Source: Leadbettera azotonutricia ZAS-9 (lineage in GTDB: Bacteria; Spirochaetota; Spirochaetia; Treponematales; Breznakiellaceae). Taken from it: a DNA stretch of 64,000 nt. Below, in pieces: positions 1-64,000 of the stretch (positions are counted from its first letter, which is position 1; every line of letters starts with the position of its first letter). The DNA lies in the NCBI RefSeq assembly GCF_000214355.1, contig NC_015577.1, forward strand, positions 3,215,389 to 3,279,388, read 5' to 3'. The position numbers and the translations under genes are program-made. The notes beneath the pieces were generated by a model, which worked only from the letters and a program-made list of their open reading frames with translations, was not told where the DNA came from and ran no database searches.

Positions 1-435
1 TGTGTTTTTATCAATACTGCCGGGATTATGAAAATCAATTTCACCGGCAATGGTGTTTCCCGGGATCAGGGCCTTGAGTTTTTCCATAGCTCCGCCTTTG
101 CCTCCTGCATGGCAGCAATAGAGGGCAACTTTTTTGCCCGTTATTTTAGTTCCCTTTAAAAAGGAAACCAGGGGAGGCGCAGGGGAGGCAGCCCATACGG
201 GGCAGCCCAGGATGATCAAATCATAAGCGTCTATATTGATGGCCAGCGGCTTAACTGGAGGGGTCCTGTGCATAAACACCATGCTGCCGCCCCAGGCATA
301 TTTGGCAAAACCTTTCCTCTTTTTTGCATCTTTTAATTCCACAGGAAAAATATCCGCCTTGAATCTTTCCGCAAGAAGCGATGCAACCGCCGTGCTGTTG
401 CCCTCAAAAGAATAATAAATAACCGCCGTTTTCAT
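1..435 (-). CDS. Flavodoxin-family protein (3' end outside window)
   Basis: The reading frame starts at an ATG at 435 and runs off the left edge, so 145 codons are visible. The N-terminus MKTAVIYYSFEGNST has the beta-strand plus FMN-phosphate loop (S-F-E-G-N-S-T) of flavodoxins, and a later segment LGCPVWAASPAPPL matches the second flavin-contacting loop. Flavodoxins are small cytoplasmic FMN proteins that carry electrons or reduce quinones. The ATG overlaps the TGA of the upstream hydF gene (ATGA), so the two are probably translationally coupled. A role in electron transfer linked to hydrogenase maturation or H2 metabolism is inferred from this pairing only. Confidence 0.8.
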   Translation of the reverse strand, partial: MKTAVIYYSFEGNSTAVASLLAERFKADIFPVELKDAKKRKGFAKYAWGGSMVFMHRTPPVKPLAINIDAYDLIILGCPVWAASPAPPLVSFLKGTKITGKKVALYCCHAGGKGGAMEKLKALIPGNTIAGEIDFHNPGSIDKNT

Positions 436-1652
436 AAAACCTCCAATTCAGCAAGTATATGGGGAAATACTTCAAGGCTGCGCCTGAGTATGCCCTGCAT
501 AAACGCAATACTGATTCCATAATTGGTAAAGGGAACGCCCTGGTCTGCAGCACATTCCTGTCTGTAACGCATTTCCCTTTCGTTGAGCATACAGGCGCCG
601 CAGTGTATGACCATCTCAAAAGAGGACAGATCCTCCGGATAATCACCCCCCGATGTAAACACAAATTCGGGATTCACCCCCGTATATTGCTTTATCCAAC
701 GGGGGAGTTTCACCGTTCCTATATCGTCGCACTGTTTGTGATGGGTGCAACCCTCGCATATCAGAATACGGCTTCCCTCCCCTATATGGTCAAGGTGTTT
801 GACACCCCGAACAGCAGGAGCCAGGAAGCCCTTGTACCTGGCAAAAATTATCGAAAAAGAAGTGAGGGGAATATCAAGAGGCGTATCGGCGCTCGCCTTG
901 GCAAAAACCTGGCTGTCTGTAATCACCAGGCTTGGCTTCTTTCCCAAATGCTCCAGAGTTTCCTTAAGCTCAAATTCTTTGACCACCACCGCAATTGCGT
1001 CAGTTTCAAGCACATCCCTGATGGTTTGTTGCTGGGGGAGTATGAGCCGCCCCTTGGGGGCAGCCTTATCGATAGGAGTTACCAATACCACAAAGTCGCC
1101 GGGCTTTATCAAATCCCCCACAAGCTGAAGCTTCATGTCTTCGGTATGCACAAGGCTTGCGATGAGATCTTTCAATGCTTCTATATTATGCCCTGTCTTT
1201 GCACTGACATAAATTTCATTTGCCTCAACTGCGGCGGAATTCAATGAACCTCCGGGAAGCTCATCGCACTTATTGTAAGCAATAATGTAAGTCACATTTT
1301 TATATTTAAAAATATCTAATAGATCATTGTCAGCCTTATCCCTGCCCAGCACTGCATCAACCACGAGAACAGCGACATCGGTCTTGTTGAGAACCTGTTT
1401 TGCCTTGAGAACCCGCTTGGCGCCAAGCTCCCCTTCATCGTCGATGCCGGGGGTATCAATAACCAGCACCGGCCCCAGGGGGAGAAGCTCCATGGCCTTG
1501 GAAACAGGATCTGTGGTGGTGCCCTTAACTTCGGAAACCACCGCCAGATCCTGGCCTGTGATTGCATTGAGAAGGCTCGACTTCCCCGCGTTGCGCCTGC
1601 CGAAAAAGCCTATATGCACCCTGTTCCCCGAAGGGGTATCGTTCAGTCCCAT
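432..1652 (-). CDS. hydF: [FeFe]-hydrogenase H-cluster maturation GTPase HydF
   Basis: This 406-residue protein is the scaffold and GTPase that assembles the 2Fe subcluster of [FeFe] hydrogenase before transfer to HydA. The GTPase domain shows the P-loop GRRNAGKS (residues 18-25), GTTTDP, DTPG, NKCD and SAKTG motifs. The C-terminal iron-sulfur motif CxHx45HCxxC is complete (C302, H304, H350, C351, C354). The start at 1652 is preferred over an ATG 20 codons upstream because an AAGGA ribosome site precedes it and homologues begin there. It also avoids overlap with the divergent ABC exporter. The stop overlaps the flavodoxin start. No hydrogenase structural gene or hydE/hydG lies in the window. 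HydF implies fermentative or uptake hydrogen metabolism in the organism. Confidence 0.95.
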   Translation of the reverse strand: MGLNDTPSGNRVHIGFFGRRNAGKSSLLNAITGQDLAVVSEVKGTTTDPVSKAMELLPLGPVLVIDTPGIDDEGELGAKRVLKAKQVLNKTDVAVLVVDAVLGRDKADNDLLDIFKYKNVTYIIAYNKCDELPGGSLNSAAVEANEIYVSAKTGHNIEALKDLIASLVHTEDMKLQLVGDLIKPGDFVVLVTPIDKAAPKGRLILPQQQTIRDVLETDAIAVVVKEFELKETLEHLGKKPSLVITDSQVFAKASADTPLDIPLTSFSIIFARYKGFLAPAVRGVKHLDHIGEGSRILICEGCTHHKQCDDIGTVKLPRWIKQYTGVNPEFVFTSGGDYPEDLSSFEMVIHCGACMLNEREMRYRQECAADQGVPFTNYGISIAFMQGILRRSLEVFPHILAELEVL

Positions 1653-1703
1653 GGAATCCTTTTGGCACTTCAAACAGTGCCCTAAAATTGATACACTAGC
1701 ATT

Positions 1704-3488
1704 ATGCATCAAAAAATCAACTTCGACAAACCCCTATTGAAAATTTTCGCAGGATATTACAAGCCCCATTGGAAGCTGTTCGCAGCCGACATGTTCTGCG
1801 CCGCCCTTATCTCGGGTACAGATCTTGCCTTCCCCATGATGACTAAATTTACCATAGAGAAGCTCCTCCCAACAGGACGTTACCAATTCTTTTTTTTCCT
1901 TATAAGTCTTATGGTTGCGCTTTACCTCCTCAGGATGGGCTTTACCTATTTTGTGACTTATTGGGGGCATACCGTAGGGGCTTATATCGAGGCTGACATG
2001 AGGCGGGATCTTTTTAACCATCTTCAGGAGCTGCCCTTTTCTTTTTACGACAACAACCGCACAGGGCAGATTATGTCCCGGGTGACCACGGATCTTTTCG
2101 AAGTAACAGAACTTGCCCACCACGGACCCGAGGATCTGTTCATTTCCTTCCTTACCTTAATCGGCTCTTTCATCCTGGTCTTTACCATACGCTGGGAGAT
2201 GGCAGCAGTCCTTTTAGTGATGGTTCCCCTGATGATCGTCATTACCATCGTTTCGCGGGGTACCATGAGGCTGGCTTCCCGGAAAGTAAAGGAGCGGACT
2301 GCGGAGATAAACGCTTCCCTTGAATCAAGCATCTCAGGCGCCAGGGTTGCCAAGGCCTTTACCAACGAATCCTACGAGACCGGAAAGTTCAAAGGGGGCA
2401 ACGAAAATTTCAAAAATGCCAAAAAGAATTATTACAAGACCATGGCGGGTTTCCACAGCAAAGTCGAGTTTATGACCAACCTGCTTACAGTAACAGTCAT
2501 AGCGGCTGGAGGCTTCCTTATTATGGGAGACAAGATGACCCTTGCAGAACTCATCACCTGCAATCTTTTTGTTGCCGCCTTTCTCCAGCCCATAAGGCGG
2601 CTTCAGAATTTTGTGGAACAGTTCACCACCGGTATGGCGGGCTTCGGCCGTTTTGCGGAAATCATGCGGATAATGCCCGATATACAGGACAGGCCCAATG
2701 CCTTCACCCTGGATCAAGTTAAAGGAAATATCGGGTATGAGGATGTCACCTTTGCCTATACTCAGGACGCTGCTGCCAGCGAACGCTATGTGCTTAGGAA
2801 CATCAACCTGAATGTTCCCGCAGGAACAACCCTTGCCCTGGTGGGCCCCTCGGGCGGAGGCAAGACCACCCTTTGCCATCTCCTGCCTAGGTTTTACGAA
2901 ACTTCAAAAGGCAGCATTACCATTGATGGCCACGACATCAGGGATGTGACCCTTGAATCATTGCGCCGCAATATAGGCATAGTCCAGCAGGAAGTTTTTC
3001 TCTTTGCAGGAACCATTAAAGAAAATATTGCCTATGGCAGAATTAACGCGACAGATGAAGAAATCATGGAAGCTGCAAAACAATCCGAGATCCACGATGA
3101 TATTATGGAAATGCCCCAGGGCTATGATACGCTTGTGGGCGAACGGGGAATAAAACTTTCGGGAGGGCAGAAGCAGCGGGTTTCCATTGCCCGCATCTTC
3201 CTAAAAAACCCGCCCATACTCATACTCGACGAGGCCACAAGCGCCCTTGACTCCGCAACGGAATTGAAAATACAGAAAGCCCTGGAAGAACTTTCCCGGG
3301 GCCGCACCACCATGGTAATAGCCCACAGACTTTCGACCATAAGGAACGCCGGCCGCATCGTGGTCATAGACGACGAAGGCATACGCCAGCAGGGAACCCA
3401 CAGCGAGCTTCTCGAAAGCGGCGGGCTCTATGCTGAATTACACGCGGCCCAGTTTAACGCATCCACTCATCAGCCAGGAGAAGCATGA
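1704..3488 (+). CDS. ABC exporter, fused membrane and ATPase domains
   Basis: This 594-residue half-transporter has an N-terminal six-helix exporter domain (about residues 20-310) and a C-terminal nucleotide-binding domain. The latter carries Walker A GPSGGGKTT (about 382-390), the signature LSGGQKQR (about 483-490) and Walker B ILILDEATSALD (about 500-511), followed by the switch histidine in VIAHRLST. It resembles the MsbA/LmrA-like multidrug or lipid exporters that work as homodimers or heterodimers. No partner half-transporter is adjacent, so a homodimer is likely. Its 3' end overlaps the convergent glutaminase-like gene by 35 bp. The substrate cannot be read from the sequence. Confidence 0.92.
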   Translation: MHQKINFDKPLLKIFAGYYKPHWKLFAADMFCAALISGTDLAFPMMTKFTIEKLLPTGRYQFFFFLISLMVALYLLRMGFTYFVTYWGHTVGAYIEADMRRDLFNHLQELPFSFYDNNRTGQIMSRVTTDLFEVTELAHHGPEDLFISFLTLIGSFILVFTIRWEMAAVLLVMVPLMIVITIVSRGTMRLASRKVKERTAEINASLESSISGARVAKAFTNESYETGKFKGGNENFKNAKKNYYKTMAGFHSKVEFMTNLLTVTVIAAGGFLIMGDKMTLAELITCNLFVAAFLQPIRRLQNFVEQFTTGMAGFGRFAEIMRIMPDIQDRPNAFTLDQVKGNIGYEDVTFAYTQDAAASERYVLRNINLNVPAGTTLALVGPSGGGKTTLCHLLPRFYETSKGSITIDGHDIRDVTLESLRRNIGIVQQEVFLFAGTIKENIAYGRINATDEEIMEAAKQSEIHDDIMEMPQGYDTLVGERGIKLSGGQKQRVSIARIFLKNPPILILDEATSALDSATELKIQKALEELSRGRTTMVIAHRLSTIRNAGRIVVIDDEGIRQQGTHSELLESGGLYAELHAAQFNASTHQPGEA

Positions 3489-5556
3489 AGAGACCGCCCT
3501 GCACAGTACGGTTCTGGAAATAGTAGTGCTTGGCGCTGATGGTATCATACCAGTCGGAGAAAGGAACCCTATCGGGAGTTTCGTGCAGGAATGCTGCAAT
3601 GGGCGCTATCAGGGCTTCCCTTTCTTTAACATCTTTGGTAAATGCCGCGGTCCAAAGTATCCAGTCAGACTTGGTGTATTCCCTCCGTGAATCCAGGGGA
3701 ACGCCGTATTTATTCTGCGTCTTGATATACCACTGTACTTCTTTCGCAAAGAGACTGTCGTCAAATAATTTGGTGCCAAAAAGTTTATCCCATACCAAAT
3801 TGTATTTCAGTGCCCAGCCATCCTGCTTGTCAAACACTAACGCGCTGTGATCGCCCCTGGCAGTATTGGCAGTCCATTCATGGGCAAAGGTCTTTGCCTT
3901 GTCGTGGTATCTGGCAGCCTTGGCTTTGTCACCGACCATATCAAGAATAAGACCGAAAGCTTCAAGACCCATGATTGCCTTGGCCGCCAGATTGCAGTTA
4001 TGGGCCAGATGACCTGCAAAGTCATCGGTACAAAGCTGCTCACCGGGGTCAGTGCCGTATGTCTCAAGATAAACCGCCCATTTTTCAAGAAGGGCGAGAT
4101 AGGGCTTTGAAAAATCAGCGTTGCCTTCAGCCTTTGCAACTGCCGCCATCATAATGATCATGTTTCCGCATTCTTCCACCGGCATTTGATAACGAGGATC
4201 ATAGGCGTCACTATTTGCAGGGAAGGCATAAAAATGGGGATATACTTCGGTATTCTTCATGTCCAAATTCTTTAACCCATAGACCTGTCCGGTTACATAC
4301 GGATAACGTCCCGCATCATGGGGAGCAAAATCATAAATCCAAACAGAAAGCCCGGAAAAATGCAATATGGGTCTTAACATACCCTTAACCAGTTCAGGAT
4401 TGTAGAGAAGATAGAGCGGCGTTGAAGGATAACTTATATCCACGGTGGCGGCGCAGCCATTGGAAAAACATTCTTTGGATATAAATAGCGCCTCCCCCTT
4501 TTCATCGGCTATGAGTTTATGGGCAGCGATACTTTGCCGATAAGCAAGGTTCGTTATAAGCTGGTAATCAGGGCCGCCTGAAGCAAGAGCCTTTTTATTT
4601 AATTCAGCGTCAAATTGGGCGCAGCGGTTTTTAATTGATGGATAATTTTCAATTCCTTCTTCGATAACACTCAGTATTGTTTTGCCATCCCTGGCCCAAT
4701 AACCTCGTCGGGTTTCCCCGAAATAATTAATGGAGGCTGTATCGTCATAGGCGGCGGCAAAAAAACCTTCCTGGGCGCCGGAACCTGCCGCCGAGCTCGC
4801 AGAGCGAGGTTCCCCTCCGGACAAGACAGAAAATTTCAATTTTGCAGTCAGAGCTTCACCTGCACCTGAAATAAAAACCCTGCCCTGCCCTTCGGGAATT
4901 GCAAGGTAAAGGTAACCCCAGTCAATGCTCACATCATCGCCTGAATGGCTCAAAGGCGCCTGCTTTCGCTGACCCATCCATGCGGCAAAAGAATTGCTTA
5001 AATTGTGAATGCCGCTCACAAGGGGAACTGCATCATCTCCCATTTTACAGAAAGTACTGTCAAAAGAAAAATTGAGCTCAACTTCATGTGGCTTACCATC
5101 GGCAGACCGCACTTTAGCACTGATATAAGACAAGGGCCGTGAAAGCAGATCAATATCATCCAGCAGAAGGGGGGTCAAAAATGCAATTTCCAGGATTATC
5201 CCCGCGCCTTCAAAACGGTATTGGGAAGAAGTGGCAGTAATAAAGAAATCTTTTTGATCCAAAACAGGATCAGAACTATAGCCGAGGAAGCGGTAATTCT
5301 TTCCGTCTACAGAAGCAATACCCTTCATATTTTGCTTTCTTCCGGTCCAATGGACTGTATCAGCATCATAAAGCTTGTCTGCCGGGGACCATACAGAAAA
5401 ATACGGATCGCATGTGATTAAGGGAACACTGGGAACTCTCGTTTTCATATTGATACCTGCCTGATTATTTTCTAAAGGAAAATTTCCTTTTGGAGATGAT
5501 GAACATGAAGCCATAATTAAAATCATGGCGAAAATTAAAGGCTTTGAAAGACCCAT
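3454..5556 (-). CDS. Glutaminase A-like secreted lipoprotein (DUF4964/DUF4965 type)
   Basis: This 700-residue protein begins with a lipoprotein signal (hydrophobic stretch ending in ILIMASC, lipidated Cys18). The mature N-terminus has the RVPSVPLITCDPYFSVWSP segment typical of the glutaminase A N-terminal domain. The large C-terminal part (about residues 330-700, with the run NLAYRQSIAAHKL and later an AHNCNLAAKAIMGL segment) looks like the alpha/alpha-barrel seen in DUF4965/DUF1793 proteins. Fungal relatives are named glutaminase A, but many bacterial members sit in polysaccharide-utilisation loci and their true substrates are unclear. The ATG directly follows the TAA of the upstream sugar permease, so it belongs to the same operon. 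This suggests a surface hydrolase feeding the transporter. Confidence 0.82.
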   Translation of the reverse strand: MGLSKPLIFAMILIMASCSSSPKGNFPLENNQAGINMKTRVPSVPLITCDPYFSVWSPADKLYDADTVHWTGRKQNMKGIASVDGKNYRFLGYSSDPVLDQKDFFITATSSQYRFEGAGIILEIAFLTPLLLDDIDLLSRPLSYISAKVRSADGKPHEVELNFSFDSTFCKMGDDAVPLVSGIHNLSNSFAAWMGQRKQAPLSHSGDDVSIDWGYLYLAIPEGQGRVFISGAGEALTAKLKFSVLSGGEPRSASSAAGSGAQEGFFAAAYDDTASINYFGETRRGYWARDGKTILSVIEEGIENYPSIKNRCAQFDAELNKKALASGGPDYQLITNLAYRQSIAAHKLIADEKGEALFISKECFSNGCAATVDISYPSTPLYLLYNPELVKGMLRPILHFSGLSVWIYDFAPHDAGRYPYVTGQVYGLKNLDMKNTEVYPHFYAFPANSDAYDPRYQMPVEECGNMIIMMAAVAKAEGNADFSKPYLALLEKWAVYLETYGTDPGEQLCTDDFAGHLAHNCNLAAKAIMGLEAFGLILDMVGDKAKAARYHDKAKTFAHEWTANTARGDHSALVFDKQDGWALKYNLVWDKLFGTKLFDDSLFAKEVQWYIKTQNKYGVPLDSRREYTKSDWILWTAAFTKDVKEREALIAPIAAFLHETPDRVPFSDWYDTISAKHYYFQNRTVQGGLFMLLLADEWMR

Positions 5557-6390
5557 TTATCCTTTAATACCCGACATAGCGATACCCTGGGTAATCTGCT
5601 TTTCAAAAATCAGGAATACAATAATTGCCGGAATTGAGGCAACCATTGTAGCAGTAGATGGAATAACATAATCCACCGAGTAGGTATTCGACAGGGTTGG
5701 AAGTCCCACTGGCAAGGTAAACATCCGTTCTCCCATGGCGCAAAGCAGGGGCCAAAGATAATTATTCCAGCTTCCCATAAAAGCAAAGATGCTTACCGTC
5801 ACCAGCACAGTTCTTGAGAGAGGAAGTATGATCCGCGTAAAAATGGAAATATTCCGCGCACCGTCAAGCTGGGCTACCTCGATCAATTCATGGGGAATTC
5901 CCTTAAAAAAAGTAACCATGATTATCAGATTCATAGACCCCGCAATGGAGGGGAGTATCATTCCCGGATAACTGTCGATTAGGTTAAGTCCATTCACTGT
6001 AATAAAGAGAGGGACTATGGTCGCCTCTGTGGGTACCATGAGCCCCAGGAGGAAATAAAAATAGATTTTTTTCTTCCCGATAAATTCCATCTTCGCCAGG
6101 GGATACGCTGCAAGAGAAGAAATAAGGATCGTCGCTATGGTAGCGATAATTGCAATGAGTATGCTGTTATAAAACCAAATCGGAACTTTGCTGTTAAGCA
6201 GTATGGTAGGATAACTGGCCAGTGTATAAGGGGGCTTAAACCAGTCAAAGACAGTCCGCATGGGGGTTCCCTCGGCTTTCAATGAAACAAAAAGAGACCA
6301 CAAAAGGGGGAAAATAAAAATAAAGGCAAAGATCAATGAAAGGATCGTTAATAAGACACTGCCTGGGTTATGCCTGCGTACATTGCTCAT
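5557..6390 (-). CDS. Carbohydrate ABC transporter permease, MalG-like
   Basis: This 277-residue inner-membrane permease has about six hydrophobic helices. It carries the EAA loop that docks the ATPase, seen as IEVAQLDGARNISIFTRIILP (around residues 190-210). Together with the next gene and the binding protein it forms a CUT1-type sugar importer. Its ATG overlaps the TGA of the upstream permease (ATGA), and its TAA is followed immediately by the ATG of the glutaminase-like lipoprotein. As in many CUT1 loci no ATPase gene is present, so a shared MsmK/UgpC-type ATPase elsewhere is presumed. Confidence 0.93.
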   Translation of the reverse strand: MSNVRRHNPGSVLLTILSLIFAFIFIFPLLWSLFVSLKAEGTPMRTVFDWFKPPYTLASYPTILLNSKVPIWFYNSILIAIIATIATILISSLAAYPLAKMEFIGKKKIYFYFLLGLMVPTEATIVPLFITVNGLNLIDSYPGMILPSIAGSMNLIIMVTFFKGIPHELIEVAQLDGARNISIFTRIILPLSRTVLVTVSIFAFMGSWNNYLWPLLCAMGERMFTLPVGLPTLSNTYSVDYVIPSTATMVASIPAIIVFLIFEKQITQGIAMSGIKG

Positions 6391-7289
6391 GATGCTTTCT
6401 CCTTTACATTTTGATACTTAATCTGAATAAATGAAAGTATCACCAAAATCAGAAAGAGAGCATAAGACATGGCGGCGCCATAGCTCAAATCATTTTGACG
6501 GAAGGCAGCTTCATAAACATATTGAATCAGCGGCCGGGTCATGCTGCCAGGCCCTCCCCGGGAAATAAGGTAAATCTGCCCGAATATTTTAAAGGACGCA
6601 ATGATCTGCAGAAGAAGAACCAGATACGTAGTAGGCGCTAAAAGAGGCAGCGTTATTTTAAAAAGCTGACCGCCGCTGCCTGCACCGTCCAATTCCGCCG
6701 CTTCATATACCTGGGTGGGTATATCCTGAAGGGCCGATATATAAAGCATCATGGAAAAACCAATAGTCCACCAAACGGTAGTCAGGGTAACAACAAACCA
6801 GATAAGCGGAGGGCTCATCAGCCAGGTAATTTCCTGATCAGGCTTCAATATATTAAATGAATGGAGCATGGTACTCAAAAACCCCATATAGGGGGCAAAT
6901 ATTTTTGTCACGATTAATGAAACTACAGATACGGAAATTACAGTGGGGATGTAATAGCAAACTCTCAGGAGTTTCTTGCAGCCGCTTGCCCGGTTTGCCA
7001 ATAATGCCAGAACCAATGATGTAACGATGAGGGCGGGAACAGAAATAATTACAAACCAGGTCGTATGCCAGAGGGCTTCCCAAAAGAATTTATCCGTAAG
7101 AAACCGGGTATAATTGCTGATGCCCAAAAAACGGATCTTCCCCATGAGGCCCCATTTATGGAGGCTCACATAGATCCCCTGGATTACCGGCCAGATAATA
7201 AAAAGCGTATACAAAAGCAGGAAAGGGAAAATAAACAAAAAAGCGGTGAGGGTCTTTTTTCCAATATGCTTGTCTCGTTTCTTCTCCAT
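6387..7289 (-). CDS. Carbohydrate ABC transporter permease, MalF/UgpA-like
   Basis: This 300-residue permease begins MEKKRDKHIGKKT and then has six predicted helices. The EAA docking loop reads YEAAELDGAGSGGQLFKITLPLL (about residues 195-217). The ATG at 7289 is preferred to a TTG 12 codons upstream because a GGGGGA ribosome site lies 8 nt before it. The gene follows the binding-protein gene after a strong intercistronic hairpin. It is the heterodimer partner of the downstream MalG-like permease. The transported sugar is unknown; the neighbouring GH2 enzyme suggests a beta-linked oligosaccharide or glucuronide. Confidence 0.92.
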   Translation of the reverse strand: MEKKRDKHIGKKTLTAFLFIFPFLLLYTLFIIWPVIQGIYVSLHKWGLMGKIRFLGISNYTRFLTDKFFWEALWHTTWFVIISVPALIVTSLVLALLANRASGCKKLLRVCYYIPTVISVSVVSLIVTKIFAPYMGFLSTMLHSFNILKPDQEITWLMSPPLIWFVVTLTTVWWTIGFSMMLYISALQDIPTQVYEAAELDGAGSGGQLFKITLPLLAPTTYLVLLLQIIASFKIFGQIYLISRGGPGSMTRPLIQYVYEAAFRQNDLSYGAAMSYALFLILVILSFIQIKYQNVKEKAS

Positions 7290-7332
7290 TTTGAGAATCC
7301 CCCATGGTAAAGAAAGTATCGCCAAACAACAA

Positions 7333-7366
7333 GGGAACCTCTGAAAACTTATATTCAGAGGTTCCC
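7333..7366 (-). terminator. Intercistronic hairpin after the sugar-binding protein gene
   Basis: A perfect 13-bp stem (GGGAACCTCTGAA at 7333-7345 with its complement at 7354-7366) encloses an 8-nt loop. On the minus strand it is followed by TTGTTGTTTGG, a weak T-rich run. It lies between the binding-protein stop and the first permease. Such elements usually act as partial terminators or 3' stabilisers, so that the binding protein is made in excess over the permeases. Confidence 0.75.
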
Positions 7367-7399
7367 TGATTTAGCCGTTCTTAAAAGCCGGAATCGGCT

Positions 7400-8761
7400 T
7401 TAGTTCCTGATAGCCTGGGTAATTGCATCGGTGATATTCTGAATCGCCACAGCAGGAGTAGCCTGACCGCCCCACACAAGATCAAGATTCGTTATCATGG
7501 AATCTTTGAATGCGCCGAAATGGACGTTCTTGGAAGGAAGTACTGCAGTGGTTGCAGCCCTGGCATAATCTGCCCTATAGGGAAGCGCGGTGAAAGCCGG
7601 ACTCGACTGGACAGGAATATTCGAGGGAATCTGGCCTGAGCCGGCCCAGGTAGGCCCGCCCTTGGTAACTGCCCAGGCGGTAAAATCCACTGCCGCTTGG
7701 GTATTCGCTTCGTTCCGGGCCTGTTTGGTGGGAATTACGAAAACATGGGCATCAGCCCAACAGGCGTCATTGGTGCCGAAAACCCGGGGATAGGGCTGGG
7801 CGGCAAAATGGAGACCCGATGTCTCACTGAACACACCAGTCATCCAGGTCCCGTTCCAGGTTATAGCCGAAAGGCCATTCTGGAACATCTGGCCGCCGTC
7901 AGAAATGCCCGGAAGGACATAACCATCGGTGAAGAAGCTCTTAACATATTCGGCAGCCCGGATAGCAATATCCCGATTCAAGGTCACCTGGGTACCTGCA
8001 GCATTTACCAGGGGAGTTCCGCCCATCTGGAAATAAGTAGCCCACCAAATACGATAGGGCTCATCTCCGCTCTGGGGCAAGGATATTACGGTCTGTCCGG
8101 CTTTCAGGGTAGACTTTACTTTATCCAGAACAGCCTTAAACTCTGCGGCATTATTCACCCGAATCTGGCCGTTGGTTAAAGCAACCCCGGCAGCGGTCAG
8201 GATATCCGTATTGACATACATAATCTCCGCATGGGTGTCCAGGGGGATGGCATATTTTTTGCCGTTAAAAGTAACCCCTTCTACCATGGCAGGGGCAAAA
8301 TCATTCCAATTAACCCCCGCTTTCTGGGCATAGGCATCGACAGGAACGACCATTCCCTGTTCTACCAGTTCGGGCAGCCGGGAGACATGGGAAACGCCGA
8401 TATCCGGACCTTTCCTTGCAGCTACCGCAGTCCCAAATTTGATATAGTAGTCCGCCCAAACGAGCATGACCGACTGTACCTGCTTTGAAGGCCCGGTCTG
8501 GTTGTAGTCAGCGATAATCTTATCCATCCAGGCGCCATCGCCGCCCGAGAAGAGAGACCAGAATACCAGTTTGTTGGGATCGACCTTTACGTCTTCAGGG
8601 TTATTTACGGTCCCGTCCTCATTTACGCTAACCGCAGCTGTACTGCCCCCGCTTGCGGGTGCAGGAGCGGCTCCACCCTGCTGACCGCCTGCGGCAAAAA
8701 GCGGGCTTGCTGCAAGGATTAATCCCAACAGCAGAATCGTCATTGTCTTTGCACTTTTCAT
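7400..8761 (-). CDS. Extracellular sugar-binding protein of the ABC importer (family 1)
   Basis: This 453-residue protein begins MKSAKTMTILLLGLILAAS, a clear signal peptide ending near LFA-AGGQQ. A Gly/Gln/Ala-rich linker follows, as often seen in treponemal binding proteins. The rest has the family 1 solute-binding layout, with a YAIPLDTHAEIMYVNTDIL segment and a WNGTWMTGVF aromatic ligand region. The ATG at 8761 is chosen because GGAGGA precedes it and the signal peptide begins there. It is the first gene of the importer operon, under its own TTGACA/TATCAT promoter and next to a TTACA-N7-TGTAA dyad. Substrate specificity cannot be deduced. Confidence 0.93.
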   Translation of the reverse strand: MKSAKTMTILLLGLILAASPLFAAGGQQGGAAPAPASGGSTAAVSVNEDGTVNNPEDVKVDPNKLVFWSLFSGGDGAWMDKIIADYNQTGPSKQVQSVMLVWADYYIKFGTAVAARKGPDIGVSHVSRLPELVEQGMVVPVDAYAQKAGVNWNDFAPAMVEGVTFNGKKYAIPLDTHAEIMYVNTDILTAAGVALTNGQIRVNNAAEFKAVLDKVKSTLKAGQTVISLPQSGDEPYRIWWATYFQMGGTPLVNAAGTQVTLNRDIAIRAAEYVKSFFTDGYVLPGISDGGQMFQNGLSAITWNGTWMTGVFSETSGLHFAAQPYPRVFGTNDACWADAHVFVIPTKQARNEANTQAAVDFTAWAVTKGGPTWAGSGQIPSNIPVQSSPAFTALPYRADYARAATTAVLPSKNVHFGAFKDSMITNLDLVWGGQATPAVAIQNITDAITQAIRN

Positions 8762-8800
8762 AGCTTCCTCCATAAAAAATAATGAATTATACCGGCAATT

Positions 8801-8819
8801 ATTACAAAAATACTGTAAT
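8801..8819. promoter_or_regulatory. Putative operator ATTACA-N7-TGTAAT (importer side)
   Basis: This 19-bp dyad lies about 10-30 bp downstream of the predicted start of the importer transcript. The core TTACA-N7-TGTAA is repeated at 8959-8975 beside the divergent GH2 promoter. Position and symmetry suit a repressor. The ArsR-type regulator encoded at 10808 is the natural candidate, but this is inference. Confidence 0.6.
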
Positions 8820-8837
8820 TTTAACCTGCATATAAAA

Positions 8838-8866
8838 ATGATAACACCCAATATTGTATATGTCAA
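8838..8866 (-). promoter_or_regulatory. Sigma-70 type promoter for the sugar importer operon
   Basis: On the minus strand, TTGACA (complement of 8861-8866) and TATCAT (complement of 8838-8843) are separated by 17 bp. The start point would be near 8830. This promoter is back to back with that of the GH2 gene. Confidence 0.7.
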
Positions 8867-8917
8867 CAGTTTTTTTGAAGTTTTCTTAAAGAAAATATAC
8901 TTTTCATACCCGTTTTC

Positions 8918-8947
8918 TTGACATGCTTCCTAATCAGGGTGTAATAT
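8918..8947 (+). promoter_or_regulatory. Sigma-70 type promoter for the GH2/ArsR operon
   Basis: TTGACA (8918-8923) and TAATAT (8942-8947) are separated by 18 bp, which puts transcription start near 8954. The dyad at 8959-8975 immediately follows. Confidence 0.7.
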
Positions 8948-8958
8948 TATTATAATAG

Positions 8959-8975
8959 TTACAATTTTTATGTAA
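8959..8975. promoter_or_regulatory. Putative operator TTACA-N7-TGTAA (GH2 side)
   Basis: This 17-bp dyad lies at about +5 to +21 of the GH2 transcript. It has the same half-sites and 7-bp spacer as the dyad at 8801-8819 on the other side of the divergent promoter region. Binding here would block both transcripts. Confidence 0.6.
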
Positions 8976-9008
8976 TTATTATCTTTTATAAATACTACGA
9001 GGTATACA

Positions 9009-10811
9009 ATGCAATGCTACCAGCCCAATTATCCGCGTCCTCAATTCGTCCGGGATTCGAATTCCTGGGAAAACCTGAACGGCCCCTGGGATTTCGCTTT
9101 TGATGACAAGAATGAAGGAACTGCCGCAGGGTGGTTCAGCGCCTTCCCCTCGGGGAAAAAAATCACCGTCCCCTTTACCTACGAGACAAGCGCCGGCGGC
9201 ATTGGCGACGAAGCGCCCCATAATACGGTCTGGTACCGCAAGGCGCTTACTATAGAAAAAGCCAAGCTCGGGGATAAACGCATAGTCCTCCATTTTGAAG
9301 GCTGCGATTATATCGCCAGTGTTTGGGTCAACGGCGGATTCGCAGGAGGCCACAAGGGCGGCTATGCCCGCTTCTCCCTGGATATTACCAATCTTTCCAA
9401 AAACGGGGAGAACATCATCACGGTCAAGGCAGAAGATTCGTTCAGCCTTTTCCAGCCCAGGGGCAAGCAGCGCTGGCGGAATGAAAACTTCGGCTGTTGG
9501 TATGTGCAGACTACGGGGATATGGAAAACCGTTTGGCTTGAATATGTAAGCGATGATCACATCGCATCGGTAAAAATGACGCCTGTGCTCAGTTCGGGAA
9601 AAATAGAGATAGAAGCAGAAGTGCGCGCATCCGTCAGCGAAGCTTATGAACTTGAAGCTTCCATCAGTTTTAAAGGAATCCCTGTAACAAGCGTTACTGT
9701 TCCGGTGACCAAAGATCGCCTTTGCTTTAATGCCGATTTGGTTTCCACTTCCCTCACCGAATGGGGCATTCGCACATGGGGCCCCGGACATCCTGACCTC
9801 TACGATATCAGTTTTAAACTTTTAAAGAACGGCAAGGCGATTGACGAGGCCCTCTCCTATTTCGGCATGAGGGAGATACGCATAGACGGCCCCAACGTGC
9901 TCCTCAACGGTTCGCCCCTTTACCAGCGTCTCATCCTGGATCAGGGTTATTGGAAAGAAAGCCACCTCACGCCGCCCTCTGAAGAAGCCCTCATTGCGGA
10001 CATAGACAAGGTTATGGCCGCGGGTTACAACGGCGTCAGGAAGCATCAAAAAATCGAGGATGAAAAATTCCTCTACTGGGCCGACGTAAAAGGTCTCCTT
10101 GTCTGGAGCGAAATGGCTGCCACCTACGAATTCGGCGATGAAGCAGTAACGAATTTTACCCGTGAATGGATGGAGATTGTGCGGCAGAATTACAATCATC
10201 CTTCGATAATTACCTGGACGCCCTTCAACGAATCATGGGGGGTTCCGCAGATTAAAACCGATATTACCCAGCAGCGTTTTACCGAGGCCATTTATTACCT
10301 CACCAAATCCTATGATCCATACCGCCCGGTTATCTGCAATGACGGCTGGGAGCATACCATCTCCGATATTATCACCCTGCATGATTATGAAGAAAAAGGA
10401 GAGGATTTCCTTGACCGTTACGGGGATAAGCTTGACGACATATTTGACAATATGATCTACCACAACAAATTCAAATCTGCCTTTGCGGGAAATTATAAAT
10501 ATAAAGGCCAGCCTGTCATCTTAAGCGAATTCGGCGGCATAGCTTTTAACAATGGAGAATCGGGCTGGGGTTATGGCAACAAGGTTAAATCCAAGGATGA
10601 TTACATTAAACGTTTCGATTCCATTACTACTGCCATTAAAGAAATTGATTACATCTGCGGTTTCTGCTATACCCAGGTTACCGATGTCCAGCAGGAGATC
10701 AACGGCATCATGGACATGGATCGCAATTTTAAAGTGGAGCCGGAAATTCTTAAAGAGATCAATGAACGGCAAACAGGAAGCATACACCGTATTGTAAAGG
10801 ATACCCGTTGA
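9009..10811 (+). CDS. Glycoside hydrolase family 2 (beta-galactosidase/glucuronidase type)
   Basis: This 600-residue enzyme has the GH2 order: an N-terminal sugar-binding domain (QFVRDSNSWENLNGPWDFAFDD, about 12-33), an immunoglobulin-like domain and a TIM barrel. The acid/base glutamate is in IITWTPFNESWG (about residues 397-408) and the nucleophile glutamate is in PVILSEFGGIAF (about 503-514). No signal peptide is seen, so it acts in the cytoplasm on sugars brought in by the divergent ABC importer. A GAGG ribosome site precedes the ATG. GH2 covers beta-galactosidases, beta-mannosidases, beta-glucuronidases and others, and the exact specificity is not clear. The TTG start of the ArsR-type gene overlaps its stop. 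Confidence 0.93.
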   Translation: MQCYQPNYPRPQFVRDSNSWENLNGPWDFAFDDKNEGTAAGWFSAFPSGKKITVPFTYETSAGGIGDEAPHNTVWYRKALTIEKAKLGDKRIVLHFEGCDYIASVWVNGGFAGGHKGGYARFSLDITNLSKNGENIITVKAEDSFSLFQPRGKQRWRNENFGCWYVQTTGIWKTVWLEYVSDDHIASVKMTPVLSSGKIEIEAEVRASVSEAYELEASISFKGIPVTSVTVPVTKDRLCFNADLVSTSLTEWGIRTWGPGHPDLYDISFKLLKNGKAIDEALSYFGMREIRIDGPNVLLNGSPLYQRLILDQGYWKESHLTPPSEEALIADIDKVMAAGYNGVRKHQKIEDEKFLYWADVKGLLVWSEMAATYEFGDEAVTNFTREWMEIVRQNYNHPSIITWTPFNESWGVPQIKTDITQQRFTEAIYYLTKSYDPYRPVICNDGWEHTISDIITLHDYEEKGEDFLDRYGDKLDDIFDNMIYHNKFKSAFAGNYKYKGQPVILSEFGGIAFNNGESGWGYGNKVKSKDDYIKRFDSITTAIKEIDYICGFCYTQVTDVQQEINGIMDMDRNFKVEPEILKEINERQTGSIHRIVKDTR

Positions 10812-11743
10812 AGAACCGCATCAATCTGGATCTTGACCAGGGTGAAAAAGCAGCAAAGGTATTCAGGGCTCTCTCTTCTCCTGTAAGGCTGCAGATGATA
10901 AAGGCAATCGTTGAAAAGCCGGGAATGAACATCAGCGAATTGGCTGAAAGATTCACCCTGCCTGTTTCATCTGCAGCCCTCAATGTCCGGGTACTTGAAG
11001 AAGCAGGCCTCATACTGATTCAGGAAAAACCCGGGCTCAGGGGGGCGCAGAAAACCTGCGCCATTCTGGTTGAAGACATTTACATTGATATATTTCACCG
11101 CAAGCGTGTAGAAAAGCAAGCCAGGGAAATTATGTACAACATGCCCCTGGGTTACTATTTTGACTGCTCCATTACCAAGCCCTGCGGTATTGCAGGCAAA
11201 AAATCTTACATTGGCATAGAGGATTCTGAAAATGCCTTTTACAGCCCCGAGCGCATTCACGCCCAGTTGGTCTGGTTCAGCTCCGGGTATCTGGAATACC
11301 GCTTCCCCAATCATTCGATTAAATCCGAAGTTATTCAATCCATCATTTTCAGTTTCGAAGCATGCTCCGAAACAGCAGGCTATAACAACGAATGGCCCAG
11401 TGATATAACCATCTGGATAAATCACAACGAGGTGTTCACCTTCCGCAGCGCCGGCGATTATGGGGACAAACGGGGCATATACAACCCCGGCTGGTGGCCT
11501 GATGAATCAACCCAATACGGCGAACTCCACCACCTTGAAATAAGCCCCCAGGGCTGCTTCGGGGATGGCAGGAAAACATCCGATCTCGGCCTGGAATCCC
11601 TGGATATTTCAAAGGGCGAATACATATCCTTCAAAATAGGCATCAAGGAAGATGCGGAATGCCGCGGGGGCATCAATATTTTTGGCGAACACTTTGGCAA
11701 CTACAGGCAGGATATTTCCATGGTTGCGAGGCTTGAACACTAA
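10808..11743 (+). CDS. ArsR-type winged-helix regulator with long C-terminal domain
   Basis: This 311-residue protein has an N-terminal winged helix (about residues 14-85: FRALSSPVRLQMIKAI, then MNISELAERFTLPVSSAALNVRVLEEAGLI) of the ArsR/HTH_20 type. A roughly 220-residue C-terminal domain that I cannot name follows; it could bind a sugar ligand. The start is a TTG overlapping the GH2 stop (TTGA), preceded by AAAGGA. Co-transcription with GH2 and the paired TTACA-N7-TGTAA dyads in the divergent promoter suggest it is the local sugar-responsive regulator of both operons. Most classical ArsR proteins are about 100 residues, so the long C-terminus is notable. Confidence 0.82.
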   Translation: MKNRINLDLDQGEKAAKVFRALSSPVRLQMIKAIVEKPGMNISELAERFTLPVSSAALNVRVLEEAGLILIQEKPGLRGAQKTCAILVEDIYIDIFHRKRVEKQAREIMYNMPLGYYFDCSITKPCGIAGKKSYIGIEDSENAFYSPERIHAQLVWFSSGYLEYRFPNHSIKSEVIQSIIFSFEACSETAGYNNEWPSDITIWINHNEVFTFRSAGDYGDKRGIYNPGWWPDESTQYGELHHLEISPQGCFGDGRKTSDLGLESLDISKGEYISFKIGIKEDAECRGGINIFGEHFGNYRQDISMVARLEH

Positions 11744-11760
11744 TACTGCTTTATAATTAT

Positions 11761-12588
11761 CTACGCGTCGCTCAAAAGCAGCTCATCGTTGGAAAGCTCC
11801 TGCTTTTTGATATCCCTGAAACGCTGCACTATGTCTGCGGTGGTGAGTTTCGATTTCTCAGCTTCCCCAAGGTCGAGGATAATTTCGCCCGAATCCATCA
11901 TGAGGAGGCGGTTGCCGTATTCCAGGGCCTGGGCCATGTTATGGGTGATCATAATTACGGTTAATTTGTACTCCGAGGCAAAACGGCGGGTAAGGTTCAT
12001 CACTATTTCTGCGTTCCTGGGATCAAGGGCAGCCGTATGCTCGTCAAGGAGGAGCAGGCTGGGTTTTGACATGACCGTCATAAGCAGGGTCAGGGCCTGG
12101 CGCTGCCCGCCTGAAAATAATTCAACATTGTCGCCAAGGCGGTTTTCAAGGCCCATGTCCAGCTCCCTGAGGCGCTCGCGGAAAAGTTCCCTCATGTTTT
12201 TATTGAGGCTTATTTTAAGGCCCTTATAACCCTTTTTGTGGCAAATGATCATATTGTCTTCGAGAGACATTTTTCCTGCGGTACCCAGAAGGGGGTTCTG
12301 AAAAATCCGCCCCATATACATGGCCCGCTTATGCTCGGCTTCCCGGGTAATGTCCCGCTCGGCATATTCTATGCCTTCCGGGGAAACATCACGAATCAGG
12401 ACCTTGCCATCCGTGGGGATAAGGGTCCCCGACACGGCATTGAGGAGGGTGGTCTTACCCGCCCCGTTGGAGCCAATAATCGTAATAAATTCGCCGGAAT
12501 TGATTTTAAGGTTGATATTTTTTAAGGCAGTGTTTTCATCGGGAGTACCCTGGGCAAACACCACCTTGAGATTTTCGAGCCTGATCAT
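11761..12588 (-). CDS. ABC transporter ATPase (TrpXYZ-like importer)
   Basis: This 275-residue ATPase starts MIRLENLKVVF. It has Walker A IGSNGAGKTT (about 40-49), the signature LFSGGQRQALTLLM (about 148-161), Walker B LLLLDEHTAALD (about 167-178) and the switch histidine in MITHNM. The start at 12588 overlaps the permease stop (ATGA), which supports it over a longer frame. The motif set and neighbouring genes match the ABC_sub_bind importer family. Members include the tryptophan/tyrosine importer of some Gram-positive bacteria; many members have unknown substrates. Confidence 0.9.
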   Translation of the reverse strand: MIRLENLKVVFAQGTPDENTALKNINLKINSGEFITIIGSNGAGKTTLLNAVSGTLIPTDGKVLIRDVSPEGIEYAERDITREAEHKRAMYMGRIFQNPLLGTAGKMSLEDNMIICHKKGYKGLKISLNKNMRELFRERLRELDMGLENRLGDNVELFSGGQRQALTLLMTVMSKPSLLLLDEHTAALDPRNAEIVMNLTRRFASEYKLTVIMITHNMAQALEYGNRLLMMDSGEIILDLGEAEKSKLTTADIVQRFRDIKKQELSNDELLLSDA

Positions 12589-13487
12589 TTGATACCCCAG
12601 CCCGATCGCCCGCCCTTTGCATAGCCCGCCCTCGAAAGCATGATGCACACGATGATGAGAATGCCCGTGATGAGTTTGAGATCGTTGGCGGTCATGTGGA
12701 TATAGTAGCCGTAGTTGCGGGCAAAAAACATGAGCGCCCGGTACAGCACCGACCCGAGAATGGCCCGCAGGGTGAGTATGCCGATGCGATTTGAACGAAG
12801 GAGGAATTCCCCTATCATGAGGGAAGCAAGGCCCGACACTATCATGCCGCTTCCGAAGTTAATATCCGAAAAGCCCTGATACATGGCAGCGTAGGCGCCC
12901 GCTATGCCCATGAGCCCGTTTGCAAGACAAATGCCCACAATTTTAATCACATCGGGGTTCATGCCCTGCGAAATGATAAGCTGGGGATTGTCGCCCAAAG
13001 CGCCCACGCAAAGACCGAAGTCGGTGCGGAAAAACAGATCCAGCGCGATTTTGATTATAACAATCGTGAGCAAACAGAAAATGACTATTGCCCACTCACC
13101 GGGCATAAAAGCGCTTGCCCAACTTATTATCCTCGAAAAGAGGGTGGGCACTTTGATGAGCGAAAGATTCGCCCTGTTGCTCATGACCCGCAGATTAATG
13201 GAATAAAGCATGGTCATGGTGAGTATCCCCGAGAGGAGGTCGGGGATTTTGAGCCGCGTGTGTATAAGTGCGGTTACAAGCCCCGCCGCCATTCCGCCTG
13301 CGAAGGCCGTGAACAGTGCAACTGAAAAGGGAAGCCCCCTGGAAAGCAGCACCCCAAGGATGCAGGCCCCCAGAGGGAAGGATCCGTCTACAGTCATGTC
13401 GGCGAAATTCAGCACCCTGAAGGTGATGAACACCCCCAATACCATGATGCCGTAAATGAACCCTTCGGTTAATATCCCTTCAAGCAT
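12585..13487 (-). CDS. ABC importer permease (TrpXYZ-like)
   Basis: This 300-residue, highly hydrophobic protein begins MLEGILTEGFIYGIMVLGVFITFRVL. It has about eight helices and the NFADMTVDGSFPLGA segment typical of permeases paired with ABC_sub_bind proteins. It belongs to the branched-chain amino acid permease superfamily. It lies between its binding protein (22 bp upstream) and its ATPase (4-bp overlap), so the three form one operon. The substrate is probably an amino acid or small aromatic, by family only. Confidence 0.9.
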   Translation of the reverse strand: MLEGILTEGFIYGIMVLGVFITFRVLNFADMTVDGSFPLGACILGVLLSRGLPFSVALFTAFAGGMAAGLVTALIHTRLKIPDLLSGILTMTMLYSINLRVMSNRANLSLIKVPTLFSRIISWASAFMPGEWAIVIFCLLTIVIIKIALDLFFRTDFGLCVGALGDNPQLIISQGMNPDVIKIVGICLANGLMGIAGAYAAMYQGFSDINFGSGMIVSGLASLMIGEFLLRSNRIGILTLRAILGSVLYRALMFFARNYGYYIHMTANDLKLITGILIIVCIMLSRAGYAKGGRSGWGIK

Positions 13488-13508
13488 TGTTGTTTTTCGG
13501 TGAGCTGC

Positions 13509-14519
13509 TTACTTTTCAGTAAGCTTGCCATTTTCGAAAATCAGATTGGCCTGGGAAAGATACTTCTGGGGAATGGTGATGCCCAGCTTCTTTGCGTTGT
13601 CCAGATCAAACATGAGATCCGACTCTGAAGGTTCGGTGAGGAACTTCACGGGGATATCCGCAGCCTTCTTGCCTTCGAGAAGATCAGCCACAATGTTGCC
13701 GGTAGCGATACCGGCTTTGTAGTAGTTGAAACCCGAAGCTATGAGACAGCCGCCGTCTTTAACTCCGGTAACATCACCGGCGAAGATAGACTTTTTGGCA
13801 TCCCCAAAAACCTGAATGATGGCAGCCACAGCGGAGAACACGGTGTTGTCAGTGGTCATGTAGATACCGTCCACGCGGTTCACAATAGCCTGGGCAGCCT
13901 GGCGAATATCAGCGGAAGTGTTAATGGCCTGGGGAACCAGGGCAATGCCATTCTGCTTGCAGGCCGCTTCGACCAGCTCAAGAGCCGCAAGTGAATTGGC
14001 CTCTGAACCGGTGTAGATATAACCCAGGGTCTTGATACCTGCAATCTCCTTGAACATGGCGATATGATCCGCAGTGGGAATTGCGTCGCTCATGCCGGTA
14101 ACATTCCCGTCGCCATGGGCCAGGGAAGAAACAAGGCCCGCGCTCACCGGGTCTGTCACCGCCGAAAACACCACCGGCACATCCTTGATGGCGTTGGCCA
14201 AAGCAACCGCTGTGGGGGTAGCAATGCCCACCGCCACATCGACCTTGTCGCTCTTGAACTTGTTGGCGATCTGGGCCGCAGTGCTCATGTCGCCATTGGC
14301 GCTCTGAAGGTCAAACACGGCGTTAAAGCCCCTGGCCTTGAGCTGATCCTGAATGCCCTGCTCGCAGGCGTCCAGGGCCGGATGGGCCATGATCTTGGAA
14401 ATGCCGACACGAACCTGTTTGGTTCCTGCTTGCGCCGGGGACTGGGACTGCCCGCCGCCGGCAAACGCCTGGGCTATGGCGGCGCAACACAACGCTGCAA
14501 CGAGAATTTTCCTCTTCAT
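13509..14519 (-). CDS. ABC_sub_bind family substrate-binding protein (TrpX-like)
   Basis: This 336-residue protein starts MKRKILVAALCCAAIAQAFAGGGQSQ, a signal peptide followed by a G/Q/S-rich linker. The mature region has VRVGISKIMAHPALDACEQGIQ, the hallmark start of the PF04392 family. Later come AVGIATPTAVALANAIKDVPVVFSAVTDPVSAGLV and FAGDVTGVKDGGCLIASGFNYYKAG. The ATG at 14519 has GGAG seven bases upstream. It is the first gene of the importer operon. Substrates in this family include tryptophan and tyrosine, but specificity is not proven here. Confidence 0.92.
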   Translation of the reverse strand: MKRKILVAALCCAAIAQAFAGGGQSQSPAQAGTKQVRVGISKIMAHPALDACEQGIQDQLKARGFNAVFDLQSANGDMSTAAQIANKFKSDKVDVAVGIATPTAVALANAIKDVPVVFSAVTDPVSAGLVSSLAHGDGNVTGMSDAIPTADHIAMFKEIAGIKTLGYIYTGSEANSLAALELVEAACKQNGIALVPQAINTSADIRQAAQAIVNRVDGIYMTTDNTVFSAVAAIIQVFGDAKKSIFAGDVTGVKDGGCLIASGFNYYKAGIATGNIVADLLEGKKAADIPVKFLTEPSESDLMFDLDNAKKLGITIPQKYLSQANLIFENGKLTEK

Positions 14520-14561
14520 CAAGTGACTCCTTTTTTGCTGAAACCTTTCAAAGTACAGCTA

Positions 14562-14644
14562 TGCCGAGAGCGGGACTCGAACCCGCACCCCCTTGCGGGG
14601 AGGAGATTTTAAGTCTCCAGTGTCTACCATTCCACCATCCCGGC
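14562..14644 (-). tRNA. tRNA-Leu (anticodon UAA)
   Basis: The minus strand folds into an 83-nt cloverleaf with acceptor stem GCCGGGA/TCTCGGC and discriminator A. The anticodon stem GGAGA/TCTCC carries loop CTTAAAA, so the anticodon is TAA. A short variable arm (CCCCGCAAGGGG region) and the T-arm with GGTTCGAGTCC complete it. The 3' CCA is not encoded. Confidence 0.95.
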
Positions 14645-14720
14645 CGTCTGCGCCCTCCCGGCGTGTCCAAGATCATTCTACCCAAGCAGTCCCTTGGGGT
14701 CAATAGAACGAAGAAAACAC

Positions 14721-14752
14721 AAAAAAGGCCGCCAAAGCAGGCAGCCTTTTTT
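14721..14752 (-). terminator. Rho-independent terminator of glnN
   Basis: AAAAAAGGCCGCC (14721-14733) pairs with GGCAGCCTTTTTT (14740-14752) with one mismatch. On the minus strand the stem ends in a run of T residues 24 bp after the glnN stop. It would also work in the other direction. Confidence 0.85.
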
Positions 14753-14775
14753 CATTTCAAAACATTACGAATCGT

Positions 14776-16917
14776 TTACAGCTTAAACAGCAGATCCTCG
14801 TAACCCGGGAAGGGCCAGGCTTCCTTGGAAACCAGCTTCTCCAGGGCATCGGCCTTGGAGCGCACTCCGTCCATGGCGGGGCGGACTTTTTCGAAGTAGG
14901 CCTTGGCCTGGGCAAAGGCTTCTTCGACTCCCTGGGCTTCGGCGAGGACCGCTTCGAGTTTGCCGGTCTCTTCGTAGAGTTCGTTGGAGAGTTCGGCGAT
15001 CTTCTTGGCCCGTTTTTCCTGGGGGGCGCTCACGGCGTGAATGGCGGCGAGGGCAGAAGCGTCACGGGCAAGCTCGGCGCAGTAGGAGCTGACGGCGGGG
15101 AAGATTTCCCTCCGGGCCAGGTCGGTGGTAACGCCGGCTTCGATGTTGATCTGCTTTGAGTATTTCTCAAGGTAGATGTGATAGCGGCTCTCGGTCTCTT
15201 CTTTGGTGAGAATCTTGTGGGTCTCGAAGAGGGCGATGGTTTCGCTGCGGGTAAGAACCGTGAGGGCGTCTACGGCGTTCTTCACATTGGGGAGGCCCCT
15301 GCGTTCGGCTTCGCGCACCCATTCGTCGGTGTAGCCATTTCCGTTGAACACCACTTTGCGGTGCTTGGAATAGGATTCCTTGATGATGGCCTGGATGGTC
15401 TGGTTTACATCGGAGGCTTTTTCAAGCTTCTCCGCGTATTCGGAAAGAATCTGGGCCACTGCTGCGTTAAGGTAAGTGTTGGGAGCAGCGATGGACTGGG
15501 AAGAACCGACCATGCGGAATTCAAACTTGTTGCCCGTGAAGGCAAAGGGGCTTGTGCGGTTACGGTCGGACACGTCCTTGGGAAGCTGGGGAAGGCTCGT
15601 AACGCCGATCTTGATCTTCTGGCCTGCGGTGGATGCGCCCGACGCCTTGCCTTCGGCGATGTTGTCGAGGATTTCGGTGAGGGGGCCGCCGAAGAAAATG
15701 GACACGATGGCGGGAGGGGCCTCGTTGGCGCCCAGGCGGTGATCGTTGGCGGAGGTGGCGACAGAGGAGCGGAGCAGCAAGGCATAGCGATCAACTGCTT
15801 CTACCACCGCCGTGGCAAAGAGGAGGAAGCGGGCGTTGGACTCGGGGTTTTCGCCGGGGTCAAAAAGATTGACGCCGTCGTCGGTTGCCATGGACCAGTT
15901 GTTGTGCTTGCCGCTTCCGTTAACGCCGGCAAAGGGCTTCTCGTGGAGCAGACCTTCCATGCCGTGGCGGCGGGCAACGTTGCGAATGGTTTCCATGACG
16001 AACTGGTTGTTGTCTACCGCAGCAGTGCTGTTGGCGTAGATGGGCGCAATTTCAAACTGGTTGGGCGCGACTTCGTTGTGCTGGGTTTTGGCGGGGATTC
16101 CCACCTTCCACAGTTCGTAGTTGAGTTCCCTCATAAACACGGCGACTCGTTCTTTGATGGCGCCGAAGTAATGATCCTCCATCTCCTGGCCTTTGGCGGG
16201 GAGGACGCCGAATACGGTGCGGCCTGTGAGTATCAGGTCGGGGCGCCTGTCGTAGAAAGATTTGTCCACCAGGAAGTATTCCTGTTCCGGGCCGACCGTG
16301 GTAAAGACGCGAGTTGCAGTGGTATTACCCAGGGCCTTGAGAACCCTGACAGCCTGTTTGGAAAGGGCATCGATGGATTTGAGAAGGGGCACTTTCTCGT
16401 CCAGGGCCTGACCGTAATAGGAGATAAAAGCAGTGGGAATGGCGAGAGTGGTGCCGGTGGGGTCCTGCTTAAGGAAGGCGGGGCTCGTCACATCCCAGGC
16501 AGTATAGCCCCGGGCTTCAAAGGTAGCCCGCAGACCACCCGAGGGGAAACTGGACGCATCAGGTTCGCCCTTGATGAGTTCCTTCCCTGAAAATTCCATG
16601 ATGACTTTGCCGTCCCCTGTGGGGGCGATAAAGGAATCGTGCTTCTCTGCAGTGAGCCCGGTGAGGGGCTGGAAAATATGGGTATAGTGGGAAGCGCCCT
16701 TGGAGATGGCCCAGTCCCGCATGGCCGCAGCCACTACCTCGGCTACTTCAAGGGTCAGCTCTTTTTCGCCATTCTGAACAGTTACAATTTCCTTGTAAAT
16801 GTTTTTGGGCAAAAGCTGCCTCATAACCGCATTGGAAAAACAATTGGTACCGTACAGGTCCGCTACCGGGGTCTGGGTAAAATCGATACCCCCGCAGCAA
16901 TCTTCAGAACAGCTCAT
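14776..16917 (-). CDS. glnN: Glutamine synthetase type III
   Basis: This 713-residue enzyme makes glutamine from glutamate, ammonia and ATP. The length fits GSIII (about 700-730), against about 450 for GSI. Visible markers are GPEQEYFLVDKSFY (about 220-233), the AKTQHNEVAPNQFEIAPIY segment and the ATP-binding KPFAGVNGSGKHNNWSM region. The ATG at 16917 follows GGAGGA; a longer frame includes that ribosome site and is unlikely. Upstream lie a sigma-54 promoter (16963-16978) and two CTACA-N4-TGTAG-type dyads, so expression is probably induced under nitrogen limitation by the NifA-like regulator at 21137. A terminator follows the gene. Confidence 0.97.
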   Translation of the reverse strand: MSCSEDCCGGIDFTQTPVADLYGTNCFSNAVMRQLLPKNIYKEIVTVQNGEKELTLEVAEVVAAAMRDWAISKGASHYTHIFQPLTGLTAEKHDSFIAPTGDGKVIMEFSGKELIKGEPDASSFPSGGLRATFEARGYTAWDVTSPAFLKQDPTGTTLAIPTAFISYYGQALDEKVPLLKSIDALSKQAVRVLKALGNTTATRVFTTVGPEQEYFLVDKSFYDRRPDLILTGRTVFGVLPAKGQEMEDHYFGAIKERVAVFMRELNYELWKVGIPAKTQHNEVAPNQFEIAPIYANSTAAVDNNQFVMETIRNVARRHGMEGLLHEKPFAGVNGSGKHNNWSMATDDGVNLFDPGENPESNARFLLFATAVVEAVDRYALLLRSSVATSANDHRLGANEAPPAIVSIFFGGPLTEILDNIAEGKASGASTAGQKIKIGVTSLPQLPKDVSDRNRTSPFAFTGNKFEFRMVGSSQSIAAPNTYLNAAVAQILSEYAEKLEKASDVNQTIQAIIKESYSKHRKVVFNGNGYTDEWVREAERRGLPNVKNAVDALTVLTRSETIALFETHKILTKEETESRYHIYLEKYSKQINIEAGVTTDLARREIFPAVSSYCAELARDASALAAIHAVSAPQEKRAKKIAELSNELYEETGKLEAVLAEAQGVEEAFAQAKAYFEKVRPAMDGVRSKADALEKLVSKEAWPFPGYEDLLFKL

Positions 16918-16962
16918 AAAATCCTCCATATATTGACAGAATAAATAGTCCTACACATACTT

Positions 16963-16978
16963 AGCAAATACCGTGCCA
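16963..16978 (-). promoter_or_regulatory. Sigma-54 promoter of glnN
   Basis: On the minus strand the sequence reads TGGCAC-N5-TTGCT, an exact match to the -24/-12 consensus. TGGCAC is the complement of 16973-16978 and TTGCT of 16963-16967. The start site would be near 16953, about 36 bp before the glnN ATG. Confidence 0.9.
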
Positions 16979-17085
16979 AGACTGAAGATGGCTGCATAAT
17001 TCTCGATATATCTCGTAACTACTTATATTATAATGAATTACAAAATCAGGAGAAAATAGGAGATATTAAGAATAGTGCGATAAAG

Positions 17086-17099
17086 TTACATCCATGTAG
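17086..17099. promoter_or_regulatory. Putative enhancer site 1 of glnN (TTACA-N4-TGTAG)
   Basis: A 14-bp dyad with one deviation from CTACA-N4-TGTAG. Its centre is about 140 bp upstream of the predicted glnN start site and 29 bp from the second dyad. This position is normal for the enhancer of a sigma-54 activator. Confidence 0.65.
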
Positions 17100-17114
17100 C
17101 TTATAATAAAAAAC

Positions 17115-17128
17115 CTACAAAAATGTAG
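17115..17128. promoter_or_regulatory. Putative enhancer site 2 of glnN (CTACA-N4-TGTAG)
   Basis: A perfect 14-bp dyad centred about 169 bp upstream of the predicted glnN start. It is identical in half-sites and spacer to the sites near amt and before the NifA-like gene. Confidence 0.7.
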
Positions 17129-17195
17129 AGAGGTTATGCACGTTTATTGTACCGGGAAAGTCCACGCGGGAGCGAGTTCTTGGGTATGTACCCTC

Positions 17196-17343
17196 GCTAC
17201 GAATCAACTGACACCAATCCTGGCAGAATGCTCAGCACTATACTAACAAACTGGTCTGCCTTGGTTGCCCCAAACCCCTGATCTTCTTTTTGACGAAGTC
17301 GATATGCTTGTAGATCAAACCCTCATCAATTTCCTTCGCCAAC
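17196..17343 (+). pseudogene. Remnant of an AAA ATPase gene (relative of the gene at 44976)
   Basis: Translated pieces match the ATPase encoded at 44976-46157. A first frame gives MLSTILTNWSALVAPNP, compared with LNSILSNWAELLAPKS. A shifted frame then gives LLFDEVDMLVDQTLINFLRQL, compared with VLFDEVDVLQGEALISFLRQL. The Walker B LFDEVD is intact, but a frameshift separates the pieces. The fragment ends exactly where the IS21 relic begins, so the insertion (or a later deletion) removed the 3' part. Confidence 0.7.
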
Positions 17344-17962
17344 TGTAAACTATGGTCGAAATGACCCAACAGTCCGGTCCATGTGATCCACGAGCACGGA
17401 AAAAGATGATCCAGGTCTCCGGGATGAGATCCACCCCGGAGACCATTTTAAATCGCGAATTATTAAATGACACTCTTGCGTTTACGCATAGATTTTTCTC
17501 CCCGGATATTGACGGTATAAGAATTATGAACTGTCCGGTCGAGAATAGCGTCAGCAATGGGAACAGAGCCAATCTTTCCATGCCAGCCGCATGGTTCTAC
17601 CTGGCTTGTGAATATGGTGGAATTATTGGAACAGCGGGACTCAACTACTTCAAGAAGGTCCCGGCTTTCAGTTTCAGAAAGGGGGGTCAACAGCCATTTG
17701 TCCAGAATGAGCAGGTCGTTTTTTTTATAAACCTGTATTATTTTGGGAAACACCCCTTCGCCCCGCGCAACGGCAAGGTCATCCAGCAATTCAGGCAAGC
17801 GGATGTACTTCACGGAATAGAAACTACGGCCTATGGACGCAAGTCATATTTTAGGATGGTCGTTTTTGCTTGCGGATCACTCTCCGTATAGGTGGATCAT
17901 TTTGGGCCGGACTGCTGGATCACTTGCGCCGGATCGGTGGGTCTAAATCGCCATAGTTTACA
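17344..17962. mobile_element. IS21-family relic (internally deleted)
   Basis: Both ends carry the inverted sequence TGTAAACTATGG (17344-17355 and complement of 17951-17962). Further inverted similarity continues inward, including GACCCA, a CCGG core and a TGATCCA motif. Several GATCCA-type copies near each end resemble the multiple transposase-binding sites of IS21. Between the ends only the 3' part of istB remains; istA and the istB 5' part are missing. At 619 bp it is a non-autonomous deletion derivative. No target-site duplication is visible. Confidence 0.75.
17463..17843 (-). pseudogene. istB: istB 3' fragment (IS21 helper ATPase)
   Basis: The frame reads LASIGRSFYSVKYIRLPELLDDL... and contains LLILDKWLLTPLSETESRDLLEVVE, IADAILDRTVHNSY and a basic C-terminus ending MRKRKSVI. 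These are standard landmarks of the C-terminal half of IstB, which binds ATP and directs IS21 transposition. A TGA precedes LASIG, and the Walker A half is missing. Asp/Glu of Walker B is changed to ILDKW where intact proteins have ILDEW. The fragment is therefore unlikely to be functional. Confidence 0.85.
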
Positions 17963-18061
17963 ATAATATTTTTGCAATGTTTTCAAACAAATTTTAGGGC
18001 AAATGGTACATAACAATTAGCTGTATTCATTGACATCTGTGGATCATTCTTTTTTTGGATA

Positions 18062-18141
18062 AAATAGCAAATATTTCCGACTACGCTCAACTGCGCACTT
18101 TTTAAAAAAATGCGCAGTTAAGCGTAGTCATTCTGCTATTT
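18062..18141. repeat. Long imperfect inverted repeat (about 80 bp)
   Basis: A 19-bp arm GACTACGCTCAACTGCGCA (18079-18097) pairs with 18111-18129 with one mismatch around a T/A-rich loop. An outer arm AAATAGCA pairs with TGCTATTT (18134-18141). The structure lies in gene-free DNA between the IS21 relic and the terminator of the next gene. It could be a small repeat element or a strong hairpin of a lost transcript. Confidence 0.7.
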
Positions 18142-18223
18142 ATATTTTATAAATTTATTACTCCTATTAACAATAAATGTTCCATTGTATATTATTACAG
18201 GAATGAGCGTGCCGTAGCATAAA

Positions 18224-18257
18224 AAAAACCTCATGCAAATCCTTGCATGAGGTTTTT
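18224..18257 (-). terminator. Bidirectional terminator after the outer-membrane protein gene
   Basis: AAAAACCTCATGCAA (18224-18238) pairs perfectly with 18243-18257 around a 4-nt loop, with A and T runs on the two sides. On the minus strand it lies 21 bp after the stop of the 18279 gene. Confidence 0.88.
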
Positions 18258-18278
18258 CTTTAGAAGGTGCTTCTTTAA

Positions 18279-18821
18279 TTAGAATGCATATCCCATGCCG
18301 AAGGCAACAACAAAATTGACTCCAACTTTAAACTCGCCATTTCCCGCGTATGTAAATCCCGATGTAGAATAGTCTTTTTTACCGAGAACTATGGGAATAC
18401 CTATTTTCGGTTCAATAAAGAAACCGCCGGGACTTCCTACGTCAATTTTCCAGCCAATACCCGGATCAACTAAAAATCCGCTGGTTGAATATACCCAGGA
18501 ATATGTATACCCACCAGCGTCAACATCTTCAGTGCCTGTTATTGTTCCAAATCCTAAACCGAGTTTAGCATAAAAAACACCCTTAAAAGGATAAAATTTT
18601 GCGTTTGCTTCTACTGCAAAACTGTTCCAAAAAAAGAAAAGTGAATTGTAGTATACTTCACCCCCGACTGAAATTGAAGGCGTAAGAACCCTTTCATATC
18701 CAACACCAGCACCGAGTAGGCCGATTTGCCCGGAAATCCAATTGTTTTGCGCACTCGCAGTGCCTACACCCATAACTGCCAGCAACACGCTGAGCATGAT
18801 GATAAACTTGTAGTTTTTCAT
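18279..18821 (-). CDS. Small outer-membrane beta-barrel-like protein
   Basis: This 180-residue protein has a signal peptide (MKNYKFIIMLSVLLAVMGVGTASA-QNN). It then has alternating glycine- and aromatic-rich strands such as GQIGLLGAGVGYERVL and YAKLGLGFGTITG, and ends in MGYAF with a terminal Phe, as outer-membrane barrels do. It resembles the OmpA/OprF-like small barrel families without a recognisable peptidoglycan domain. It has its own promoter and terminator and is a single-gene unit. No enzymatic role is apparent; a structural or porin-like role is inferred. Confidence 0.75.
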   Translation of the reverse strand: MKNYKFIIMLSVLLAVMGVGTASAQNNWISGQIGLLGAGVGYERVLTPSISVGGEVYYNSLFFFWNSFAVEANAKFYPFKGVFYAKLGLGFGTITGTEDVDAGGYTYSWVYSTSGFLVDPGIGWKIDVGSPGGFFIEPKIGIPIVLGKKDYSTSGFTYAGNGEFKVGVNFVVAFGMGYAF

Positions 18822-18842
18822 AAACTACCCCCTTTAATAATT

Positions 18843-18874
18843 TTGGGGTTATGTTTTGCAACACACAACCCCCA
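18843..18874 (-). promoter_or_regulatory. 5' leader hairpin of the 18279 gene
   Basis: Inverted repeats GGGGTT...AACCCC with inner TGTT/AACA fold the leader just upstream of the start codon region. It could stabilise the mRNA or affect translation. It lies within the 337-bp gene-free interval 18822-19158, which otherwise holds only the promoter and the next operon's terminator. Confidence 0.4.
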
Positions 18875-18894
18875 GCGACACTTCACCATCTCTC

Positions 18895-18924
18895 TTTATA
18901 GTCTCTAAATGAGATGGTTGTCAA
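18895..18924 (-). promoter_or_regulatory. Promoter of the 18279 outer-membrane protein gene
   Basis: On the minus strand TTGACA (complement of 18919-18924) and TATAAA (complement of 18895-18900) are separated by 18 bp. A dyad CCATCTC...GAGATGG (about 18887-18917) overlaps it and could be an operator. Confidence 0.6.
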
Positions 18925-19037
18925 TAGGACGGATCGGAGGAGGTACAATGTTTATACTATAGATTAAATTCGATAATGCGATTCTGATAAATGATGAAGA
19001 TGCATAAGCAAAAAAGATGCCGTAAAAACAAAAAGAA

Positions 19038-19066
19038 GGGGCTGCCCTTTCTTCATGGACAGCCCC
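19038..19066 (-). terminator. Terminator of the amt-PII operon
   Basis: GGGGCTG (19038-19044) pairs with CAGCCCC (19060-19066). On the minus strand it is followed by CTTCTTTTTGTTTTT. It lies about 90 bp after the PII stop. Confidence 0.75.
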
Positions 19067-19158
19067 AATTTTTAACTCCGGGTTTCAGATATACTGCACG
19101 TCACCGGAACCCGCTCCTTTTTTTGCCTCTTTATAAATTCTTATATTGAGGACTTTGT

Positions 19159-19500
19159 TTAACCGATAGCTGCTGAGCCGGTTTCACCGGTTCTGATTCG
19201 TATGCACTCCTCGACGGGTAGTACGAAGATTTTTCCATCCCCGATTTCCCCGCTGCGGGCGCCCCGGATAATGGCATCGATGGTGGGTTTGACAAAGTTG
19301 TCATTCACCGCGATTTCGATGCGTACCTTTTTAAGAAGGTTAACTTCCAATTCTACGCCCCGGTACTGTTCGGTATAACCCTTCTGCTGTCCGCAGCCCA
19401 TAGCATTGGTTACTGAAATCTTGAAAACTTCAGCCTTAAAAAGTTCCTGTTTTACCTCATTCAGCATATGAGGCTGTACGTACGCAATAATTAATTTCAT
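19159..19500 (-). CDS. glnK: PII nitrogen regulatory protein (GlnB/GlnK type)
   Basis: This 113-residue protein is the trimeric PII signal sensor that binds ATP/ADP and 2-oxoglutarate. It typically plugs the Amt channel when nitrogen is plentiful. The T-loop core [11 protein letters not shown] is at residues 41-51, and the C-terminal signature [20 protein letters not shown] is present. Position 51, the uridylylated Tyr in enterobacterial PII, is Leu here, while Tyr46 is kept. Control by uridylylation at the usual site is therefore not possible. The gene is 12 bp downstream of amt and shares its sigma-54 promoter; the linkage favours the GlnK name. Confidence 0.95.
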
Positions 19501-19512
19501 TCTTCTGCCTCC

Positions 19513-20874
19513 TTACATGTTGCTGAAGATCTGGAAGCCCGTGTAGGCTTCTGATTTGTGTTCGGAAAGGTCAAGACCTACCATTTCTTCCTTGGGGCTG
19601 ACCCTGAGACCGACAACGGCCTTGATTGCCAAGAAGAGGATGAGGCTTGTGATAGCTGCCCATGCGCCGACAGATACAACGCCTACTGCCTGAATACCAA
19701 GCTGGGCAAAACCGCCGCCATGGAGAATGCCGACAACGCCGTCATCAGGAGCATTTGCCCAGATACCTACAGCCAAGGTTCCGAAAATACCGCACACAAG
19801 GTGGACTGAGGCAGCGCCAACCGGGTCGTCTATCTTGAGTACCTTGTCGATGAACTCAACAGCCAGCACAACCAGCACGCCGCCGATAAGGCCGATGATG
19901 ATGGAAGCGCCAGGGCTTACAACCGCGCAAGGGGCGGTGATGGCCACGAGACCTGCAAGCAGACCGTTGAGGGTCATGGAGCAGTCGGGCTTTTTGAACC
20001 ATATCCAGGAGAAGACGAGAGCGCCAACTGCGCCGGCAGAAGCAGCCAGACAGGTAGTTACTGCAACCCGGGCGATGTTAAGACCGCTCCAGATACCGCC
20101 TTCGCCGATAGTGGCAATGCCGGTGGACGCGCCGTTAAATCCGAACCATCCGAAGAACAGCAAGAGCACACCCAAAGCCGCATAAGGGATGTTATGCCCG
20201 GGGAATGCCTTGACCGTTACCGTACCGTCAGCGCCTTTCACGTATTTTCCAATACGGGGGCCGAGAACCGCAGCGCCCATAAGAGCCGCCCAACCGCCCA
20301 CAGAGTGGACAACAGTGGAACCGGCAAAATCATGGAAGCCCAGATTGGCGAGCCAGCCGCCGCCCCAGACCCAGTGGCCCGAGATGGGGTAGATGAAGGC
20401 GGAAATAAAACAGGTGTAGATCAGATAGGACTTGAACTTGGTCCTTTCAGCCATAGCGCCCGAAACAATGGTAGCGGCAGTAGCGGCAAACACAACCTGG
20501 AAGAACCAGGATTTGTAGAAATTCCCGCTTTCCATATCCAGAAGCATTGGGCCGTTGAAGAACTGATCGGTACCAATGAGTCCTCCCGCAGAAGTCCCGT
20601 ACATGAAACCCCAGCCAACAGCCCAGTACACAATGGCTCCAAAACAGAAATCCATCACGTTTTTCATGGTGATATTGGTGGCATTTTTTGCACGAGTCAA
20701 ACCGGTCTCAACCAAGGCAAAACCAGCCTGCATAATAAAGACCAGAATGGACCCGATAAAGAGCCAAACTACATCCAGGGAAAACCCCAGAGTTTCAAGG
20801 GTCTCCTGGGCAAAGAGGGCGGCAACGCCCCCAACCCCAAGAAGCACAGCTACAATAAGCAATTTTTTTCGCAC
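19513..20874 (-). CDS. amt: Ammonium transporter Amt
   Basis: This 453-residue protein has a cleavable signal-like start (MRKKLLIVAVLLGVGGVAALFAQ) and then eleven hydrophobic segments. Amt landmarks include DVVWLFIGSILVFIMQAGFALVETG, the helix with HWVWGGGWL and FAGSTVVHSVGGW, and GLVAITAPCAVVSPGAS. The pore histidines appear in STVVHSVGG and in the later ILHGGGF segment. The start codon is GTG, supported by GGAGGA seven bases upstream. It is first in an operon with PII and has a sigma-54 promoter at 20911-20926 and paired dyads upstream. It imports ammonium under nitrogen limitation. Confidence 0.96.
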   Translation of the reverse strand: MRKKLLIVAVLLGVGGVAALFAQETLETLGFSLDVVWLFIGSILVFIMQAGFALVETGLTRAKNATNITMKNVMDFCFGAIVYWAVGWGFMYGTSAGGLIGTDQFFNGPMLLDMESGNFYKSWFFQVVFAATAATIVSGAMAERTKFKSYLIYTCFISAFIYPISGHWVWGGGWLANLGFHDFAGSTVVHSVGGWAALMGAAVLGPRIGKYVKGADGTVTVKAFPGHNIPYAALGVLLLFFGWFGFNGASTGIATIGEGGIWSGLNIARVAVTTCLAASAGAVGALVFSWIWFKKPDCSMTLNGLLAGLVAITAPCAVVSPGASIIIGLIGGVLVVLAVEFIDKVLKIDDPVGAASVHLVCGIFGTLAVGIWANAPDDGVVGILHGGGFAQLGIQAVGVVSVGAWAAITSLILFLAIKAVVGLRVSPKEEMVGLDLSEHKSEAYTGFQIFSNM

Positions 20875-20910
20875 TTTTGTATCCTCCTAAAGAATGTTAT
20901 CTATATATTT

Positions 20911-20926
20911 AGCAAAAATCGTGCCA
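20911..20926 (-). promoter_or_regulatory. Sigma-54 promoter of amt-glnK
   Basis: On the minus strand TGGCAC-N5-TTGCT matches the -24/-12 consensus exactly. TGGCAC is the complement of 20921-20926 and TTGCT of 20911-20915. The start site would be near 20901, 27 bp before the GTG of amt. Confidence 0.9.
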
Positions 20927-21106
20927 AGATCATCATAAAAAGCGACATTTATGAATAAATCGCACAAATTGTACCCAAAAGAGCAAACCAAGAGAAAATC
21001 GGCATAATTTGGAGGTCTTTGAATACAAAACGATGAGACAGATCATTACAGAAAAAAGGGGAAATTGCGAAATACCGCAAGGTTTTCAAGTTTTTCTGGA
21101 AAATTT

Positions 21107-21120
21107 CTACAATTATGTAG
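21107..21120. promoter_or_regulatory. Putative enhancer site 1 of amt (CTACA-N4-TGTAG)
   Basis: A perfect 14-bp dyad, extended by matching A/T bases on both sides (TTT...AAA). Its centre is about 212 bp upstream of the predicted amt start and 30 bp from the second copy. Confidence 0.7.
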
Positions 21121-21136
21121 AAATGGGGGAAATATC

Positions 21137-21150
21137 CTACATTCTTGTAG
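21137..21150. promoter_or_regulatory. Putative enhancer site 2 of amt, overlapping the regulator stop codon
   Basis: A perfect CTACA-N4-TGTAG dyad whose first three bases are the complement of the TAG stop of the NifA-like gene. The site thus encodes the last codons of that protein. It lies about 242 bp upstream of the predicted amt start. Confidence 0.7.
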
Positions 21151-22723
21151 CTCTATAAAGCCGCCAATTGATGCCATAATGGTGGACCCGGAGACCCATC
21201 TGTCGCTCGGTAACGCCCAAACGCCGGGCAGCAGCAGCCATGTTGCCATCGGCTATCTTCAGGGCTTCAACAATAAGCTCTTTCTCAAGCCGCGAAAGAG
21301 CCGCTTCCAGGGTGGTAGTGGGTTCGGTATTGGTAGAGGCTGCGGACTGGAGGCTTGGGGGCAGATTGTAGGAATGGACAACCGAATCCTGGGAAAGAAT
21401 AACCGCACGTTCCATGCAATTTTCAAGCTCACGGACATTGCCGGGCCAGGAATAGCTGGTGAGGAGATCGATGGCCGGAGTGGAGATGCGCTTGATGAGC
21501 TTGCCGTTCTTTTCCGCATATTTCTCGGCGAAATGATCAGCCAGAAGCACGATATCGCTTTTCCGCTCCCGCAAGGGCGGAATATGGAGGGGAAAGACAT
21601 TCAATCTATAGTAGAGATCCTCGCGGAAACGGGCGGATTTGACCTCTTCCTCCAGGTTCCGGTTGGTAGCGGCCACAAGGCGCACATCCACCTTGATAGT
21701 CTGGGTACCCCCCACCCTTTCAAGCTCCCTTTCCTGGAGTACCCTGAGGAGTTTTACCTGGATTTGCGGGGGAAGCTCGCCTATCTCGTCTAAAAATATG
21801 GTTCCCCGGTTGGCAAGCTCAAAGCGCCCCTTGCGCTGGCTCACTGCGCCGGTAAAAGCCCCTCTCTCATGGCCGAAAAGCTCGCTTTCTATGATGGACT
21901 CCGGAAGGGCAGCGCAATTTATCTTGATCAGGGGCGCCCCTACCCGCTTGGAAAGGCGGTGTATCTCGGCAGCGACCAGCTCCTTGCCGGTACCGCTCTC
22001 CCCGGTGATGAGCACCGTCGCATCGCTGGGCGAAACCTGAAGGAGCATCTCATAAAGGCTCCGCATGGATTTGTCAGTGCCGATGATGTCGCTGCCGGCA
22101 GCTATGCGACCGCCACCCTGGGCCTTTGCCGATCTATCCTCGTTCAGCCGGTCATCCGGAACCTTTTCGCTGCGGTAGCGGAACTGCTCTTCCATAATCC
22201 GTTCCCGGAGCTTGGCAGAGTCCGCTATTATAGAAGAAACCTTCTCGAGAAAGGTCTTGTCCTGGGCCATCTTTGCTGAACGATCGTCGTCCTGTATGCG
22301 CCGTTCGGCATTGAGGGTGCCGATGACCGAACCGCCCGAACGTATGGGCACGCAATAATAAGTAAGGCCAACCATGTCTTCCCTGGTACGGTTCCGGGAA
22401 CGGTTTAAAAAGTGGGTTTCCCTGGAAAGATCCGGGACGATGATGGCTATGCCCGATTCAAAGACCCTGCCAACGAGTCCTTCGCCCAGCCGGTATATGC
22501 CACGGGCTTTTTCCTCAGCCGTGAGTCCGTAGGCCTCTTCGATTTTGAGAAGCCCTGTGGCCCGGTCAAGGAGGGTTACCATGCCCCAGGTGAGGCCGGC
22601 CCTGGTTTCCATCAGGCTTAGGAGAGGCCCCAGGGCGGTTCGCAGCTCCACATGCTTGTCGAAGGTTCTAGCTATATCAAAGAGTAGCTCCAATTCCTCC
22701 ATTTCGTGGGACGAAGAATCCAT
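21137..22723 (-). CDS. NifA-like sigma-54-dependent activator (GAF, AAA+, Fis HTH)
   Basis: This 528-residue protein has an N-terminal GAF domain (about residues 20-165), a central AAA+ domain and a C-terminal Fis-type helix-turn-helix (MAAAARRLGVTERQMGLRVHHYGI, about 493-516). The AAA+ domain has Walker A GESGTGKE, the sigma-54-contacting GERGAFTGA loop and Walker B GTIFLDEIGELP. The order and the HTH sequence match NifA/AnfA rather than NtrC, which has a receiver domain. No nif genes lie in the window. Shared dyads at glnN, at amt and before this gene suggest it controls nitrogen assimilation. The start at 22723 lacks a clear ribosome site; an internal ATG at codon 8 is possible. Confidence 0.92.
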   Translation of the reverse strand: MDSSSHEMEELELLFDIARTFDKHVELRTALGPLLSLMETRAGLTWGMVTLLDRATGLLKIEEAYGLTAEEKARGIYRLGEGLVGRVFESGIAIIVPDLSRETHFLNRSRNRTREDMVGLTYYCVPIRSGGSVIGTLNAERRIQDDDRSAKMAQDKTFLEKVSSIIADSAKLRERIMEEQFRYRSEKVPDDRLNEDRSAKAQGGGRIAAGSDIIGTDKSMRSLYEMLLQVSPSDATVLITGESGTGKELVAAEIHRLSKRVGAPLIKINCAALPESIIESELFGHERGAFTGAVSQRKGRFELANRGTIFLDEIGELPPQIQVKLLRVLQERELERVGGTQTIKVDVRLVAATNRNLEEEVKSARFREDLYYRLNVFPLHIPPLRERKSDIVLLADHFAEKYAEKNGKLIKRISTPAIDLLTSYSWPGNVRELENCMERAVILSQDSVVHSYNLPPSLQSAASTNTEPTTTLEAALSRLEKELIVEALKIADGNMAAAARRLGVTERQMGLRVHHYGINWRLYRATRM

Positions 22724-22735
22724 AAAAAAAGGGTA

Positions 22736-22749
22736 CTACATTTTTGTAG
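22736..22749. promoter_or_regulatory. CTACA-N4-TGTAG dyad just upstream of the NifA-like gene
   Basis: A perfect 14-bp dyad only 12 bp before the regulator's start codon. Its half-sites and spacer are the same as those near glnN and amt. At this position binding would be expected to repress, so negative autoregulation is inferred. Confidence 0.65.
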
Positions 22750-22792
22750 GAATTGACTAGAGGGAAAATCTGTGGTATAAAGGCTGATAGAA

Positions 22793-22866
22793 GCGACACT
22801 AGCTCATCCGGATAGAGCAACGGCCTTCTAAGCCGTAGGTGGGCCGTTCGAGTCGGCCGTGTCGCA
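22793..22866 (+). tRNA. tRNA-Arg (anticodon UCU)
   Basis: This 74-nt cloverleaf has acceptor stem GCGACAC/GTGTCGC and discriminator A. The anticodon stem ACGGC/GCCGT has loop CTTCTAA, so the anticodon is TCT. The T-arm contains GTTCGAGTC. CCA is not encoded. A 10-bp hairpin GGATTTTCCC/GGGAAAATCC follows at 22869-22890. A related GGGAAAATCTGTGG copy precedes the tRNA near 22762. Confidence 0.95.
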
Positions 22867-22922
22867 AAGGATTTTCCCAAGGGAAAATCCGTGGATTGGA
22901 TATACATTTTTGTGAGGTTGCT

Positions 22923-23738
22923 ATGAAAAAAATTGTTGTTCTGCTGACTGCGATTATCATTGCGATAATTGCTGTAGCCTGCGCTACCAATCCCCTTACC
23001 GGGAAAACCACCATGGCTTTTGTAGACAATAGCCAGCTCTTCCCTTCTTCGTTCCAGCAGTACGATGAAGTCCTGAACGAGAGCCAGGTGGTTACCGGAA
23101 CTGCGGCTGCGCTTATGGTTGACCGGGTGGGCGCCAGGCTCAAGGAAGCTGCTGAAAAGTGGCTCGCTTCAGAAGGCCAAAGCAGCTACCTGGCTGGCTA
23201 CGCATGGGAATACCACCTTGTGCAGGATGATCAGGTTAATGCCTGGTGCATGCCCGGGGGAAAGATAGTGGTCTACACAGGGATACTCCCTGTTACCAAA
23301 GATGAGACCGGACTTGCGGTAGTCCTGGGGCACGAAATTTCCCATGCCCTCCTCAACCACGGCCAGCAGCGCATGAGCGCCGATGTGCTTAGCCAGTTAG
23401 GCGCTTCGGGCTTGAACATCGTGACCGGCGGAAGATCGCCGGAAACCCAGGCCCTGGCCATGACCGCTTATGGCGTAGGTTCCCAGCTTTTCGGCACCCT
23501 GCCTTTCTCAAGGAAACACGAAAGCGAGGCGGATCATTACGGCCTGCTCCTCATGGCAATTGCGGGGTACAGCCCGGACGCAGCTGTCCCCTTCTGGGAA
23601 AGGATGGCGGCCATGGGGGGCGGGGGCACGCCCGAATTCCTCAGCACCCACCCATCGGATGCTACCAGGATCAATCAACTTCGGGACTGGATCCCCGAGG
23701 CCAAGAGCAAAGCCGCCCAATTCGGTGTGAATTATTGA
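22923..23738 (+). CDS. M48-family metallopeptidase, lipoprotein
   Basis: This 271-residue zinc protease has a lipoprotein signal (MKKIVVLLTAIIIAIIAVAC, lipid Cys20). The HExxH motif is in VVLGHEISHALLNHG (about residues 134-148), and a downstream ESEADHYGL segment supplies the third zinc ligand. It resembles LoiP/YcaL and BepA-like periplasmic quality-control proteases that act on outer-membrane proteins. The start is set by the signal peptide and a GAGG site. The TSCPD gene begins directly after its stop. Confidence 0.92.
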   Translation: MKKIVVLLTAIIIAIIAVACATNPLTGKTTMAFVDNSQLFPSSFQQYDEVLNESQVVTGTAAALMVDRVGARLKEAAEKWLASEGQSSYLAGYAWEYHLVQDDQVNAWCMPGGKIVVYTGILPVTKDETGLAVVLGHEISHALLNHGQQRMSADVLSQLGASGLNIVTGGRSPETQALAMTAYGVGSQLFGTLPFSRKHESEADHYGLLLMAIAGYSPDAAVPFWERMAAMGGGGTPEFLSTHPSDATRINQLRDWIPEAKSKAAQFGVNY

Positions 23739-23739
23739 T

Positions 23740-24000
23740 ATGCACGAATTTATACCCCAGGGAACCTGTTCATCAAAAATTTTATTTGACATACAGGATG
23801 GCAAAGTCAAAAACCTTCATTTTGAAGATGGCTGCGATGGGAATCTTAAAGCCTTGTCCATATTAGCCGATGGCATGGAGGCCGGGGAACTTGTAAAAAA
23901 GCTCAAGGGCCTTGAATGCGAAGACAAAGGCACATCCTGCGCGGATCAGCTTGCGCGGGCATTGGAAAAATATTCTAATGGGGCTTTTGCTAATAGCTGA
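23740..24000 (+). CDS. TSCPD-domain protein (TIGR03905 type)
   Basis: This 86-residue protein begins MHEFIPQGTCSSKILFDIQDGKV. It has the GCDGNLKALSILADGM core and ends with a TSCADQLARAL segment, which together define the small TSCPD proteins. The domain also occurs at the C-terminus of some class II ribonucleotide reductases. Its cysteines (Cys10, Cys29, Cys67) could bind metal. The function of stand-alone members is unknown. It starts one base after the M48 peptidase stop and is probably co-transcribed with it. Confidence 0.85.
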   Translation: MHEFIPQGTCSSKILFDIQDGKVKNLHFEDGCDGNLKALSILADGMEAGELVKKLKGLECEDKGTSCADQLARALEKYSNGAFANS

Positions 24001-24049
24001 ACCGGGAATGGAAAATTCTCTGTCAGCCTCTAAAATTCGCTTCTTCTTC

Positions 24050-24078
24050 TTGACCAAGATGAGATAAAGTGTTATTTA
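24050..24078 (+). promoter_or_regulatory. Promoter of the glycine-cleavage operon
   Basis: TTGACC (24050-24055) and TATTTA (24073-24078) are separated by 17 bp. The predicted start near 24085 lies just before the riboswitch. Confidence 0.6.
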
Positions 24079-24099
24079 TGACAAATAGATTCGAATGAT

Positions 24100-24325
24100 G
24101 AATTCGGGAGAGAACAAGGGCTGTCCGGCTTGGGCCGGCGCTTCAGTCGCCGAAGGGGCAAACGCGTAAAACTCTCAGGCAAAAGTACCGAATTCTGACG
24201 AAACTCCGAAAAGCGAAGCTGTTCTATAAAGAAGCGCCGGCTTTTGAAAAAACAGCAAAGCACCGAAGAGGCAATTTCCCGTCCCACTGCGGATAAGGAA
24301 AGAATCTTTCAGGTTAAAGACGGAG
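24100..24325 (+). ncRNA. Tandem glycine riboswitch
   Basis: Two aptamers lie in tandem. Aptamer 1 (24100-24195) is closed by GAATTCGG/CCGAATTC. It contains the conserved GGGAGAG, the CGCCGAAGGGGCAA segment and CTCTCAGGCAAAAG before the closing strand. Aptamer 2 (24204-24325) is closed by CTCCG/CGGAG and contains CACCGAAGAGGCAA and the TCTTTCAGGTTAAAGAC segment. The roughly 8-nt linker between them is normal for cooperative glycine riboswitches. The position directly upstream of gcvT indicates activation by glycine. The sequence 24326-24395 is the expression platform. Confidence 0.95.
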
Positions 24326-24395
24326 CGCATGCCGGGAAACCGGGACTTGGGGCTTATGCTTCGAGGGATGCGCTGTCTGCCTGAAGGAGGCCGAA

Positions 24396-25484
24396 TTGGA
24401 AAAGAAAACTCCCTTATATCCATGGCATGAATCTCACGGAGGAAGGATAGTCCCCTTTGCGAGTTATCTTTTGCCCGTCCAGTATGAAAGCGGCGTCATA
24501 GCCGAGCACAATGCTGTCCGCGAAAAAGCCGGCCTCTTCGATGTTTCCCATATGGGTGAATTTGCCATTGCCGGCAAGGCTGCCCTCGAAGCCCTGCAGA
24601 AAATCCTCACCAACGATTTCACGAACATGGCCATAGGCCGGGTGCGCTACTCCCTGATGTGTAATGAGCAAGGCTGCATCATCGACGATCTGGTGGTCTG
24701 CAAGATGGACGAAGGCCGCTATATGCTGGTGGTCAATGCGGCCAACCGCGACAAGGATGCGGCCTGGATTAAAACCAAGCTTAAAGAAATTAAATTAGAC
24801 GGCGCTTCCTTCGAAGATGTCTCCGACAAGTTTGCGCAAATCGCCCTGCAAGGGCCTCTGGCGCCTGCCATACTCTCTTCCCTATCAAACACAATCCCCG
24901 AAAAATATTACACCCTTATCGAAAGGGGCAGTGTTGCGGGCATTGACTGCATTGTTTCCCGCACAGGCTACACCGGCGAAACAGGTTTTGAGCTCTATTG
25001 CAAGCCCGATGATGCCATTGCACTTTGGGAAAAAATCATGCAAGCAGGAAAAAATTCCGGCTTGATTCCCTGCGGCCTGGGCGCGAGGGATACCTTGCGG
25101 CTCGAGGCTTCCATGCCCCTCTATGGCCATGAAATGGACGAAACCATTACTCCCTTTGAAGCAGGGCTTGCTTCGGCAGTAAAAATGAACAAAGATTTTT
25201 TCATTGGCAAGGAAGGGCTCACGGGAAAAGAGAAGCCAGGCCGCATACGCACAGGGCTTAAAATAATAGACAGAGGAATAGCCCGGGAAAACTGCCCGGT
25301 GTCGGTCAATGGCAAAAACGTTGGAAAAACAACATCAGGGACTTTCTGCCCCCATCTCAAGGCGGCTATGGCCATGGCCCTTTTGGATACGAGTATTGCT
25401 GCTCCCGGAAATATCGTAGATGTGGATGTACGGGGCAGGATCATAAAAGCCGAAACCTGCGCCTTGCCTTTTTCTTTGATTTAA
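24396..25484 (+). CDS. gcvT: Glycine cleavage system aminomethyltransferase (T protein)
   Basis: This 362-residue enzyme transfers the methylene group from the aminomethyl-lipoyl H protein to tetrahydrofolate and releases ammonia. Visible landmarks are AGLFDVSHMGEF (about 46-57), LTNDFTNMAIGRVRYSLMCNEQGCIIDDLVV and the SRTGYTGETGFELYC segment. The start is TTG, supported by AAGGAGG five to six bases upstream. It is first of the gcvT-H-PA-PB operon controlled by the tandem glycine riboswitch. Glycine degradation would give CO2, NH3 and one-carbon units. Confidence 0.96.
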   Translation: MEKKTPLYPWHESHGGRIVPFASYLLPVQYESGVIAEHNAVREKAGLFDVSHMGEFAIAGKAALEALQKILTNDFTNMAIGRVRYSLMCNEQGCIIDDLVVCKMDEGRYMLVVNAANRDKDAAWIKTKLKEIKLDGASFEDVSDKFAQIALQGPLAPAILSSLSNTIPEKYYTLIERGSVAGIDCIVSRTGYTGETGFELYCKPDDAIALWEKIMQAGKNSGLIPCGLGARDTLRLEASMPLYGHEMDETITPFEAGLASAVKMNKDFFIGKEGLTGKEKPGRIRTGLKIIDRGIARENCPVSVNGKNVGKTTSGTFCPHLKAAMAMALLDTSIAAPGNIVDVDVRGRIIKAETCALPFSLI

Positions 25485-25513
25485 GTGCAATAATACCATA
25501 TTGGAGGATAATT

Positions 25514-25885
25514 ATGGATGTGCCAGAGAATTTGAAGTTTACCAAATCCCACGAATGGGTAAAATCCCTTGAAGGGGGAATCGTAGAAATCGGCCTTACC
25601 GATTTTGCCCAATCCGAGCTTGGCGATATCGTATTCGTCAACCTGCCCAAGGCAGGGGATGTATTGAAAGCCGGGACTTCCTTTGCCGATGTGGAATCGG
25701 TAAAAGCGGTGTCCGATATTTACAGCCCCTTGAACGGAACCGTAAAGGAAGCCAACCAACAGGTGCTGGATCACCCCGAATCAATCAATTCCGCCCCTTA
25801 CGAGGCCTGGCTCATAAGAGCCCAGGGGGATATTCCCGCAGGGGGATTGCTCTCCCCTGCCGAATACAAAGCCCTTCTGGGCTAA
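25514..25885 (+). CDS. gcvH: Glycine cleavage system H protein
   Basis: This 123-residue carrier has the lipoylation site in DVESVKAVSDIYSPLNG (Lys62 or close). The fold-typical start FTKSHEWVKSLEGG is also present. It shuttles the aminomethyl group from P to T protein and electrons to the L protein. The length is standard, and GGAGGA precedes the ATG. It lies 29 bp after gcvT and 9 bp before gcvPA. No lipoamide dehydrogenase (L protein) gene is in the window. Confidence 0.97.
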   Translation: MDVPENLKFTKSHEWVKSLEGGIVEIGLTDFAQSELGDIVFVNLPKAGDVLKAGTSFADVESVKAVSDIYSPLNGTVKEANQQVLDHPESINSAPYEAWLIRAQGDIPAGGLLSPAEYKALLG

Positions 25886-25894
25886 GGCAAGTTC

Positions 25895-27217
25895 ATGGGC
25901 TCATATATACCGAATACCGAAACTGATCGGAGCGAAATGCTTGCCGCCATGGGGCGGAAATCCATCGATGAATTATTCGCCAACATACCCGAAAATGTCA
26001 GGATAAAAGATTTAAACATTCCCAAAGGCATGGCGGAACTTGATGTGACACGGGCAATTGCTTCTTTGGCAGGGGAAAATAAAATTTTTTCTGTCGTTTT
26101 TCGGGGAGCCGGGGCGTATAAACATTATATCCCTGCGGCGGTTAAGCGTATTACTGCTAATGAAACATTTACCACTGCGTACACCCCTTATCAGGCAGAA
26201 ATAAGCCAGGGTATACTCCAGTCAATTTTCGAGTATCAGACCATGATCTGCGAACTCACAGGCATGGATGCGGCCAATGCCTCTGTGTACGATGGCGCCA
26301 GCGCTGCTGCCGAAGCAATGAATATGTGCAGGGACAGGGGAAAGAACAACATCTATGTTTCCGGGACTGCCCATCCCCAGGTGATAGAAACTATCCGTAC
26401 CTACTGCTTTGGCTATGGCATCCCCGTCATCATGATTCCGAAAAACACAGACGGGAAGACAGATTTGACAGCCCTTAAAAATCTTCTTGCAGATGACAAG
26501 GCAGCTGCCGGTATCTATATTCAAAGCCCCAATTTCTTTGGCCTTGTTGAGGACATTCCCGGCGCTTCAGAAATCGCCCATGCCAATGGCGCGCTTTTGG
26601 CAACAGGGGTAAACCCCATCTCCCTGGGGCTTCTGGAAAGCCCCGGCGCATTGGGCGCCGACATTGCCCTTGGCGAGGGTCAGCCCCTAGGAATGCCCCT
26701 GGCCTGGGGCGGACCCTACCTGGGTTTCATTGCCTGCAAGAACAGCCTGATGCGAAAACTCCCTGGGAGGATCGTGGGCGAGACCACCGACACTAAAGGC
26801 GAACGCGCTTTTGTCCTTACCCTTCAGGCAAGGGAGCAGCACATACGCCGCGAGAAAGCCTCCAGCAATATCTGTTCCAACGAAGCCCACTGCGCCCTGA
26901 CCGCAGCGGTTTATCTTTCGGTTATGGGCGAAGAAGGTTTTGCCGAGGCTGCCCGCCAATGCCATTCCAAGGCAATTTATACAGCAAAACAAATCTCGGC
27001 TATTTCGGGGTATTCTCTCGTCTACGATGGCGAATTCTTCAATGAATTTGTTACCCAATGCCCGGATACGGAAAAAGCCCTCAAGGTTTTGGAAAAAGAC
27101 GGCATACTGGGGGGTTATCCCCTTGGCAAAAGCCAATTGCTTTGGTGCGTTACAGAACTTAACACCAAAGATGAAATTGACAGAATGGCATGCATATTGA
27201 AGGAAGCCACCTTATGA
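25895..27217 (+). CDS. gcvPA: Glycine dehydrogenase (decarboxylating) subunit 1
   Basis: This 440-residue subunit is the N-terminal half of the split P protein. Landmarks are YIPNTETDRSEMLAAMG, AYTPYQAEISQGILQSIFEYQTMICELTGMDAANASVYDGA (about 95-135) and LGEGQPLGMPLAWGGPYLGF. It works as a heterotetramer with GcvPB and decarboxylates glycine with PLP. Its stop overlaps the gcvPB start (ATGA). The split form is common outside proteobacteria and plants. Confidence 0.96.
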   Translation: MGSYIPNTETDRSEMLAAMGRKSIDELFANIPENVRIKDLNIPKGMAELDVTRAIASLAGENKIFSVVFRGAGAYKHYIPAAVKRITANETFTTAYTPYQAEISQGILQSIFEYQTMICELTGMDAANASVYDGASAAAEAMNMCRDRGKNNIYVSGTAHPQVIETIRTYCFGYGIPVIMIPKNTDGKTDLTALKNLLADDKAAAGIYIQSPNFFGLVEDIPGASEIAHANGALLATGVNPISLGLLESPGALGADIALGEGQPLGMPLAWGGPYLGFIACKNSLMRKLPGRIVGETTDTKGERAFVLTLQAREQHIRREKASSNICSNEAHCALTAAVYLSVMGEEGFAEAARQCHSKAIYTAKQISAISGYSLVYDGEFFNEFVTQCPDTEKALKVLEKDGILGGYPLGKSQLLWCVTELNTKDEIDRMACILKEATL

Positions 27218-28629
27218 AACTGATATTCGAAAAAAGCAGACCCGGAAGAGGCTGCAGCATACTGCCCCCCTGTGATGTGCCTGAAGCATCAATCCCACAA
27301 AGCCTTGCAAGAAAGAAACCAGCCGGTCTCCCCTGTCTTGATGAAAATGAAATTTCCCGCCATTACAGCACCTTGGCAAAACGCAGCTTTGGTGTTAATG
27401 ACGGATTCTATCCACTTGGCTCATGCACCATGAAGTACAACCCCAAGGTCAATGAAGAGCTTGCCCGCCTTCCCGGCTTTACCGATATACACCCCCTGCA
27501 GGATGCATGCACGGTACAGGGCTGCCTCAGGATCTTGGATCTGGCGGCCTCTTATCTCAATGAAATTTCCGGCATGGATGCCATGAGTTTTCAGCCCGCA
27601 GCAGGCGCCCATGGCGAATTGACGGGCCTTCTCCTCTTCAAACGCTATCATCAAAGCCGGGGGGACAGTGCCAGGACAAAGATAATCATTCCCGACAGCG
27701 CCCATGGCACAAATCCTGCAAGCGCCGCCATGGCAGGATTCGAAGTAGTAAACATACCTTCCGGTGCAGACGGTTGTGTCGATCTTGCAGCATTAAAGGC
27801 CGTACTCGGCCCTGATACCGCAGGCCTCATGCTTACCAATCCCAACACGGTGGGGATATTCGATCCCAATATTACTGAAATCACCCGCCTTGTTCATGAA
27901 GCAGGGGGGCTCAATTATTATGACGGCGCCAATCTCAATGCCATCATGGGCATAGTCCGTCCCGGAGACATGGGTTTTGACGTGGTGCACCTTAATCTCC
28001 ACAAATCTTTTTCCACCCCCCATGGAGGCGGAGGCCCAGGCTCGGGCGCAGTAGGCTGCGAGAAAAACCTTGCCCCCTTCCTGCCCCGCTCGGGAACAGA
28101 GCTTGAAGTTGCAGGTCAAGCCCAGAGCATAGGCAGGGTACGGGCATTCAACGGAAATTTCCTCATTGTAGTCAGGGCCGCGGCCTATCTTCTCACTCTG
28201 GGCAAAGAAGGCATTCCGGATGTTGCAAAGAACGCAGTGCTCAACGCCAACTACCTTATGGAAAAGATCAGGGGAAAATTCCCTCCGGCATACGAAGGCC
28301 CCTGCATGCATGAATTCGTTATTTCTGTTGAAAAACTTAAGGAGACTCATGGCGTTTCTGCTCTGGATATTGCCAAAGCCCTGCAGGACAGGGGCATGCA
28401 CCCGCCTACGATCTACTTCCCCCTCATCGTGCACGAAGCCCTCATGGTAGAGCCTACGGAAACAGAATCGAAGGAAACCCTGGACGATGCGGCTCGAACT
28501 TTCCTTTCCCTCTTTGATGAGGCCGAAAAGCATCCCGAAAGCCTCCATGCCGCGCCTATGAATTCAGCAATAGGCCGTCCCGACGATGTAAAGGCAGCGC
28601 GGCAGCCAGTGTTGAGATTCAGATGCTGA
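27214..28629 (+). CDS. gcvPB: Glycine dehydrogenase (decarboxylating) subunit 2
   Basis: This 471-residue subunit carries the PLP-binding lysine in VVHLNLHKSFSTPHGGGGPGSG (Lys about 265). Further markers are FYPLGSCTMKYNPKVNE and FQPAAGAHGELTGLL. The start MKLIFEKSRPG at 27214 overlaps the gcvPA stop and is preferred to a frame 8 codons longer. It ends the riboswitch-controlled operon; tcdA follows after 18 bp and could be read through. Confidence 0.96.
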   Translation: MKLIFEKSRPGRGCSILPPCDVPEASIPQSLARKKPAGLPCLDENEISRHYSTLAKRSFGVNDGFYPLGSCTMKYNPKVNEELARLPGFTDIHPLQDACTVQGCLRILDLAASYLNEISGMDAMSFQPAAGAHGELTGLLLFKRYHQSRGDSARTKIIIPDSAHGTNPASAAMAGFEVVNIPSGADGCVDLAALKAVLGPDTAGLMLTNPNTVGIFDPNITEITRLVHEAGGLNYYDGANLNAIMGIVRPGDMGFDVVHLNLHKSFSTPHGGGGPGSGAVGCEKNLAPFLPRSGTELEVAGQAQSIGRVRAFNGNFLIVVRAAAYLLTLGKEGIPDVAKNAVLNANYLMEKIRGKFPPAYEGPCMHEFVISVEKLKETHGVSALDIAKALQDRGMHPPTIYFPLIVHEALMVEPTETESKETLDDAARTFLSLFDEAEKHPESLHAAPMNSAIGRPDDVKAARQPVLRFRC

Positions 28630-28647
28630 TTGAGGTACAATGAATCA

Positions 28648-29472
28648 ATGGTCATCAATCCAAGTTTTCAGCGCCTTGCCCTTCTCACAGGCCTCGATAC
28701 CGCAAAAGCTATTGCCCGTACAAAAGTGATGGTCTTCGGAGTCGGAGGCGTGGGAAGCTGGTGCGCCGAAGCTTTGGTGCGTTCAGGAATCGGCAGTGTT
28801 ACAATCATTGATTCAGATACGGTATGCGTTACCAATATTAACCGCCAGGTGCAGGCCACTAGTTCTACTGTGGGCCAAATGAAGACCGAGGTCCTGGAAA
28901 AGCGGCTTAAGGAAATCAACCCTGGCTGCGAAATAATTTCCATACCAAAAGTTTTTTCCAGGCAGGATCGAAGCCTCGAAGAAACCGCAGAAGCCTATGG
29001 CATTGGAAACGCCGATTATATTATCGATGCCATAGACAGCCTTACCAATAAGCTCGATCTTATTGAGACCACAGCGGTAACAGGGGTGAAGCTCTTTTCA
29101 TCCATGGGAATGGCGCAGAAACTCGATCCTACCCGGCTCAAGACCGCCGATGTTTGGGAGACCGAAGGCTGTCCCTTGGCAAGGCTGGTCCGGCAGGGCC
29201 TGAGGAAGCGGGGCTTTGAAGGCCATTTTATTACTGTGTTCAGCGCCGAACAGCTTCCCCAAAAGAATGAAATCCCTGTGGTTTGCGGATCAGGCAAATG
29301 CCTCTGTCCTGAAAGGGACCGCTCTGATCCCAATGCGCCTGTAGAATGGTGCAGCAGCAAGAAAATAATCAACGGCAGCGCAGTTCCTGTTACCGCTTCT
29401 GCGGGGATGATTTTGGCAAGCCTGGTGATCCGGGACGTCTACGATCGCTTTGCCAACACGGAGACTCCGTGA
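28648..29472 (+). CDS. tcdA: tRNA threonylcarbamoyladenosine dehydratase (TcdA-like, E1 fold)
   Basis: This 274-residue protein has the nucleotide-binding VFGVGGVGSWCAEALVRSG (about 30-48), DSDTVCVTNINRQ and YIIDAIDSLTNKLDLI segments of the ThiF/MoeB/E1 superfamily. The overall pattern fits TcdA, which cyclises t6A37 in tRNAs. The start MVINPSFQRL follows TcdA homologues; a TTG six codons upstream is less likely. The GTG of the TtcA-like gene overlaps its TGA, so two tRNA-modifying enzymes are coupled. Confidence 0.88.
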   Translation: MVINPSFQRLALLTGLDTAKAIARTKVMVFGVGGVGSWCAEALVRSGIGSVTIIDSDTVCVTNINRQVQATSSTVGQMKTEVLEKRLKEINPGCEIISIPKVFSRQDRSLEETAEAYGIGNADYIIDAIDSLTNKLDLIETTAVTGVKLFSSMGMAQKLDPTRLKTADVWETEGCPLARLVRQGLRKRGFEGHFITVFSAEQLPQKNEIPVVCGSGKCLCPERDRSDPNAPVEWCSSKKIINGSAVPVTASAGMILASLVIRDVYDRFANTETP

Positions 29473-30233
29473 GCCACCGCTTTTTGCGCAGGGCCGGGGC
29501 CCAGGAAATAGTACAAAAACTAACTGCCAAGGCCATACTTGAACGGAAACTCATTGAGGAAGGGGATCGCATACTCATTGCGGTTTCTGGGGGCAAGGAT
29601 TCCACCGTTCTCGCCTGGGCGCTTTCGAGCCTGCGGCCCCTGCTGAAAATAAACTATGATCTTGCGGGCTTTCACATCTCAAGCGATTTCTGCGCATGCT
29701 GCAAAAAATCCATACTGAGCCAAAGGCTTGAAGAATGGGGCGTGCCTTTTACGGATCTTTCAGTTCCCATCATAGGCAGGCTTAAGCCCGGCCGCAAAAT
29801 GAATTGTTACTGGTGCTCTACCCAGCGGCGCACAGAGCTTCTGCGATATGCCATGGAACATGGCTTCAATAAGATTGCCCTGGGCCACCACCTGGACGAT
29901 ATAATTGAAACATTTTTTATGAACATGGCAGACAAAGGCACGCTCCTGGCCATGCCCATGCTCCTCCGTTACCGCAAATATCCTGTAAGCCTTATACGGC
30001 CTCTGGGCTATGTGGAAGAACAGCAAATAATAGCATGCGCCGAGGAAAAGGAAATTCTCAAAGCAGCCTGCACCTGCCCTTTCGGCATCAATTCCAAACG
30101 CAGGGACATACGGAAGCGCATTGCGGATTTTACAAATAATTCAAGCGCGGTAAAGCGCAGGATCATTATGGCCCTATCTCAAGGCAGTAACGATCTACTG
30201 GCAGAATCCGCTGGCGAAAAAGGAAAAATATAG
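29469..30233 (+). CDS. TtcA-like PP-loop tRNA sulfurtransferase family protein
   Basis: This 254-residue protein has the PP-loop ILIAVSGGKDSTVLAWAL (about 33-50), a CACCKKS segment and CYWCSTQRRTELLRYA (CxxC) followed by KIALGHHLDDIIETFFMNM. These are the marks of the TtcA/TtuA group, which thiolate tRNA using an Fe-S cluster. The GTG start overlaps the tcdA stop and has GGAG upstream, so the longer upstream frame within tcdA is rejected. Whether it thiolates C32 as TtcA does or another base is not resolved. Confidence 0.87.
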   Translation: MSHRFLRRAGAQEIVQKLTAKAILERKLIEEGDRILIAVSGGKDSTVLAWALSSLRPLLKINYDLAGFHISSDFCACCKKSILSQRLEEWGVPFTDLSVPIIGRLKPGRKMNCYWCSTQRRTELLRYAMEHGFNKIALGHHLDDIIETFFMNMADKGTLLAMPMLLRYRKYPVSLIRPLGYVEEQQIIACAEEKEILKAACTCPFGINSKRRDIRKRIADFTNNSSAVKRRIIMALSQGSNDLLAESAGEKGKI

Positions 30234-30234
30234 T

Positions 30235-31020
30235 ATGAAGATAATTGATATTGGCATTAATCTGATGCATTCGTCATTCAAATCCGACAGGGAAGAAGTC
30301 ATACGTCAGGCCGAATCCCTGGGCGTCTCACCTCTCATCATCACCGGTACCGGAGAAAAGGCCAGCAGGGAAGCTTTGCAATATGCCGCTTCCATGCCGG
30401 GGAAACTCTACGCCACCGCCGGTGTGCATCCCCACGAAGCGCGGCTTTGCAATGACAGGACAATTGCGAATCTTAAAGAATTGGCAATTAAATACAAGGC
30501 TTTAGCCATAGGCGAATGCGGCCTGGACTACAACCGGGATTTCTCTCCCCGGGACATTCAGCGCACGTGGTTCGAAAAGCAGATTGAATTGGCCGTAGAG
30601 CTTCAGCTTCCCCTCTTCCTCCACGAGCGTGATGCCTTCCCTGATTTCAGTTCCCTGCTTAAAAAATATGTGGGCAAGGTTCCTGCCATGGTAGTGCATT
30701 GCTTTACAGGTAGCGAAGAAGCGCTTGAAAAATACCTTGACCTGGGCTGCTACATAGGGCTCACGGGCTGGATATGCGACGAAAGGCGGGGTACGCATTT
30801 GGCAAATCTCGTAAGGAAGATCCCCGCAGATAAACTCATGATAGAAACCGACGCGCCTTTTATACTTCCCCGGGATCTTCCGTTTAAGGTAACAGGGAGA
30901 CGCAACGAACCGAAATACCTTCCCCATATTGCAGAAACCATTGCCCGCCATACAGGTAAAGATCCCGAACAGCTTGCCAAAGAAACATTTGACAATACGA
31001 AGCGTTTTTTCGGCATATAA
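30235..31020 (+). CDS. tatD: TatD-family metal-dependent hydrolase
   Basis: This 261-residue protein starts MKIIDIGINLMHSSF. It has the family motifs ATAGVHPHEA, AIGECGLDYNRDFSPRDIQRTWFEKQIELAVELQLPLFLHERDA (about 87-130), MVVHCFTGS and LMIETDAPFILP. The metal-binding His and Asp residues are in place. TatD proteins are 3'-5' exonucleases/DNases with roles in DNA repair or RNA turnover. It begins one base after the TtcA-like gene. The first metal pair is D-x-G-I-N rather than the usual DxHxH, a variant seen in some members. Confidence 0.92.
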   Translation: MKIIDIGINLMHSSFKSDREEVIRQAESLGVSPLIITGTGEKASREALQYAASMPGKLYATAGVHPHEARLCNDRTIANLKELAIKYKALAIGECGLDYNRDFSPRDIQRTWFEKQIELAVELQLPLFLHERDAFPDFSSLLKKYVGKVPAMVVHCFTGSEEALEKYLDLGCYIGLTGWICDERRGTHLANLVRKIPADKLMIETDAPFILPRDLPFKVTGRRNEPKYLPHIAETIARHTGKDPEQLAKETFDNTKRFFGI

Positions 31021-31022
31021 TT

Positions 31023-32183
31023 ATGGCGGAAAGCAAGTACCATATCAAAATCCATACGTCTATCACCGAAATACCGGCGCAGCTCTGGAACAGTTTGGTT
31101 ACCCCCGATACAGTCCCCTTTCTCGAATGGGAATGGCTTGCGGCTTTGGAAGAATCGGGAAGCATAGCCCCTGAAACCGGCTGGCAGCCTCTCCACTTCT
31201 GTTTATGGGAGAGTGAAAAGCTTATAGCTGCTGCGCCATTTTATCTTAAAGCCAACAGCGATGGCGAATATGTGTACGATTACTTTTGGGCAGAAGCCGC
31301 AGCTTCCATGAAGAGGCAATGGTATCCCAAGCTGGTAGGAACTGTGGCTGCCACTCCCGCAGAAGGTTACCGTTTCCTCTTTGCCTCGGGTATTGACAGT
31401 AAAACTGCAAGCGCGATAATACTTGATGCGGCAGAATCTTTCTGCAGGAAAAACGGCATTGTAAGCCTCAATATTCTCTTCGCCGATCCTGAATGGGCTA
31501 AAGATCTAAGCAGCCTGGGATTTATGCCATGGGAACACTCGCACTTTCTCTGGAAAAACCCCGGGTCCCGCAGTTTCGACGATTACCTTGCATTGTTTTC
31601 AAAAAACCAGCGGAAAAATATCAAAAAAGAATACCGCAGCCCTGCAGAACAAGGGGTAACAATCAAAATTGTGACAGGTGAAGAAGCAAAAGAAGAACAT
31701 TACCGGAAAATGTTTGAACTTTTCACGCTTACCAATGATAAATTCATACCCTGGGATGCCCGCTGGGTAAACGAAGATTTTTTCCTAAGCCTCGAAAAGA
31801 CCTACCGCAAGGGGACTGCCTTTGTGGAGTCCAGCCGTAATGGCAGGATTATTGCCCTGGCATTCCTGGTCCGCAAGGGCGGCCGTATCTGGGGGCGTTT
31901 CTGGGGCGCTTATGAAGAAGTAAAGAACCTCCACTTTGCGGCCTGTTATTACACTCCTATGGAGTGGTGCATCAGGGAAAGGATACATTTTTTCGATCCC
32001 GGCGCAGGATCGCCTCATAAGATACGTAGGGGCTTTAAGTCGGTAATTGACAGAAGCTGGCATAAATTTTTTGACCCTTCATTGGAAAGGCTCTTCAAGG
32101 GAAATATAGCCAATGTCAATCACTATGAAGAAGAAAACAGGCGTCTCCTCAATGCAGAGCTGCCCTTTAAACAGCTCGAATAG
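31023..32183 (+). CDS. FemAB-like acyltransferase (PF04339, DUF482)
   Basis: This 386-residue protein contains PFLEWEWLAALEESGSIAPETGW, then KNQRKNIKKEYRSPAEQGVTI and a C-terminal FDPGAGSPHKIRRGFK. These match the DUF482 branch of the FemAB/GNAT superfamily, annotated as peptidogalycan biosynthesis/recognition. FemAB proteins move aminoacyl groups from tRNA to peptidoglycan precursors; DUF482 members are not well characterised. It is two bases downstream of tatD, and its stop is 7 bp from the convergent hyuA stop. Confidence 0.85.
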   Translation: MAESKYHIKIHTSITEIPAQLWNSLVTPDTVPFLEWEWLAALEESGSIAPETGWQPLHFCLWESEKLIAAAPFYLKANSDGEYVYDYFWAEAAASMKRQWYPKLVGTVAATPAEGYRFLFASGIDSKTASAIILDAAESFCRKNGIVSLNILFADPEWAKDLSSLGFMPWEHSHFLWKNPGSRSFDDYLALFSKNQRKNIKKEYRSPAEQGVTIKIVTGEEAKEEHYRKMFELFTLTNDKFIPWDARWVNEDFFLSLEKTYRKGTAFVESSRNGRIIALAFLVRKGGRIWGRFWGAYEEVKNLHFAACYYTPMEWCIRERIHFFDPGAGSPHKIRRGFKSVIDRSWHKFFDPSLERLFKGNIANVNHYEEENRRLLNAELPFKQLE

Positions 32184-32190
32184 TCTTAAG

Positions 32191-34197
32191 CTAAAAACCC
32201 AAGCTACAGGCAGCATGGGCAGTAACTGTAGTGCCCAAGTGCACTGCCCCTCCCCTTGCAGAACCTTCATTCTTATGAAAATCACAGCTTACGGCAATTT
32301 CACCTTTTGCACCCCGCCTGACCGCTTCATCCATCGCGCCCGCCTTGGCTTCTTGAACTGCGAAATCCTCTGCTTCCCGAAGGGTTTTATATGAGATTTT
32401 GCGGTTATAGCCAAAAACTATATAACCCGTGATTCCCGCATTAGTGTAATTAGGCCGAATCTCTACAGAATAGGAGGCATAGATATTCCCAACTACCGCG
32501 CCCAAAGCATTGGCTACTTCAAAATGCTCAGGAATAAGCACCTTGGTACCCAGCAGTTTTGCTACATCATTCAAGAAAATATGAACAGGCGCACCGATGC
32601 CCACAAGGGTAAAATCAGTTTTAAAATCCAGGCCTAGCAGTTTATTTCCTTTCTTCGCAGCCTCATAACTTTGAAGGATAAAATATTCAGCCTCCCCATC
32701 CACGCCTTTTTTCATATAATGCTTGTCCTGATTCTCGAGAAGCATCTTTACAATATTTACATAAAGCCTGCGTTTTACTTCATCGTAAACCCTGTCGCAC
32801 AATTCCTGAGTGGAAATACCCAGATTATAAGCCATGTATTCAGCCCCCAGGAGAGAAGCCTCCCGGGAATAACTCGAAAAATCATTATTGATGTGCATGA
32901 TATCCGTAGGGGTAAGCCCGCAAATTTGAACCACTCCCTCTTTCAGCAGCCTGTCCATTTTAAAATTATAAATATCAGTGCCGCATGCAGCCGCCGCTTC
33001 CCTTATGGAAAGAGGGCCATTCTTCAAAGCTTCACAAAAGCGCAGTTCCGCTTCGGTGTAGCGGGCAGGGTCCTTAATAGTATTTGAAAGAATAAAGTGT
33101 TCATGAAGATAGAATGAATGGGCGGTATAATTTTCAACTAGCTTCTTCAAGTTTTCTATTACCCTTGGATCCTTTCTGCCCGCCACACAGAGGGGGACGA
33201 CCCGGTAATCTTCCAGGAAAAGATTGTCATATTTATAATGTATGGCTGTATCGCCCCCAAGGCCAAAGGTTTTGATATAGAAGCCGTGAACAAAAGTCCG
33301 CCACTTGCCAATGCTGACGCCATCAGTAACCCTTACCGGCATGCCGTCCTTGACCAGGGCAATATCGGTGGTAGTGCCCCCCATATCGACAATAACGCTG
33401 TTAGCCTCATTTGCAAGCCAGGTACCGCCTGCAACACTGGCAGCAGGGCCGCACAGCAATGTTTCCACGGGGCGCACAGAGGCAAACTCTTCGGACATAA
33501 GGCTGCCATCGCTTCGCATTATTACTATTGGCGCAGTAATACTGCGTTCTCCCATGGCTTTCTTTATCGCCAGTAGAAATTCTTTGATAACCGGAAAAAG
33601 CCTGGCATTAAGGAGAGTGCTCGACCCCCGCTGCAGGCAATTCAGTTCAGAAAAAAGTTCATACCCGCAGACCACAGGGATATCAAATTTACGCTTAAAG
33701 ACTTCCATGGCCTTCTTTTCGACTGCCGCGTTGTTCTTCATGGCAAAAATTTCTATGATCCCCGCTCCGTCAAGATGACCGAATTCTTTTTCGATTCCTT
33801 TTTCAAAAAGTTCCCAATCGAGTTCCCTGTCGATTTTTCCGGAAAAATGGGTAAAGCTTTCCTGGATGTAAATTTCATCAGAAGGCGGGAGGCCATACTG
33901 GCTGCCGAATTCGCCAATTACATCCTTGTCGCCCCCAAGGAATATAAGCTTTGCCCTGCCCCCCTTGTCCTCAACACAGGCATTGGTTGCCAGGGTAGTA
34001 GAAAGGGAAATAAGCCCCGCCTCCTTAACTCTGTCCGGGGGGAGCTTGTCCAGGGCTTCAAGTATCCCTATAGCCAGATCCTGCCTTGTGGTCAGGGCTT
34101 TGGCAGTCCCTAAAATCCTTTCCTCATTAAAATCATATATCACCGCATCAGTGTATGTACCGCCGGTATCGATGCCGATCCCTATTCTGCTGTCCAT
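32191..34197 (-). CDS. Hydantoinase/oxoprolinase family protein (HyuA-like)
   Basis: This 668-residue protein starts MDSRIGIGIDTGGTYTDAVIYD, the typical actin/HSP70-like ATP-binding start of the family. It continues with LSTTLATNACVEDKGGRAKL, VIVDMGGTTTDIALVKDG and GLGGDTAIHYKY. Members hydrolyse hydantoins or 5-oxoproline with ATP. No HyuB partner is adjacent, so it belongs to the stand-alone type with unknown substrate. The start at 34197 follows homologues, but no good ribosome site is visible; in-frame ATGs at 34218 and 34224 are alternatives. It is divergent from deoD. Confidence 0.88.
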   Translation of the reverse strand: MDSRIGIGIDTGGTYTDAVIYDFNEERILGTAKALTTRQDLAIGILEALDKLPPDRVKEAGLISLSTTLATNACVEDKGGRAKLIFLGGDKDVIGEFGSQYGLPPSDEIYIQESFTHFSGKIDRELDWELFEKGIEKEFGHLDGAGIIEIFAMKNNAAVEKKAMEVFKRKFDIPVVCGYELFSELNCLQRGSSTLLNARLFPVIKEFLLAIKKAMGERSITAPIVIMRSDGSLMSEEFASVRPVETLLCGPAASVAGGTWLANEANSVIVDMGGTTTDIALVKDGMPVRVTDGVSIGKWRTFVHGFYIKTFGLGGDTAIHYKYDNLFLEDYRVVPLCVAGRKDPRVIENLKKLVENYTAHSFYLHEHFILSNTIKDPARYTEAELRFCEALKNGPLSIREAAAACGTDIYNFKMDRLLKEGVVQICGLTPTDIMHINNDFSSYSREASLLGAEYMAYNLGISTQELCDRVYDEVKRRLYVNIVKMLLENQDKHYMKKGVDGEAEYFILQSYEAAKKGNKLLGLDFKTDFTLVGIGAPVHIFLNDVAKLLGTKVLIPEHFEVANALGAVVGNIYASYSVEIRPNYTNAGITGYIVFGYNRKISYKTLREAEDFAVQEAKAGAMDEAVRRGAKGEIAVSCDFHKNEGSARGGAVHLGTTVTAHAACSLGF

Positions 34198-34340
34198 AAA
34201 GAGAATATAAACCGCCATTCGCATAAATGTCCAGTTTACGCCATTAAAACATCGCATATCGCCCATTGCCGCCTTCACTTTTTCATCAATTTGAACCAAT
34301 ATAGAAGAAAGTATGCATCATTAAATTTACAGGAGTTGCC

Positions 34341-35045
34341 ATGTCCATACATATTGCAGCCAAAGCAGGAGAAATCGCTGACGCCATACTCCTCCCCGGA
34401 GATCCCCTGCGGGCAAAGTTCATCGCCGAAACCTTCCTCGAAAACCCAAAGCAGTACAACGAAGTGAGGAACATGTTCGGCTACACCGGAACCTACAAGG
34501 GCAAAAGAGTTTCAGTCCAGGGAACCGGCATGGGCATCCCCTCAATCTCGATATACGTGAACGAACTTTTTAAAGACTACGGCGTTAAACGTGCCATACG
34601 CATAGGCACCGCAGGCTCCATCCAGGAAAGCCTTAAAATCCGCGACCTGGTTATTGCCATGTCCGCCTGTACCGATTCAGGCGCCAACAGCATCCGCTTC
34701 GGGGGCCGCAATTTCGCCCCTACCGCCAGCTTCAACCTGGTCAAAAAAGCCTATGACACGGCGATCAGCAAAGGCTGGATTCCCGCCGTAGGCCCCGTGG
34801 TCTCATCCGATATGTTCTACACCGAAAACCCCGAAGAGTGGAAGCTCTGGGCCAAATACGGCTGCCTGGCTCTGGAAATGGAAGCCGCCGAGCTCTACAC
34901 CCTGGCCGCCAAATACGGCCGCGAAGCCCTTGCCCTCCTCACCATCTCCGACAGCCTCGTAAGCCACGAAATCACTACCCCCGAGGAGCGCCAAACCACC
35001 TTTACCCGCATGATGGAAGTAGCCCTGGAGACCGCCATATCCTGA
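34341..35045 (+). CDS. deoD: Purine-nucleoside phosphorylase, DeoD type
   Basis: This 234-residue enzyme splits purine nucleosides with phosphate for salvage. It starts [33 protein letters not shown] and has [25 protein letters not shown] and the C-terminal [16 protein letters not shown] and TISDSL segments. The length matches hexameric DeoD proteins (about 235). AGGAG lies upstream of the ATG. It is a single-gene unit, followed by tRNA-Leu(CAG). Confidence 0.97.
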
Positions 35046-35114
35046 CAGCGGCAAACCGCGTTCTGCGTCCTGTTGACTTTTCAGGCTGTTTGCGGTAATT
35101 TATTAAAAATCATC

Positions 35115-35198
35115 GCCCAGATGGTGGAATTGGTAGACACGCTGGTTTCAGGTACCAGTGCCGTTAAAAGCATGGAAGTTCGAGTCTTCTTCTGGGCA
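35115..35198 (+). tRNA. tRNA-Leu (anticodon CAG)
   Basis: This 84-nt cloverleaf has acceptor stem GCCCAGA/TCTGGGC and discriminator A. The anticodon stem CTGGT/ACCAG has loop TTCAGGT, giving anticodon CAG. The T-arm carries GTTCGAGTC. The AT-richer island begins right downstream, so this tRNA could have served as an integration site, although I find no repeat of its 3' end at the other side of the island. Confidence 0.95.
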
Positions 35199-35200
35199 AT

Positions 35201-35240
35201 AAGTTAATTCCTTACGTTGTAAGGAATTAACTTATTTTTT
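35201..35240 (+). terminator. Terminator of tRNA-Leu(CAG)
   Basis: AAGTTAATTCCTTAC (35201-35215) pairs perfectly with 35219-35233 and is followed by ATTTTTT. It begins 3 nt after the tRNA. Confidence 0.9.
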
Positions 35241-35577
35241 TATCGTACCGAAAGCAGGTGATAAATATACGTTTAACCCATCGAGGATCATTTTAAGGGA
35301 GTAATTGGAGGTATTCCTCTTACTTACAAAATCTGATGGTCTGATATGTTTGCTTTTGTGATGGCGATGTTAAATCTATTTCTATGAGCAAACAGCCGCA
35401 GGCCGTATGAGTCCACTTGAGAAGTATGTTTAGAGATGTTGAAGGGAAGCGGGAAGTCAATATAGTACCACGAATAAGAGTCTGAGGGTGATGAATAGGT
35501 ATATTTTACCCTGTTGAGGCTAATTTAGCCAACTTAGACCTGATATTTCCTAGATAGTTCTCATAGAGACTGGCTCA

Positions 35578-35764
35578 ATGCTAAAAAAATAAGTTTTTTT
35601 CAGCATTTACGATTCTTTAATCTGATCGGTCGGTCGATTTCCAAGTTGTTAAGCTTATAAATCCCTATTTATTTATGTTTTATCCAATTGACAAGATGAT
35701 AGAAGAAATTTTATCTAAAAATCCTAGATTTTGATCAAGAAAATGACCAAAATCTAGGATTTTT
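35578..35764. repeat. Two strong hairpins in the gene-free start of the island
   Basis: The interval 35241-35937 holds no gene that I can support. It contains a hairpin ATGCTAAAAAAA/TTTTTTTCAGCAT (35578-35606). It also contains a perfect 17-bp stem AAAAATCCTAGATTTTG (35717-35733 with 35748-35764, 14-nt loop) that could be a bidirectional terminator. A smaller GGCTAA/TTAGCC hairpin lies near 35516. No integrase is present. Confidence 0.6.
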
Positions 35765-35937
35765 CAATCATTTTTTTAACTTTGAGATAAAGCCCCCTAA
35801 TAAGGCTCTGTTACTATTAGAACGTTCAGTAACCATATTTCATACACGTTGTCCCCCTGATTTTATTCTACATATTCCTAGCTATCTAGAAAAGAAACAA
35901 AATTACAGGTATATTCACATAGTTGGAGGCAAGCTTA

Positions 35938-37086
35938 ATGGCAACTGCTGGTAAATCTGTAATGTCAGCATTGGAACAAGAAACCGGAAGAGAATGTTTC
36001 AATACATTCCGGCGCTGCCTCGACCGGGAACGGGCCTCAGTTGTTGAATATGATGACTTGGAACGGCAGTTCATGTCCGAACAGGGTGAGACTACCCGAT
36101 ACGGGAAATCCCGTGATATTTCCGAAATTGCCGCCGCTTGGGTAGAACGTGAGCCTGCTTTCAGGCTCTTTATGGATGGTTCCCGTCGTACCTATAAAAT
36201 CGCTGATATTCCCATAGGAACACAGGTTTTCCCCATCATCGCTGGACAAGTCGGTGTTGGGGTTTGCAAACGGGAAAATCGCCGTATTTCCGCTTGCGAT
36301 TTGTCTCTGCAAACTGTGTTGGCGCTTCCGGATAAGTTGGATACCGAGGGAAAGAACGAAAAGCAACATCGAGCTTTCCTGGCCAATCTGGCAGCCAAGT
36401 TGAATGCTGGCCAAAATCGCATCAACTTGGATAGGTTGCTATTATATCCAACACAGGCAAACGAAGATTTTGAGGATAAAGGAATTGCCCGTATCCAGGA
36501 CTACATGGTCGAGCGGGAAAAGGATATGGTACAGGAACTTGTCAACAGGAACATCATCAATGACCGCTCCTGGCTTATCAAAGATGGGTCGCTTGAATAT
36601 AACCGGATTACCAATAAGGATGATAGATTTTCTTTCAGCAGAATACGAAGTAATTACAAACGTGTGGTTGGGGTGTCAAAATCGTTTAATCCTGAATTGG
36701 CTAAACTCAAGAACAATAAGAGCGCCGCAGGAATGATTGCCAACCTTAAACCGCATGAACGAACTCCCGCACTCATGTATTCAACCGATCGGGTAGAAGG
36801 GAAATTTGCTGTATGGTATGTGCGGTTACGCGAACCTCGTCAAAGCCGCGGTCCCTTCGATGGGGTCGTTAAGGTCGAAAAAATCCTTGTGACCGATCAT
36901 GAAGCTGAATTTGGACTGGAAAGCTCAGAAGTTGACAATATCAGTGCATGGCTTGTGAATGAGCGGAATCCGGTCTGTTATGGCAAGGACGAACGCTGGG
37001 CAAATCATCTCTACCCTGTGTATCTTACAGAAACATACATAAAAAGCCGATATCGCGGCACTTTGCATTTTATCAATCTTTTTTAG
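35938..37086 (+). CDS. NurA-like nuclease domain protein (island gene 1)
   Basis: This 382-residue protein contains FRLFMDGSRRTYKIADI (D80-G-S-R-R), the DGSxR motif with the first catalytic Asp of NurA nucleases. A C-terminal part follows with YSTDRVEGKFAVWYVRL. NurA is a 5'-3' exonuclease and endonuclease that works with the hexameric HerA ATPase. The next gene is HerA-like and starts 11 bp later, as expected for the pair. The start at 35938 is an ATG with GGAGG nine bases upstream, preferred to a TTG five codons earlier. It opens a six-gene AT-rich operon; a role in destroying foreign DNA is inferred. Confidence 0.75.
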   Translation: MATAGKSVMSALEQETGRECFNTFRRCLDRERASVVEYDDLERQFMSEQGETTRYGKSRDISEIAAAWVEREPAFRLFMDGSRRTYKIADIPIGTQVFPIIAGQVGVGVCKRENRRISACDLSLQTVLALPDKLDTEGKNEKQHRAFLANLAAKLNAGQNRINLDRLLLYPTQANEDFEDKGIARIQDYMVEREKDMVQELVNRNIINDRSWLIKDGSLEYNRITNKDDRFSFSRIRSNYKRVVGVSKSFNPELAKLKNNKSAAGMIANLKPHERTPALMYSTDRVEGKFAVWYVRLREPRQSRGPFDGVVKVEKILVTDHEAEFGLESSEVDNISAWLVNERNPVCYGKDERWANHLYPVYLTETYIKSRYRGTLHFINLF

Positions 37087-37097
37087 GGAGAATTATT

Positions 37098-38807
37098 ATG
37101 TCAGGAAAAGTAATTGGCAGAATCGCTGCCTTGGAAAAATGTCCGACAACAATAGACAACTTCTGTTTTTGGACCGACAAGGATACTCTCCTCAATCCTT
37201 TTGATGTCGTTGTAGTTGACCATTTAAACGATAGCAAGACATACGGTGTCGTGGAAGAAATTTCACATATTACCGATTCTGACAGTTTTCTTGCAAATTT
37301 TATATCCAATGATTTTGGACAATTAGACGCAGTAATGAATACTGACCGTATTGGAATGAATTATGTAGCGGCTAAAGTTGTTGGGAACACAAAGAACATC
37401 TATATCCCTGTTCAGAATGGTGCAAAAGTTTCGCTTGGATTAAAAGATGACATACAAACGGCATTGGGTTTAGATGAAATTAAGAACCCTGTTGTCTGCG
37501 GGTATCTGGAAATGTATAGCGGACTGGACGAGGACAAGGTTGATCTTCCTGTTTATGTCAATTCGGATTTCCTTATCGGGCCGGAAGGCGCACATTTGAA
37601 TATTTCAGGAATCTCCGGGCTTGCTACAAAAACCTCGTATGCAATGTTCCTATTGAATGCCTTACAACAGCAAACTTTGCAGCAGCAGGCAGTTTCTGAA
37701 GATGAAAAAAAGAAAAAGAAAAGCGTCGCCTACATTTTTATGAATGTTAAGGGGCGCGATTTGCTTTCAATTGATGAGCCAAGTGAAAATTTGACTGAGA
37801 ACGATCGGGTTATGTATAAAAGTATGGGATTATCAGAAGCTCCATTTTGTAATGTCAAATACTTTTATCCCTATGGTGAACGCGGGACAGTAAAAAGTTA
37901 TGTTCGGTCAGAAATTCTTGACCACCAAATAAAGTCCAATCAAGCCAAGAAATTCAAGTTTACATTTAATGAAGATAATGAAAGCCTTGATTTGCTCTTT
38001 TCCAACATAGAAGATCCAAACCAGACAATAGAATCCATTATCAATTATATCATCTCCAAGCAACAGCCCTTTGATCGGGTTGATTCATGGGAAAGCATGC
38101 TCAAAGAAGTGCAGGAAATGGGCTCAAGAGGCAGTGATAAAGGGAATAAAGAAATATCAGTAATGAGCTGGCGTAAATTCAGACGTATTGTCCGTAAATC
38201 TGTGGAAACTGAAAAAATGTTTAATGACTCTGTAGAAGAGAGCAAAGGCGAAGTGCGGCTTGAAGAAGAAATCAAAAAGCTGAAAGCCAATGATGTATTT
38301 GTTGTTGATATTGCCAAACAAGATGAGAATATGCAGGCATTTGTTTTTGGTTCTGTGATGCAGGCAGTTACAAAACTCAAACTTGGTGAATTTGATGAGG
38401 ATATGGACGAAAAGCAACGCAGGCAAATACCGGACCGTATTGTGATTTTTGTCGATGAATTGAACAAATACGCTTCAGGCGATACGCCAAAATCATCACC
38501 GATTTTAAGGCTTTTGCTTGATATCGCAGAGCGTGGCCGTTCATTGGGTATTATTCTATTTTCGGCAGAGCAGTTCAAGAGTGCAATCCACAAGAGAATA
38601 ACAGGGAACTGTTCTACTCATGCCTATGGACGTACCAATAGTATTGAAGTCTCAGACAAAACATATTCGTTTGTACCTGCAACTTATAAAAATATGATGA
38701 CTCGTCTGAAACAGGGGCATTATATAATCCAGAACCCGGTGTTTCATTCGCTTTTGAAAATCAGGTTCCCCATGCCGCTTTATAAACAAGATAAAGGAGA
38801 TAATTAG
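37098..38807 (+). CDS. HerA-like DUF87 ATPase (island gene 2)
   Basis: This 569-residue protein has an N-terminal HerA barrel-like part (VIGRIAALEKCPTTIDNFCFW... DVVVVDHL), then an ATPase core. The nucleotide loop is LNISGISGLATKTSY (residues 171-180 GISGLATKTS), in which the Gly before Lys is replaced by Thr. Walker B is IVIFVDELNKYASGD (about 448-462), followed by RLLLDIAERGRSLGIILFSAEQF, typical of HerA/FtsK-type motors. A coiled, charged insert lies at about 345-420. Next to a NurA-like gene, the product is probably a DNA-translocating hexamer that feeds the nuclease. GGGAGA precedes the ATG. Confidence 0.8.
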   Translation: MSGKVIGRIAALEKCPTTIDNFCFWTDKDTLLNPFDVVVVDHLNDSKTYGVVEEISHITDSDSFLANFISNDFGQLDAVMNTDRIGMNYVAAKVVGNTKNIYIPVQNGAKVSLGLKDDIQTALGLDEIKNPVVCGYLEMYSGLDEDKVDLPVYVNSDFLIGPEGAHLNISGISGLATKTSYAMFLLNALQQQTLQQQAVSEDEKKKKKSVAYIFMNVKGRDLLSIDEPSENLTENDRVMYKSMGLSEAPFCNVKYFYPYGERGTVKSYVRSEILDHQIKSNQAKKFKFTFNEDNESLDLLFSNIEDPNQTIESIINYIISKQQPFDRVDSWESMLKEVQEMGSRGSDKGNKEISVMSWRKFRRIVRKSVETEKMFNDSVEESKGEVRLEEEIKKLKANDVFVVDIAKQDENMQAFVFGSVMQAVTKLKLGEFDEDMDEKQRRQIPDRIVIFVDELNKYASGDTPKSSPILRLLLDIAERGRSLGIILFSAEQFKSAIHKRITGNCSTHAYGRTNSIEVSDKTYSFVPATYKNMMTRLKQGHYIIQNPVFHSLLKIRFPMPLYKQDKGDN

Positions 38808-38809
38808 CT

Positions 38810-39320
38810 ATGAGTGATAGTCATACAGAGCTAGATAACACCGACGATGGATTCGCAATGTGGTGGAATTGGTTCTCAACAACTATGAAAAAACCAATGC
38901 GTCGCTTTAATTTCTGGGTTTACTTGCTTGTTGGTATCGTTGGTGCGGGTGGTGCAGGTATTTGGATTTCATTCATTAATAAGGCCAACTCACTTCCTGC
39001 CATTCTTATCGCCATGTTAACATTCTATCCAGCTACGGCAGTTGCATCGTGTATGGACTTTGTCTTTGAAGATAGTGAAAAAAAATTTGTTAAAGGATTT
39101 GCAATTATCAGTGGGTTCATTCTGTTTTTATTGGCTTTTTTCATATGTATTCTATCATCCTATTTTTTAGCTTTTTTGGCATGTTTTTTTTTTGGTTATT
39201 TTGTGGTGGCTTGCTAATGCTGAAAATCCTAAATTATCAGATATTGGAAAACCATTATCTGCTGTAGGTGGAGATCCAACAGAAAAAGTGTCTGGAAATT
39301 CAGGAGGTATAGCATTATGA
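38810..39320 (+). CDS. Membrane protein split by a T10 tract (island gene 3)
   Basis: Conceptual translation gives 135 residues, ending in a TAA at 39215-39217. The protein has about four hydrophobic segments after a charged N-terminus (MSDSHTELDNTDDGF). A run of ten T (39184-39193) lies in the last helix. Skipping one T moves into a frame that stays open to a TGA at 39318-39320, adds ANAENPKLSDIGKPLSAV and ends in GNSGGIAL. That TGA overlaps the ATG of the DGQHR gene (ATGA), as at other junctions of this operon. I therefore infer a 169-residue product made by slippage, or an indel at the homopolymer. GGAG precedes the start. No family recognised. Confidence 0.6.
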
Positions 39321-40600
39321 ATACCTTTCCAGCAATTCGTATTCTCCAGCCCTTAGGTGAATTTTATTTAACGGCTATCCCAGCAGAATATTTACTGAAA
39401 ATATGTTTCAGCCATCGTCATATTAGGCATGATGCAGATGAAAAAGGGCATGTTCAAGATGAAGGGCATCAAAGAAGGCTTAGCATACTGCGACTAAATG
39501 AAATATCTAGGTATCTTGAAACACAGGATGCAACATTGCCAGGAACTATTATAATTGCAGCAAACTGCAAAGAAGATGGCACTATCCTTGACCCAAATAA
39601 TGGAGAGGAAAATGTAAAACGTTGGATAATTGCGCCAAAAGAAGGTGATGACCGAGAAATTGTTAGAATAAACATTCCAACTACAGATAAACTAGGTGCC
39701 GTTGTGGATGGACAACATCGATTATGGGGATTTGAAAATGTATCAGATGAATTGAAAAAAATCTTGTTGCCATGTGCTATATTTATTGATCTTCCTACAC
39801 CTCAGCAGGCAGCCATTTTTGCAACGATTAATTTTAACCAAAAACCTGTAAATAAAAGTCAATCTTATGAATTATTTGGGTACAATCTTGATGATGAATT
39901 AGAAGCATCATGGTCCCCAGACAAGCTGGCCGTTTTTTTTGCACGTAAGTTAAATATTGACAATGAATCACCTTTTAAAGATCACATAAAAGTTGCAGCT
40001 CAAGACGATAGAGTTTTAGAAGAAATAAATAAATTGCGTCAAAAAGAATGGTCAATTTCTACTGCAACGATTGTGGAAGGCATTCTTTTATTAATTACTA
40101 AGAATGCCAAACAAGATCGTGATATTTTACATAAATATCCGATTAATTCCCGATCAAGAAAATCGCTCAGCAATATAAGAATACATGGAGAGCCTCCTCC
40201 ATTTAGAGGAATATATTTGGCAGCAGATCACGATATTGTGATATACAAAACGCTTATTAATTTTTTTTCGGCGGCAAATGAACTTTTTTGGGGAAAGGAA
40301 AATTGTGGCTTGATTCGTAAGACTGCTGGAGTTCAAGCGTTGTTTAGAGTCCTCAGGGAATTATTGCCAGATCAGCTTGAGAAAAATGACTTGCAACAAG
40401 TAACTTGGATATCTATCTTGGAGAAGGCTGGAAAATTAGATTTTTCAAATATCACTCTTTTTGAATCTTCTGGAAGAGGGCGCAAACGTATCCAAGACGC
40501 AATTCTTGTTTCTATTGGTAAAATGAGTCTAGGCGATATTATGGATCAAGATTTTCGCAAATACCTTGAAAATATGAATAGAGGGGTTAATAATGTTTGA
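39317..40600 (+). CDS. DGQHR-domain protein, DndB-like (island gene 4)
   Basis: This 427-residue protein contains LGAVVDGQHRLWGFENV (DGQHR at residues 131-135) followed by FATINFNQKPVNKSQSYELFG. These are the signatures of the DGQHR/DndB domain, related to ParB-like folds. DndB is a regulator and DNA-binding partner in phosphorothioation (dnd) operons, and other DGQHR proteins occur in restriction-like islands. No dndA/C/D/E genes are near, so this is not a standard dnd locus. The ATG overlaps the extended frame of gene 3, and the 3' end overlaps the HSP90-type gene by 8 bp. GGAGG lies upstream. Confidence 0.82.
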   Translation: MNTFPAIRILQPLGEFYLTAIPAEYLLKICFSHRHIRHDADEKGHVQDEGHQRRLSILRLNEISRYLETQDATLPGTIIIAANCKEDGTILDPNNGEENVKRWIIAPKEGDDREIVRINIPTTDKLGAVVDGQHRLWGFENVSDELKKILLPCAIFIDLPTPQQAAIFATINFNQKPVNKSQSYELFGYNLDDELEASWSPDKLAVFFARKLNIDNESPFKDHIKVAAQDDRVLEEINKLRQKEWSISTATIVEGILLLITKNAKQDRDILHKYPINSRSRKSLSNIRIHGEPPPFRGIYLAADHDIVIYKTLINFFSAANELFWGKENCGLIRKTAGVQALFRVLRELLPDQLEKNDLQQVTWISILEKAGKLDFSNITLFESSGRGRKRIQDAILVSIGKMSLGDIMDQDFRKYLENMNRGVNNV

Positions 40601-42161
40601 ACATGAGCCTATATTTGGAAAAAACGTTATAGAAACTCTTTCTGAGGGAATGTATGATAACCCGATGTTTCTTTTTAGAGAATATGTACAAAATTCAACA
40701 GATGCTATAGATGCTTCTATTCGACAGGGTACTCTGAAAAAAGGCGAAGGGCAAATTGAAATCACCATTGATATTGATAAACGTTTATTGTCTTTTGAAG
40801 ATAATGGAATCGGTATAGCTCATAATAATGTTTCGAAAATGCTGGCAAATATCGGAGATTCACAAAAGGATCGTAATACAGATAAGGGATTTAGAGGAAT
40901 TGGGCGGCTTGGCGGTTTAGGATACTGCCAAAAAGTACGCTTCGAGACTTCATCTAAAGGTGAACCAATAAAAAGCATTCTGGAATGGGATGCCCGAAAT
41001 TTGCATGAGATTTTGGCGGATAAAAATGAAAAAATTAATGCAGGGCAGCTTATAAAACGTATTACCAGCACATGGGAAGAAAAATGCCCTACTGAATCCC
41101 ATTTTTTCATTGTTTCATTGATAAATGTTAATGAAAGCAGTGATGAATTATTGGATGTTGAGGAAGTCGCAAAGTATTTGCAGATGGTTGCACCAGTGCC
41201 ATTTGATTATGCGAAATTCCCATTTATTGAAAAGATTGAAAAATTTATCCGCGATGAAAAGTTACCATCTTTGCATGAATACAGGTTAAATATAAATAGT
41301 GATGAAATTCGTAAAGGATATGAAACACCGCTAGCTATAGATGATAATAAGACAATAGATATTTTGGATATAGTATGCAGAAAAGTTATATCAGGTGGAG
41401 AGACCATTGGGTGGTATTGGTTTTGTATCAGCAAATTTGAAGGTGTATTACCTAAAAAATGCTGGCAAAGAAATATTCGGCTTCGTAAGGCAAATATCCA
41501 GATTGGCGAAGCGGACTGCCTCTCAAATCACCCCAAGAGGGGCCAGGCTCTTTGGAAAGAAGATCGGGGTAATAATTATTTTTTAGGTGAAATTCATGCT
41601 TTGGATGATAACTTGATACCAAATTCCCGCCGGGATTATTTTAATCAAGATATGCCCTGTCGTAGATTTGAAATCGCCTTGCAAAGTGAGTTTTCTGGTT
41701 TATACCAGCTCTATCATGACGCCAGTACCGTCCGTTCAGCTTATAATCTTATGCGTGGGGCAAGTGTTGCACAAAAGGAATATGAAATTAAAGAGAAGAA
41801 AGGCGATTTTTTTGATTCGCAAGAACGGAATAAAGCACAAATAAAAGTGCAAACAGCTTTGGAAAAAGCCGAGGAAGCTAAAAAAACCATTGAAAAATTT
41901 CAAATTAAACTAAACTCTGGGGAGAAAGATGCTGAACCTCTGGCTCAAGTTGTTGATGTATATAGAAATGAAACCCGGGAAGATCGTATTCATGCTTTTG
42001 ATCCGCCCGCTCGTCCCAAAAAAGGATATACCAAAGATGAGATCAAGAAGAATGTCAAAGATGTTCTTGATACAGTCTTTGAAGTGTTGAATAAAATGCT
42101 GCCTGAGGACGAAGCTGCCCCAATTCGTGAGGCAATCATTAAAAAAGTGATCGGTAAATGA
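40593..42161 (+). CDS. HSP90-type (GHKL) ATPase (island gene 5)
   Basis: This 522-residue protein has the Bergerat ATP-binding fold at its N-terminus. The N-box is LFREYVQNSTDAIDA (about 27-41), then LSFEDNGIGIAHNNV (G1) and DKGFRGIGRLGGLGYC (G2, about 96-111). The middle part has an RRDYF segment, and the C-terminus contains a charged coiled coil (about 400-450, KAEEAKKTIEKFQIKL). It looks like the HtpG-like or MORC-like ATPases found in several antiviral islands. It overlaps the DGQHR gene by 8 bp and the radical SAM gene by 4 bp. Confidence 0.82.
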   Translation: MFEHEPIFGKNVIETLSEGMYDNPMFLFREYVQNSTDAIDASIRQGTLKKGEGQIEITIDIDKRLLSFEDNGIGIAHNNVSKMLANIGDSQKDRNTDKGFRGIGRLGGLGYCQKVRFETSSKGEPIKSILEWDARNLHEILADKNEKINAGQLIKRITSTWEEKCPTESHFFIVSLINVNESSDELLDVEEVAKYLQMVAPVPFDYAKFPFIEKIEKFIRDEKLPSLHEYRLNINSDEIRKGYETPLAIDDNKTIDILDIVCRKVISGGETIGWYWFCISKFEGVLPKKCWQRNIRLRKANIQIGEADCLSNHPKRGQALWKEDRGNNYFLGEIHALDDNLIPNSRRDYFNQDMPCRRFEIALQSEFSGLYQLYHDASTVRSAYNLMRGASVAQKEYEIKEKKGDFFDSQERNKAQIKVQTALEKAEEAKKTIEKFQIKLNSGEKDAEPLAQVVDVYRNETREDRIHAFDPPARPKKGYTKDEIKKNVKDVLDTVFEVLNKMLPEDEAAPIREAIIKKVIGK

Positions 42162-44113
42162 ATCGTCGAGTTTTACTGATAGAACCGAATTATAGAAATA
42201 AATATCCACCTATGGGCCTTATGAAATTGGCAATGTATCATCGCCTTCAAGGGGATGATGTTGTTTTCTACAAAGGTGAATTATCACAATTCATTTTAAT
42301 GGAAGTTGTACAGGATACAATTCTGAAGCTGTCGGAAATTTATAGTATTGTCGACTGGAAAAAGATGACGCCGGAGATTCAAACATATATAAAAATAGGA
42401 AAAATAAATTCTGACACGGCATTTGAATTAGCGTCACAACGACCATTTGTTTTAAAATGGCTGGAGCATTTTAAAAAATACTATCATACAGGTGGTTATT
42501 ACTTAAGACCACGCTGGGATCGTGTGTGTGTGACCACGCTTTTTACATTCTATTGGGATATCACGATAGAAACAATTGAATTTGCAAAAAAAGTCTGTAA
42601 ATATTCAGATCAAGTACTTGTTGGAGGTATCCTAGCTTCAGTCATACCAATAAAAGTTAAGGAAAAGACAGGTATTACGCCAATCGAAGGATGTCTTTAC
42701 TGTAAGAGTCTCCGTGGCGATCCTCCAATAGGAAAGCCTATTGATACTCTTCCTTTAGATTATTCAATACTTGAAGAAATTGATTACCAATATCCAGCCT
42801 CGGATGCTTATTATGCCTATGCAACACGTGGATGCATAAACCGCTGCGAGTTTTGTGCCGTTCCAATTCTAGAACCTGGCCACATGAGAAATTTTCCTAT
42901 AAAATCAAAACTTAATGAAATAAAAAAGCGTTTTGGGGAACAACGAAATCTGCTTTTATTAGATAATAATGTATTTGCATCGGAAAAGTTTGATAAGATA
43001 ATAGATGAAATCCATGATTCTGGCTTTTATACGGGAGCAACTTATATACCTCCGAATAAATTGGATATAGCAGCTAGACAATTGAAGGATGGGTGGAATG
43101 ATCGAGCATATATCCGTATGGCAACTAGGCTTATAAATGAGTTTGTTGAAAAACTCGAAGGTGAAAGGCATGATGCTTATTACTCCATGTTAATGGACAT
43201 GGGATTATTGCATAACTATACTGCAACAAAAGATAATATCCTTTCATTTTATAAATTTATTAAAGATGATTATGAAAAAGCTCGTTCAAAAAGACCGCTT
43301 GTGAGATTTATAGATTTTAATCAGGGTATGGATGCAGCTCCCAGGCTAGCAACACAGGAAAAAATGAAAAAACTGGCTACTATTGCTATAAGGCCGCTTC
43401 GTATTGCCTTTGATTCGTGGAGTGAACGGGAAATATACGTCCGTGCCATTCGGCTTGCAAAAGAAAATGACATAACACAAATGAGTAATTATTTACTTTA
43501 TAACTTTCGTGATGCACCAATAGATCTATATCGTCGTTTGCTCCTTAATATTGACCTTTGTGACGCATTAGGCGTTAATATTTATTCATTTCCAATGAAA
43601 TATCACCCAATAATGGAGGAAGAGTGGTATAAAAATCGGGATTATATTGATCGTCCCAATTGGACTCGAAAATCAATCCGTACTATTCAAGCTGTATTAA
43701 ATTCTACTGCAGGCAAAATCGGGAAAGGTCGAACATTCTTTTTTAAGGCATTTGGGCGAAATGAGGAAGAATTTGAGGAACTTCTCAGAATGCCCGAAGC
43801 ATTTATTATTAAACGCTGGGATGCTGAATTAAGCGGACTTACTGATAAATGGAGAAAGGCTTATAACAAGCTATCAGATGATGAACGAAACTTTTCTGAC
43901 AAAATCATCGCCGAAAATATCTTTGAGAGTTCAAAATGGCAAAAATCTTCTGCTAACATAAAGAAAGTCCTTGATATTTATACAATTGAAAGAGATGATA
44001 TCCCGCTTGTTGAAGAAGAGGCTAAAACTAGACATATTAGAAAATTTGAACAGTCTTGTCCGAAAAACATTTCTGCGATATGTACAAAATTGTTGGAAAA
44101 AGGCAAGTTTTGA
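42158..44113 (+). CDS. Radical SAM protein with B12-binding-like N-terminus (island gene 6)
   Basis: This 651-residue protein starts RRVLLIEPNYRNKYPPMGLMKLAMYHRLQGDDV, the pattern of cobalamin-binding-type domains attached to radical SAM enzymes. The cluster motif is C226-INR-C230-EF-C233 (CxxxCxxC) after YYAYATRG. A further EGCLYC pair (C179, C182) could hold another cluster. A long C-terminal part (about 330-650) has no family I can name. Radical SAM enzymes use 5'-deoxyadenosyl radicals, here for an unknown substrate. The ATGA overlap with the ATPase gene places it in the operon. Modification of DNA or of a partner protein is a hypothesis. Confidence 0.82.
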   Translation: MNRRVLLIEPNYRNKYPPMGLMKLAMYHRLQGDDVVFYKGELSQFILMEVVQDTILKLSEIYSIVDWKKMTPEIQTYIKIGKINSDTAFELASQRPFVLKWLEHFKKYYHTGGYYLRPRWDRVCVTTLFTFYWDITIETIEFAKKVCKYSDQVLVGGILASVIPIKVKEKTGITPIEGCLYCKSLRGDPPIGKPIDTLPLDYSILEEIDYQYPASDAYYAYATRGCINRCEFCAVPILEPGHMRNFPIKSKLNEIKKRFGEQRNLLLLDNNVFASEKFDKIIDEIHDSGFYTGATYIPPNKLDIAARQLKDGWNDRAYIRMATRLINEFVEKLEGERHDAYYSMLMDMGLLHNYTATKDNILSFYKFIKDDYEKARSKRPLVRFIDFNQGMDAAPRLATQEKMKKLATIAIRPLRIAFDSWSEREIYVRAIRLAKENDITQMSNYLLYNFRDAPIDLYRRLLLNIDLCDALGVNIYSFPMKYHPIMEEEWYKNRDYIDRPNWTRKSIRTIQAVLNSTAGKIGKGRTFFFKAFGRNEEEFEELLRMPEAFIIKRWDAELSGLTDKWRKAYNKLSDDERNFSDKIIAENIFESSKWQKSSANIKKVLDIYTIERDDIPLVEEEAKTRHIRKFEQSCPKNISAICTKLLEKGKF

Positions 44114-44186
44114 AACTAAGAACACAGATATGATATATGTATTGTAACCTTAAGGAATGGTAAAAGATATGAATCAACGGTAATTA

Positions 44187-44465
44187 TTAAAAAAACTTCT
44201 CAAGGCTAAAGGCCGGAATTCTCGAGGCAGCAAATCCTTCGGCATCTCGGGTTATGATGTAGCTCACTGCGAGGCTTTCCCCGATGGTGAACTAAACACA
44301 GTCTTCAAAATCGAGCCAGGCAAAGTCAACCGCTCTGCAGATTTCCACACCGGGCAGGGATGAGTTTAGCATGAGTACAAAAGCAAAGACCCTCGTGGCA
44401 GGAGCAAAATTGCTTTATAGATACGATGCTTGACAACAATGTTATGCGTCCACCGAAAAAAAATG
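44187..44465 (-). pseudogene. Decayed PIN-domain toxin gene
   Basis: The minus strand translates as SNFAPATRVFAFVLMLNSSLPGVEIC, then AVDFAWLDFEDCV, a TAG stop, and FTIGESLAVSYIITRDAEGF...IPAFSLEKFF. This matches the C-terminal two thirds of VapC-like PIN proteins, with the conserved DFED and TRD acidic residues. The stop replaces what is probably a Gln codon, and the N-terminal VDxN-like part is in another frame. No intact antitoxin is seen. It lies in the otherwise gene-free interval 44114-44570. Confidence 0.65.
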
Positions 44466-44570
44466 CGGTTCGCCTTCTTGCCCGTAATTGCGTCTGCTGA
44501 TACGATGGCGAATTGGATGTATGGAAATTCGATCCGGCCAAAACTAAACATTTTATGAAAGCGTCCTAAG

Positions 44571-44963
44571 TCAACAACCCACTACCGTTATCCCATCCTT
44601 AACCATCCACTTGAGCCGCTCTTTCCAGGCAGGTTTTTCCTGGCCTGGCGTCGCATAGCGGCGGTCAAAAATGACGAGATAGCAATGTACCGGGGTCTTG
44701 CTATTCGGGGAAAACCTGTCCCGGTATCCCAGGGTTTGTTTAATGCCATCTTCCTGCACAGCTTCAAAAGATCGACCGGGCTTGACGAGCTTGATCTCAA
44801 TTATATTCCACTGGCCATGGTATTCTACTGCTATATCCATGCGCCCACGGCCAGCTGCATACTCCCGTTCTATACGCCCCGAACCATTGGTAACCCTCTG
44901 CAGAAAGGCCATCAGCAAGAGATGGGGAAAAGCCTCGGGGTAATTCAGTTTTGATTCCCACAC
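44571..44963 (-). pseudogene. PD-(D/E)XK nuclease part, separated from its AAA domain by a stop codon
   Basis: This 130-codon frame contains FPHLLLMAFLQRVTNGSGRIEREYAAGRGRMDIAVEYHGQWNIIEIKL, with the GRxRxDI...EIK arrangement of PD-(D/E)XK nucleases. The next gene upstream ends ...LLKAFQDFW-TAA, and the codons after the TAA read in the same frame SNSEVWESKLNYPEAF into this ORF. In relatives the two parts form one polypeptide. The break is thus a single nonsense codon. Independent translation from the ATG at 44963 is possible, but no good ribosome site is visible. Confidence 0.75.
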
Positions 44964-44975
44964 TTCCGAATTGCT

Positions 44976-46157
44976 TTACCAAAAATCCTGGAAAGCTTTA
45001 AGCAATGCATCCATATCAAGGGTACCGTCAGGTTTCTCCCACCGCCATTCAGGCGCCGGTATTGCCAGCTGGGTACTGTACGTAATTTCCCTGGCAATGA
45101 CCTCCCGGTAAATCGGGTTCGCCACTCCGGGAGTACCCTTTTCTATCGTGACCAAACCCAGGTCAAGACACAGCCTGAATGGCTCTCCCTGGGCCATGAG
45201 AGGATCGGGTTCTCCGGTTATAAGGGATTCCATAACTTTGCGAATCCGCAAATCTTCCAGCCGGTATGCCAGAGCGTCCAGGTGGGTTTCCCGGGCCAAT
45301 ACCATCTGTTCCCGAGCTTCCCGGATGTGTTCTACAGTGACAGTATCCCGGCTATCCACGTCCAATACCCGCATGGTTGCACGCTGGAGCAGGGAATTGA
45401 CAATCCAGGGCTGGCCCCGGGACTGATCATAAACATACTCAAGGGCTTCCCTGGTAATTTGCTGTCCTGTTTCCTCAGTGCGCTGAGCGAAAAGCCGGGC
45501 AATATCTTCCTTCCGGAAGTTGGACAACGTAGCGGAATCTTCTTTTATATTGAAGGGCGAGCCGGGGTTAGGCGGGATTCCGCCCTTCGTCGCAGTTATA
45601 TAGTCCTTTAAGTCCCTCATGCCTACAAGGGCTATGGAAACAGGGAATTTGCCTATCCCCCGATTGGCGAAACCGTCCCGAAGCTGCCGCAAGAAACTAA
45701 TGAGAGCTTCTCCCTGCAATACATCCACTTCATCAAAAAGAACGATTAAAGATTTAGGAGCAAGTAATTCAGCCCAATTGGACAAAATACTATTCAAAGC
45801 AGCAAAGGGGGTCTCTGATCCTACTACCGGAACCGGCAACCCGAATTGGGCGCTCCACCTTCTAATGGCATCACACATTGCGGGTATTGCCCGTTCCGCT
45901 TCGGGTACACCCTGACAGGTTTCTACGCTCACATAACAGGCTACAACATCATCGCCGACGTTGATCTGCCGCATCCAGCTTTGCAAAAAGGTAGTCTTCC
46001 CTGTCTGCCGGGGGGCATGAAGCACCCAATAGAGCTTATCCCCAATATACCGGTGAAGCTGGGCGCCTACCAGACGTTCTTCGGGCGGCAGCATATAATG
46101 ATCATTCGGGTTACAGGGACCCGTGGTATTAAAAAACCGAACTTTACGTTTTTCCAT
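44976..46157 (-). CDS. AAA ATPase (AAA_35-like), truncated by an in-frame stop
   Basis: This 393-residue protein starts MEKRKVRFFNTTGPCNPNDHYMLPPEERL. It has Walker A HAPRQTGKTTFLQSW (about 44-58), Walker B LIVLFDEVDVLQGE (about 130-143) and a winged C-terminal region. The pattern fits the AAA-like ATPases common in bacteroidetes and spirochaetes that normally carry a C-terminal PD-(D/E)XK domain. Here a TAA separates them. A decayed relative lies at 17196-17343. The start at 46157 follows the family; the track upstream in the same frame is non-homologous. Function unknown; the gene flanks the island and could be a mobile or defence-related gene. Confidence 0.8.
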   Translation of the reverse strand: MEKRKVRFFNTTGPCNPNDHYMLPPEERLVGAQLHRYIGDKLYWVLHAPRQTGKTTFLQSWMRQINVGDDVVACYVSVETCQGVPEAERAIPAMCDAIRRWSAQFGLPVPVVGSETPFAALNSILSNWAELLAPKSLIVLFDEVDVLQGEALISFLRQLRDGFANRGIGKFPVSIALVGMRDLKDYITATKGGIPPNPGSPFNIKEDSATLSNFRKEDIARLFAQRTEETGQQITREALEYVYDQSRGQPWIVNSLLQRATMRVLDVDSRDTVTVEHIREAREQMVLARETHLDALAYRLEDLRIRKVMESLITGEPDPLMAQGEPFRLCLDLGLVTIEKGTPGVANPIYREVIAREITYSTQLAIPAPEWRWEKPDGTLDMDALLKAFQDFW

Positions 46158-46266
46158 CTCAATTATAAAGTATACCCTGGAAAGGTGAAAAAAAGAAGCA
46201 TACAGGGAATTCCCTTGACACAAAACAAGAGGATTGGGATAGTAGGGAAAATATTTTAAGGAAATT

Positions 46267-47292
46267 ATGCGGAAAAATAGGTTCTCCCTGCTGTACGTCA
46301 TCTTCGCCGGGGTGCTCGCTGCGGCGCTTATGGGCTGTTCTAAACCAATACCGACACGGGTGGAGTTTGCCCTGGGTACGGTGTGCTCAATATCACTCTA
46401 CGAAAAGGGGAATGTCCGGGTATACCAGGATATTTTCGGCAGGCTGGCGGAAATCGAAAAGCGGATGAGCGTTGGCCTGGCGGACTCGGATATATCCCGG
46501 ATAAATGCAGCTGCCGGGATTGAGCCGGTGAAGGTTCATGCCGATGTGTTTGAGGTGGTGGAACGGGCCATGTATTACGCCGAGATTTCCGGGGGCGCCT
46601 TTGATCCCACTGTTGAACCTTTGGTTTCCCTCTGGGGGATTGGAGGCGATGCTCCGAGGGTTCCTTCCCAGGGGGAAATTGATGCGGCTATATCCCTGAT
46701 AAACTGGCGGGATATAGTCCTGGACCGGGAACAGGGCACGATTTTCCTGAAACATCCCGGCATGGCCCTGGATCTGGGGGCTATCGCCAAGGGCTATGCA
46801 GCGGACGAGGTGGAGGAGATTGTCAAAAAGGCAAAAATCCCCAGGGCGCTTATCGATTTAGGGGGAAATATCCTTACCTACGGCGAAAAGGCAGACCATA
46901 GCCCCTGGAGGGTGGGCATCCAGAACCCTAACGGATTGCGGGGGTCCTATATCGGGATCATACAATTCCGTAATAAAACCATGGTAACCTCCGGGGTATA
47001 CGAACGGTTTTTCGAGGAAAACGGGGTCCATTATCATCATATTCTTTCCACTGCCGACGGGTATCCTGTGCGGAATGGGCTCCTGTCGGTTTCTATCATT
47101 ACCGACAGGTCCATGGACGCGGACGGCCTCTCCACCTCGGTATTCGCCCTGGGCTACGAGCGAGGGAGAGCCCTGGTTGAATCCCTGGAGGGGGTGCAGG
47201 CGGTTTTTGTCTTTGAGGATATGAGCATACGCCTGACCAAGGGAACCGATTTTATCCTCACTGATGATGCCTACCAGCTTGTATCCGACTGA
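46267..47292 (+). CDS. apbE: FAD:protein FMN transferase, lipoprotein
   Basis: This 341-residue lipoprotein (signal ending ALMGC) attaches FMN to Thr/Ser of FMN_bind proteins outside the cytoplasm. Family marks are FALGTVCSISLYE, ISGGAFDPTVEPLVSLWG (about 97-114), ALDLGAIAKGYAADE (about 173-187), LIDLGGNIL and the C-terminal DRSMDADGLSTSVFALG with the metal-binding Asp. It opens a + strand operon with ubiD, ubiA and ubiX and an ABC importer. Likely substrates are the FMN-binding lipoproteins at 54247, 54689 and 55478. TAAGGA precedes the ATG. Confidence 0.95.
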   Translation: MRKNRFSLLYVIFAGVLAAALMGCSKPIPTRVEFALGTVCSISLYEKGNVRVYQDIFGRLAEIEKRMSVGLADSDISRINAAAGIEPVKVHADVFEVVERAMYYAEISGGAFDPTVEPLVSLWGIGGDAPRVPSQGEIDAAISLINWRDIVLDREQGTIFLKHPGMALDLGAIAKGYAADEVEEIVKKAKIPRALIDLGGNILTYGEKADHSPWRVGIQNPNGLRGSYIGIIQFRNKTMVTSGVYERFFEENGVHYHHILSTADGYPVRNGLLSVSIITDRSMDADGLSTSVFALGYERGRALVESLEGVQAVFVFEDMSIRLTKGTDFILTDDAYQLVSD

Positions 47293-47309
47293 TCTATACT
47301 GACTTTATC

Positions 47310-48764
47310 ATGGCTTATCAAAGTTTACAGGATTTTATCGGGGCTCTGGAAAAAGCGGGTGAACTGAAACGGATCAGCGTGCCGGTGGACCCCCGTCTTG
47401 AGATTACGGCTATTGCCGACCGGATTATGCGGGAAGGGGGGCCGGCGCTCCTTTTTGAGCAGGTCCGGGGTTCTGCCTATCCTCTGGCGATCAACCTCAT
47501 GGGGAGCGAGCGGCGCATGGCCATGGCCTTAAACGCCGAAAGCCTGGACGCCAAGGCCCGGGAAATCAGCGATCTTATCGCCTGGGCCTGGTCTTTGGCC
47601 CGGGATTTCAATGTGTTCAGGGCTATCCCCGAAGCCATCCCCAAACTGCCCACCGCCCTGAGCGTGATCCCTCAAAAAAAATCCCACCCCCTCTGCCAGG
47701 AAGTGGTAGATGATATCGCCGGATTCGACAGCCTTCCGGTGCTTACCTGCTGGCCACAGGACGGAGGGCCCTTCCTCACCCTGCCCCTGGTCTGCACGGA
47801 AGACCGGGAAACGGGCAGGCGGAATATGGGGATGTACCGTATGCAGATCTACGATAACCGTACTGCGGGGATGCACTGGCATCTCCATAAGGACGGAGCC
47901 CATTTTTTCCAGAAGTACCGCGAGCGGGGGGAGCGCATGCCCGTGGCAGTTGCCCTGGGTTGCGATCCTGCGGTGATATACGCCGCCACGGCGCCCCTCC
48001 CGGAGGGTGTATGGGAGCTCCTCTTTGCGGGCTTCCTCCGGGGCAAGGGGGCGGAATTCTGCAAAGCCACCTTAAGCGATCTTCTGATCCCCGCGGATGC
48101 GGAGTTTGTTCTTGAGGGCTACGTTGATCCGGCAGAAAGCCGCATTGAGGGGCCTTTTGGGGATCATACGGGGTTCTATTCATTGCAGGACGAATATCCG
48201 GTGTTCCACCTGGAGCGCATTACCAGGCGGAAAAATCCGGTCTACCCTGCCACCATCGTAGGCATCCCTCCAAAAGAGGATTGCTGGATGGCCAAGGCCA
48301 CGGAACGGCTCTTTCTGCCCCTGCTCAAGCAGCTCTGCCCTGAAATTGTGGATATTGCCATGCCCTTTGAAGGGGTCTTCCATAACTGTGTCATCGTGTC
48401 CATCCAAAAACGTTTCCCCGGCCATGCCCGAAAGGTGATGAATTTCCTCTGGGGCATGGGGCAGATGATGTACACCAAATGCATCATCGTAGTGGATGAT
48501 GAGGTGAATCCCCAAAACAGTTCCGAAGTAGCCTGGCGGGCCTTCAATAATGTGGATGGCAAAAGGGATTTGGCGCTGAGCGATGGACCTCTGGATGCCC
48601 TGGATCATTCCTCCCCCCTCCCCCGCTATGGAACCAGGATAGGCATAGACGCAACCCGCAAGGGGCCCGACGAAGGGCATACCCGGCCTTGGCCTGCCCC
48701 GTTGGTCATGGAAAAGTCAATCGAGGAACTGGTAAAGCAGCGCTGGAAGGAATATGGCTTTTAG
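47310..48764 (+). CDS. ubiD: UbiD-family prenyl-FMN-dependent decarboxylase
   Basis: This 484-residue enzyme belongs to the UbiD family, which removes carboxyl groups from aromatic acids using prenylated FMN. Marks include SLQDFIGALEKAGEL at the start, MGMYRMQIYDNRTAGMHWHLHKDGAHFF (about 172-199) and EGPFGDHTGFYSLQDEYPVFHLERITRRKNPVYPATIVG (about 277-315) with the catalytic Glu region. The adjoining ubiX supplies the cofactor. With ubiA it resembles the end steps of ubiquinone or futalosine-route menaquinone synthesis (MqnP/MqnL/MqnM homologues). No clear ribosome site is visible, and it may be coupled to apbE 17 bp upstream. It overlaps ubiA by 11 bp. Confidence 0.94.
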   Translation: MAYQSLQDFIGALEKAGELKRISVPVDPRLEITAIADRIMREGGPALLFEQVRGSAYPLAINLMGSERRMAMALNAESLDAKAREISDLIAWAWSLARDFNVFRAIPEAIPKLPTALSVIPQKKSHPLCQEVVDDIAGFDSLPVLTCWPQDGGPFLTLPLVCTEDRETGRRNMGMYRMQIYDNRTAGMHWHLHKDGAHFFQKYRERGERMPVAVALGCDPAVIYAATAPLPEGVWELLFAGFLRGKGAEFCKATLSDLLIPADAEFVLEGYVDPAESRIEGPFGDHTGFYSLQDEYPVFHLERITRRKNPVYPATIVGIPPKEDCWMAKATERLFLPLLKQLCPEIVDIAMPFEGVFHNCVIVSIQKRFPGHARKVMNFLWGMGQMMYTKCIIVVDDEVNPQNSSEVAWRAFNNVDGKRDLALSDGPLDALDHSSPLPRYGTRIGIDATRKGPDEGHTRPWPAPLVMEKSIEELVKQRWKEYGF

Positions 48765-49617
48765 CATTGCCGGCAAATTGCGCCTTATTGGCGATGCGGT
48801 TATCTTCAGGCATACCCTTTTTTCCCTCCCCTTTGCGGCAACAGCTATACTGCTCGAAAGCGGAGGGGCGCCGCCGCTAAAAAAAGTTATCCTTATATTG
48901 CTGGCTGCTGCTGCAGGCCGGAATGCTGCGAACGCCTTAAACCGGGTGATAGACGCGGACATAGACAAAAAAAACCCCCGCACCGCAAACCGCCACCTGC
49001 CCCAGGGGCTGCTCTCCAAAAAGGCGCTGCTCCTTTTCAGCCTTTGCATGGGCATCATCCTTATCGTCGCGGCGGTGCTGCTCAACCCCCTCTGCGTGAT
49101 CCTCCTGCCCCTGGCAGGTATTCTTGTCGGGGGCTATTCGTTCAGCAAGCGTTTTACCTGGCTCTGCCACTATTGGCTGGGCCTGGCCTGTGCCATAGCG
49201 CCCATGGGTTCATTCATCGGCCTTACCGGCCATTTCGCTTTCCGGTACTTTGTCCTGGCATCTGCACATGCCCTGTGGGTAGCAGGATTCGATATACTTT
49301 ACGCGCTCCAGGATATTGAATTTGATCGCCGGGAAGGGCTCTACTCGATCCCCGCCCGGTTTGGAGCGGGGCCGGCCCGGTTTCTGGCCATAGTTTCCCA
49401 TTTGGGAACCCTGTTGGGTCTTTTCCTGCTCCCGCTTTTTTGGCCTCTTTCGTCCTGGTATTTTATCGCCGCGGGGATAGCCGGGGCCTTGCTTGTTGCA
49501 GAACACCTTATCGCCCTGGGGGGCAGCGAGCGGCATATCAGGATTGCCAGTTATTCGATTAACGAAATACTACCCCTTATCGTCCTTGCCGGGACTGTTT
49601 TGGGCATATACTTCTAA
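48754..49617 (+). CDS. ubiA: UbiA-family prenyltransferase
   Basis: This 287-residue membrane protein has about eight to nine helices and two Asp-rich motifs: NALNRVIDADIDKKNPRTANR (about 63-83) and DILYALQDIEFDRREGL (about 177-193). These bind the magnesium-diphosphate of the polyprenyl donor. It would prenylate an aromatic acid or naphthoate in the membrane, between ubiD and ubiX in the operon. The start follows AAGGA and overlaps ubiD. The acceptor is not known; 4-hydroxybenzoate or dihydroxy-6-naphthoate are both possible by family. Confidence 0.94.
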   Translation: MAFSIAGKLRLIGDAVIFRHTLFSLPFAATAILLESGGAPPLKKVILILLAAAAGRNAANALNRVIDADIDKKNPRTANRHLPQGLLSKKALLLFSLCMGIILIVAAVLLNPLCVILLPLAGILVGGYSFSKRFTWLCHYWLGLACAIAPMGSFIGLTGHFAFRYFVLASAHALWVAGFDILYALQDIEFDRREGLYSIPARFGAGPARFLAIVSHLGTLLGLFLLPLFWPLSSWYFIAAGIAGALLVAEHLIALGGSERHIRIASYSINEILPLIVLAGTVLGIYF

Positions 49618-49629
49618 AGGAAGGCAAAA

Positions 49630-50199
49630 ATGGGAAAGTACCTGATTTGCATCACCGGCGCCAGCGGGTCTGTCTACGGAATCCGTACGATAAAGGCCCT
49701 TGTCGAAGGCGGGCATGAAGTTCACAGCATCGTTTCTTCCTGGGGGAACCGGGTTATGGAACGTGAAACCGGAAAATCCCTTGCTTCATGGATAGGAGAA
49801 CTGGGGCTTCCGCCGGAACGGGTCTATGCCCCGGAGGATCTGGCGGCGCCCCCGGCCAGCGGTTCCTTCAGGCTCGATGGAACTGTGGTGGTCCCCTGCT
49901 CCATGAGCAGCGTTGGGGCGATTGCCTCAGGGTTATGCCTTAACCTGATACACCGTTCCGCCCTGGTCAGCCTAAAAGAAGGGCGGCCCCTGGTATTGGT
50001 TCCCCGGGAAACCCCCCTGTCCCTGCTTGACCTCCGGAACCTCACCGTCCTGGCCGAAGCTGGGGCGGTGATACTTCCTGCCTCCCCGGCCTTTTATCAG
50101 GTTCCCCAAAACATTGATGATATGGTAAATTTTGTTGCGGGAAAAATTCTCGACAGGCTTGGCATTGATCATAATCTATATACACGTTGGGGTACATAA
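49630..50199 (+). CDS. ubiX: UbiX flavin prenyltransferase
   Basis: This 189-residue enzyme joins dimethylallyl phosphate to FMN to make the UbiD cofactor. It shows LICITGASGSVYGIRTIKAL at the start, VVPCSMSSVGAIASGLCLNLIHRSALVSLKEGRPLVLVPRETPLS (about 87-130) and ILPASPAFYQVPQNIDDMVNFVAGKILD near the end. These are the FMN and prenyl-phosphate sites. AAAGGAAGG lies upstream. Its presence 12 bp after ubiA supports a working UbiD in the same operon. Confidence 0.96.
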   Translation: MGKYLICITGASGSVYGIRTIKALVEGGHEVHSIVSSWGNRVMERETGKSLASWIGELGLPPERVYAPEDLAAPPASGSFRLDGTVVVPCSMSSVGAIASGLCLNLIHRSALVSLKEGRPLVLVPRETPLSLLDLRNLTVLAEAGAVILPASPAFYQVPQNIDDMVNFVAGKILDRLGIDHNLYTRWGT

Positions 50200-50201
50200 A
50201 C

Positions 50202-51140
50202 ATGAAAAGGATATTCTTTTTGACTTGCTGCCTGGGCTTAATAAGCCTTTCACTCCAGGCCAGGCCCCAGGCGGAGGCTGCTTCGGCGCTCCCCCTGCGG
50301 GTGGGTATCATGCCCGATGCGGATTCCCTGCCCTTTATGGTTGCCCGCGACGAGGGCTTCTTTGACCGGGAAGGGGTAACTGTGGAATTGGTCAATTTTT
50401 CCAATCCCCAGGAACGGGACGCGGCGATCCAGGCGGGCCGTCTGGACGGGGCAATTTCGGACCTTTTGTCAGCCGCCTTCTTTGCCGCCGGCGGATTCGA
50501 TACCAAAGTTACCAGTCTAACCGATGGGCGTTACGGAATTGTGGCATCCCCCAATTCCCAAATCAAAAACCTTTCGGGCCTCCGGGGGAAGCGCATTGGC
50601 CTTTCCGCCAATACGATTATCCAGTATACCGTGGATGCCCAGTTGGAAGCCGCAGGGGTGTCCATGACGGAATACGAGGCAGTTTCAGTGCCCCGTATGC
50701 CCCTGCGCCTGGAAATGGTCCTGGAGGGCCAGATTGAAGGGGCGAGCCTCCCGGAGCCCCTCCTTACTGCCGCCGCCGCCCAGGGCGCCCTGCTTCTTTC
50801 CACCACCGATGCCACAGGCATTGACGCAGGGATTCTGCTCTTTTCAAAAAAAACCCTGGATACCCGGCTGGAAGCGGTCAAGGCATTTTACCGCGCCTAT
50901 GACAAGGCAGCCCAAAAAATAAACGCCAACCCCGACGCCTACCGGGACTATCTGGTAGAAAAGGCCGGCTTCCCTGCAGCGGTAAAAGATGCCTACCGTT
51001 TTGTCACTTACCGGAGACCAACCCTGCCGGCCCCTGCCCAGATTGAACAAGCCCTGAACTGGCTTAAAACCCGGAAACTCCTGGAAGCGGAAATCCGGGC
51101 TGAGGATCTTGCCGATCCCCGGGCAATTAGCGAATGGTAG
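50202..51140 (+). CDS. ABC importer binding protein, NMT1/SsuA type
   Basis: This 312-residue protein has a signal peptide (MKRIFFLTCCLGLISLSLQA) and the periplasmic-binding fold start LRVGIMPDADSLPFMVARDEGFFDREGVTVELVNF. It continues with AAIQAGRLDGAISDLLSAAFFAAGG and LSGLRGKRIGLSANTIIQYTVDA. This is the NMT1/THI5/SsuA family, whose members bind thiamine pyrimidines, riboflavin, sulfonates or nitrate. In this operon a flavin or other aromatic cofactor precursor is an attractive guess but not shown. The ATG at 50202 begins the signal peptide. The ATPase and permease follow with overlaps. Confidence 0.9.
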   Translation: MKRIFFLTCCLGLISLSLQARPQAEAASALPLRVGIMPDADSLPFMVARDEGFFDREGVTVELVNFSNPQERDAAIQAGRLDGAISDLLSAAFFAAGGFDTKVTSLTDGRYGIVASPNSQIKNLSGLRGKRIGLSANTIIQYTVDAQLEAAGVSMTEYEAVSVPRMPLRLEMVLEGQIEGASLPEPLLTAAAAQGALLLSTTDATGIDAGILLFSKKTLDTRLEAVKAFYRAYDKAAQKINANPDAYRDYLVEKAGFPAAVKDAYRFVTYRRPTLPAPAQIEQALNWLKTRKLLEAEIRAEDLADPRAISEW

Positions 51141-51889
51141 AACTCAAGGGCCTTTTCCTGAACTATCCCCTTCCCCATAGGGAAAAGGCGGCAGTGCTTC
51201 ACAACGCAAACGCCGAATTTGCGGATGGGGCCATTTCCGCCATCATCGGCCCTTCAGGCTGCGGCAAGACCAGCCTAATCAAAATTATGGCCGGACTCCT
51301 TAAACCGGCTGACGGGACTGTCCTCATTGATGGAAGCCCCGTCAGGGGGGTCAGGAAAAACACAGCAGTTATCTTTCAGGATTACGGGCTCCTCCCCTGG
51401 AAAACAGTCCGGGCCAATGCGGAACTTCCCCTGCGGATCAAGGGCCTCAAAGGAAAAGGCCGGGAAGGGCTTGACGCCCTGCTTGCGGAATTCGGCCTTG
51501 ATTCCTTCGAAAAATACTATCCCCGCCAGCTTTCAGGGGGCATGAAGCAGCGGCTGGCCATAGTCCGGGCCCTGGCAGCCGACCCCCAACTGCTGCTTAT
51601 GGACGAACCCTTCTCCAGCCTGGACGCCCTTGCCCGCGAAGATGCCCAGGACTTTCTCCTTTCGGTAAAGCAGGAACGTCGCCTGACCATCATCATGGTC
51701 ACCCATTCTATTGAAGAAGCAGTATTCCTGGCGGATACAGTCTATGTGATGAGCGGGAAAAACCCCGGCACCCTGGGCCGCAGCATCGATATACCCCGGA
51801 ACGGGGCATCCCAGGCTCGATTCAGGGGAGCGCCCGAATTTCTGGAATGCTGTACCCTTTTACGGAAAGCCCTGAAGGAACCGGCGTGA
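51134..51889 (+). CDS. ABC importer ATPase, NitT/TauT type
   Basis: This 251-residue ATPase has Walker A IIGPSGCGKTSLIKIMAG (about 36-53), the Q-loop VIFQDYGLLPWKTV, signature LSGGMKQRLAIVRAL (about 134-148), Walker B LLLMDEPFSSLDAL and the switch VTHSIEEAV. It pairs with the NMT1-type binding protein (7-bp overlap) and the downstream permease (4-bp overlap). It powers uptake of an unidentified small organic molecule. Confidence 0.94.
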   Translation: MVELKGLFLNYPLPHREKAAVLHNANAEFADGAISAIIGPSGCGKTSLIKIMAGLLKPADGTVLIDGSPVRGVRKNTAVIFQDYGLLPWKTVRANAELPLRIKGLKGKGREGLDALLAEFGLDSFEKYYPRQLSGGMKQRLAIVRALAADPQLLLMDEPFSSLDALAREDAQDFLLSVKQERRLTIIMVTHSIEEAVFLADTVYVMSGKNPGTLGRSIDIPRNGASQARFRGAPEFLECCTLLRKALKEPA

Positions 51890-52641
51890 AAAAGTATCTG
51901 GGTATATTCCTGTCGCTCCTGGCATTTGCCGTACTCTGGCAGCTAGCCTCGATTCTGGTAAAGCGTCCCTTCCTCCCAGGTGTTGCAGACACAATAAAAA
52001 GCCTGATCCGCCTTGGCATGGAGGGGAAGCTGTGGCGGCACCTTGGCGCCAGCCTTTCGCGGATCATCTGGGCCCTGGCACTCAGCAGCATTCCCGCCGT
52101 TGCCCTGGGTCTTGCCGCAGGCCGTTCGCCCCGGCTCAACCATTTGATCTCCCCGGCTATCTATCTCCTCCACCCCCTGCCAAAAGCGGCATTCCTGCCC
52201 ATCATCATGCTCTTCATGGGCATTGGGGAAGCCTCCAAAATTTTCCTGGTAGGGTTCATTATCTTTAGCCAGATCCTGGTATCCATCCGGGACGCGGCCA
52301 CGAGAGTCCCCCAGGAACTGCTGGATTCCATCCGTTCCCTCGGGGCCGGGCGGCTTACCCTGTTCCGGCAGGTGATAGTCCCGTCGGTTTTGCCCGACTT
52401 CTTCACTGCCCTCCGGGTAAGCCTGGGCACTGCCGTGGCGGTCCTTTTCCTGGCAGAAACCTTTGCCGCCGAAAGCGGCCTTGGATACCTTATTGTTGAC
52501 GCCTGGACCCGTGTTGCCTACGCTGAAATGTACGCCGCCATCTTGGCCCTAAGCCTCATGGGGCTGCTGCTTTTTGTCCTGACTGATCTTCTGGAGGCCA
52601 TAATTTGCCCCTGGCGGCTGGAAACGCCGGAGAGCGCCTAA
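51886..52641 (+). CDS. ABC importer permease, SsuC/TauC type
   Basis: This 251-residue membrane protein starts at a GTG (KKYLGIFLSLLAFAVLWQLASIL follows) that overlaps the ATPase stop (GTGA) and has AAGGAA upstream. It has six helices and the docking loop DAATRVPQELLDSIRSLGAGRLTLFRQVIVPSVLPDFFTALRVSLGTA (about 130-177). This is the usual permease of the NitT/TauT/SsuC family. It is the last gene of the operon that begins with apbE. Confidence 0.93.
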   Translation: MKKYLGIFLSLLAFAVLWQLASILVKRPFLPGVADTIKSLIRLGMEGKLWRHLGASLSRIIWALALSSIPAVALGLAAGRSPRLNHLISPAIYLLHPLPKAAFLPIIMLFMGIGEASKIFLVGFIIFSQILVSIRDAATRVPQELLDSIRSLGAGRLTLFRQVIVPSVLPDFFTALRVSLGTAVAVLFLAETFAAESGLGYLIVDAWTRVAYAEMYAAILALSLMGLLLFVLTDLLEAIICPWRLETPESA

Positions 52642-52661
52642 TTCTTTGTTCCTGTACAAAA

Positions 52662-52880
52662 TTATGCATTGGTTCTATGTGTTTCAATATATTCATCTAT
52701 ACTGTCAATAATATACTCAGGACTTGTTGTATGCAGACCTTCCCAGCAGCCGGTAATAAAATTGACTGCCCCTGTTTTACGAAAGTAATTATAGGCTTCC
52801 TGTCCACTCATTCCTTTTTCATCTTTATAAAACTCCACGCAGGATGCAAGGAACCAAACTTCGCCTTTTGTTTTTATCAT
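52662..52880 (-). CDS. DUF3791-like small protein
   Basis: This 72-residue protein (VWFLASCVEFYKDEKGMSGQEAYNYFRKTGAVNFI...LHTTSPEYIIDSIDEYI) matches the DUF3791 pattern. DUF3791 genes are usually paired with DUF3990 or similar genes and are suspected toxin-antitoxin-like units. Upstream (52879-52960) a truncated frame RLGYPLLFDLLEEELDTGKITFPEEQI ends in a TGA that overlaps this ATG, so the upstream partner has been cut off. The remaining DNA to 53192 contains only a promoter. Confidence 0.7.
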   Translation of the reverse strand: MIKTKGEVWFLASCVEFYKDEKGMSGQEAYNYFRKTGAVNFITGCWEGLHTTSPEYIIDSIDEYIETHRTNA

Positions 52881-52960
52881 ATCTGCTCCTCGGGAAAAGT
52901 AATTTTACCGGTGTCGAGCTCTTCTTCCAGCAAATCAAAAAGAAGCGGATAGCCAAGCCG
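52879..52960 (-). pseudogene. 3' remnant of the gene upstream of the DUF3791 gene
   Basis: The frame RLGYPLLFDLLEEELDTGKITFPEEQI is open only for about 27 codons and ends at the TGA overlapping the DUF3791 start, with GAGGAG as its ribosome site. Upstream the frame is closed by stops and shows no similarity, so the 5' part has been deleted. The family could not be named. Confidence 0.5.
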
Positions 52961-53072
52961 CAGAATAGGGAATCAAGAATAGTGAAGATTATATACCATA
53001 CAAATAGCTAGCAGACCAGCAGGGGTTTAGGATTTTTAATTACGACCGGCAACGACCGTACCGCCGGACGGA

Positions 53073-53101
53073 TTGACAATTCCTTTCTGACACAGTATGT
53101 T
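53073..53101 (+). promoter_or_regulatory. Promoter of the 53193 outer-membrane protein gene
   Basis: TTGACA (53073-53078) and TATGTT (53096-53101) are separated by 17 bp. The leader of about 85 nt ends with AAGGAGG before the start codon. Confidence 0.55.
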
Positions 53102-53192
53102 TTTCCTCAGGGAAAGGCGGCGCCTAATGAAACAGTGTGCTGTAATATCGTTCCAAGAAAAGAATGCACTATAAATAAATTAAGGAGGATTC

Positions 53193-54173
53193 ATGAAAAA
53201 GTTTTTTGCTCTCTCGGTTTTATTCGCTGTTTTGGCCTGTGGTGCCTTTGCCCAGGTGAACTTTGGCGGATCATTGTATACTGGTATTGAACTTAACGTA
53301 CCAAATACTGGAGATGAATCAGTCGGTATGCGTCATAGGGAGGAGGGAAACACCAAACTGGATTTAACCGGTACAGTGGTCACTGACAATTATGGGGCAA
53401 AACTTGACACTACCTTTGTTTACCCATCTCCGGATAACCCCAGGCTTAACGGCATTTATGGCTGGGCTAATTTCCTTGACAACCAACTCCGCCTCAGCTT
53501 GGGCAAAATCAGCGATGCGGTATGGGTTACCAGCTTGGACAATGAATACAAACTCGATGATGTAAACGGCCTCCGTCTTGAGTACAAGACGCCCCTCACA
53601 GGGCTTAGCGTAGGGGTCGCCTTTGACGCCGGGGATTACAAGGTCGAAAAGTTCCTGAAGCAGACAATACTCGGCGCCAGCTATGTCACTGCGTACTTTA
53701 ATACGGTGATCGCCTACGATATGGGCAGCAATGGAACCACAATCTTCGGCTTCAATTTTACCGGCATTGATGAGCTGTCCACCGCAGGAATAGAGCTCCA
53801 GGCCAGCAACATGGCGCTCTGGGATACGCTCGGGTTGCTGAGGGTTGACGAAGAAGCGGCATACCGGGTCACAAGGGCCTTCACTGCGTCCTTGCACCTG
53901 GGCCAGGAATTTTCCGGCGTAAAGAATACCGATGCGGATCTGACCTTTATCCCCGGTCTCAGTTATAAGATTATCCCCCAATTGACCGCGTCATTGGATG
54001 TAAAAATTGAGTCCCCCGATTATTTTAAGACAACGAACCTGGAGATAACCCCCTGCCTGGAATACTCCCTCTCAGGGCCCGCGCTGCTCTATCTGCAGTA
54101 TACCCTGGCTTTGCCCGAATTCAAAAACCCTTCACACATCCTTGGCCTCGGCCTGGAAATCAAAGCCTTCTAA
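53193..54173 (+). CDS. Outer-membrane beta-barrel protein
   Basis: This 326-residue protein has a signal peptide (MKKFFALSVLFAVLACGAFA-QVN). It consists of alternating strands such as FGGSLYTGIELNV, RLEYKTPLTGLSVGVAFDAGD and YLQYTLALPEF, ending in LGLEIKAF with the terminal Phe recognised by the BAM machine. It resembles treponemal porin-like proteins, with about 14-16 strands by length. AAGGAGG precedes the ATG, and a strong terminator follows. Its place next to surface flavoproteins suggests passage of a substrate or electron acceptor. Confidence 0.8.
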   Translation: MKKFFALSVLFAVLACGAFAQVNFGGSLYTGIELNVPNTGDESVGMRHREEGNTKLDLTGTVVTDNYGAKLDTTFVYPSPDNPRLNGIYGWANFLDNQLRLSLGKISDAVWVTSLDNEYKLDDVNGLRLEYKTPLTGLSVGVAFDAGDYKVEKFLKQTILGASYVTAYFNTVIAYDMGSNGTTIFGFNFTGIDELSTAGIELQASNMALWDTLGLLRVDEEAAYRVTRAFTASLHLGQEFSGVKNTDADLTFIPGLSYKIIPQLTASLDVKIESPDYFKTTNLEITPCLEYSLSGPALLYLQYTLALPEFKNPSHILGLGLEIKAF

Positions 54174-54193
54174 TTCTAAAGACGAGTACACAT

Positions 54194-54229
54194 AAAAAAG
54201 AGACTGTCCAAAAGACAGCCTCTTTTTTT
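54194..54229 (+). terminator. Terminator shared by the barrel gene and the FMN-binding gene
   Basis: AAAAAGAGACTGTC pairs with GACAGCCTCTTTTT (one mismatch) around a short A-rich loop, with a T run on the + side and an A run that serves the minus strand. It lies between the convergent genes ending at 54173 and 54247. Confidence 0.85.
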
Positions 54230-54246
54230 ATAGCAAGATAAACCGA

Positions 54247-54618
54247 TTAGTTACCGGCGACGACCTTGTCTATCGCTGATTGAGCGGCGGCGCTGATAGC
54301 GCTGGTCGTGACAGTGGCGCCGGAAATAGTATCAATTGCAGCGGAATTGTACTTCTTGATGATCCCGGGCGCCCTGGTGACTGCGATCCCCCCAACTGTG
54401 GGGGTTTCGGCGGCGCCAACAACGACTACATCGGTGATTATTCCGGCTGCCAAGGTAACAGTGACCGAAACATCGCCGCCAAAACCGGGGGCGGTGGCCG
54501 ACGCGGTTCCTGTTGCATTGCCGATGGGGGTAACCGCACCGCCGGTTGACGCGCAGGCTGCTAACCCGGCCAGCAAGGCCGCGATTGCGAAAACAATGAC
54601 TAAATTACGCACTTTCAT
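54247..54618 (-). CDS. Small FMN-binding lipoprotein (FMN_bind)
   Basis: This 123-residue lipoprotein (signal ending LAGLAAC) has an FMN_bind domain. The attachment motif is D96-TIS-G-A-T102 (DTISGAT), with Thr102 the likely FMN ester site. It fits the DxxSGAT motif used by ApbE. Such proteins carry electrons on the outer face of the membrane, as in NqrC/RnfG and flavin-based extracellular electron transfer. A second FMN_bind lipoprotein gene lies 71 bp upstream on the same strand. apbE at 46267 is the obvious modifier. The mature protein is short, so it may be a simple carrier. Confidence 0.87.
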   Translation of the reverse strand: MKVRNLVIVFAIAALLAGLAACASTGGAVTPIGNATGTASATAPGFGGDVSVTVTLAAGIITDVVVVGAAETPTVGGIAVTRAPGIIKKYNSAAIDTISGATVTTSAISAAAQSAIDKVVAGN

Positions 54619-54688
54619 TCTTTATATCCTCCTATGGATTTATTGGGAACACTATTACAAAACCGATACCTGCGTCCGGTACTGCGGA

Positions 54689-55090
54689 TCAGGGGATTTG
54701 GGCAAGCGCCTTCTTACCAGCTTCTATGATCGCATTACTGGTAATAGTGGCACCGCCAACAATATCGATATCAACGGAGTTATATTTAATAATTTTGGCC
54801 GCCGCCTGATCTACAACAGGTCTGCCATAGCCAGGGGATTCACCCTCACCTTTAGCATTTTTTTCATCAATGACTGTTGCTTCGGTGATGACCCCATTAG
54901 TGAAGGTAAGTGTTACCGTAATCAGGACATTGCGACCTTGAGCGGAACCCACTACCGGAGGTCCTGAATAAGGCTGACCGCCAGTAGTAAGATAGGGATT
55001 ATCATTGGCTGTTATACCTGTATCCTCAATAAAACAACCCACGAGTATAATACTCAGCGCGGCAACCAACACTATCAACAATTTCTTCAT
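54689..55090 (-). CDS. FMN-binding lipoprotein (FMN_bind)
   Basis: This 133-residue lipoprotein (MKKLLIVLVAALSIILVGC) has the FMN_bind pattern ...DIVGGAT-IT near residues 109-117, with Thr115 as candidate FMN site. The fourth position is Gly where Ser/Thr is common. A segment NVLITVTLTFTNGVITEATVID precedes it, as in NqrC-like domains. The start is at 55090, with GGAGGA five bases upstream (an adjacent ATG at 55093 is also possible). It is probably co-transcribed with the downstream FMN_bind gene and flavinylated by ApbE. Confidence 0.86.
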   Translation of the reverse strand: MKKLLIVLVAALSIILVGCFIEDTGITANDNPYLTTGGQPYSGPPVVGSAQGRNVLITVTLTFTNGVITEATVIDEKNAKGEGESPGYGRPVVDQAAAKIIKYNSVDIDIVGGATITSNAIIEAGKKALAQIP

Positions 55091-55167
55091 CATTCTCCTC
55101 CAAAAAAAATTATATACTAACAATACTATAAAATTTCAATGCGATACAAGTACCCCCCATTGCCTAG

Positions 55168-55370
55168 AAAATTTCTAGCCGAAAAGGTTAGTTCTATAAA
55201 TAAGCTTGTCAATATCACCCATAGAGTTTTTGCGGGTAATCACCTTTCCCGGTCCATGATAATTATGAAAATACAAAGAGATTCGCCGAGGATCCGGAGA
55301 TCCCGCCTGATGGAACAATCCTTTCAATGGGAGCGAGTATTTGTTTTGCAACCGGGACAGGAAATATAGT
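55168..55370 (-). pseudogene. Decayed copy of the CbiQ-like membrane gene at 62161
   Basis: The minus strand translates as SIRRDLRILGESLCIFIIIMDRER and, after a frameshift, VITRKNSMGDIDKLIYRTN. The intact gene at 62161 reads FSIRRDLRIPGKFGELIGESFRIFAIIMDRKKAITRKNLMGDIDKLLIEL. The remnant has a stop, a frameshift and an internal deletion. It fills much of the gene-free interval 55124-55418, which otherwise holds an A/T-rich CTAGAAA/TTTCTAG palindrome near 55164. Confidence 0.8.
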
Positions 55371-55418
55371 CCAGTTTCCGAGTATTTTTGATTATTGTGC
55401 TCAAACCCCTCAAAAAAA

Positions 55419-55442
55419 CTGCCGCCCCATATGGGGCGGCAG
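55419..55442 (-). terminator. Terminator of the FMN/FAD reductase gene
   Basis: CTGCCGCCCC (55419-55428) pairs perfectly with GGGGCGGCAG (55433-55442). On the minus strand it is followed by TTTTTTT. It lies 36 bp after the reductase stop. Confidence 0.9.
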
Positions 55443-55477
55443 AAATCTACGTACTTAAATTAGTTCAAAGAACAAAT

Positions 55478-57268
55478 TTACTCTAGCTTACCAGCAGCCT
55501 GTTTACCCGCTGTCCTTCCCATGGTTGCACCAATGGCAAGGGATGAACCGGAACCAGGATACTCCTGGTAGAAGAAATCGCCGTTAGCGGTTTCACCTGC
55601 GGCATAGAGGCCGGAAATAACCGTACCATCAGCCTTAAGTACCTCTGCTTTCGTATTGATCTTGATACCACCCATGGAACCGATGGAAGAAGGTATCGCT
55701 TTTGTTGCGGTAAAGACGGAACCGGTCTCCGTTATAGTTTTCATAGGACCTTTAGTAGCAAAGGCGGCAGTTAACTTGTCAACATCCGCACCAATCAATG
55801 TTGCCAGCCCTGATATGCTGTCACTGGTATGTGCAAAATCTGGATATTGTGAAGGGCCATTGGTAATAGCCCAAAACGCGGTCGCACCGTTTTTGCGAGC
55901 TTCAACCATCCTATTGTGCACCACCGCATAGTCATCCTCAGATTGTTCATAGTAACCCGGGAGAAGGTCAAACTTGCCATCAGACGACTTACCAGCCGGC
56001 CTCGGCGCCCAGGGAAGCACTTCGCCATCCTGCTTTACAACCACTGAACTATAGTGCATGGCTTCGCCGAGACTGTTGTCAATACCTACCCAGCCGATTT
56101 TACCGCCCTTGAACACAGTAGCAGCTCCAATTTTTTGAGCCATTTTGATACCATCGCCTACATTCTGTGAACTGGACTGAGGAACATCATTCTTGGAATC
56201 GGCATTATACGTTGCCATAAGACCGGTAAAATCACTATCAAAACCACCGGTTGCGATAACTACCGCTTTCGCATTGAAGATATAGTTACTCTTTTTCGAT
56301 TCAGCCTTAACTCCAGTGACCTTGCCGCCAGTAACGATAAGATCAGTCGCTTTTACACCAGTTCTTATGGTATTTGCTGGCAATCTACCCACCAAACGGT
56401 TCACCAGACCAGCGCCTCCACCCATAGTAAAGTCCATCCGCATACGAGCTGCGGAAGCAGTACCGGAGGACATATTCCCATTTGGAGCATCAGGAGGTCC
56501 CCACGGGGAAGGAGGAGGGAAAGGATCCATACCAAGGAAATTCAGGGTGTTAATGGATTCTTTCGCAAAGTACTTTACCAAATTCTCGTCAGCATAGCCC
56601 TGGGCGCGTTCCATATAAAATTCAGCTAACTCATCATATCCTGTTTGATCATCGGTCTCTGCCCCATACACAACCCCGGCAGCAAGTTTGGTGGAACCGC
56701 CGATAATTTCCATTTTTTCAAGGATAATAACATTTGCGGTAGATTTAACGGCTTTAGCCTGGACGGCAGCACTGAGACCTGCCACACCGCTGCCTATCAC
56801 AACGATATCAGCATCCACTATTACAGTGCCCTTTGCCTGAGTTTTCGGCGGGCTGATGAAATTCGAAGAGGCTCCAGCCTCAACCAATGCCGCATCAACC
56901 GCAGCTTTTAAGCTGCTGGTGGTAATCGTGGCGCCGCCAACAATATCTACCCCCGCGGTTTGAGCCTTAAGGATATCCTCAATAAGAGCAGAAGCAGCGG
57001 CTTGGCCCACTTGTTCACTTCCGACTTTAGAAATATCAGATACTTCTATATCGAGAATTTCATCTTCAATGACCGTAACCGTGACGTCATAGCTTTGCCC
57101 GGTAAACCCTGTAGCTGTCTTCACATATTCACCCGGTACTAGTGAATCAACTGTCGGTGCGGAATTGTCATCCGAATCCGAATCTGTGGAACAGGCTGCA
57201 AATCCAAGAATCAGAAGTCCCAGGAATAGGACTGCGAATCTTGCCATCGTCTTTTGAAACTCTTTCAT
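55478..57268 (-). CDS. Extracytoplasmic FMN_bind/FAD fumarate reductase-like lipoprotein
   Basis: This 596-residue lipoprotein (lipid Cys26 after LGFAA) has an N-terminal FMN_bind domain (about 45-130) with D108-IV-GGA-T114 as attachment motif. A fumarate-reductase-type FAD domain follows: DADIVVIGSGVAGLSAAVQA (G159-x-G161-xx-G164), GGSTKLAAGVVYG and the C-terminal GLYAAGETANG...GSSLAIGATMGRTAGK. This architecture occurs in urocanate, fumarate and related reductases that respire small organic acids outside the cytoplasm. The acceptor here is unknown. No cytochrome domain is present, so electrons probably arrive through FMN carriers. Own terminator downstream; its upstream region contains the IS element. 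Confidence 0.9.
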   Translation of the reverse strand: MKEFQKTMARFAVLFLGLLILGFAACSTDSDSDDNSAPTVDSLVPGEYVKTATGFTGQSYDVTVTVIEDEILDIEVSDISKVGSEQVGQAAASALIEDILKAQTAGVDIVGGATITTSSLKAAVDAALVEAGASSNFISPPKTQAKGTVIVDADIVVIGSGVAGLSAAVQAKAVKSTANVIILEKMEIIGGSTKLAAGVVYGAETDDQTGYDELAEFYMERAQGYADENLVKYFAKESINTLNFLGMDPFPPPSPWGPPDAPNGNMSSGTASAARMRMDFTMGGGAGLVNRLVGRLPANTIRTGVKATDLIVTGGKVTGVKAESKKSNYIFNAKAVVIATGGFDSDFTGLMATYNADSKNDVPQSSSQNVGDGIKMAQKIGAATVFKGGKIGWVGIDNSLGEAMHYSSVVVKQDGEVLPWAPRPAGKSSDGKFDLLPGYYEQSEDDYAVVHNRMVEARKNGATAFWAITNGPSQYPDFAHTSDSISGLATLIGADVDKLTAAFATKGPMKTITETGSVFTATKAIPSSIGSMGGIKINTKAEVLKADGTVISGLYAAGETANGDFFYQEYPGSGSSLAIGATMGRTAGKQAAGKLE

Positions 57269-57411
57269 TCAATGCCTCCAAAAAAATTGATGTATATAAA
57301 GTCCAAAGATCTAACCCAATGGACTAAATATCCTACTAAACATAAAAAGAATATAACATAAATACAAAATAGAATATACATCCCATTTGGATAAATGTCA
57401 ACAAGACGCGT

Positions 57412-58810
57412 TGCCTCATAAATAATCTAACCCAAAACAGGGAATGCCTCATAATAAAATTCTAACCCAAATTATGTAGCCTATATCCGGTAACAAGGGT
57501 ACCGGAGGGCTCAATGGGGTTAACGATGAAAGAGAAACAGGCGCTTGCCAGAGAAATCAGCAAGCGGTATCGCAAAGCCGGGAAAAAGGGCAAGACCGCT
57601 ATCCTGGACGAGTTTGTCCAGAACACAGGGTACAACCGGAAATACGCCCTGCACCTTTTGGCGAATTGGGGGAGAACGGAACTGGTCAGACTGGCCGGAA
57701 GGGTTGTTAAGCTCAAGGCCGATGCGTTTAAAAAACGAAAAGCAGGGGGAGGGCGGAAGCCGGTCTACCAGGCGGCAACGATAAAAGCCCTCAAACTGAT
57801 TTGGGAGTTCTTTGATTACATGTGCGGGAAAAGGCTTTCCCCCTTCCTCCGGGAACAGATGCCTTTCCTCAATCCCTGCAAGGAGTTTGGCATCACCAAG
57901 GAGGTAAAGGCGCAGCTGCTTGCCATAAGCCCCGCCACCATCGACCGGAAGCTCAAGCCTGAACGGAAGAAGCTGGAATTAAAAGGACGGAGCGCCACAC
58001 GGCCCGGCGGCCTCCTCAAGCACCAGATCCCCATCCGTGTCTTTTATGCCTGGGATGAGAGGAAACCGGGCTTTTTTGAGCTGGATACGGTGGTTCATGA
58101 CGGCGGAAACGCCTCAGGCGAGTTCTGCTGTACCCTCAATGCCACCGATGTCTATTCAGGCTGGGTGGAGCTCCGCGCCCTCCTCAACAAGGCCCATCGC
58201 TGGGTTAAAGAGGAGGTGTCTCTCTTCCCCTCCCAGTTTCCCTTCCCCCTTTTGGGCATCGACAGCGATAACGGCGGGGAGTTCATTAATTACCAGCTCA
58301 AGGCATGGTGTGACGAACACCGCGTCCAGTTCACCCGCAGCCGTTCCTACCACAAGAACGACAACTGCTTCGTGGAGCAGAAAAACGACATGACCGTCCG
58401 CAGGACCGTGGGGTACTATCGCTATGACACCCTCCAGGCCAGAGACGCCCTGGCCGAGGTCTACCGCCATCTCTGTCCCCTGCTCAACTATTTTTACCCT
58501 TCAGAAAAAATAATCGCCAAGGAGCGGATAGGGGCCAGGGTCAAGAAGGTGTACGACAAACCCAAGTCGCCCTACAGGCGCCTCTTGGAATCCCCTGACC
58601 TTCCTGATATTTTTAAGAACGAGCTTCGACGCAGGGCTGCCCGTCTCAATCCGGTCAAGCAGAAACGCCTGGTCAACCATGCACTGATGGCTCTCTTCGA
58701 GCTTCAGAGCCAGAAGTCCCTTGCTGCTTCGGCTCTTGAAGATGTTTAGCCACGGTTAGATTTTTATTGTGAGGCAGCCGTTCCTTTCGGTTAGATTTTA
58801 TTTTGAGGCA
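57412..58810 (+). mobile_element. IS element with tandem terminal inverted repeats
   Basis: Each end holds two copies of TGCCTCA-(AT-rich)-CTAACC. On the left they start at 57412 and 57446; on the right they are inverted in the last 70 bp, ending at 58810. The spacing between copies is about 34 bp at both ends. The element carries one transposase gene and looks intact. A target duplication is not evident. It sits upstream of the reductase gene and directly before the promoter of the DUF362 gene. Confidence 0.85.
57514..58749 (+). CDS. DDE (rve-type) transposase
   Basis: This 411-residue protein has an N-terminal helix-turn-helix part (ILDEFVQNTGYNRKYALHLLANW, about 31-53) and an integrase-core domain. 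The catalytic triad appears as FFELDTVVHDGG, LLGIDSDNGGEF and NCFVEQKNDMTVRR. It resembles ISNCY/IS481-like integrase-type transposases. The start at 57514 has GGAGGG four bases upstream. There are no frameshifts, so the element may still be active. The stop lies 61 bp from the right end of the element. Confidence 0.9.
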   Translation: MGLTMKEKQALAREISKRYRKAGKKGKTAILDEFVQNTGYNRKYALHLLANWGRTELVRLAGRVVKLKADAFKKRKAGGGRKPVYQAATIKALKLIWEFFDYMCGKRLSPFLREQMPFLNPCKEFGITKEVKAQLLAISPATIDRKLKPERKKLELKGRSATRPGGLLKHQIPIRVFYAWDERKPGFFELDTVVHDGGNASGEFCCTLNATDVYSGWVELRALLNKAHRWVKEEVSLFPSQFPFPLLGIDSDNGGEFINYQLKAWCDEHRVQFTRSRSYHKNDNCFVEQKNDMTVRRTVGYYRYDTLQARDALAEVYRHLCPLLNYFYPSEKIIAKERIGARVKKVYDKPKSPYRRLLESPDLPDIFKNELRRRAARLNPVKQKRLVNHALMALFELQSQKSLAASALEDV

Positions 58811-58833
58811 TTACGCAAGATGCGCCTTTTTTG

Positions 58834-58860
58834 TTGACATTTTACTGATCCTGGTATAAT
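58834..58860 (+). promoter_or_regulatory. Promoter of the DUF362-permease operon
   Basis: TTGACA (58834-58839) and TATAAT (58855-58860) are separated by 15 bp; a second AT-rich hexamer at 18 bp is also possible. The -35 box begins 24 bp outside the right end of the IS element. Confidence 0.55.
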
Positions 58861-58935
58861 AATAATACTTGCATCAAAAGCGATCTCGATGTGGAACGCT
58901 ATCAATCACTCATATGAAGTGAGGAGGTTAGGGTA

Positions 58936-60198
58936 ATGAATACCAAAAATATGCGGTATCCGGTGTTTTTTATGATTTTAGGGGCTATTTTCGTAGCCTT
59001 GTGGGGCTGTAATAATGGCAGTACCTCATCATCAGGGCCCGAATGGGATAAAATCCCGGCTTATCCGGCGCTAGAGGCGGGTTACGAGAGTTTGTTTGCT
59101 CCGGGTGCAAAAACCGAAGCGGAATTGGCTGCCTTGTATTCAGGCAGATACGCCACATACGGCATTCTTGACAAAACCGAAGTCGTTGGAGGCTCTCCGG
59201 TCTATTTTACCCGGGATGTCAGCGCGGCGGGGATAGAGGCTGTCTACAAGGCTCTTGGTTCGCCGATTCCGAAAGGCGCAAAAACAGCGGTAAAGCTCAA
59301 CATGGCCGAAGCGGGCCATCCCAATGTTATTAATCCTAATTATATTGAAAAACTCGTTAAAGACGTAAACGGGACCTTGGTAGACAGCACTACCTTTTAT
59401 GATGTTCAAATGCCCGGTATATTTGGCGGAACTATTGGCGATCCAATGTTCCTGAGCCGGGGAACTGCAGCGTTATATCGGTCAGCCGCTCAAACGAACG
59501 GCTTTACCGAGGCCAAATTCGGTAAAATCGATATCCTTAACGAAACCGGGTTAAATGACGAATGGAGTACCGCAACCCCCAACGAATGGTCAATTCCCAT
59601 TACCGACTATCCGGGCCGCCATTTGGAAAATGCCCTTTTGGGTGCTAATATTCAGAACTATGATTGGCTCCTTTCAATAGTCCATTTTAAGGCGCATAGT
59701 TCGGCTGGATACGGCGGTGTCTTTAAGAACTTTGCCATTGGTATGGCCACATATAATGGTAAAAAGGATATTCATCAAAATGGTGATCCTGCAGAGGTCT
59801 TTTTTACCACCGTTGCCGAACCTTTCCAGGAAAAAGTTGTTGAGTATAACCAGGCCCTTATGCAGAACACCAAGTTCAAGAACAAGATCGTCTACATCAA
59901 TATGCTGAACAACATAGCGGATAACTGCGATTGTCAGCTGCCCATGGATTATGCAACAGGTCAATTAGTTAATAATGTGGAGATGCTGGATATCGGAATT
60001 CTTGCTTCTCTTGATCCGGTGGCCCTGGAAAAAGCCAGTTTGGATTTGATTTTTGATGCGGCTGACAAAAACGCCGTTGGAGCAAAACATGTAAAGGAAC
60101 GGATATTAGCCTTTCGGGGTCCGCACCAGGTCTTGCATGCGGCAAAGCTCAAGTTAGGGCATTTACAGTATGAATTGATAGATATAGACAAGAAATAA
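58936..60198 (+). CDS. DUF362-domain lipoprotein
   Basis: This 420-residue lipoprotein (signal ending VALWGC) carries a DUF362 domain: KTAVKLNMAEAGHPNVINPNYIEKLVKDV, then SIVHFKAHSSAGYGGVFKNFAIGMATYNGKKDIHQ (about 247-281) and a C-terminal DPVALEKASLDLIFDAADKN. DUF362 proteins are often linked to iron-sulfur and flavin redox loci, and some carry ferredoxin domains; none is seen here. GGAGG precedes the ATG. The ArsP-like permease follows after 18 bp. A role on the outer face in the same redox cluster is inferred. Reaction unknown. Confidence 0.85.
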   Translation: MNTKNMRYPVFFMILGAIFVALWGCNNGSTSSSGPEWDKIPAYPALEAGYESLFAPGAKTEAELAALYSGRYATYGILDKTEVVGGSPVYFTRDVSAAGIEAVYKALGSPIPKGAKTAVKLNMAEAGHPNVINPNYIEKLVKDVNGTLVDSTTFYDVQMPGIFGGTIGDPMFLSRGTAALYRSAAQTNGFTEAKFGKIDILNETGLNDEWSTATPNEWSIPITDYPGRHLENALLGANIQNYDWLLSIVHFKAHSSAGYGGVFKNFAIGMATYNGKKDIHQNGDPAEVFFTTVAEPFQEKVVEYNQALMQNTKFKNKIVYINMLNNIADNCDCQLPMDYATGQLVNNVEMLDIGILASLDPVALEKASLDLIFDAADKNAVGAKHVKERILAFRGPHQVLHAAKLKLGHLQYELIDIDKK

Positions 60199-60216
60199 AC
60201 GGTAAGAGGGAGTTCA

Positions 60217-61140
60217 GTGGATCACATTTTGGAGATACTACACCGCGAATTCATCTTTGTGATGTATTATTTCCTGATTCAGTTCCAACAAATAGTTGGA
60301 TATTGGATCTTGGGTATGATCTTGGGCTCCCTGATCTCCGTTTTCGGAAAAGACAAAATACATAAGTTATTTGCTTCTATACAAGAAAAAAAACTTGGAG
60401 TGCTGGGAGTAATCCCAGCCTCTATGATTGGTATTGTTTCACCTCTTTGTATGTATGGCACCATCCCTATTGCTTCTTCATTTGCGGAAAAGGGAATGGA
60501 AGAAGACTGGCTTGCCGCCTTCATGATGAGTTCCATACTGTTGAACCCTCAGCTCCTTATTAATAGTGCGGCCTTGGGTTTACCTGCAGTAATCGTTCGT
60601 TTTGTTACGTGCTTTTTTGGCGGCATAGCCGCTGGGCTTTGTGTCCGCTTCTTTTTCCCAAAGAAAAATTTTTTTACGTTTACCAAGTTACAAGCCGTGT
60701 CCGACCATGACACGGACCCTAATATGTTCATGCGGTTTTTAAAAAACATGGGAAGAAACATAAAGGCCACCAGCCTTTATTTCCTCTTTGGGATATTTTT
60801 ATCCGCCCTCTTTCAGCGTTACGTTCCTGCAGAATTAATGACAAAATTATTTGGAGGCAACCGTGCCTTTGGACTTTTTATGGCTGCCACTATTGGGGTT
60901 CCTCTCTATGTCTGCGGCGGCGGTACCATTTCACTATTGCAAACCTGGCTCCGGACCGGTATGAGTCTGGGACAAGCAGCATCATTTATGATAACCGGTC
61001 CAGCTACAAAAATTACCAACTTGGGTGCTCTTAAAATTGTCCTGGGTATTAAACATTTTGTCTATTATATAATCTTCACTATTCTTTATTCTCTACTCTG
61101 CGGTTTGGTTGTTGAGAGGATCATGGGTGTTATCGGGTAA
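60217..61140 (+). CDS. ArsP-like permease (PF03773)
   Basis: This 307-residue membrane protein has about eight helices. Family segments include IGIVSPLCMYGTIPIASSFAEKGM, AAFMMSSILLNPQLLINSAALG and VPLYVCGGGTISLLQTWLRTGMSLGQAASFMITGPATKITNLGALKI (about 228-274), matching the YraQ/ArsP permease group. Some members export methylated arsenicals; most are uncharacterised. The Cys residues in PLCMYGT and YVCGGG match the conserved positions. Start: GTG at 60217 (MDHILEIL). It is co-transcribed with the DUF362 gene. Confidence 0.85.
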   Translation: MDHILEILHREFIFVMYYFLIQFQQIVGYWILGMILGSLISVFGKDKIHKLFASIQEKKLGVLGVIPASMIGIVSPLCMYGTIPIASSFAEKGMEEDWLAAFMMSSILLNPQLLINSAALGLPAVIVRFVTCFFGGIAAGLCVRFFFPKKNFFTFTKLQAVSDHDTDPNMFMRFLKNMGRNIKATSLYFLFGIFLSALFQRYVPAELMTKLFGGNRAFGLFMAATIGVPLYVCGGGTISLLQTWLRTGMSLGQAASFMITGPATKITNLGALKIVLGIKHFVYYIIFTILYSLLCGLVVERIMGVIG

Positions 61141-61215
61141 GGCCGTAATCCAGGATCATTTTCTCTGGTTTTTCTACTACTTATATCCAATTGGTGCTAA
61201 AATATGAGGTAATGC

Positions 61216-61599
61216 ATGAAAGGGAAATTTCCCCTGAAATTCCTGGATTTGGTGATGATATTCCTTGCCCTTGCTTTGACCGGGCTTTCTGCCTATAGGG
61301 TGTACGCAAAGCCCCGGAATACCACCCAGGTGGTGATTCAGGGCCCGGATCGGAGCTGGGTTTTCCCCCTGGACGCAGAGGAGACCGTAACGGTTCCCGG
61401 GCCCCTGGGGAATACGATAATCAGAATCCATGATAACGAGGCATGGGTGGAAGACTCGCCCTGCGACAACAAGACCTGCGTGGCTGTGGGCCATATTGGC
61501 CGCCATGGGGACTGGGCAGCCTGCCTGCCCAATAATGTTATGCTTATGATAGAAGGTAGCAATGACCGACCAAACGCCCTTGACAGAACAGCCTGGTAG
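61216..61599 (+). CDS. NusG domain II-like membrane-anchored protein
   Basis: This 127-residue protein has one N-terminal membrane helix (LDLVMIFLALALTGLSAYRVYA). An extracytoplasmic NusG_II-type domain follows: VVIQGPDRSWVFPLDAEETVTVPGPLGNTIIRI, then DSPCDNKTCVAVGHIGRHGDWAACLPNNVMLMIEG. Three cysteines are conserved in this family. NusG_II proteins paired with Gx proteins occur beside ApbE/FMN_bind genes, and to my recollection are EetA/EetB in Listeria-type flavin electron-transfer loci. Gx begins 38 bp before its stop. Confidence 0.85.
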   Translation: MKGKFPLKFLDLVMIFLALALTGLSAYRVYAKPRNTTQVVIQGPDRSWVFPLDAEETVTVPGPLGNTIIRIHDNEAWVEDSPCDNKTCVAVGHIGRHGDWAACLPNNVMLMIEGSNDRPNALDRTAW

Positions 61600-62164
61600 C
61601 AGGATTCCCCCGGCGGGGGCCATAGGGAACCTCACGACCCGGAAAACCCTGGCCCTCTTGGGGGCCTTTTGCCTTTTTCTTTCTACAATAGAGTATATGA
61701 TCCCCAAGCCGCTGCCCTTTATGCGCGTCGGCATCGCCAACCTGCCCCTCATGCTGGCCCTGGACATTTTCCCCTTCCCCGCATTTTTGGTCCTTGTGGG
61801 CATTAAGGTACTGGGGCAGGCATTGATTACCGGGACCCTCTTTTCGTATATCTTTCTTTTTTCCCTGGCAGGGACTGCCCTGTCTGCGGTGTCCATGTAC
61901 CTGCTCCGCCGGGTTTTGGGGCAGAGCCGGATCAGCTTTATCGGGGTGGGGACTGCGGGGGCCATGATGTCCAACATAAGCCAGCTGGTTTTGGCATGGG
62001 TCTTCATTTTCCGGGACAGCGTGCTCTATATTGCGCCGCCCTTTTTGGCGGCTGGGGTAATCACGGGAATTGTCCTGGGGTTGTTCTGTGAATATTTTAC
62101 CCGCAGCTCCCAATGGTACGCCCAGCGCAGGCGCCCTTTGCATAAGCCCGAGGGGGCGTTATGA
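61562..62164 (+). CDS. Gx-transporter-like membrane protein (heptaprenyl-PP synthase component I-like)
   Basis: This 200-residue protein has about five to six helices, with the conserved segment KPLPFMRVGIANLPLMLALDIFPFPAFLVLVGIKVLGQALITGTLFS (about 49-95). These proteins are annotated as Gx transporters or component I of heptaprenyl diphosphate synthase and resemble ECF-type S components. The start at 61562 overlaps the NusG_II gene and has GAAGGT upstream. Its TGA overlaps the next ATG. In related loci the NusG_II-Gx pair is thought to pass electrons from the quinone pool to surface flavoproteins. Confidence 0.85.
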   Translation: MTDQTPLTEQPGSRIPPAGAIGNLTTRKTLALLGAFCLFLSTIEYMIPKPLPFMRVGIANLPLMLALDIFPFPAFLVLVGIKVLGQALITGTLFSYIFLFSLAGTALSAVSMYLLRRVLGQSRISFIGVGTAGAMMSNISQLVLAWVFIFRDSVLYIAPPFLAAGVITGIVLGLFCEYFTRSSQWYAQRRRPLHKPEGAL

Positions 62165-62805
62165 AGGCCCTGGAAAAGTTCCGCGCCCGCCGCCGGGAAG
62201 TCTACGAAGGGTTGTTCAGCCCCCGATCCCTATGCATTGCCGGGCTCATTATCATGCCCGCGTTGCTCTTTAACCCATATCCCCTGTTCAGGATACTTCA
62301 ATTTTTGTTTTTTTGGTTCCTGGCCTGGCTTTCGGGGAAAAAAAACAACCCTCTCATAACCTTCCTGGTAATGCTGTTCATTGTGGCCTTCAACCTTATT
62401 GTCCCATACGGGCGGGTTCTGGCGGCTATCGGCCCCTTCAAAATTACCACTGGGGCCCTTATGGCGGGTATTCAAAGGGCCGTAACCCTGGAAGGGCTGA
62501 TCATGCTTTCCCGGTTTTCCATCAGGCGGGATCTCCGGATCCCCGGCAAATTCGGGGAGCTTATCGGCGAATCCTTCCGCATTTTCGCAATCATCATGGA
62601 CCGGAAAAAGGCGATTACTCGCAAAAACCTTATGGGCGATATTGACAAGCTTTTGATAGAACTAAGCGACGATGTGTCGGAGGATGTTTCCTCCACGGGA
62701 ACGGCTTCCCGCAAGCGCACCGGCGTTCCGGGCTTTATTGTCCTCGCGGCGGTGGTGATTCTGTCGTGGTTTCCCTGGGCTTTTATGCTTCTGGCGCGGA
62801 GGTAG
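62161..62805 (+). CDS. Membrane protein resembling ECF/CbiQ transmembrane components
   Basis: This 214-residue protein has about five hydrophobic segments. A central cytoplasmic part reads ITTGALMAGIQRAVTLEGLIMLSRFSIRRDLRIPGKFGELIGESFRIFAIIMDRKK (about 92-147). The layout recalls the T components of ECF importers, which have an Ala-Arg-Gly coupling helix, but the match is weak. It is coupled to the Gx gene by ATGA. A decayed second copy lies at 55168-55370, so the unit has been duplicated once. Its role in the flavin/quinone cluster is unknown. Confidence 0.7.
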   Translation: MKALEKFRARRREVYEGLFSPRSLCIAGLIIMPALLFNPYPLFRILQFLFFWFLAWLSGKKNNPLITFLVMLFIVAFNLIVPYGRVLAAIGPFKITTGALMAGIQRAVTLEGLIMLSRFSIRRDLRIPGKFGELIGESFRIFAIIMDRKKAITRKNLMGDIDKLLIELSDDVSEDVSSTGTASRKRTGVPGFIVLAAVVILSWFPWAFMLLARR

Positions 62806-63265
62806 CCGAGAGATCCTTGAACAGCCCCGCATCCTTGAGCATCTGTCTCATTTCCTGTATCTGCTGATCCAGCTCTTTAATTTGCCGAGCATGGCTCTTA
62901 ATCTGCTGGTCATGATTCTTAAGCTGTTGGTCTTGGCTCTTAAGCTGCTGCTTTTGCTTTTCGATTGCTTCTTCCCATTCCTTCGCCTCTTCTATCGCGG
63001 ACCAATAGCTCATCATGTCGGCGTTTGCCTGGGTTTCACGAAGATATGCCAGCTGCGCTTCGTCCATTAGTTCTACCACCTGTTCTGCCATGGCTATGTC
63101 CTCCTCTTGCCGGATTATTGCTTCCAGCAGCTCTTTCCTGGTTATGGTAGCCGCTGATTTGCCTGCTATCCTCTCTATCTTTTTCAATTCTACCGTAATT
63201 ATTTGTGTCCGTCTAAGGGGGCTATGGCACTGCGACCCAAGGTTGGCGATTTCTTCCAGCCGCAA
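62783..63265 (-). pseudogene. C-terminal fragment of an Rpn/PD-(D/E)XK nuclease-type protein
   Basis: This 160-residue frame starts at a TTG and lacks a nuclease domain. Its first part (TITRKELLEAIIRQEEDIAMAEQVVELMDEAQLAYLRETQANADMMSY) is like the C-terminal region of the Rpn/PDDEXK-type putative transposases. The rest is a coiled coil with heptad repeats of the type QQLKSQDQQLKNHDQQI (about 103-150). The N-terminal catalytic part is missing, which suggests truncation. The 3' end overlaps the convergent membrane gene by 23 bp. Translation of the fragment is uncertain. Confidence 0.55.
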
Positions 63266-63315
63266 TCCCTTGAAAATTCAGCAAAAATATGCTAATTTTA
63301 GAATGAGGTATTTTG

Positions 63316-64000
63316 GTGTCGGCAAACCGTGAGTATAAAGACAGTGTGTTTTCCCTGCTTTTTGGGAATCCCGAAACATTGCGGGAGGTCTACGGCGCCC
63401 TGGAAGGGGTGACCATTGACCCCGAAGAACCCATCACCATCAATACCCTCGAAAATGCCCTTTATATGAAACGGATCAACGATCTCTCGTTTACCATCGG
63501 CGAAAAGCTGGTCGTTTTAATTGAGCACCAGAGCACACTCAACAAAAACATGCCCCTCAGGATATTGATGTACATTGCCCGGATATACGAAAAAATCGTG
63601 GAGAATAAGGACATTTACGCCAAAGGGCTTATCAAAATCCCCCGGCCTGAATTCTTCATCATCTACAATGGGCCGGATACCGATTGGGACACCCGGCAAT
63701 TGAAGCTGTCCGATGCCTTTGAGGATGCTTCCGCCCTGGGGACGGGTTCTTCGATATCGCTTGAACTTTCCGCGACTGCGTACAATATTAATCAGGGTCA
63801 CAACAAGGATATAGTCCGCAAGAGCAAGAAACTTTCCGGATACAGCGTTTTTATTGACAAGGTCCGGGAATACGAAAAGGAATTAGGCAATTTGGAAGAG
63901 GCCATTAAAAAGGCCGTGGAATATTGTGTGGAAAGCGACATCCTTAAAGACTTTTTGGAAGCCCACAGCAAGGAGGTTTTGAACATGCTATTCACTGAAT
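63316..64000 (+). CDS. Rpn-like PD-(D/E)XK nuclease family protein (3' end outside window)
   Basis: The visible 228 codons start at a GTG (SANREYKDSVFSLLFGNPETLREVYGAL) with GAGG upstream. They continue with NDLSFTIGEKLVVLIEHQSTLNKNMPLRILMYIARIYEKIV (about 56-96), with the D...EHQS core of Rpn-type PD-(D/E)XK nucleases. A tail follows: IDKVREYEKELGNLEEAIKKAVEYCVESDILKDFLEAHSKEVLNML. Rpn proteins are recombination-promoting nucleases with mobile-element-like spread. The gene is divergent from the truncated relative at 62783. Confidence 0.82.
   Translation, partial: MSANREYKDSVFSLLFGNPETLREVYGALEGVTIDPEEPITINTLENALYMKRINDLSFTIGEKLVVLIEHQSTLNKNMPLRILMYIARIYEKIVENKDIYAKGLIKIPRPEFFIIYNGPDTDWDTRQLKLSDAFEDASALGTGSSISLELSATAYNINQGHNKDIVRKSKKLSGYSVFIDKVREYEKELGNLEEAIKKAVEYCVESDILKDFLEAHSKEVLNMLFTE

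Follow-up and report, generated by a model that had tools for sequence, protein, structure and literature searches.

The window analysed here, 64,000 bases at positions 3215389-3279388 of a single-contig genome of 3,855,671 bases, carries one pair of CTACA-N4-TGTAG dyads upstream of the sigma-54 promoter of glnN, a second pair upstream of the sigma-54 promoter of amtB-glnK and, adjacent to them, the gene of a NifA/AnfA-like activator (ACT, encoded by act). We suggest, with a probability of about 85%, that the paired dyads are the enhancer for ACT and are used at nitrogen shortage. The arrangement appears to be related to a site known from nitrogenase control, though with another function, and it recurs in other spirochetes and some other phyla.

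Results

Gene order, promoters and dyads in the window

From the right, the order on the minus strand is ACT, amtB, glnK, an unmatched ORF, an IS21 IstB fragment and glnN. The features are:

14776-16929, minus strand: glnN, type III glutamine synthetase, 717 amino acids, target (Pfam GSIII_N 3.9e-74, Gln-synt_C-ter 7.1e-42)
16963-16978, minus strand: glnN sigma-54 promoter TGGCACGGTATTTGCT, exact consensus match
17086-17099: glnN promoter-proximal dyad TTACATCCATGTAG, 9/10 consensus positions
17115-17128: glnN promoter-distal dyad CTACAAAAATGTAG, 10/10, 29 bp from the proximal dyad
18279-18821, minus strand: ORF between glnK and the IS21 fragment, no match in the Pfam scan
19159-19500, minus strand: glnK, PII protein, 113 amino acids (Pfam P-II 3.9e-25)
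19513-20874, minus strand: amtB, ammonium transporter, second target operon amtB-glnK (Pfam PF00909 4e-123; TIGR00836 above cut-off)
20911-20926, minus strand: amtB-glnK sigma-54 promoter TGGCACGATTTTTGCT, exact consensus match
21107-21120: amtB promoter-proximal dyad CTACAATTATGTAG, 10/10 consensus positions
21137-21150: amtB promoter-distal dyad CTACATTCTTGTAG, 10/10, 30 bp from the proximal dyad, holding the act TAG stop codon
21137-22723, minus strand: act, activator of 528 amino acids, GAF, sigma-54-interacting AAA+ and Fis-type HTH domains (Pfam, NCBIfam)
22736-22749: act single dyad CTACATTTTTGTAG, 10/10, 12 bp before the act start codon, probable autoregulatory operator

The IS21 IstB-type gene fragment (17463-17813, minus strand) separates the glnN enhancer candidate from the neighbouring genes, and a tRNA-Arg(TCT) gene (22793-22866) lies shortly upstream of the act operator candidate.

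As the earlier note had read, the glnN promoter is an exact TGGCAC-N5-TTGCT match, and its two dyads are separated by 29 bp. They start 121 and 150 bp upstream of the first T of the -24 element, and the 140-170 bp given in that note fits a count from an assumed start site. The amtB-glnK dyad pair and the single act dyad had gone unmentioned there.

The TAC-N6-GTA cores lie at 17087 and 17116 (glnN) and at 21108 and 21138 (amtB). TACA-N4-TGTA occurs five times in the window, with 0.28 expected, and all five occurrences are the glnN, amtB and act dyads; none of 100 shuffles of the window reached five. The sigma-54 promoter pattern with at most one mismatch gives four sites in the window against 2.7 expected, so that a promoter match alone is weak evidence.

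Specificity within the genome

CTACA-N4-TGTAG was found at five sites in the 3.86-Mb genome, four of them inside this 6-kb cluster, and the reversed pattern at one. The fifth lies within a 1049-codon ORF (RND-type by eye), 2.5 kb from the nearest sigma-54 site, and was taken as a chance occurrence. The shorter TACA-N4-TGTA occupies 37 places genome-wide versus 22 for its reversed pattern, and the half-sites alone are therefore unspecific.

The genome-wide pair search proposed in the earlier note returned pairs upstream of sigma-54 promoters at glnN and amtB only. Exact TACA/TGTA-core pairs 26-34 bp apart are confined to these two places in the genome, and full-consensus pairs (at most 3 mismatches in 20) occur genome-wide at 30 bp only before amtB and at 29 bp only before glnN. 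Exact TGGCAC-N5-TTGC sites number 14 (reversed pattern, 5), and within 450 bp upstream a dyad of at least 9/10 accompanies only those of glnN and amtB. The full motif and its pairs are thus not scattered through the genome without a link to sigma-54 promoters, the outcome that had been named as speaking against the proposal.

Target promoters and spacing in activator-selected loci

Because selection by motif was to be avoided, comparison loci were picked by their ACT match, giving 58 stretches from 88 rows of other genomes, mostly the best-scoring, with the window excluded. Two motif-chosen loci (L244, L245) were left out of the target-promoter, sigma-54, act-upstream, stop-codon and letter-order counts, and six nif-side or off-clade loci (L231, L232, L236, L238, L240, L241) out of the act-upstream and stop-codon counts; L214, L220, L226 and L230 were kept in the counts though they group with the nif side in the tree described below.

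In the 58 loci TACA-N4-TGTA has 80 sites, compared with 1-14 for 11 other letter orders, and forms 13 pairs at 28-32 bp where the other orders form none. TAC-N6-GTA gives 24 pairs (0-1 for other letter orders), and as a single site it is not enriched in these loci (185 versus 44-233 for five other letter orders).

Of 43 regions preceding amtB or glnN, two of them from the window, 28 contain a pair scoring 16/20 or more; such pairs turned up in 3.3% of 860 random windows drawn from these loci, part of which overlap real sites, and in 0.4% of 1247 region-permutation trials using 29 permuted consensuses. In the spacing scan of the amtB and glnN regions the maximum lies at 30 bp (20 regions). Of the 31 regions whose pair scores 15 or more, 29 have a sigma-54 element of 9/11 or better between pair and gene (3.7% in random windows), and in these 29 it sits 65-191 bp from the pair end. 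The remaining 12 of the 43 regions score below 15/20, and seven of them nonetheless have the element, so a sigma-54 promoter is not always accompanied by a recognisable pair. Three of the low-scoring loci (L187, L191, L192) have a perfect dyad whose end coincides with the act stop codon, and amtB starts 500-900 bases off. At L048:1661-2215 and L049:902-1417 an extra ORF (MRKPRQL..., transposase-like by eye) separates the putative act stop-codon enhancer from amtB.

Dyads at the two ends of act

When positions are counted from the act stop codon, dyads scoring 8/10 or better fall at offset -11 in 21 of 53 loci and at +19 in 14 of 53 (window included); the two offsets are exactly 30 bp apart, and each remaining offset is represented by one or two loci. 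At offset -11 the final three bases of the dyad are the act stop codon (TAG in 19 of 21, TAA in two), the dyad at 21137-21150 being the case in this window, so that the end of the activator gene is part of the predicted enhancer of the following operon. This would account for the C-terminal Met of many ACT proteins. An enhancer that encodes a stop codon is an unusual constraint, and one that families far apart in the phylum share.

Of the 52 loci with enough sequence, 23 have a dyad scoring 9/10 or better in the 150 bp before act (0.2% for permuted consensuses), and 18 of these 23 dyads start 23-36 bp before the act start codon, the start being chosen by homology. The single dyad before act is probably an autoregulatory operator; since it is so near the gene, repression by ACT would be the simplest reading.

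Distribution across the phylum

We searched 392 genomes of the group around this genome, taken as Spirochaetota. Pairs with exact TACA/TGTA cores 26-34 bp apart were detected in 31 genomes, against two for the reversed control. The spacing is exactly 30 bp in 22 and 29 bp in four of the 30 pair loci returned. According to tblastn and Pfam, 23 of these 30 adjoin a gene for AmtB, glutamine synthetase, NifH or ACT, and seven have no such neighbour (L036, L038, L052, L056, L057, L061, L063).

At E<=1e-125, a threshold that admits nif-side relatives, 81 of the 392 genomes have an ACT homologue. Pair and ACT occur together in 25 genomes, that is, in 25 of the 31 with a pair (Fisher p 7.4e-14, and 2.9e-13 minus the own genome). 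The strict pattern finds no exact pair in 56 of the 81 ACT genomes, and six of the 31 pair genomes lack ACT at the threshold, among them G139 with an ACT fragment at a contig edge (L064). Together with the target promoters, this co-distribution lends comparative support to the earlier suggestion that a sigma-54 promoter with a paired activator dyad is served here by the protein encoded at 21137.

The activator, its family and its paralogues

ACT combines an AAA+ sigma-54 interaction domain (PF00158, 7.3e-74), with the GAFTGA loop, and a Fis-type HTH (PF02954, 1.5e-8), as sigma-54 enhancer-binding proteins do, the loop having been an entry requirement of the listing in which ACT appeared; a -24/-12 promoter lies downstream of the putative enhancer at both glnN and amtB, exact in each case. 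Among the named loci its closest relatives are from Treponema sp. and Gracilinema caldarium (73-82% identity), which points to a treponeme-like spirochete as the source.

The best NCBIfam model for ACT is NifA (TIGR01817), with which it shares GAF, AAA+ and HTH domains, at 502.8 bits and below the curated cut-off of 528.85; the recognition helix reads TERQMGLR in ACT versus TPRQIAYR in Rahnella NifA. The NifA site TGT-N10-ACA is absent upstream of glnN, amtB and act. NtrC is marked by a receiver domain, and the Pfam matches of ACT contain none, with GAF instead. The NtrC site has a TGCAC-N5-GGTGCA-like consensus, to which the closest sequences show 4 of 11 mismatches before glnN and before act and 2 of 11 before amtB. 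The pattern search of the upstream regions thus rejects the classical NifA and NtrC sites as the identity of the dyad, in agreement with the earlier note.

ACT has the GAF-AAA-HTH architecture of AnfA/VnfA-type activators (Pfam), and paired TAC-N6-GTA dyads upstream of a sigma-54 promoter are likewise present. Its cysteines are only at 124, 270 and 436, and in this it differs from AnfA, lacking the N-terminal cysteine pair or GAF cysteine motif of AnfA/VnfA; the nif-side paralogue has Cys 15 and 22. The genes linked to ACT are glnN and amtB-glnK rather than those of an alternative nitrogenase, and the best match to nifH is found at another place in the genome, next to an activator of its own.

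The tree of 55 rows has nif-linked relatives as its only references, and some chosen loci (e.g., L246, L151, L152) are absent from it because their frames did not pass a filter. It contains a group of 18 (99/99), made up of nine nif-linked spirochete or Chlorobi relatives and nine unlabelled rows, and most spirochete ACT proteins fall into a separate group of 28 with weaker support (81/87); two proteobacterial NifA rows stand apart on long branches under the midpoint root. The search for reference VnfA or AnfA on plasmids returned, among the matches listed, only NifA and other or unnamed regulators. The TAC-N6-GTA core is common to the ACT and nif-side branches; the targets differ, and in this genome so does the spacing.

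The genome encodes six strong (E<=2.1e-70) and four weak matches to the sigma-54 activator domain, and the main binder of the dyads might be another of these, such as the nifH-side AnfA/NifA-like paralogue or one of the NtrC-type response regulators, or else another sigma-54 activator of the genome; we consider this improbable. The paralogue, which lies next to nifH in divergent orientation, shares 47% identity with ACT and resembles it in the recognition helix; its intergenic region (L147:7456-7676, C1:2967455-2967675) carries a near-consensus sigma-54 promoter TGGCACGCTTTATGCT and the TAC-N6-GTR dyads CTACATCCATGTGG and TACACAAAAGTAG, 21 bp apart; cross-binding is possible because the HTH is related and the sites have the same core. 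The spacing of 21 bp, not 30, argues against the paralogue as the binder at glnN and amtB. The co-occurrence of the pair with ACT in 25/31 genomes, the position that the pair has in many loci, at the act 3' end or in the gap to the adjacent gene, and the presence of a dyad of at least 9/10 only at amtB and glnN among the 14 exact sigma-54 sites point to ACT rather than to another activator.

Pairs in other phyla and in Clostridia

The scan for perfect pairs at 28-32 bp covered one genome per species for 84,980 species and returned 64 stretches in 62 genomes. In 28 of the 64 the pair is directly upstream of a nitrogen gene (tblastn, Pfam and positions): ten amtB, five GSIII, five GSI, five nifH, one asnB, one PII and one nifB-like gene. 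In another arrangement (L100) the pair is followed by one gene of unknown kind and then by amtB-glnK. According to the record titles, the nitrogen-gene pairs come from Spirochaetes, Planctomycetes, Bacteroidota, Chlorobi, Deltaproteobacteria, Acidobacteria and Margulisiibacteriota.

In the first batch 36 of 49 genomes have a long ACT homologue (E<=1e-117), in the second none of 14. Kutzneria, which has no ACT homologue, is in both batches, and the second otherwise consists of 13 clostridial genomes. The two Kutzneria loci (L073, L117) have perfect pairs, one of them 46 bp before an FTR1-family iron permease gene.

Thirteen clostridial loci (L065, L066, L067, L070, L072, L079, L086, L088, L090, L102, L113, L116, L123) have perfect CTACA-N4-TGTAG pairs at 29 bp. 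The ACT query matched none of the 13 clostridial genomes of the second batch, nor G392, G408 or G426 in the first, where it matched 37 of 49 genomes. Pfam places two M56/BlaR1 peptidases and one penicillinase repressor at three of these loci (L067, L086, L102), the others having been judged by eye. The clostridial pairs were set apart as those of a separate BlaI/BlaR1-type system with a different regulator, a shared half-site and near-equal spacing; because they adjoin BlaR1-type or penicillinase-repressor genes, the motif alone is no proof of an enhancer.

These 29-bp pairs near BlaR1-type M56 peptidase or penicillinase-repressor genes are what would favour reading the dyads of our window as operators of a BlaI/MecI-type repressor, or of an unrelated TACA/TGTA regulator, with no sigma-54 role. 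We regard it as very improbable, since the clostridial pairs occur without ACT and the pairs of the ACT loci stand upstream of sigma-54 promoters of nitrogen genes. That the dyads are chance inverted repeats by a true sigma-54 promoter, which the promoter count near expectation and the yield of some dyads from AT-rich intergenic DNA might suggest, has a negligible probability and is rejected, as far as sequence statistics reach, by permuted and reversed controls near zero and by a real motif that is both paired and phased.

GlnK and the nitrogen signal

Residue 51 of GlnK (19159-19500) is Leu, where uridylylated PII proteins have Tyr, and Tyr was found in one of 30 GlnK proteins from related loci (aligned by position, with one row shifted). 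No GlnD was detected over the cut-off in the genome, which has two weak matches. A uridylylation switch is therefore unlikely here. In R. palustris, deuridylylated PII inhibits AnfA, apparently via the GAF domain (PMC12093980, available excerpt). By analogy with that work and from the gene order, a link between GlnK and ACT may be inferred, and a direct, effector-dependent GlnK-ACT contact is a plausible route for the signal.

Discussion

Relation to known systems

The literature is cited here from the available portions of each source. In R. capsulatus, AnfA binds in vitro to two TAC-N6-GTA sites that drive anfH, and both dyads are required for full expression (PMC7294313). Like ACT, this AnfA is a GAF-AAA-HTH protein with two TAC-N6-GTA dyads upstream of a sigma-54 promoter, and its target is anfHDGK, whereas the predicted ACT targets are amtB-glnK and glnN (PMC7294313). 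The sites described here differ from those of AnfA in the longer consensus CTACA-N4-TGTAG, the spacing of about 30 bp and the single dyad before the activator gene. For VnfA of A. vinelandii, ChIP-seq gave two GT(T/A)C-N6-GTAC sites with similar spacing at most target promoters (PMC9542535). GTAC-N6-GTAC contains the TAC-N6-GTA core, as the present dyads do (PMC9542535, PMC7294313); the flanks are G/C in the vanadium nitrogenase regulon of VnfA and C/G here (PMC9542535). Exact GTAC-N6-GTAC is absent from the three upstream regions (glnN, amtB, act). The suggestion that the dyad may define a new recognition motif finds no support in that form: C-TAC-N6-GTA-G is the AnfA consensus core in pairs (PMC7294313), VnfA shares that core (PMC9542535), and a wholly new recognition code is rejected on the available AnfA and VnfA literature.

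At nif operons of Desulfovibrionales, Kazakov et al. predicted the binding motif of DVUA0143, a protein of the AnfA/VnfA-like kind (PMC4641369). In D. vulgaris RCH1 we found CTACAAAAATGTAG upstream of nifH, and a second dyad (8/10) begins 18 bp away. The regulator of Desulfovibrio vulgaris is an AnfA/VnfA-like activator too, but its regulon, in the available part of the source, is the nitrogenase operon only (PMC4641369). Among spirochetes, the Leptospira EbpA-RpoN-amtB system has a sigma-54 activator acting on amtB under nitrogen limitation; its description as an FhlA-like protein that has two GAF domains sets EbpA apart from ACT (PMC12655853, available text). A 2011 survey, in the portion available, reported VnfA-type activators from 11 phyla or classes and treated them as nitrogenase regulators (PMC3162934), and a 2025 survey, likewise in part, assigned sigma-54-dependent regulation of glutamine synthetase mainly to Pseudomonadota (PMC12316311).

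In the open-licence literature we found no report of the motif at amtB, glnK or glutamine synthetase genes and, Leptospira aside, no description of amtB, glnK or glutamine synthetase activation in spirochetes. The ammonium-assimilation regulon, the wide conservation at about 30-bp spacing, the apparent autoregulatory site and the stop-codon enhancer are new.

Proposed mechanism and physiological role

We propose that ACT dimers bind the CTACA-N4-TGTAG dyads about 30 bp apart, just under three helical turns, with the proximal end of the pair about 65-190 bp upstream of the -24/-12 promoter. Dimers on the paired dyads would bind cooperatively and assemble into the AAA+ hexamer, which, under nitrogen shortage, would open the sigma-54 polymerase at the glnN and amtB-glnK promoters; we infer both the cooperativity and the sigma-54 dependence. 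Through the single dyad near its start, act would be controlled by its own product, repression being the likeliest mode. GlnK is the probable carrier of the signal and would act on the GAF domain of ACT via bound effectors, not by uridylylation.

The results suggest that an alternative-nitrogenase binding site is used for everyday ammonium assimilation in other phyla. Since the site would serve ammonium assimilation, a predicted NifA or AnfA in such genomes is by itself no evidence of nitrogen fixation. The proposal amounts to a concrete, testable regulon in which a single activator would act through a single motif on two target operons and, at an apparent feedback site, on its own gene.

A broader view, which we offer tentatively and hold to be rather doubtful, is that the ACT-type activator with paired CTACA-N4-TGTAG is an ancestral ammonium-assimilation regulator of Spirochaetota and several other phyla, doing the job of NtrC without a phosphorelay or PII uridylylation; AnfA, VnfA and the nif activators that read TAC-N6-GTA would then be later specialisations.

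Other sigma-54 promoters of the genome

At L026:1501-2406 (near C1:962480) an exact sigma-54 promoter TGGCACGAAAATTGCT starts 49 bp before a gene for a sigma-70-family sigma factor, an arrangement that recalls the Borrelia RpoN-RpoS cascade. Two near-identical loci, L022 (C1:595136) and L028 (C1:1769226), share an exact sigma-54 promoter before a lipoprotein-like gene (by eye).

What the first reader, a model, noticed from the sequence alone, without database searches (positions are those of the whole stretch)
35938..44113. Candidate undescribed system: NurA, HerA, membrane protein, DGQHR, HSP90-type ATPase and radical SAM
Six genes are tightly coupled (gaps of 2-11 bp or overlaps of 4-8 bp), AT-richer than the surroundings, and start right after a tRNA-Leu. 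They combine a nuclease/translocase pair, a DndB-like DNA-associated domain, a GHKL ATPase and a B12-type radical SAM enzyme. The parts are typical of restriction or DNA-modification islands, but I know no named system with this set. A working idea is that the radical SAM enzyme, with the DGQHR protein, marks DNA or a partner and the HerA-NurA pair degrades unmarked DNA.
Basis: partly seen in the sequence, partly recalled or inferred. Interest (0 to 1): 0.92.

Follow-up and report, generated by a model that had tools for sequence, protein, structure and literature searches.

The report
Mobile radical-SAM/Hsp90-like nuclease operon
A mobile cluster of genes found patchily in many bacteria always pairs an unusual radical-chemistry enzyme with an Hsp90-like ATPase and usually a DNA-shredding motor-nuclease; it looks like an undescribed defence system that may tell own DNA from foreign DNA by a chemical mark, which has not been tested.

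Summary
The operon is real. At 35938-44113 (+) lie a bacterial-type NurA nuclease, its partner HerA, a small membrane protein (probably interrupted at a T10 run), a DGQHR (DndB-type) protein, an Hsp90-like GHKL ATPase and a B12-fold radical SAM (rSAM) enzyme. Related loci show what is core. HSP90-like + rSAM is nearly invariant (51 of 54 well-flanked loci). NurA and HerA always travel together (35/35). DGQHR and the membrane protein are accessory here, but DGQHR recurs beside rSAM in a distant proteobacterial branch. There the NurA-HerA module is replaced by ParB-like/SNF2-helicase/ParB-like genes and sometimes PIN + a second HSP90, on conjugative plasmids and viral contigs. The cassette is patchy (1-3% of genomes per group; absent from 98 near relatives), AT-rich and horizontally spread. 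In 391 genomes of one class, all 8 with this HerA also carry the rSAM. No PADLOC model or accessible paper describes the set. The genome has no DndC. The most likely reading is a restriction-type conflict system in which rSAM supplies a discriminating chemical mark and NurA-HerA destroys unmarked DNA. Unit and composition are well supported, defence is likely, and the DNA-mark step is inference (about 0.4).

The parts
35115..35198 (+). tRNA-Leu (cag) upstream of the operon; probably not part of it
   Evidence: ARAGORN; perfect 18-nt hairpin plus T-run just after it at 35198-35236
35938..37086 (+). nurA: bacterial-type NurA (RNase H-like) nuclease, 382 aa
   Evidence: AF2 model pLDDT 80.5; Foldseek top hits D. 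radiodurans NurA 7f6d_G E=1.8e-12 and S. solfataricus NurA E=7.5e-8; structural Z 21.0; invariant LDGSR-like and KDGS motifs
37098..38807 (+). herA: bacterial-type HerA DNA translocase, 569 aa
   Evidence: Profile hit to D. radiodurans HerA, E=1.6e-48, sharing the unusual P-loop GISGxATKTSYA and Walker B DELNKYA; those Lys/Thr and Asp/Glu are functional in the Deinococcus protein (PMC9960219)
38810..39217 (+). small membrane protein, 135 aa as annotated; probably interrupted at a T10 run (39184-39193), with another frame open to 39320
   Evidence: ORF, hydropathy, frame reading; no Pfam/NCBIfam/PADLOC family
39317..40600 (+). DGQHR (DndB-type, ParB/Srx-fold family) protein, 427 aa
   Evidence: TIGR03187 170 bits (cut-off 58.9); TIGR04172 full length, 392 bits (cut-off 450); Pfam DndB 46.8 bits (cut-off 29.1)
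40593..42161 (+). Hsp90-like GHKL ATPase, 522 aa
   Evidence: HATPase_c_3 42.2 bits; profile hits HtpG/Hsp90 N-domains, E=1e-15; invariant Bergerat residues E30, N34, D37, D70, G74, G102, G104
42158..44113 (+). B12-fold radical SAM enzyme, 651 aa
   Evidence: Invariant C226-C230-C233; AF2 model pLDDT 91.5; Foldseek top TsrM E=2.4e-6, then MiaB; structural Z 12-15 to AprD4, TsrM, MgmA, OxsB, TokK, CysS

Best explanation
This is a horizontally mobile, multi-gene conflict (anti-invader) system of restriction type. Its core is a B12-fold radical SAM enzyme plus an Hsp90-like ATPase, joined to an exchangeable DNA-destroying module. In this window the module is a NurA-HerA machine: a HerA hexamer pumps double-stranded DNA into a NurA nuclease dimer that degrades it (mechanism known for relatives). 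Proposed logic: the rSAM enzyme puts a chemical mark on host DNA, or on something bound to it; the DGQHR protein reads the mark or regulates marking; the Hsp90-like ATPase acts as the ATP-driven clamp or switch licensing the complex; NurA-HerA destroys DNA without the mark. Shown here: gene identities, conserved catalytic motifs, obligate co-occurrence, module exchange, patchy horizontal spread. Inferred: defence role (about 0.75), rSAM substrate being DNA (about 0.4), the gating role of the ATPase (weak).
For: (1) Fixed unit: nurA-herA-HSP90-rSAM, often with ATGA overlaps, in Clostridia, Bacteroidales, Victivallales/Kiritimatiellae, Spirochaetota and a Melainabacteria bin; one locus keeps the same four genes in another order (L143). 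(2) Of 54 well-flanked loci, HSP90 is in 51 and NurA and HerA are always together, 35/35. (3) In 391 genomes of one class all 8 with this HerA are among the 11 with the rSAM (hypergeometric 1.3e-14). (4) NurA and HerA are each closest in the PDB to the two halves of one known complex, D. radiodurans NurA-HerA, an ATP-driven dsDNA nuclease (PMC9960219); NurA also matches the nuclease of TdpAB, Z 15. (5) DGQHR proteins belong to the ParB/Srx fold seen in modification-linked restriction (PMC4619093) and recur beside rSAM in a distant branch. (6) Patchy: 0 of 98 near relatives, 4/393, 11/391, 3/295 and 9/388 in wider samples; on conjugative plasmids; one copy inside a DISARM-like locus; neighbours include type I methylase, DarG, PARIS AriA, DRT and HindVP-type genes.
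Against: No experiment shows phage or plasmid restriction. Nothing shows that the rSAM acts on DNA: its structural neighbours act on tryptophan, sugars, antibiotics, proteins and tRNA. DGQHR is missing from most NurA-HerA loci and from the whole genome in 20 of the 21 genomes or records searched, so it cannot be the essential reader. The defence-neighbour comparison is only suggestive, since the small control set happened to include a type I restriction locus. Cobalamin binding is not shown.
Confidence: 0.42

Rival explanations
1. Conflict system in which rSAM chemistry is not a DNA mark but an activation or signalling step: it modifies a partner protein (HerA, NurA, the ATPase) or makes a small molecule or nucleotide upon infection, and the nuclease is the effector.
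For: B12-fold rSAM enzymes with peptide, protein or small-molecule substrates are the nearest structural neighbours (TsrM, MgmA, OxsB, AprD4). The rSAM + HSP90 pair is kept while the nuclease changes, as expected of a sensor/activator core.
Against: Repeated pairing with DGQHR and ParB-like proteins points to DNA handling. The viperin family is only a weak match confined to the rSAM domain (Z about 7).
Confidence: 0.25
2. Mobile-element function: the operon serves the plasmids or islands that carry it (exclusion of competing elements, stability, addiction) rather than the cell.
For: Conjugative plasmids in Novosphingobium, Rhizobium and Mesorhizobium carry the proteobacterial form. ParB-family proteins are common in plasmid biology.
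Against: Many copies lie in chromosomal or bin contigs without plasmid genes in view. This rival overlaps with defence and is hard to separate from it.
Confidence: 0.15
3. DNA repair or end resection: NurA-HerA works in recombination, helped by the other genes.
For: Deinococcus and archaeal NurA-HerA are linked to resection (PMC9960219). Other bacterial HerA homologues lie beside SbcCD (Mre11-Rad50) genes.
Against: No SbcCD gene was seen next to this cassette in the loci examined; patchy distribution with absence from 98 near relatives; NurA-HerA is swapped for unrelated nuclease and helicase modules; recent work doubts the resection role even in archaea (PMC12977600).
Confidence: 0.08
4. Ordinary neighbours: six unrelated genes that happen to lie in one AT-rich island.
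For: Only the small membrane protein lacks any recognisable relative.
Against: Same four genes in the same order across several phyla, and the DGQHR also in the nearest relative, L002.
Confidence: 0.01

Closest known systems
Bacterial NurA-HerA complex (Deinococcus radiodurans, PDB 7f6d)
   Same: Both partners match by fold or profile; same atypical HerA P-loop and Walker B
   Different: The related bacterial HerA genes whose surroundings were read here lie beside SbcCD genes; in this cassette HerA is tied to HSP90-like and rSAM genes
Tdp system (TdpAB nuclease-translocase; TdpC DNA sulfur modification, the latter from memory)
   Same: NurA model matches TdpAB chain G in 8wfd/8wet, Z about 15; logic of a mark plus a HerA/NurA-type destroyer
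   Different: TdpA not found by the HerA profile even at E 10; here an rSAM and an Hsp90-like ATPase are the constant partners
Dnd / DndFGH and Ssp phosphorothioation systems
   Same: A DndB-family DGQHR protein; HerA-type ATPases also occur in DndH (PMC10853773)
   Different: No DndC in this genome and DndD only as a weak sub-cut-off match; rSAM + Hsp90-like core instead
HerA-DUF4297 and HerA-Sir2 defence pairs
   Same: HerA translocase coupled to a nuclease or effector in defence (PMC12977600)
   Different: The partner is NurA, with two further near-obligate genes
MADS (mad8)
   Same: HerA has a weak hit to mad8, E=8e-7
   Different: None of the six operon proteins hits another MADS model at E up to 0.01
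PD-Lambda-5 (protein A)
   Same: A PD-Lambda-5_A-like ParB-family protein sits directly beside rSAM in three relatives
   Different: Present in only 4 of 54 loci and absent from this window

Membership tests
Bacterial NurA-HerA pair | RNase H-like NurA fold with conserved active-site acids | tested here: met
   Top fold match is D. radiodurans NurA, then archaeal NurA; invariant DGS motifs at D80 and D216; sequence match alone is weak, E=0.49
Bacterial NurA-HerA pair | HerA ATPase with its P-loop and Walker B, adjacent gene | tested here: met
   E=1.6e-48 with the same motifs; adjacent, and together in 35/35 loci; hexamer state not testable here
B12-binding-fold radical SAM enzymes | CxxxCxxC cluster motif | tested here: met
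   C226, C230, C233 invariant in 27 sequences
B12-binding-fold radical SAM enzymes | N-terminal cobalamin-type domain fused to the rSAM domain | tested here: met
   Fold matches TsrM, OxsB, TokK, CysS; one relative hits Pfam B12-binding at E=1.8e-5, below the curated cut-off
B12-binding-fold radical SAM enzymes | Actual cobalamin binding and SAM cleavage | not testable with these tools
   Needs purified protein; AprD4, the top structural match, has this fold without using cobalamin (from memory)
Hsp90/GHKL ATPases | Bergerat ATP-binding motifs | tested here: met
   Invariant residues; HtpG/Hsp90 N-domain hits
HtpG (housekeeping Hsp90) | Curated HtpG model score | tested here: not met
   33.8 bits against a cut-off of 371
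DGQHR domain proteins (TIGR03187) | Score above cut-off and DGQHR motif | tested here: met
   170.4 bits against 58.85; motif present
DNA phosphorothioation-associated DGQHR protein 1 (TIGR04172) | Score above the curated cut-off | tested here: not met
   392 bits against 450, though full length
Dnd phosphorothioation system | DndC and DndD present | tested here: not met
   DndC absent from the genome; DndD only 44 bits over 55 residues, below the cut-off
Tdp system | TdpA/TdpB homologues | tested here: inconclusive
   NurA fold matches TdpAB chain G, Z about 15; no sequence hit of HerA to TdpA
Tdp system | TdpC modification enzyme | not tested
   No model at hand
MADS | mad1-mad8 set | tested here: not met
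   Only a weak mad8 hit among the six proteins

The most novel reading that the evidence does not exclude
A widespread, undescribed class of anti-invader system built on a B12-type radical SAM enzyme that writes a previously unknown mark on DNA (perhaps carbon, phosphorus or sulfur chemistry that ordinary methyltransferases cannot do), checked by an Hsp90-like ATPase clamp, with interchangeable destroyers: NurA-HerA, SNF2/ParB-like, PIN.
Probability: 0.3. Interest if true: 0.92.

Novelty: new variant of a known kind. Interest (0 to 1): 0.78.

Why it matters
No defence system I could find pairs a radical SAM enzyme of this type with an Hsp90-like ATPase, and the pair is kept while the nuclease module changes, so the pair is likely where the recognition chemistry lies. 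If the enzyme marks DNA, it would be a new route to DNA modification, readable by mass spectrometry in easily grown carriers such as Novosphingobium aromaticivorans (plasmid pNL1). If it does not, the system would show a new way to switch a HerA-NurA DNA shredder on and off. Either way the gene set defines a searchable, testable family.

Tried and rejected
Six-gene core: rejected; DGQHR and the membrane protein are accessory. Known named system: no PADLOC, NCBIfam or Pfam assignment covers the set; paper searches for combinations of NurA, HerA, radical SAM, Hsp90/GHKL and DndB gave no description, but the library lacks most subscription papers and all bioRxiv. Tdp papers: not held. Dnd partner elsewhere in the genome: DndC absent. 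Degenerate HerA P-loop as a sign of an inactive ATPase: rejected, because Deinococcus HerA has the same loop and uses that Lys and Thr. Island integrated at the tRNA-Leu: no duplicated end found. PADLOC neighbour enrichment: neighbours matched 268 families against 117 in a random control from many of the same genomes, but models are redundant and the control held a type I locus, so it is not counted as proof. The short (about 310 aa) rSAM proteins in other viral contigs (L064-L082) are a different family and were left out. PDB sequence search with the rSAM profile gave only one marginal, unrelated hit. Membrane protein against its positional counterpart in L002: no detectable similarity.

Full report
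What is in the window. Six ORFs lie on the + strand from 35938 to 44113. Spacing is +11, +2, +99, -8 and -4 bp, with good ribosome-binding sites before several genes. The 99-bp gap follows a T10 run at 39184-39193; another frame is open after the run and ends in a TGA that overlaps the DGQHR start by 4 bp, so the small membrane gene is probably frameshifted there by error, slippage or mutation. GC is 35.6-39.1% for genes 2-6 and 46.3% for nurA, against 48-55% around. A tRNA-Leu ends 739 bp upstream; no duplicated tRNA end was found.

Protein identities. No family library recognises the first protein beyond a marginal PADLOC PbeC hit (E=0.006), but its AlphaFold2 model (pLDDT 80.5) matches Deinococcus NurA best and archaeal NurA second, far above anything else in Foldseek, with structural Z 21.0. 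The HerA profile hits Deinococcus HerA at 1.6e-48, including the unusual loop GISGxATKTSYA whose Lys and Thr bind ATP and Mg in that protein (PMC9960219). The DGQHR protein is a DndB-family member. The fifth protein is an Hsp90-like GHKL ATPase with intact Bergerat residues. The sixth has an invariant CxxxCxxC motif, and its high-confidence model (pLDDT 91.5) matches B12-fold radical SAM enzymes (TsrM first in Foldseek, AprD4/TsrM/MgmA/OxsB/TokK in structural alignment) and MiaB. Cobalamin binding and substrate are unknown.

The cassette elsewhere. A scan of 84,980 genomes with the rSAM protein gave 34 loci. Nearly every one with enough flank reads nurA-herA-HSP90-rSAM on one strand. Whole-genome samples with an rSAM alignment found it in 4 of 393 genomes of the window's phylum, 11 of 391 of a Clostridium locus's class, 3 of 295 of a Bacteroides locus's class and 9 of 388 of a Kiritimatiellae locus's phylum (these counts include the centre genome), and in none of 98 close relatives (whose weak matches cover only short stretches of the rSAM domain). 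In the same 391 genomes this HerA occurs in 8, all rSAM-positive (hypergeometric 1.3e-14; the genes are linked, so this measures joint presence, not independent gains).

Core and modules. Over 54 loci with adequate flank: rSAM 54 (by selection), HSP90 51, NurA 35, HerA 35, any DGQHR 10 besides the window. A second branch, on alphaproteobacterial plasmids (several typed as conjugative) and viral contigs, reads ParB-like / small protein / SNF2 helicase / ParB-like, DGQHR, rSAM, HSP90, sometimes with PIN and a second HSP90. A third form has a PD-Lambda-5_A-like protein beside rSAM without HSP90. One genome combines NurA-HerA, PD-Lambda-5_A-like and two HSP90s (L119), and one keeps the four genes in another order (L143). 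On an rSAM tree the forms cluster but need several changes of module (14 in all, least possible 4), and the window's nearest relative is the Kiritimatiellae locus L002, at 57% identity, which also carries DGQHR; its extra gene before DGQHR shows no detectable similarity to the window's membrane protein. Taxonomically mixed clades, such as a Melainabacteria bin among Bacteroidales, suggest horizontal transfer, though bin contamination is possible.

Function. HerA-NurA machines degrade double-stranded DNA from ends in relatives (PMC9960219; PMC12977600), and HerA-nuclease pairs are established in defence. DGQHR and ParB-like proteins belong to the ParB/Srx fold used in modification-linked restriction (PMC4619093). 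This genome lacks DndC, so the DGQHR protein does not serve a Dnd system here. Neighbours of the cassette include restriction-methylation, DarG, PARIS, reverse-transcriptase and HindVP-type genes; one copy lies in a DISARM-like locus and one is followed by an AAA gene and a macro-domain gene. The control comparison is only suggestive.

Confidence by layer: real functional unit 0.97; DNA-directed conflict system 0.75; rSAM product is a mark on DNA 0.4; Hsp90-like ATPase as gate or clamp 0.3. 'Tdp' statements beyond the PDB entries are from memory. Searches of PADLOC stop at 2023 models and the paper library is partial, so prior description elsewhere cannot be excluded.

Noticed in passing
window 44571-46301 (-): A 130-aa PDDEXK_9 nuclease ORF and a 441-aa AAA ATPase ORF lie 12 bp apart on the minus strand just downstream; from memory these two parts are usually one AAA+PDDEXK protein, so this may be a split gene.
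   Followed up: no
window 39184-39193: T10 run just before the stop of the membrane-protein ORF, with another frame open to the DGQHR start; possible phase-variable or frameshifted gene.
   Followed up: partly
window 35706-35775: Long imperfect inverted repeat (32-nt arms, 81% complementary, 6-nt loop) in the intergenic stretch before nurA; could be a terminator or regulatory structure.
   Followed up: no
window 44114-44570: Stretch after the operon with no ORF of 80 aa or more; a decayed gene was not ruled out.
   Followed up: no
L064-L082: Viral contigs carry a separate family of short (about 310 aa) rSAM proteins sharing the cysteine motif region; different from the operon's enzyme.
   Followed up: no
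L055:2996-13478: rSAM + HSP90 directly behind DrmA, DrmB and a NERD-helicase gene, a DISARM-like locus on a viral contig.
   Followed up: partly
L014:10370-11899 and L017:10785-12434: The slot after rSAM varies: a reverse transcriptase in L014 and a second HSP90-like protein in L017; other loci have unnamed families there.
   Followed up: partly
L083-L085: Other bacterial HerA homologues on plasmids sit beside SbcCD (Mre11-Rad50) genes, the repair-type arrangement, unlike the cassette here.
   Followed up: partly
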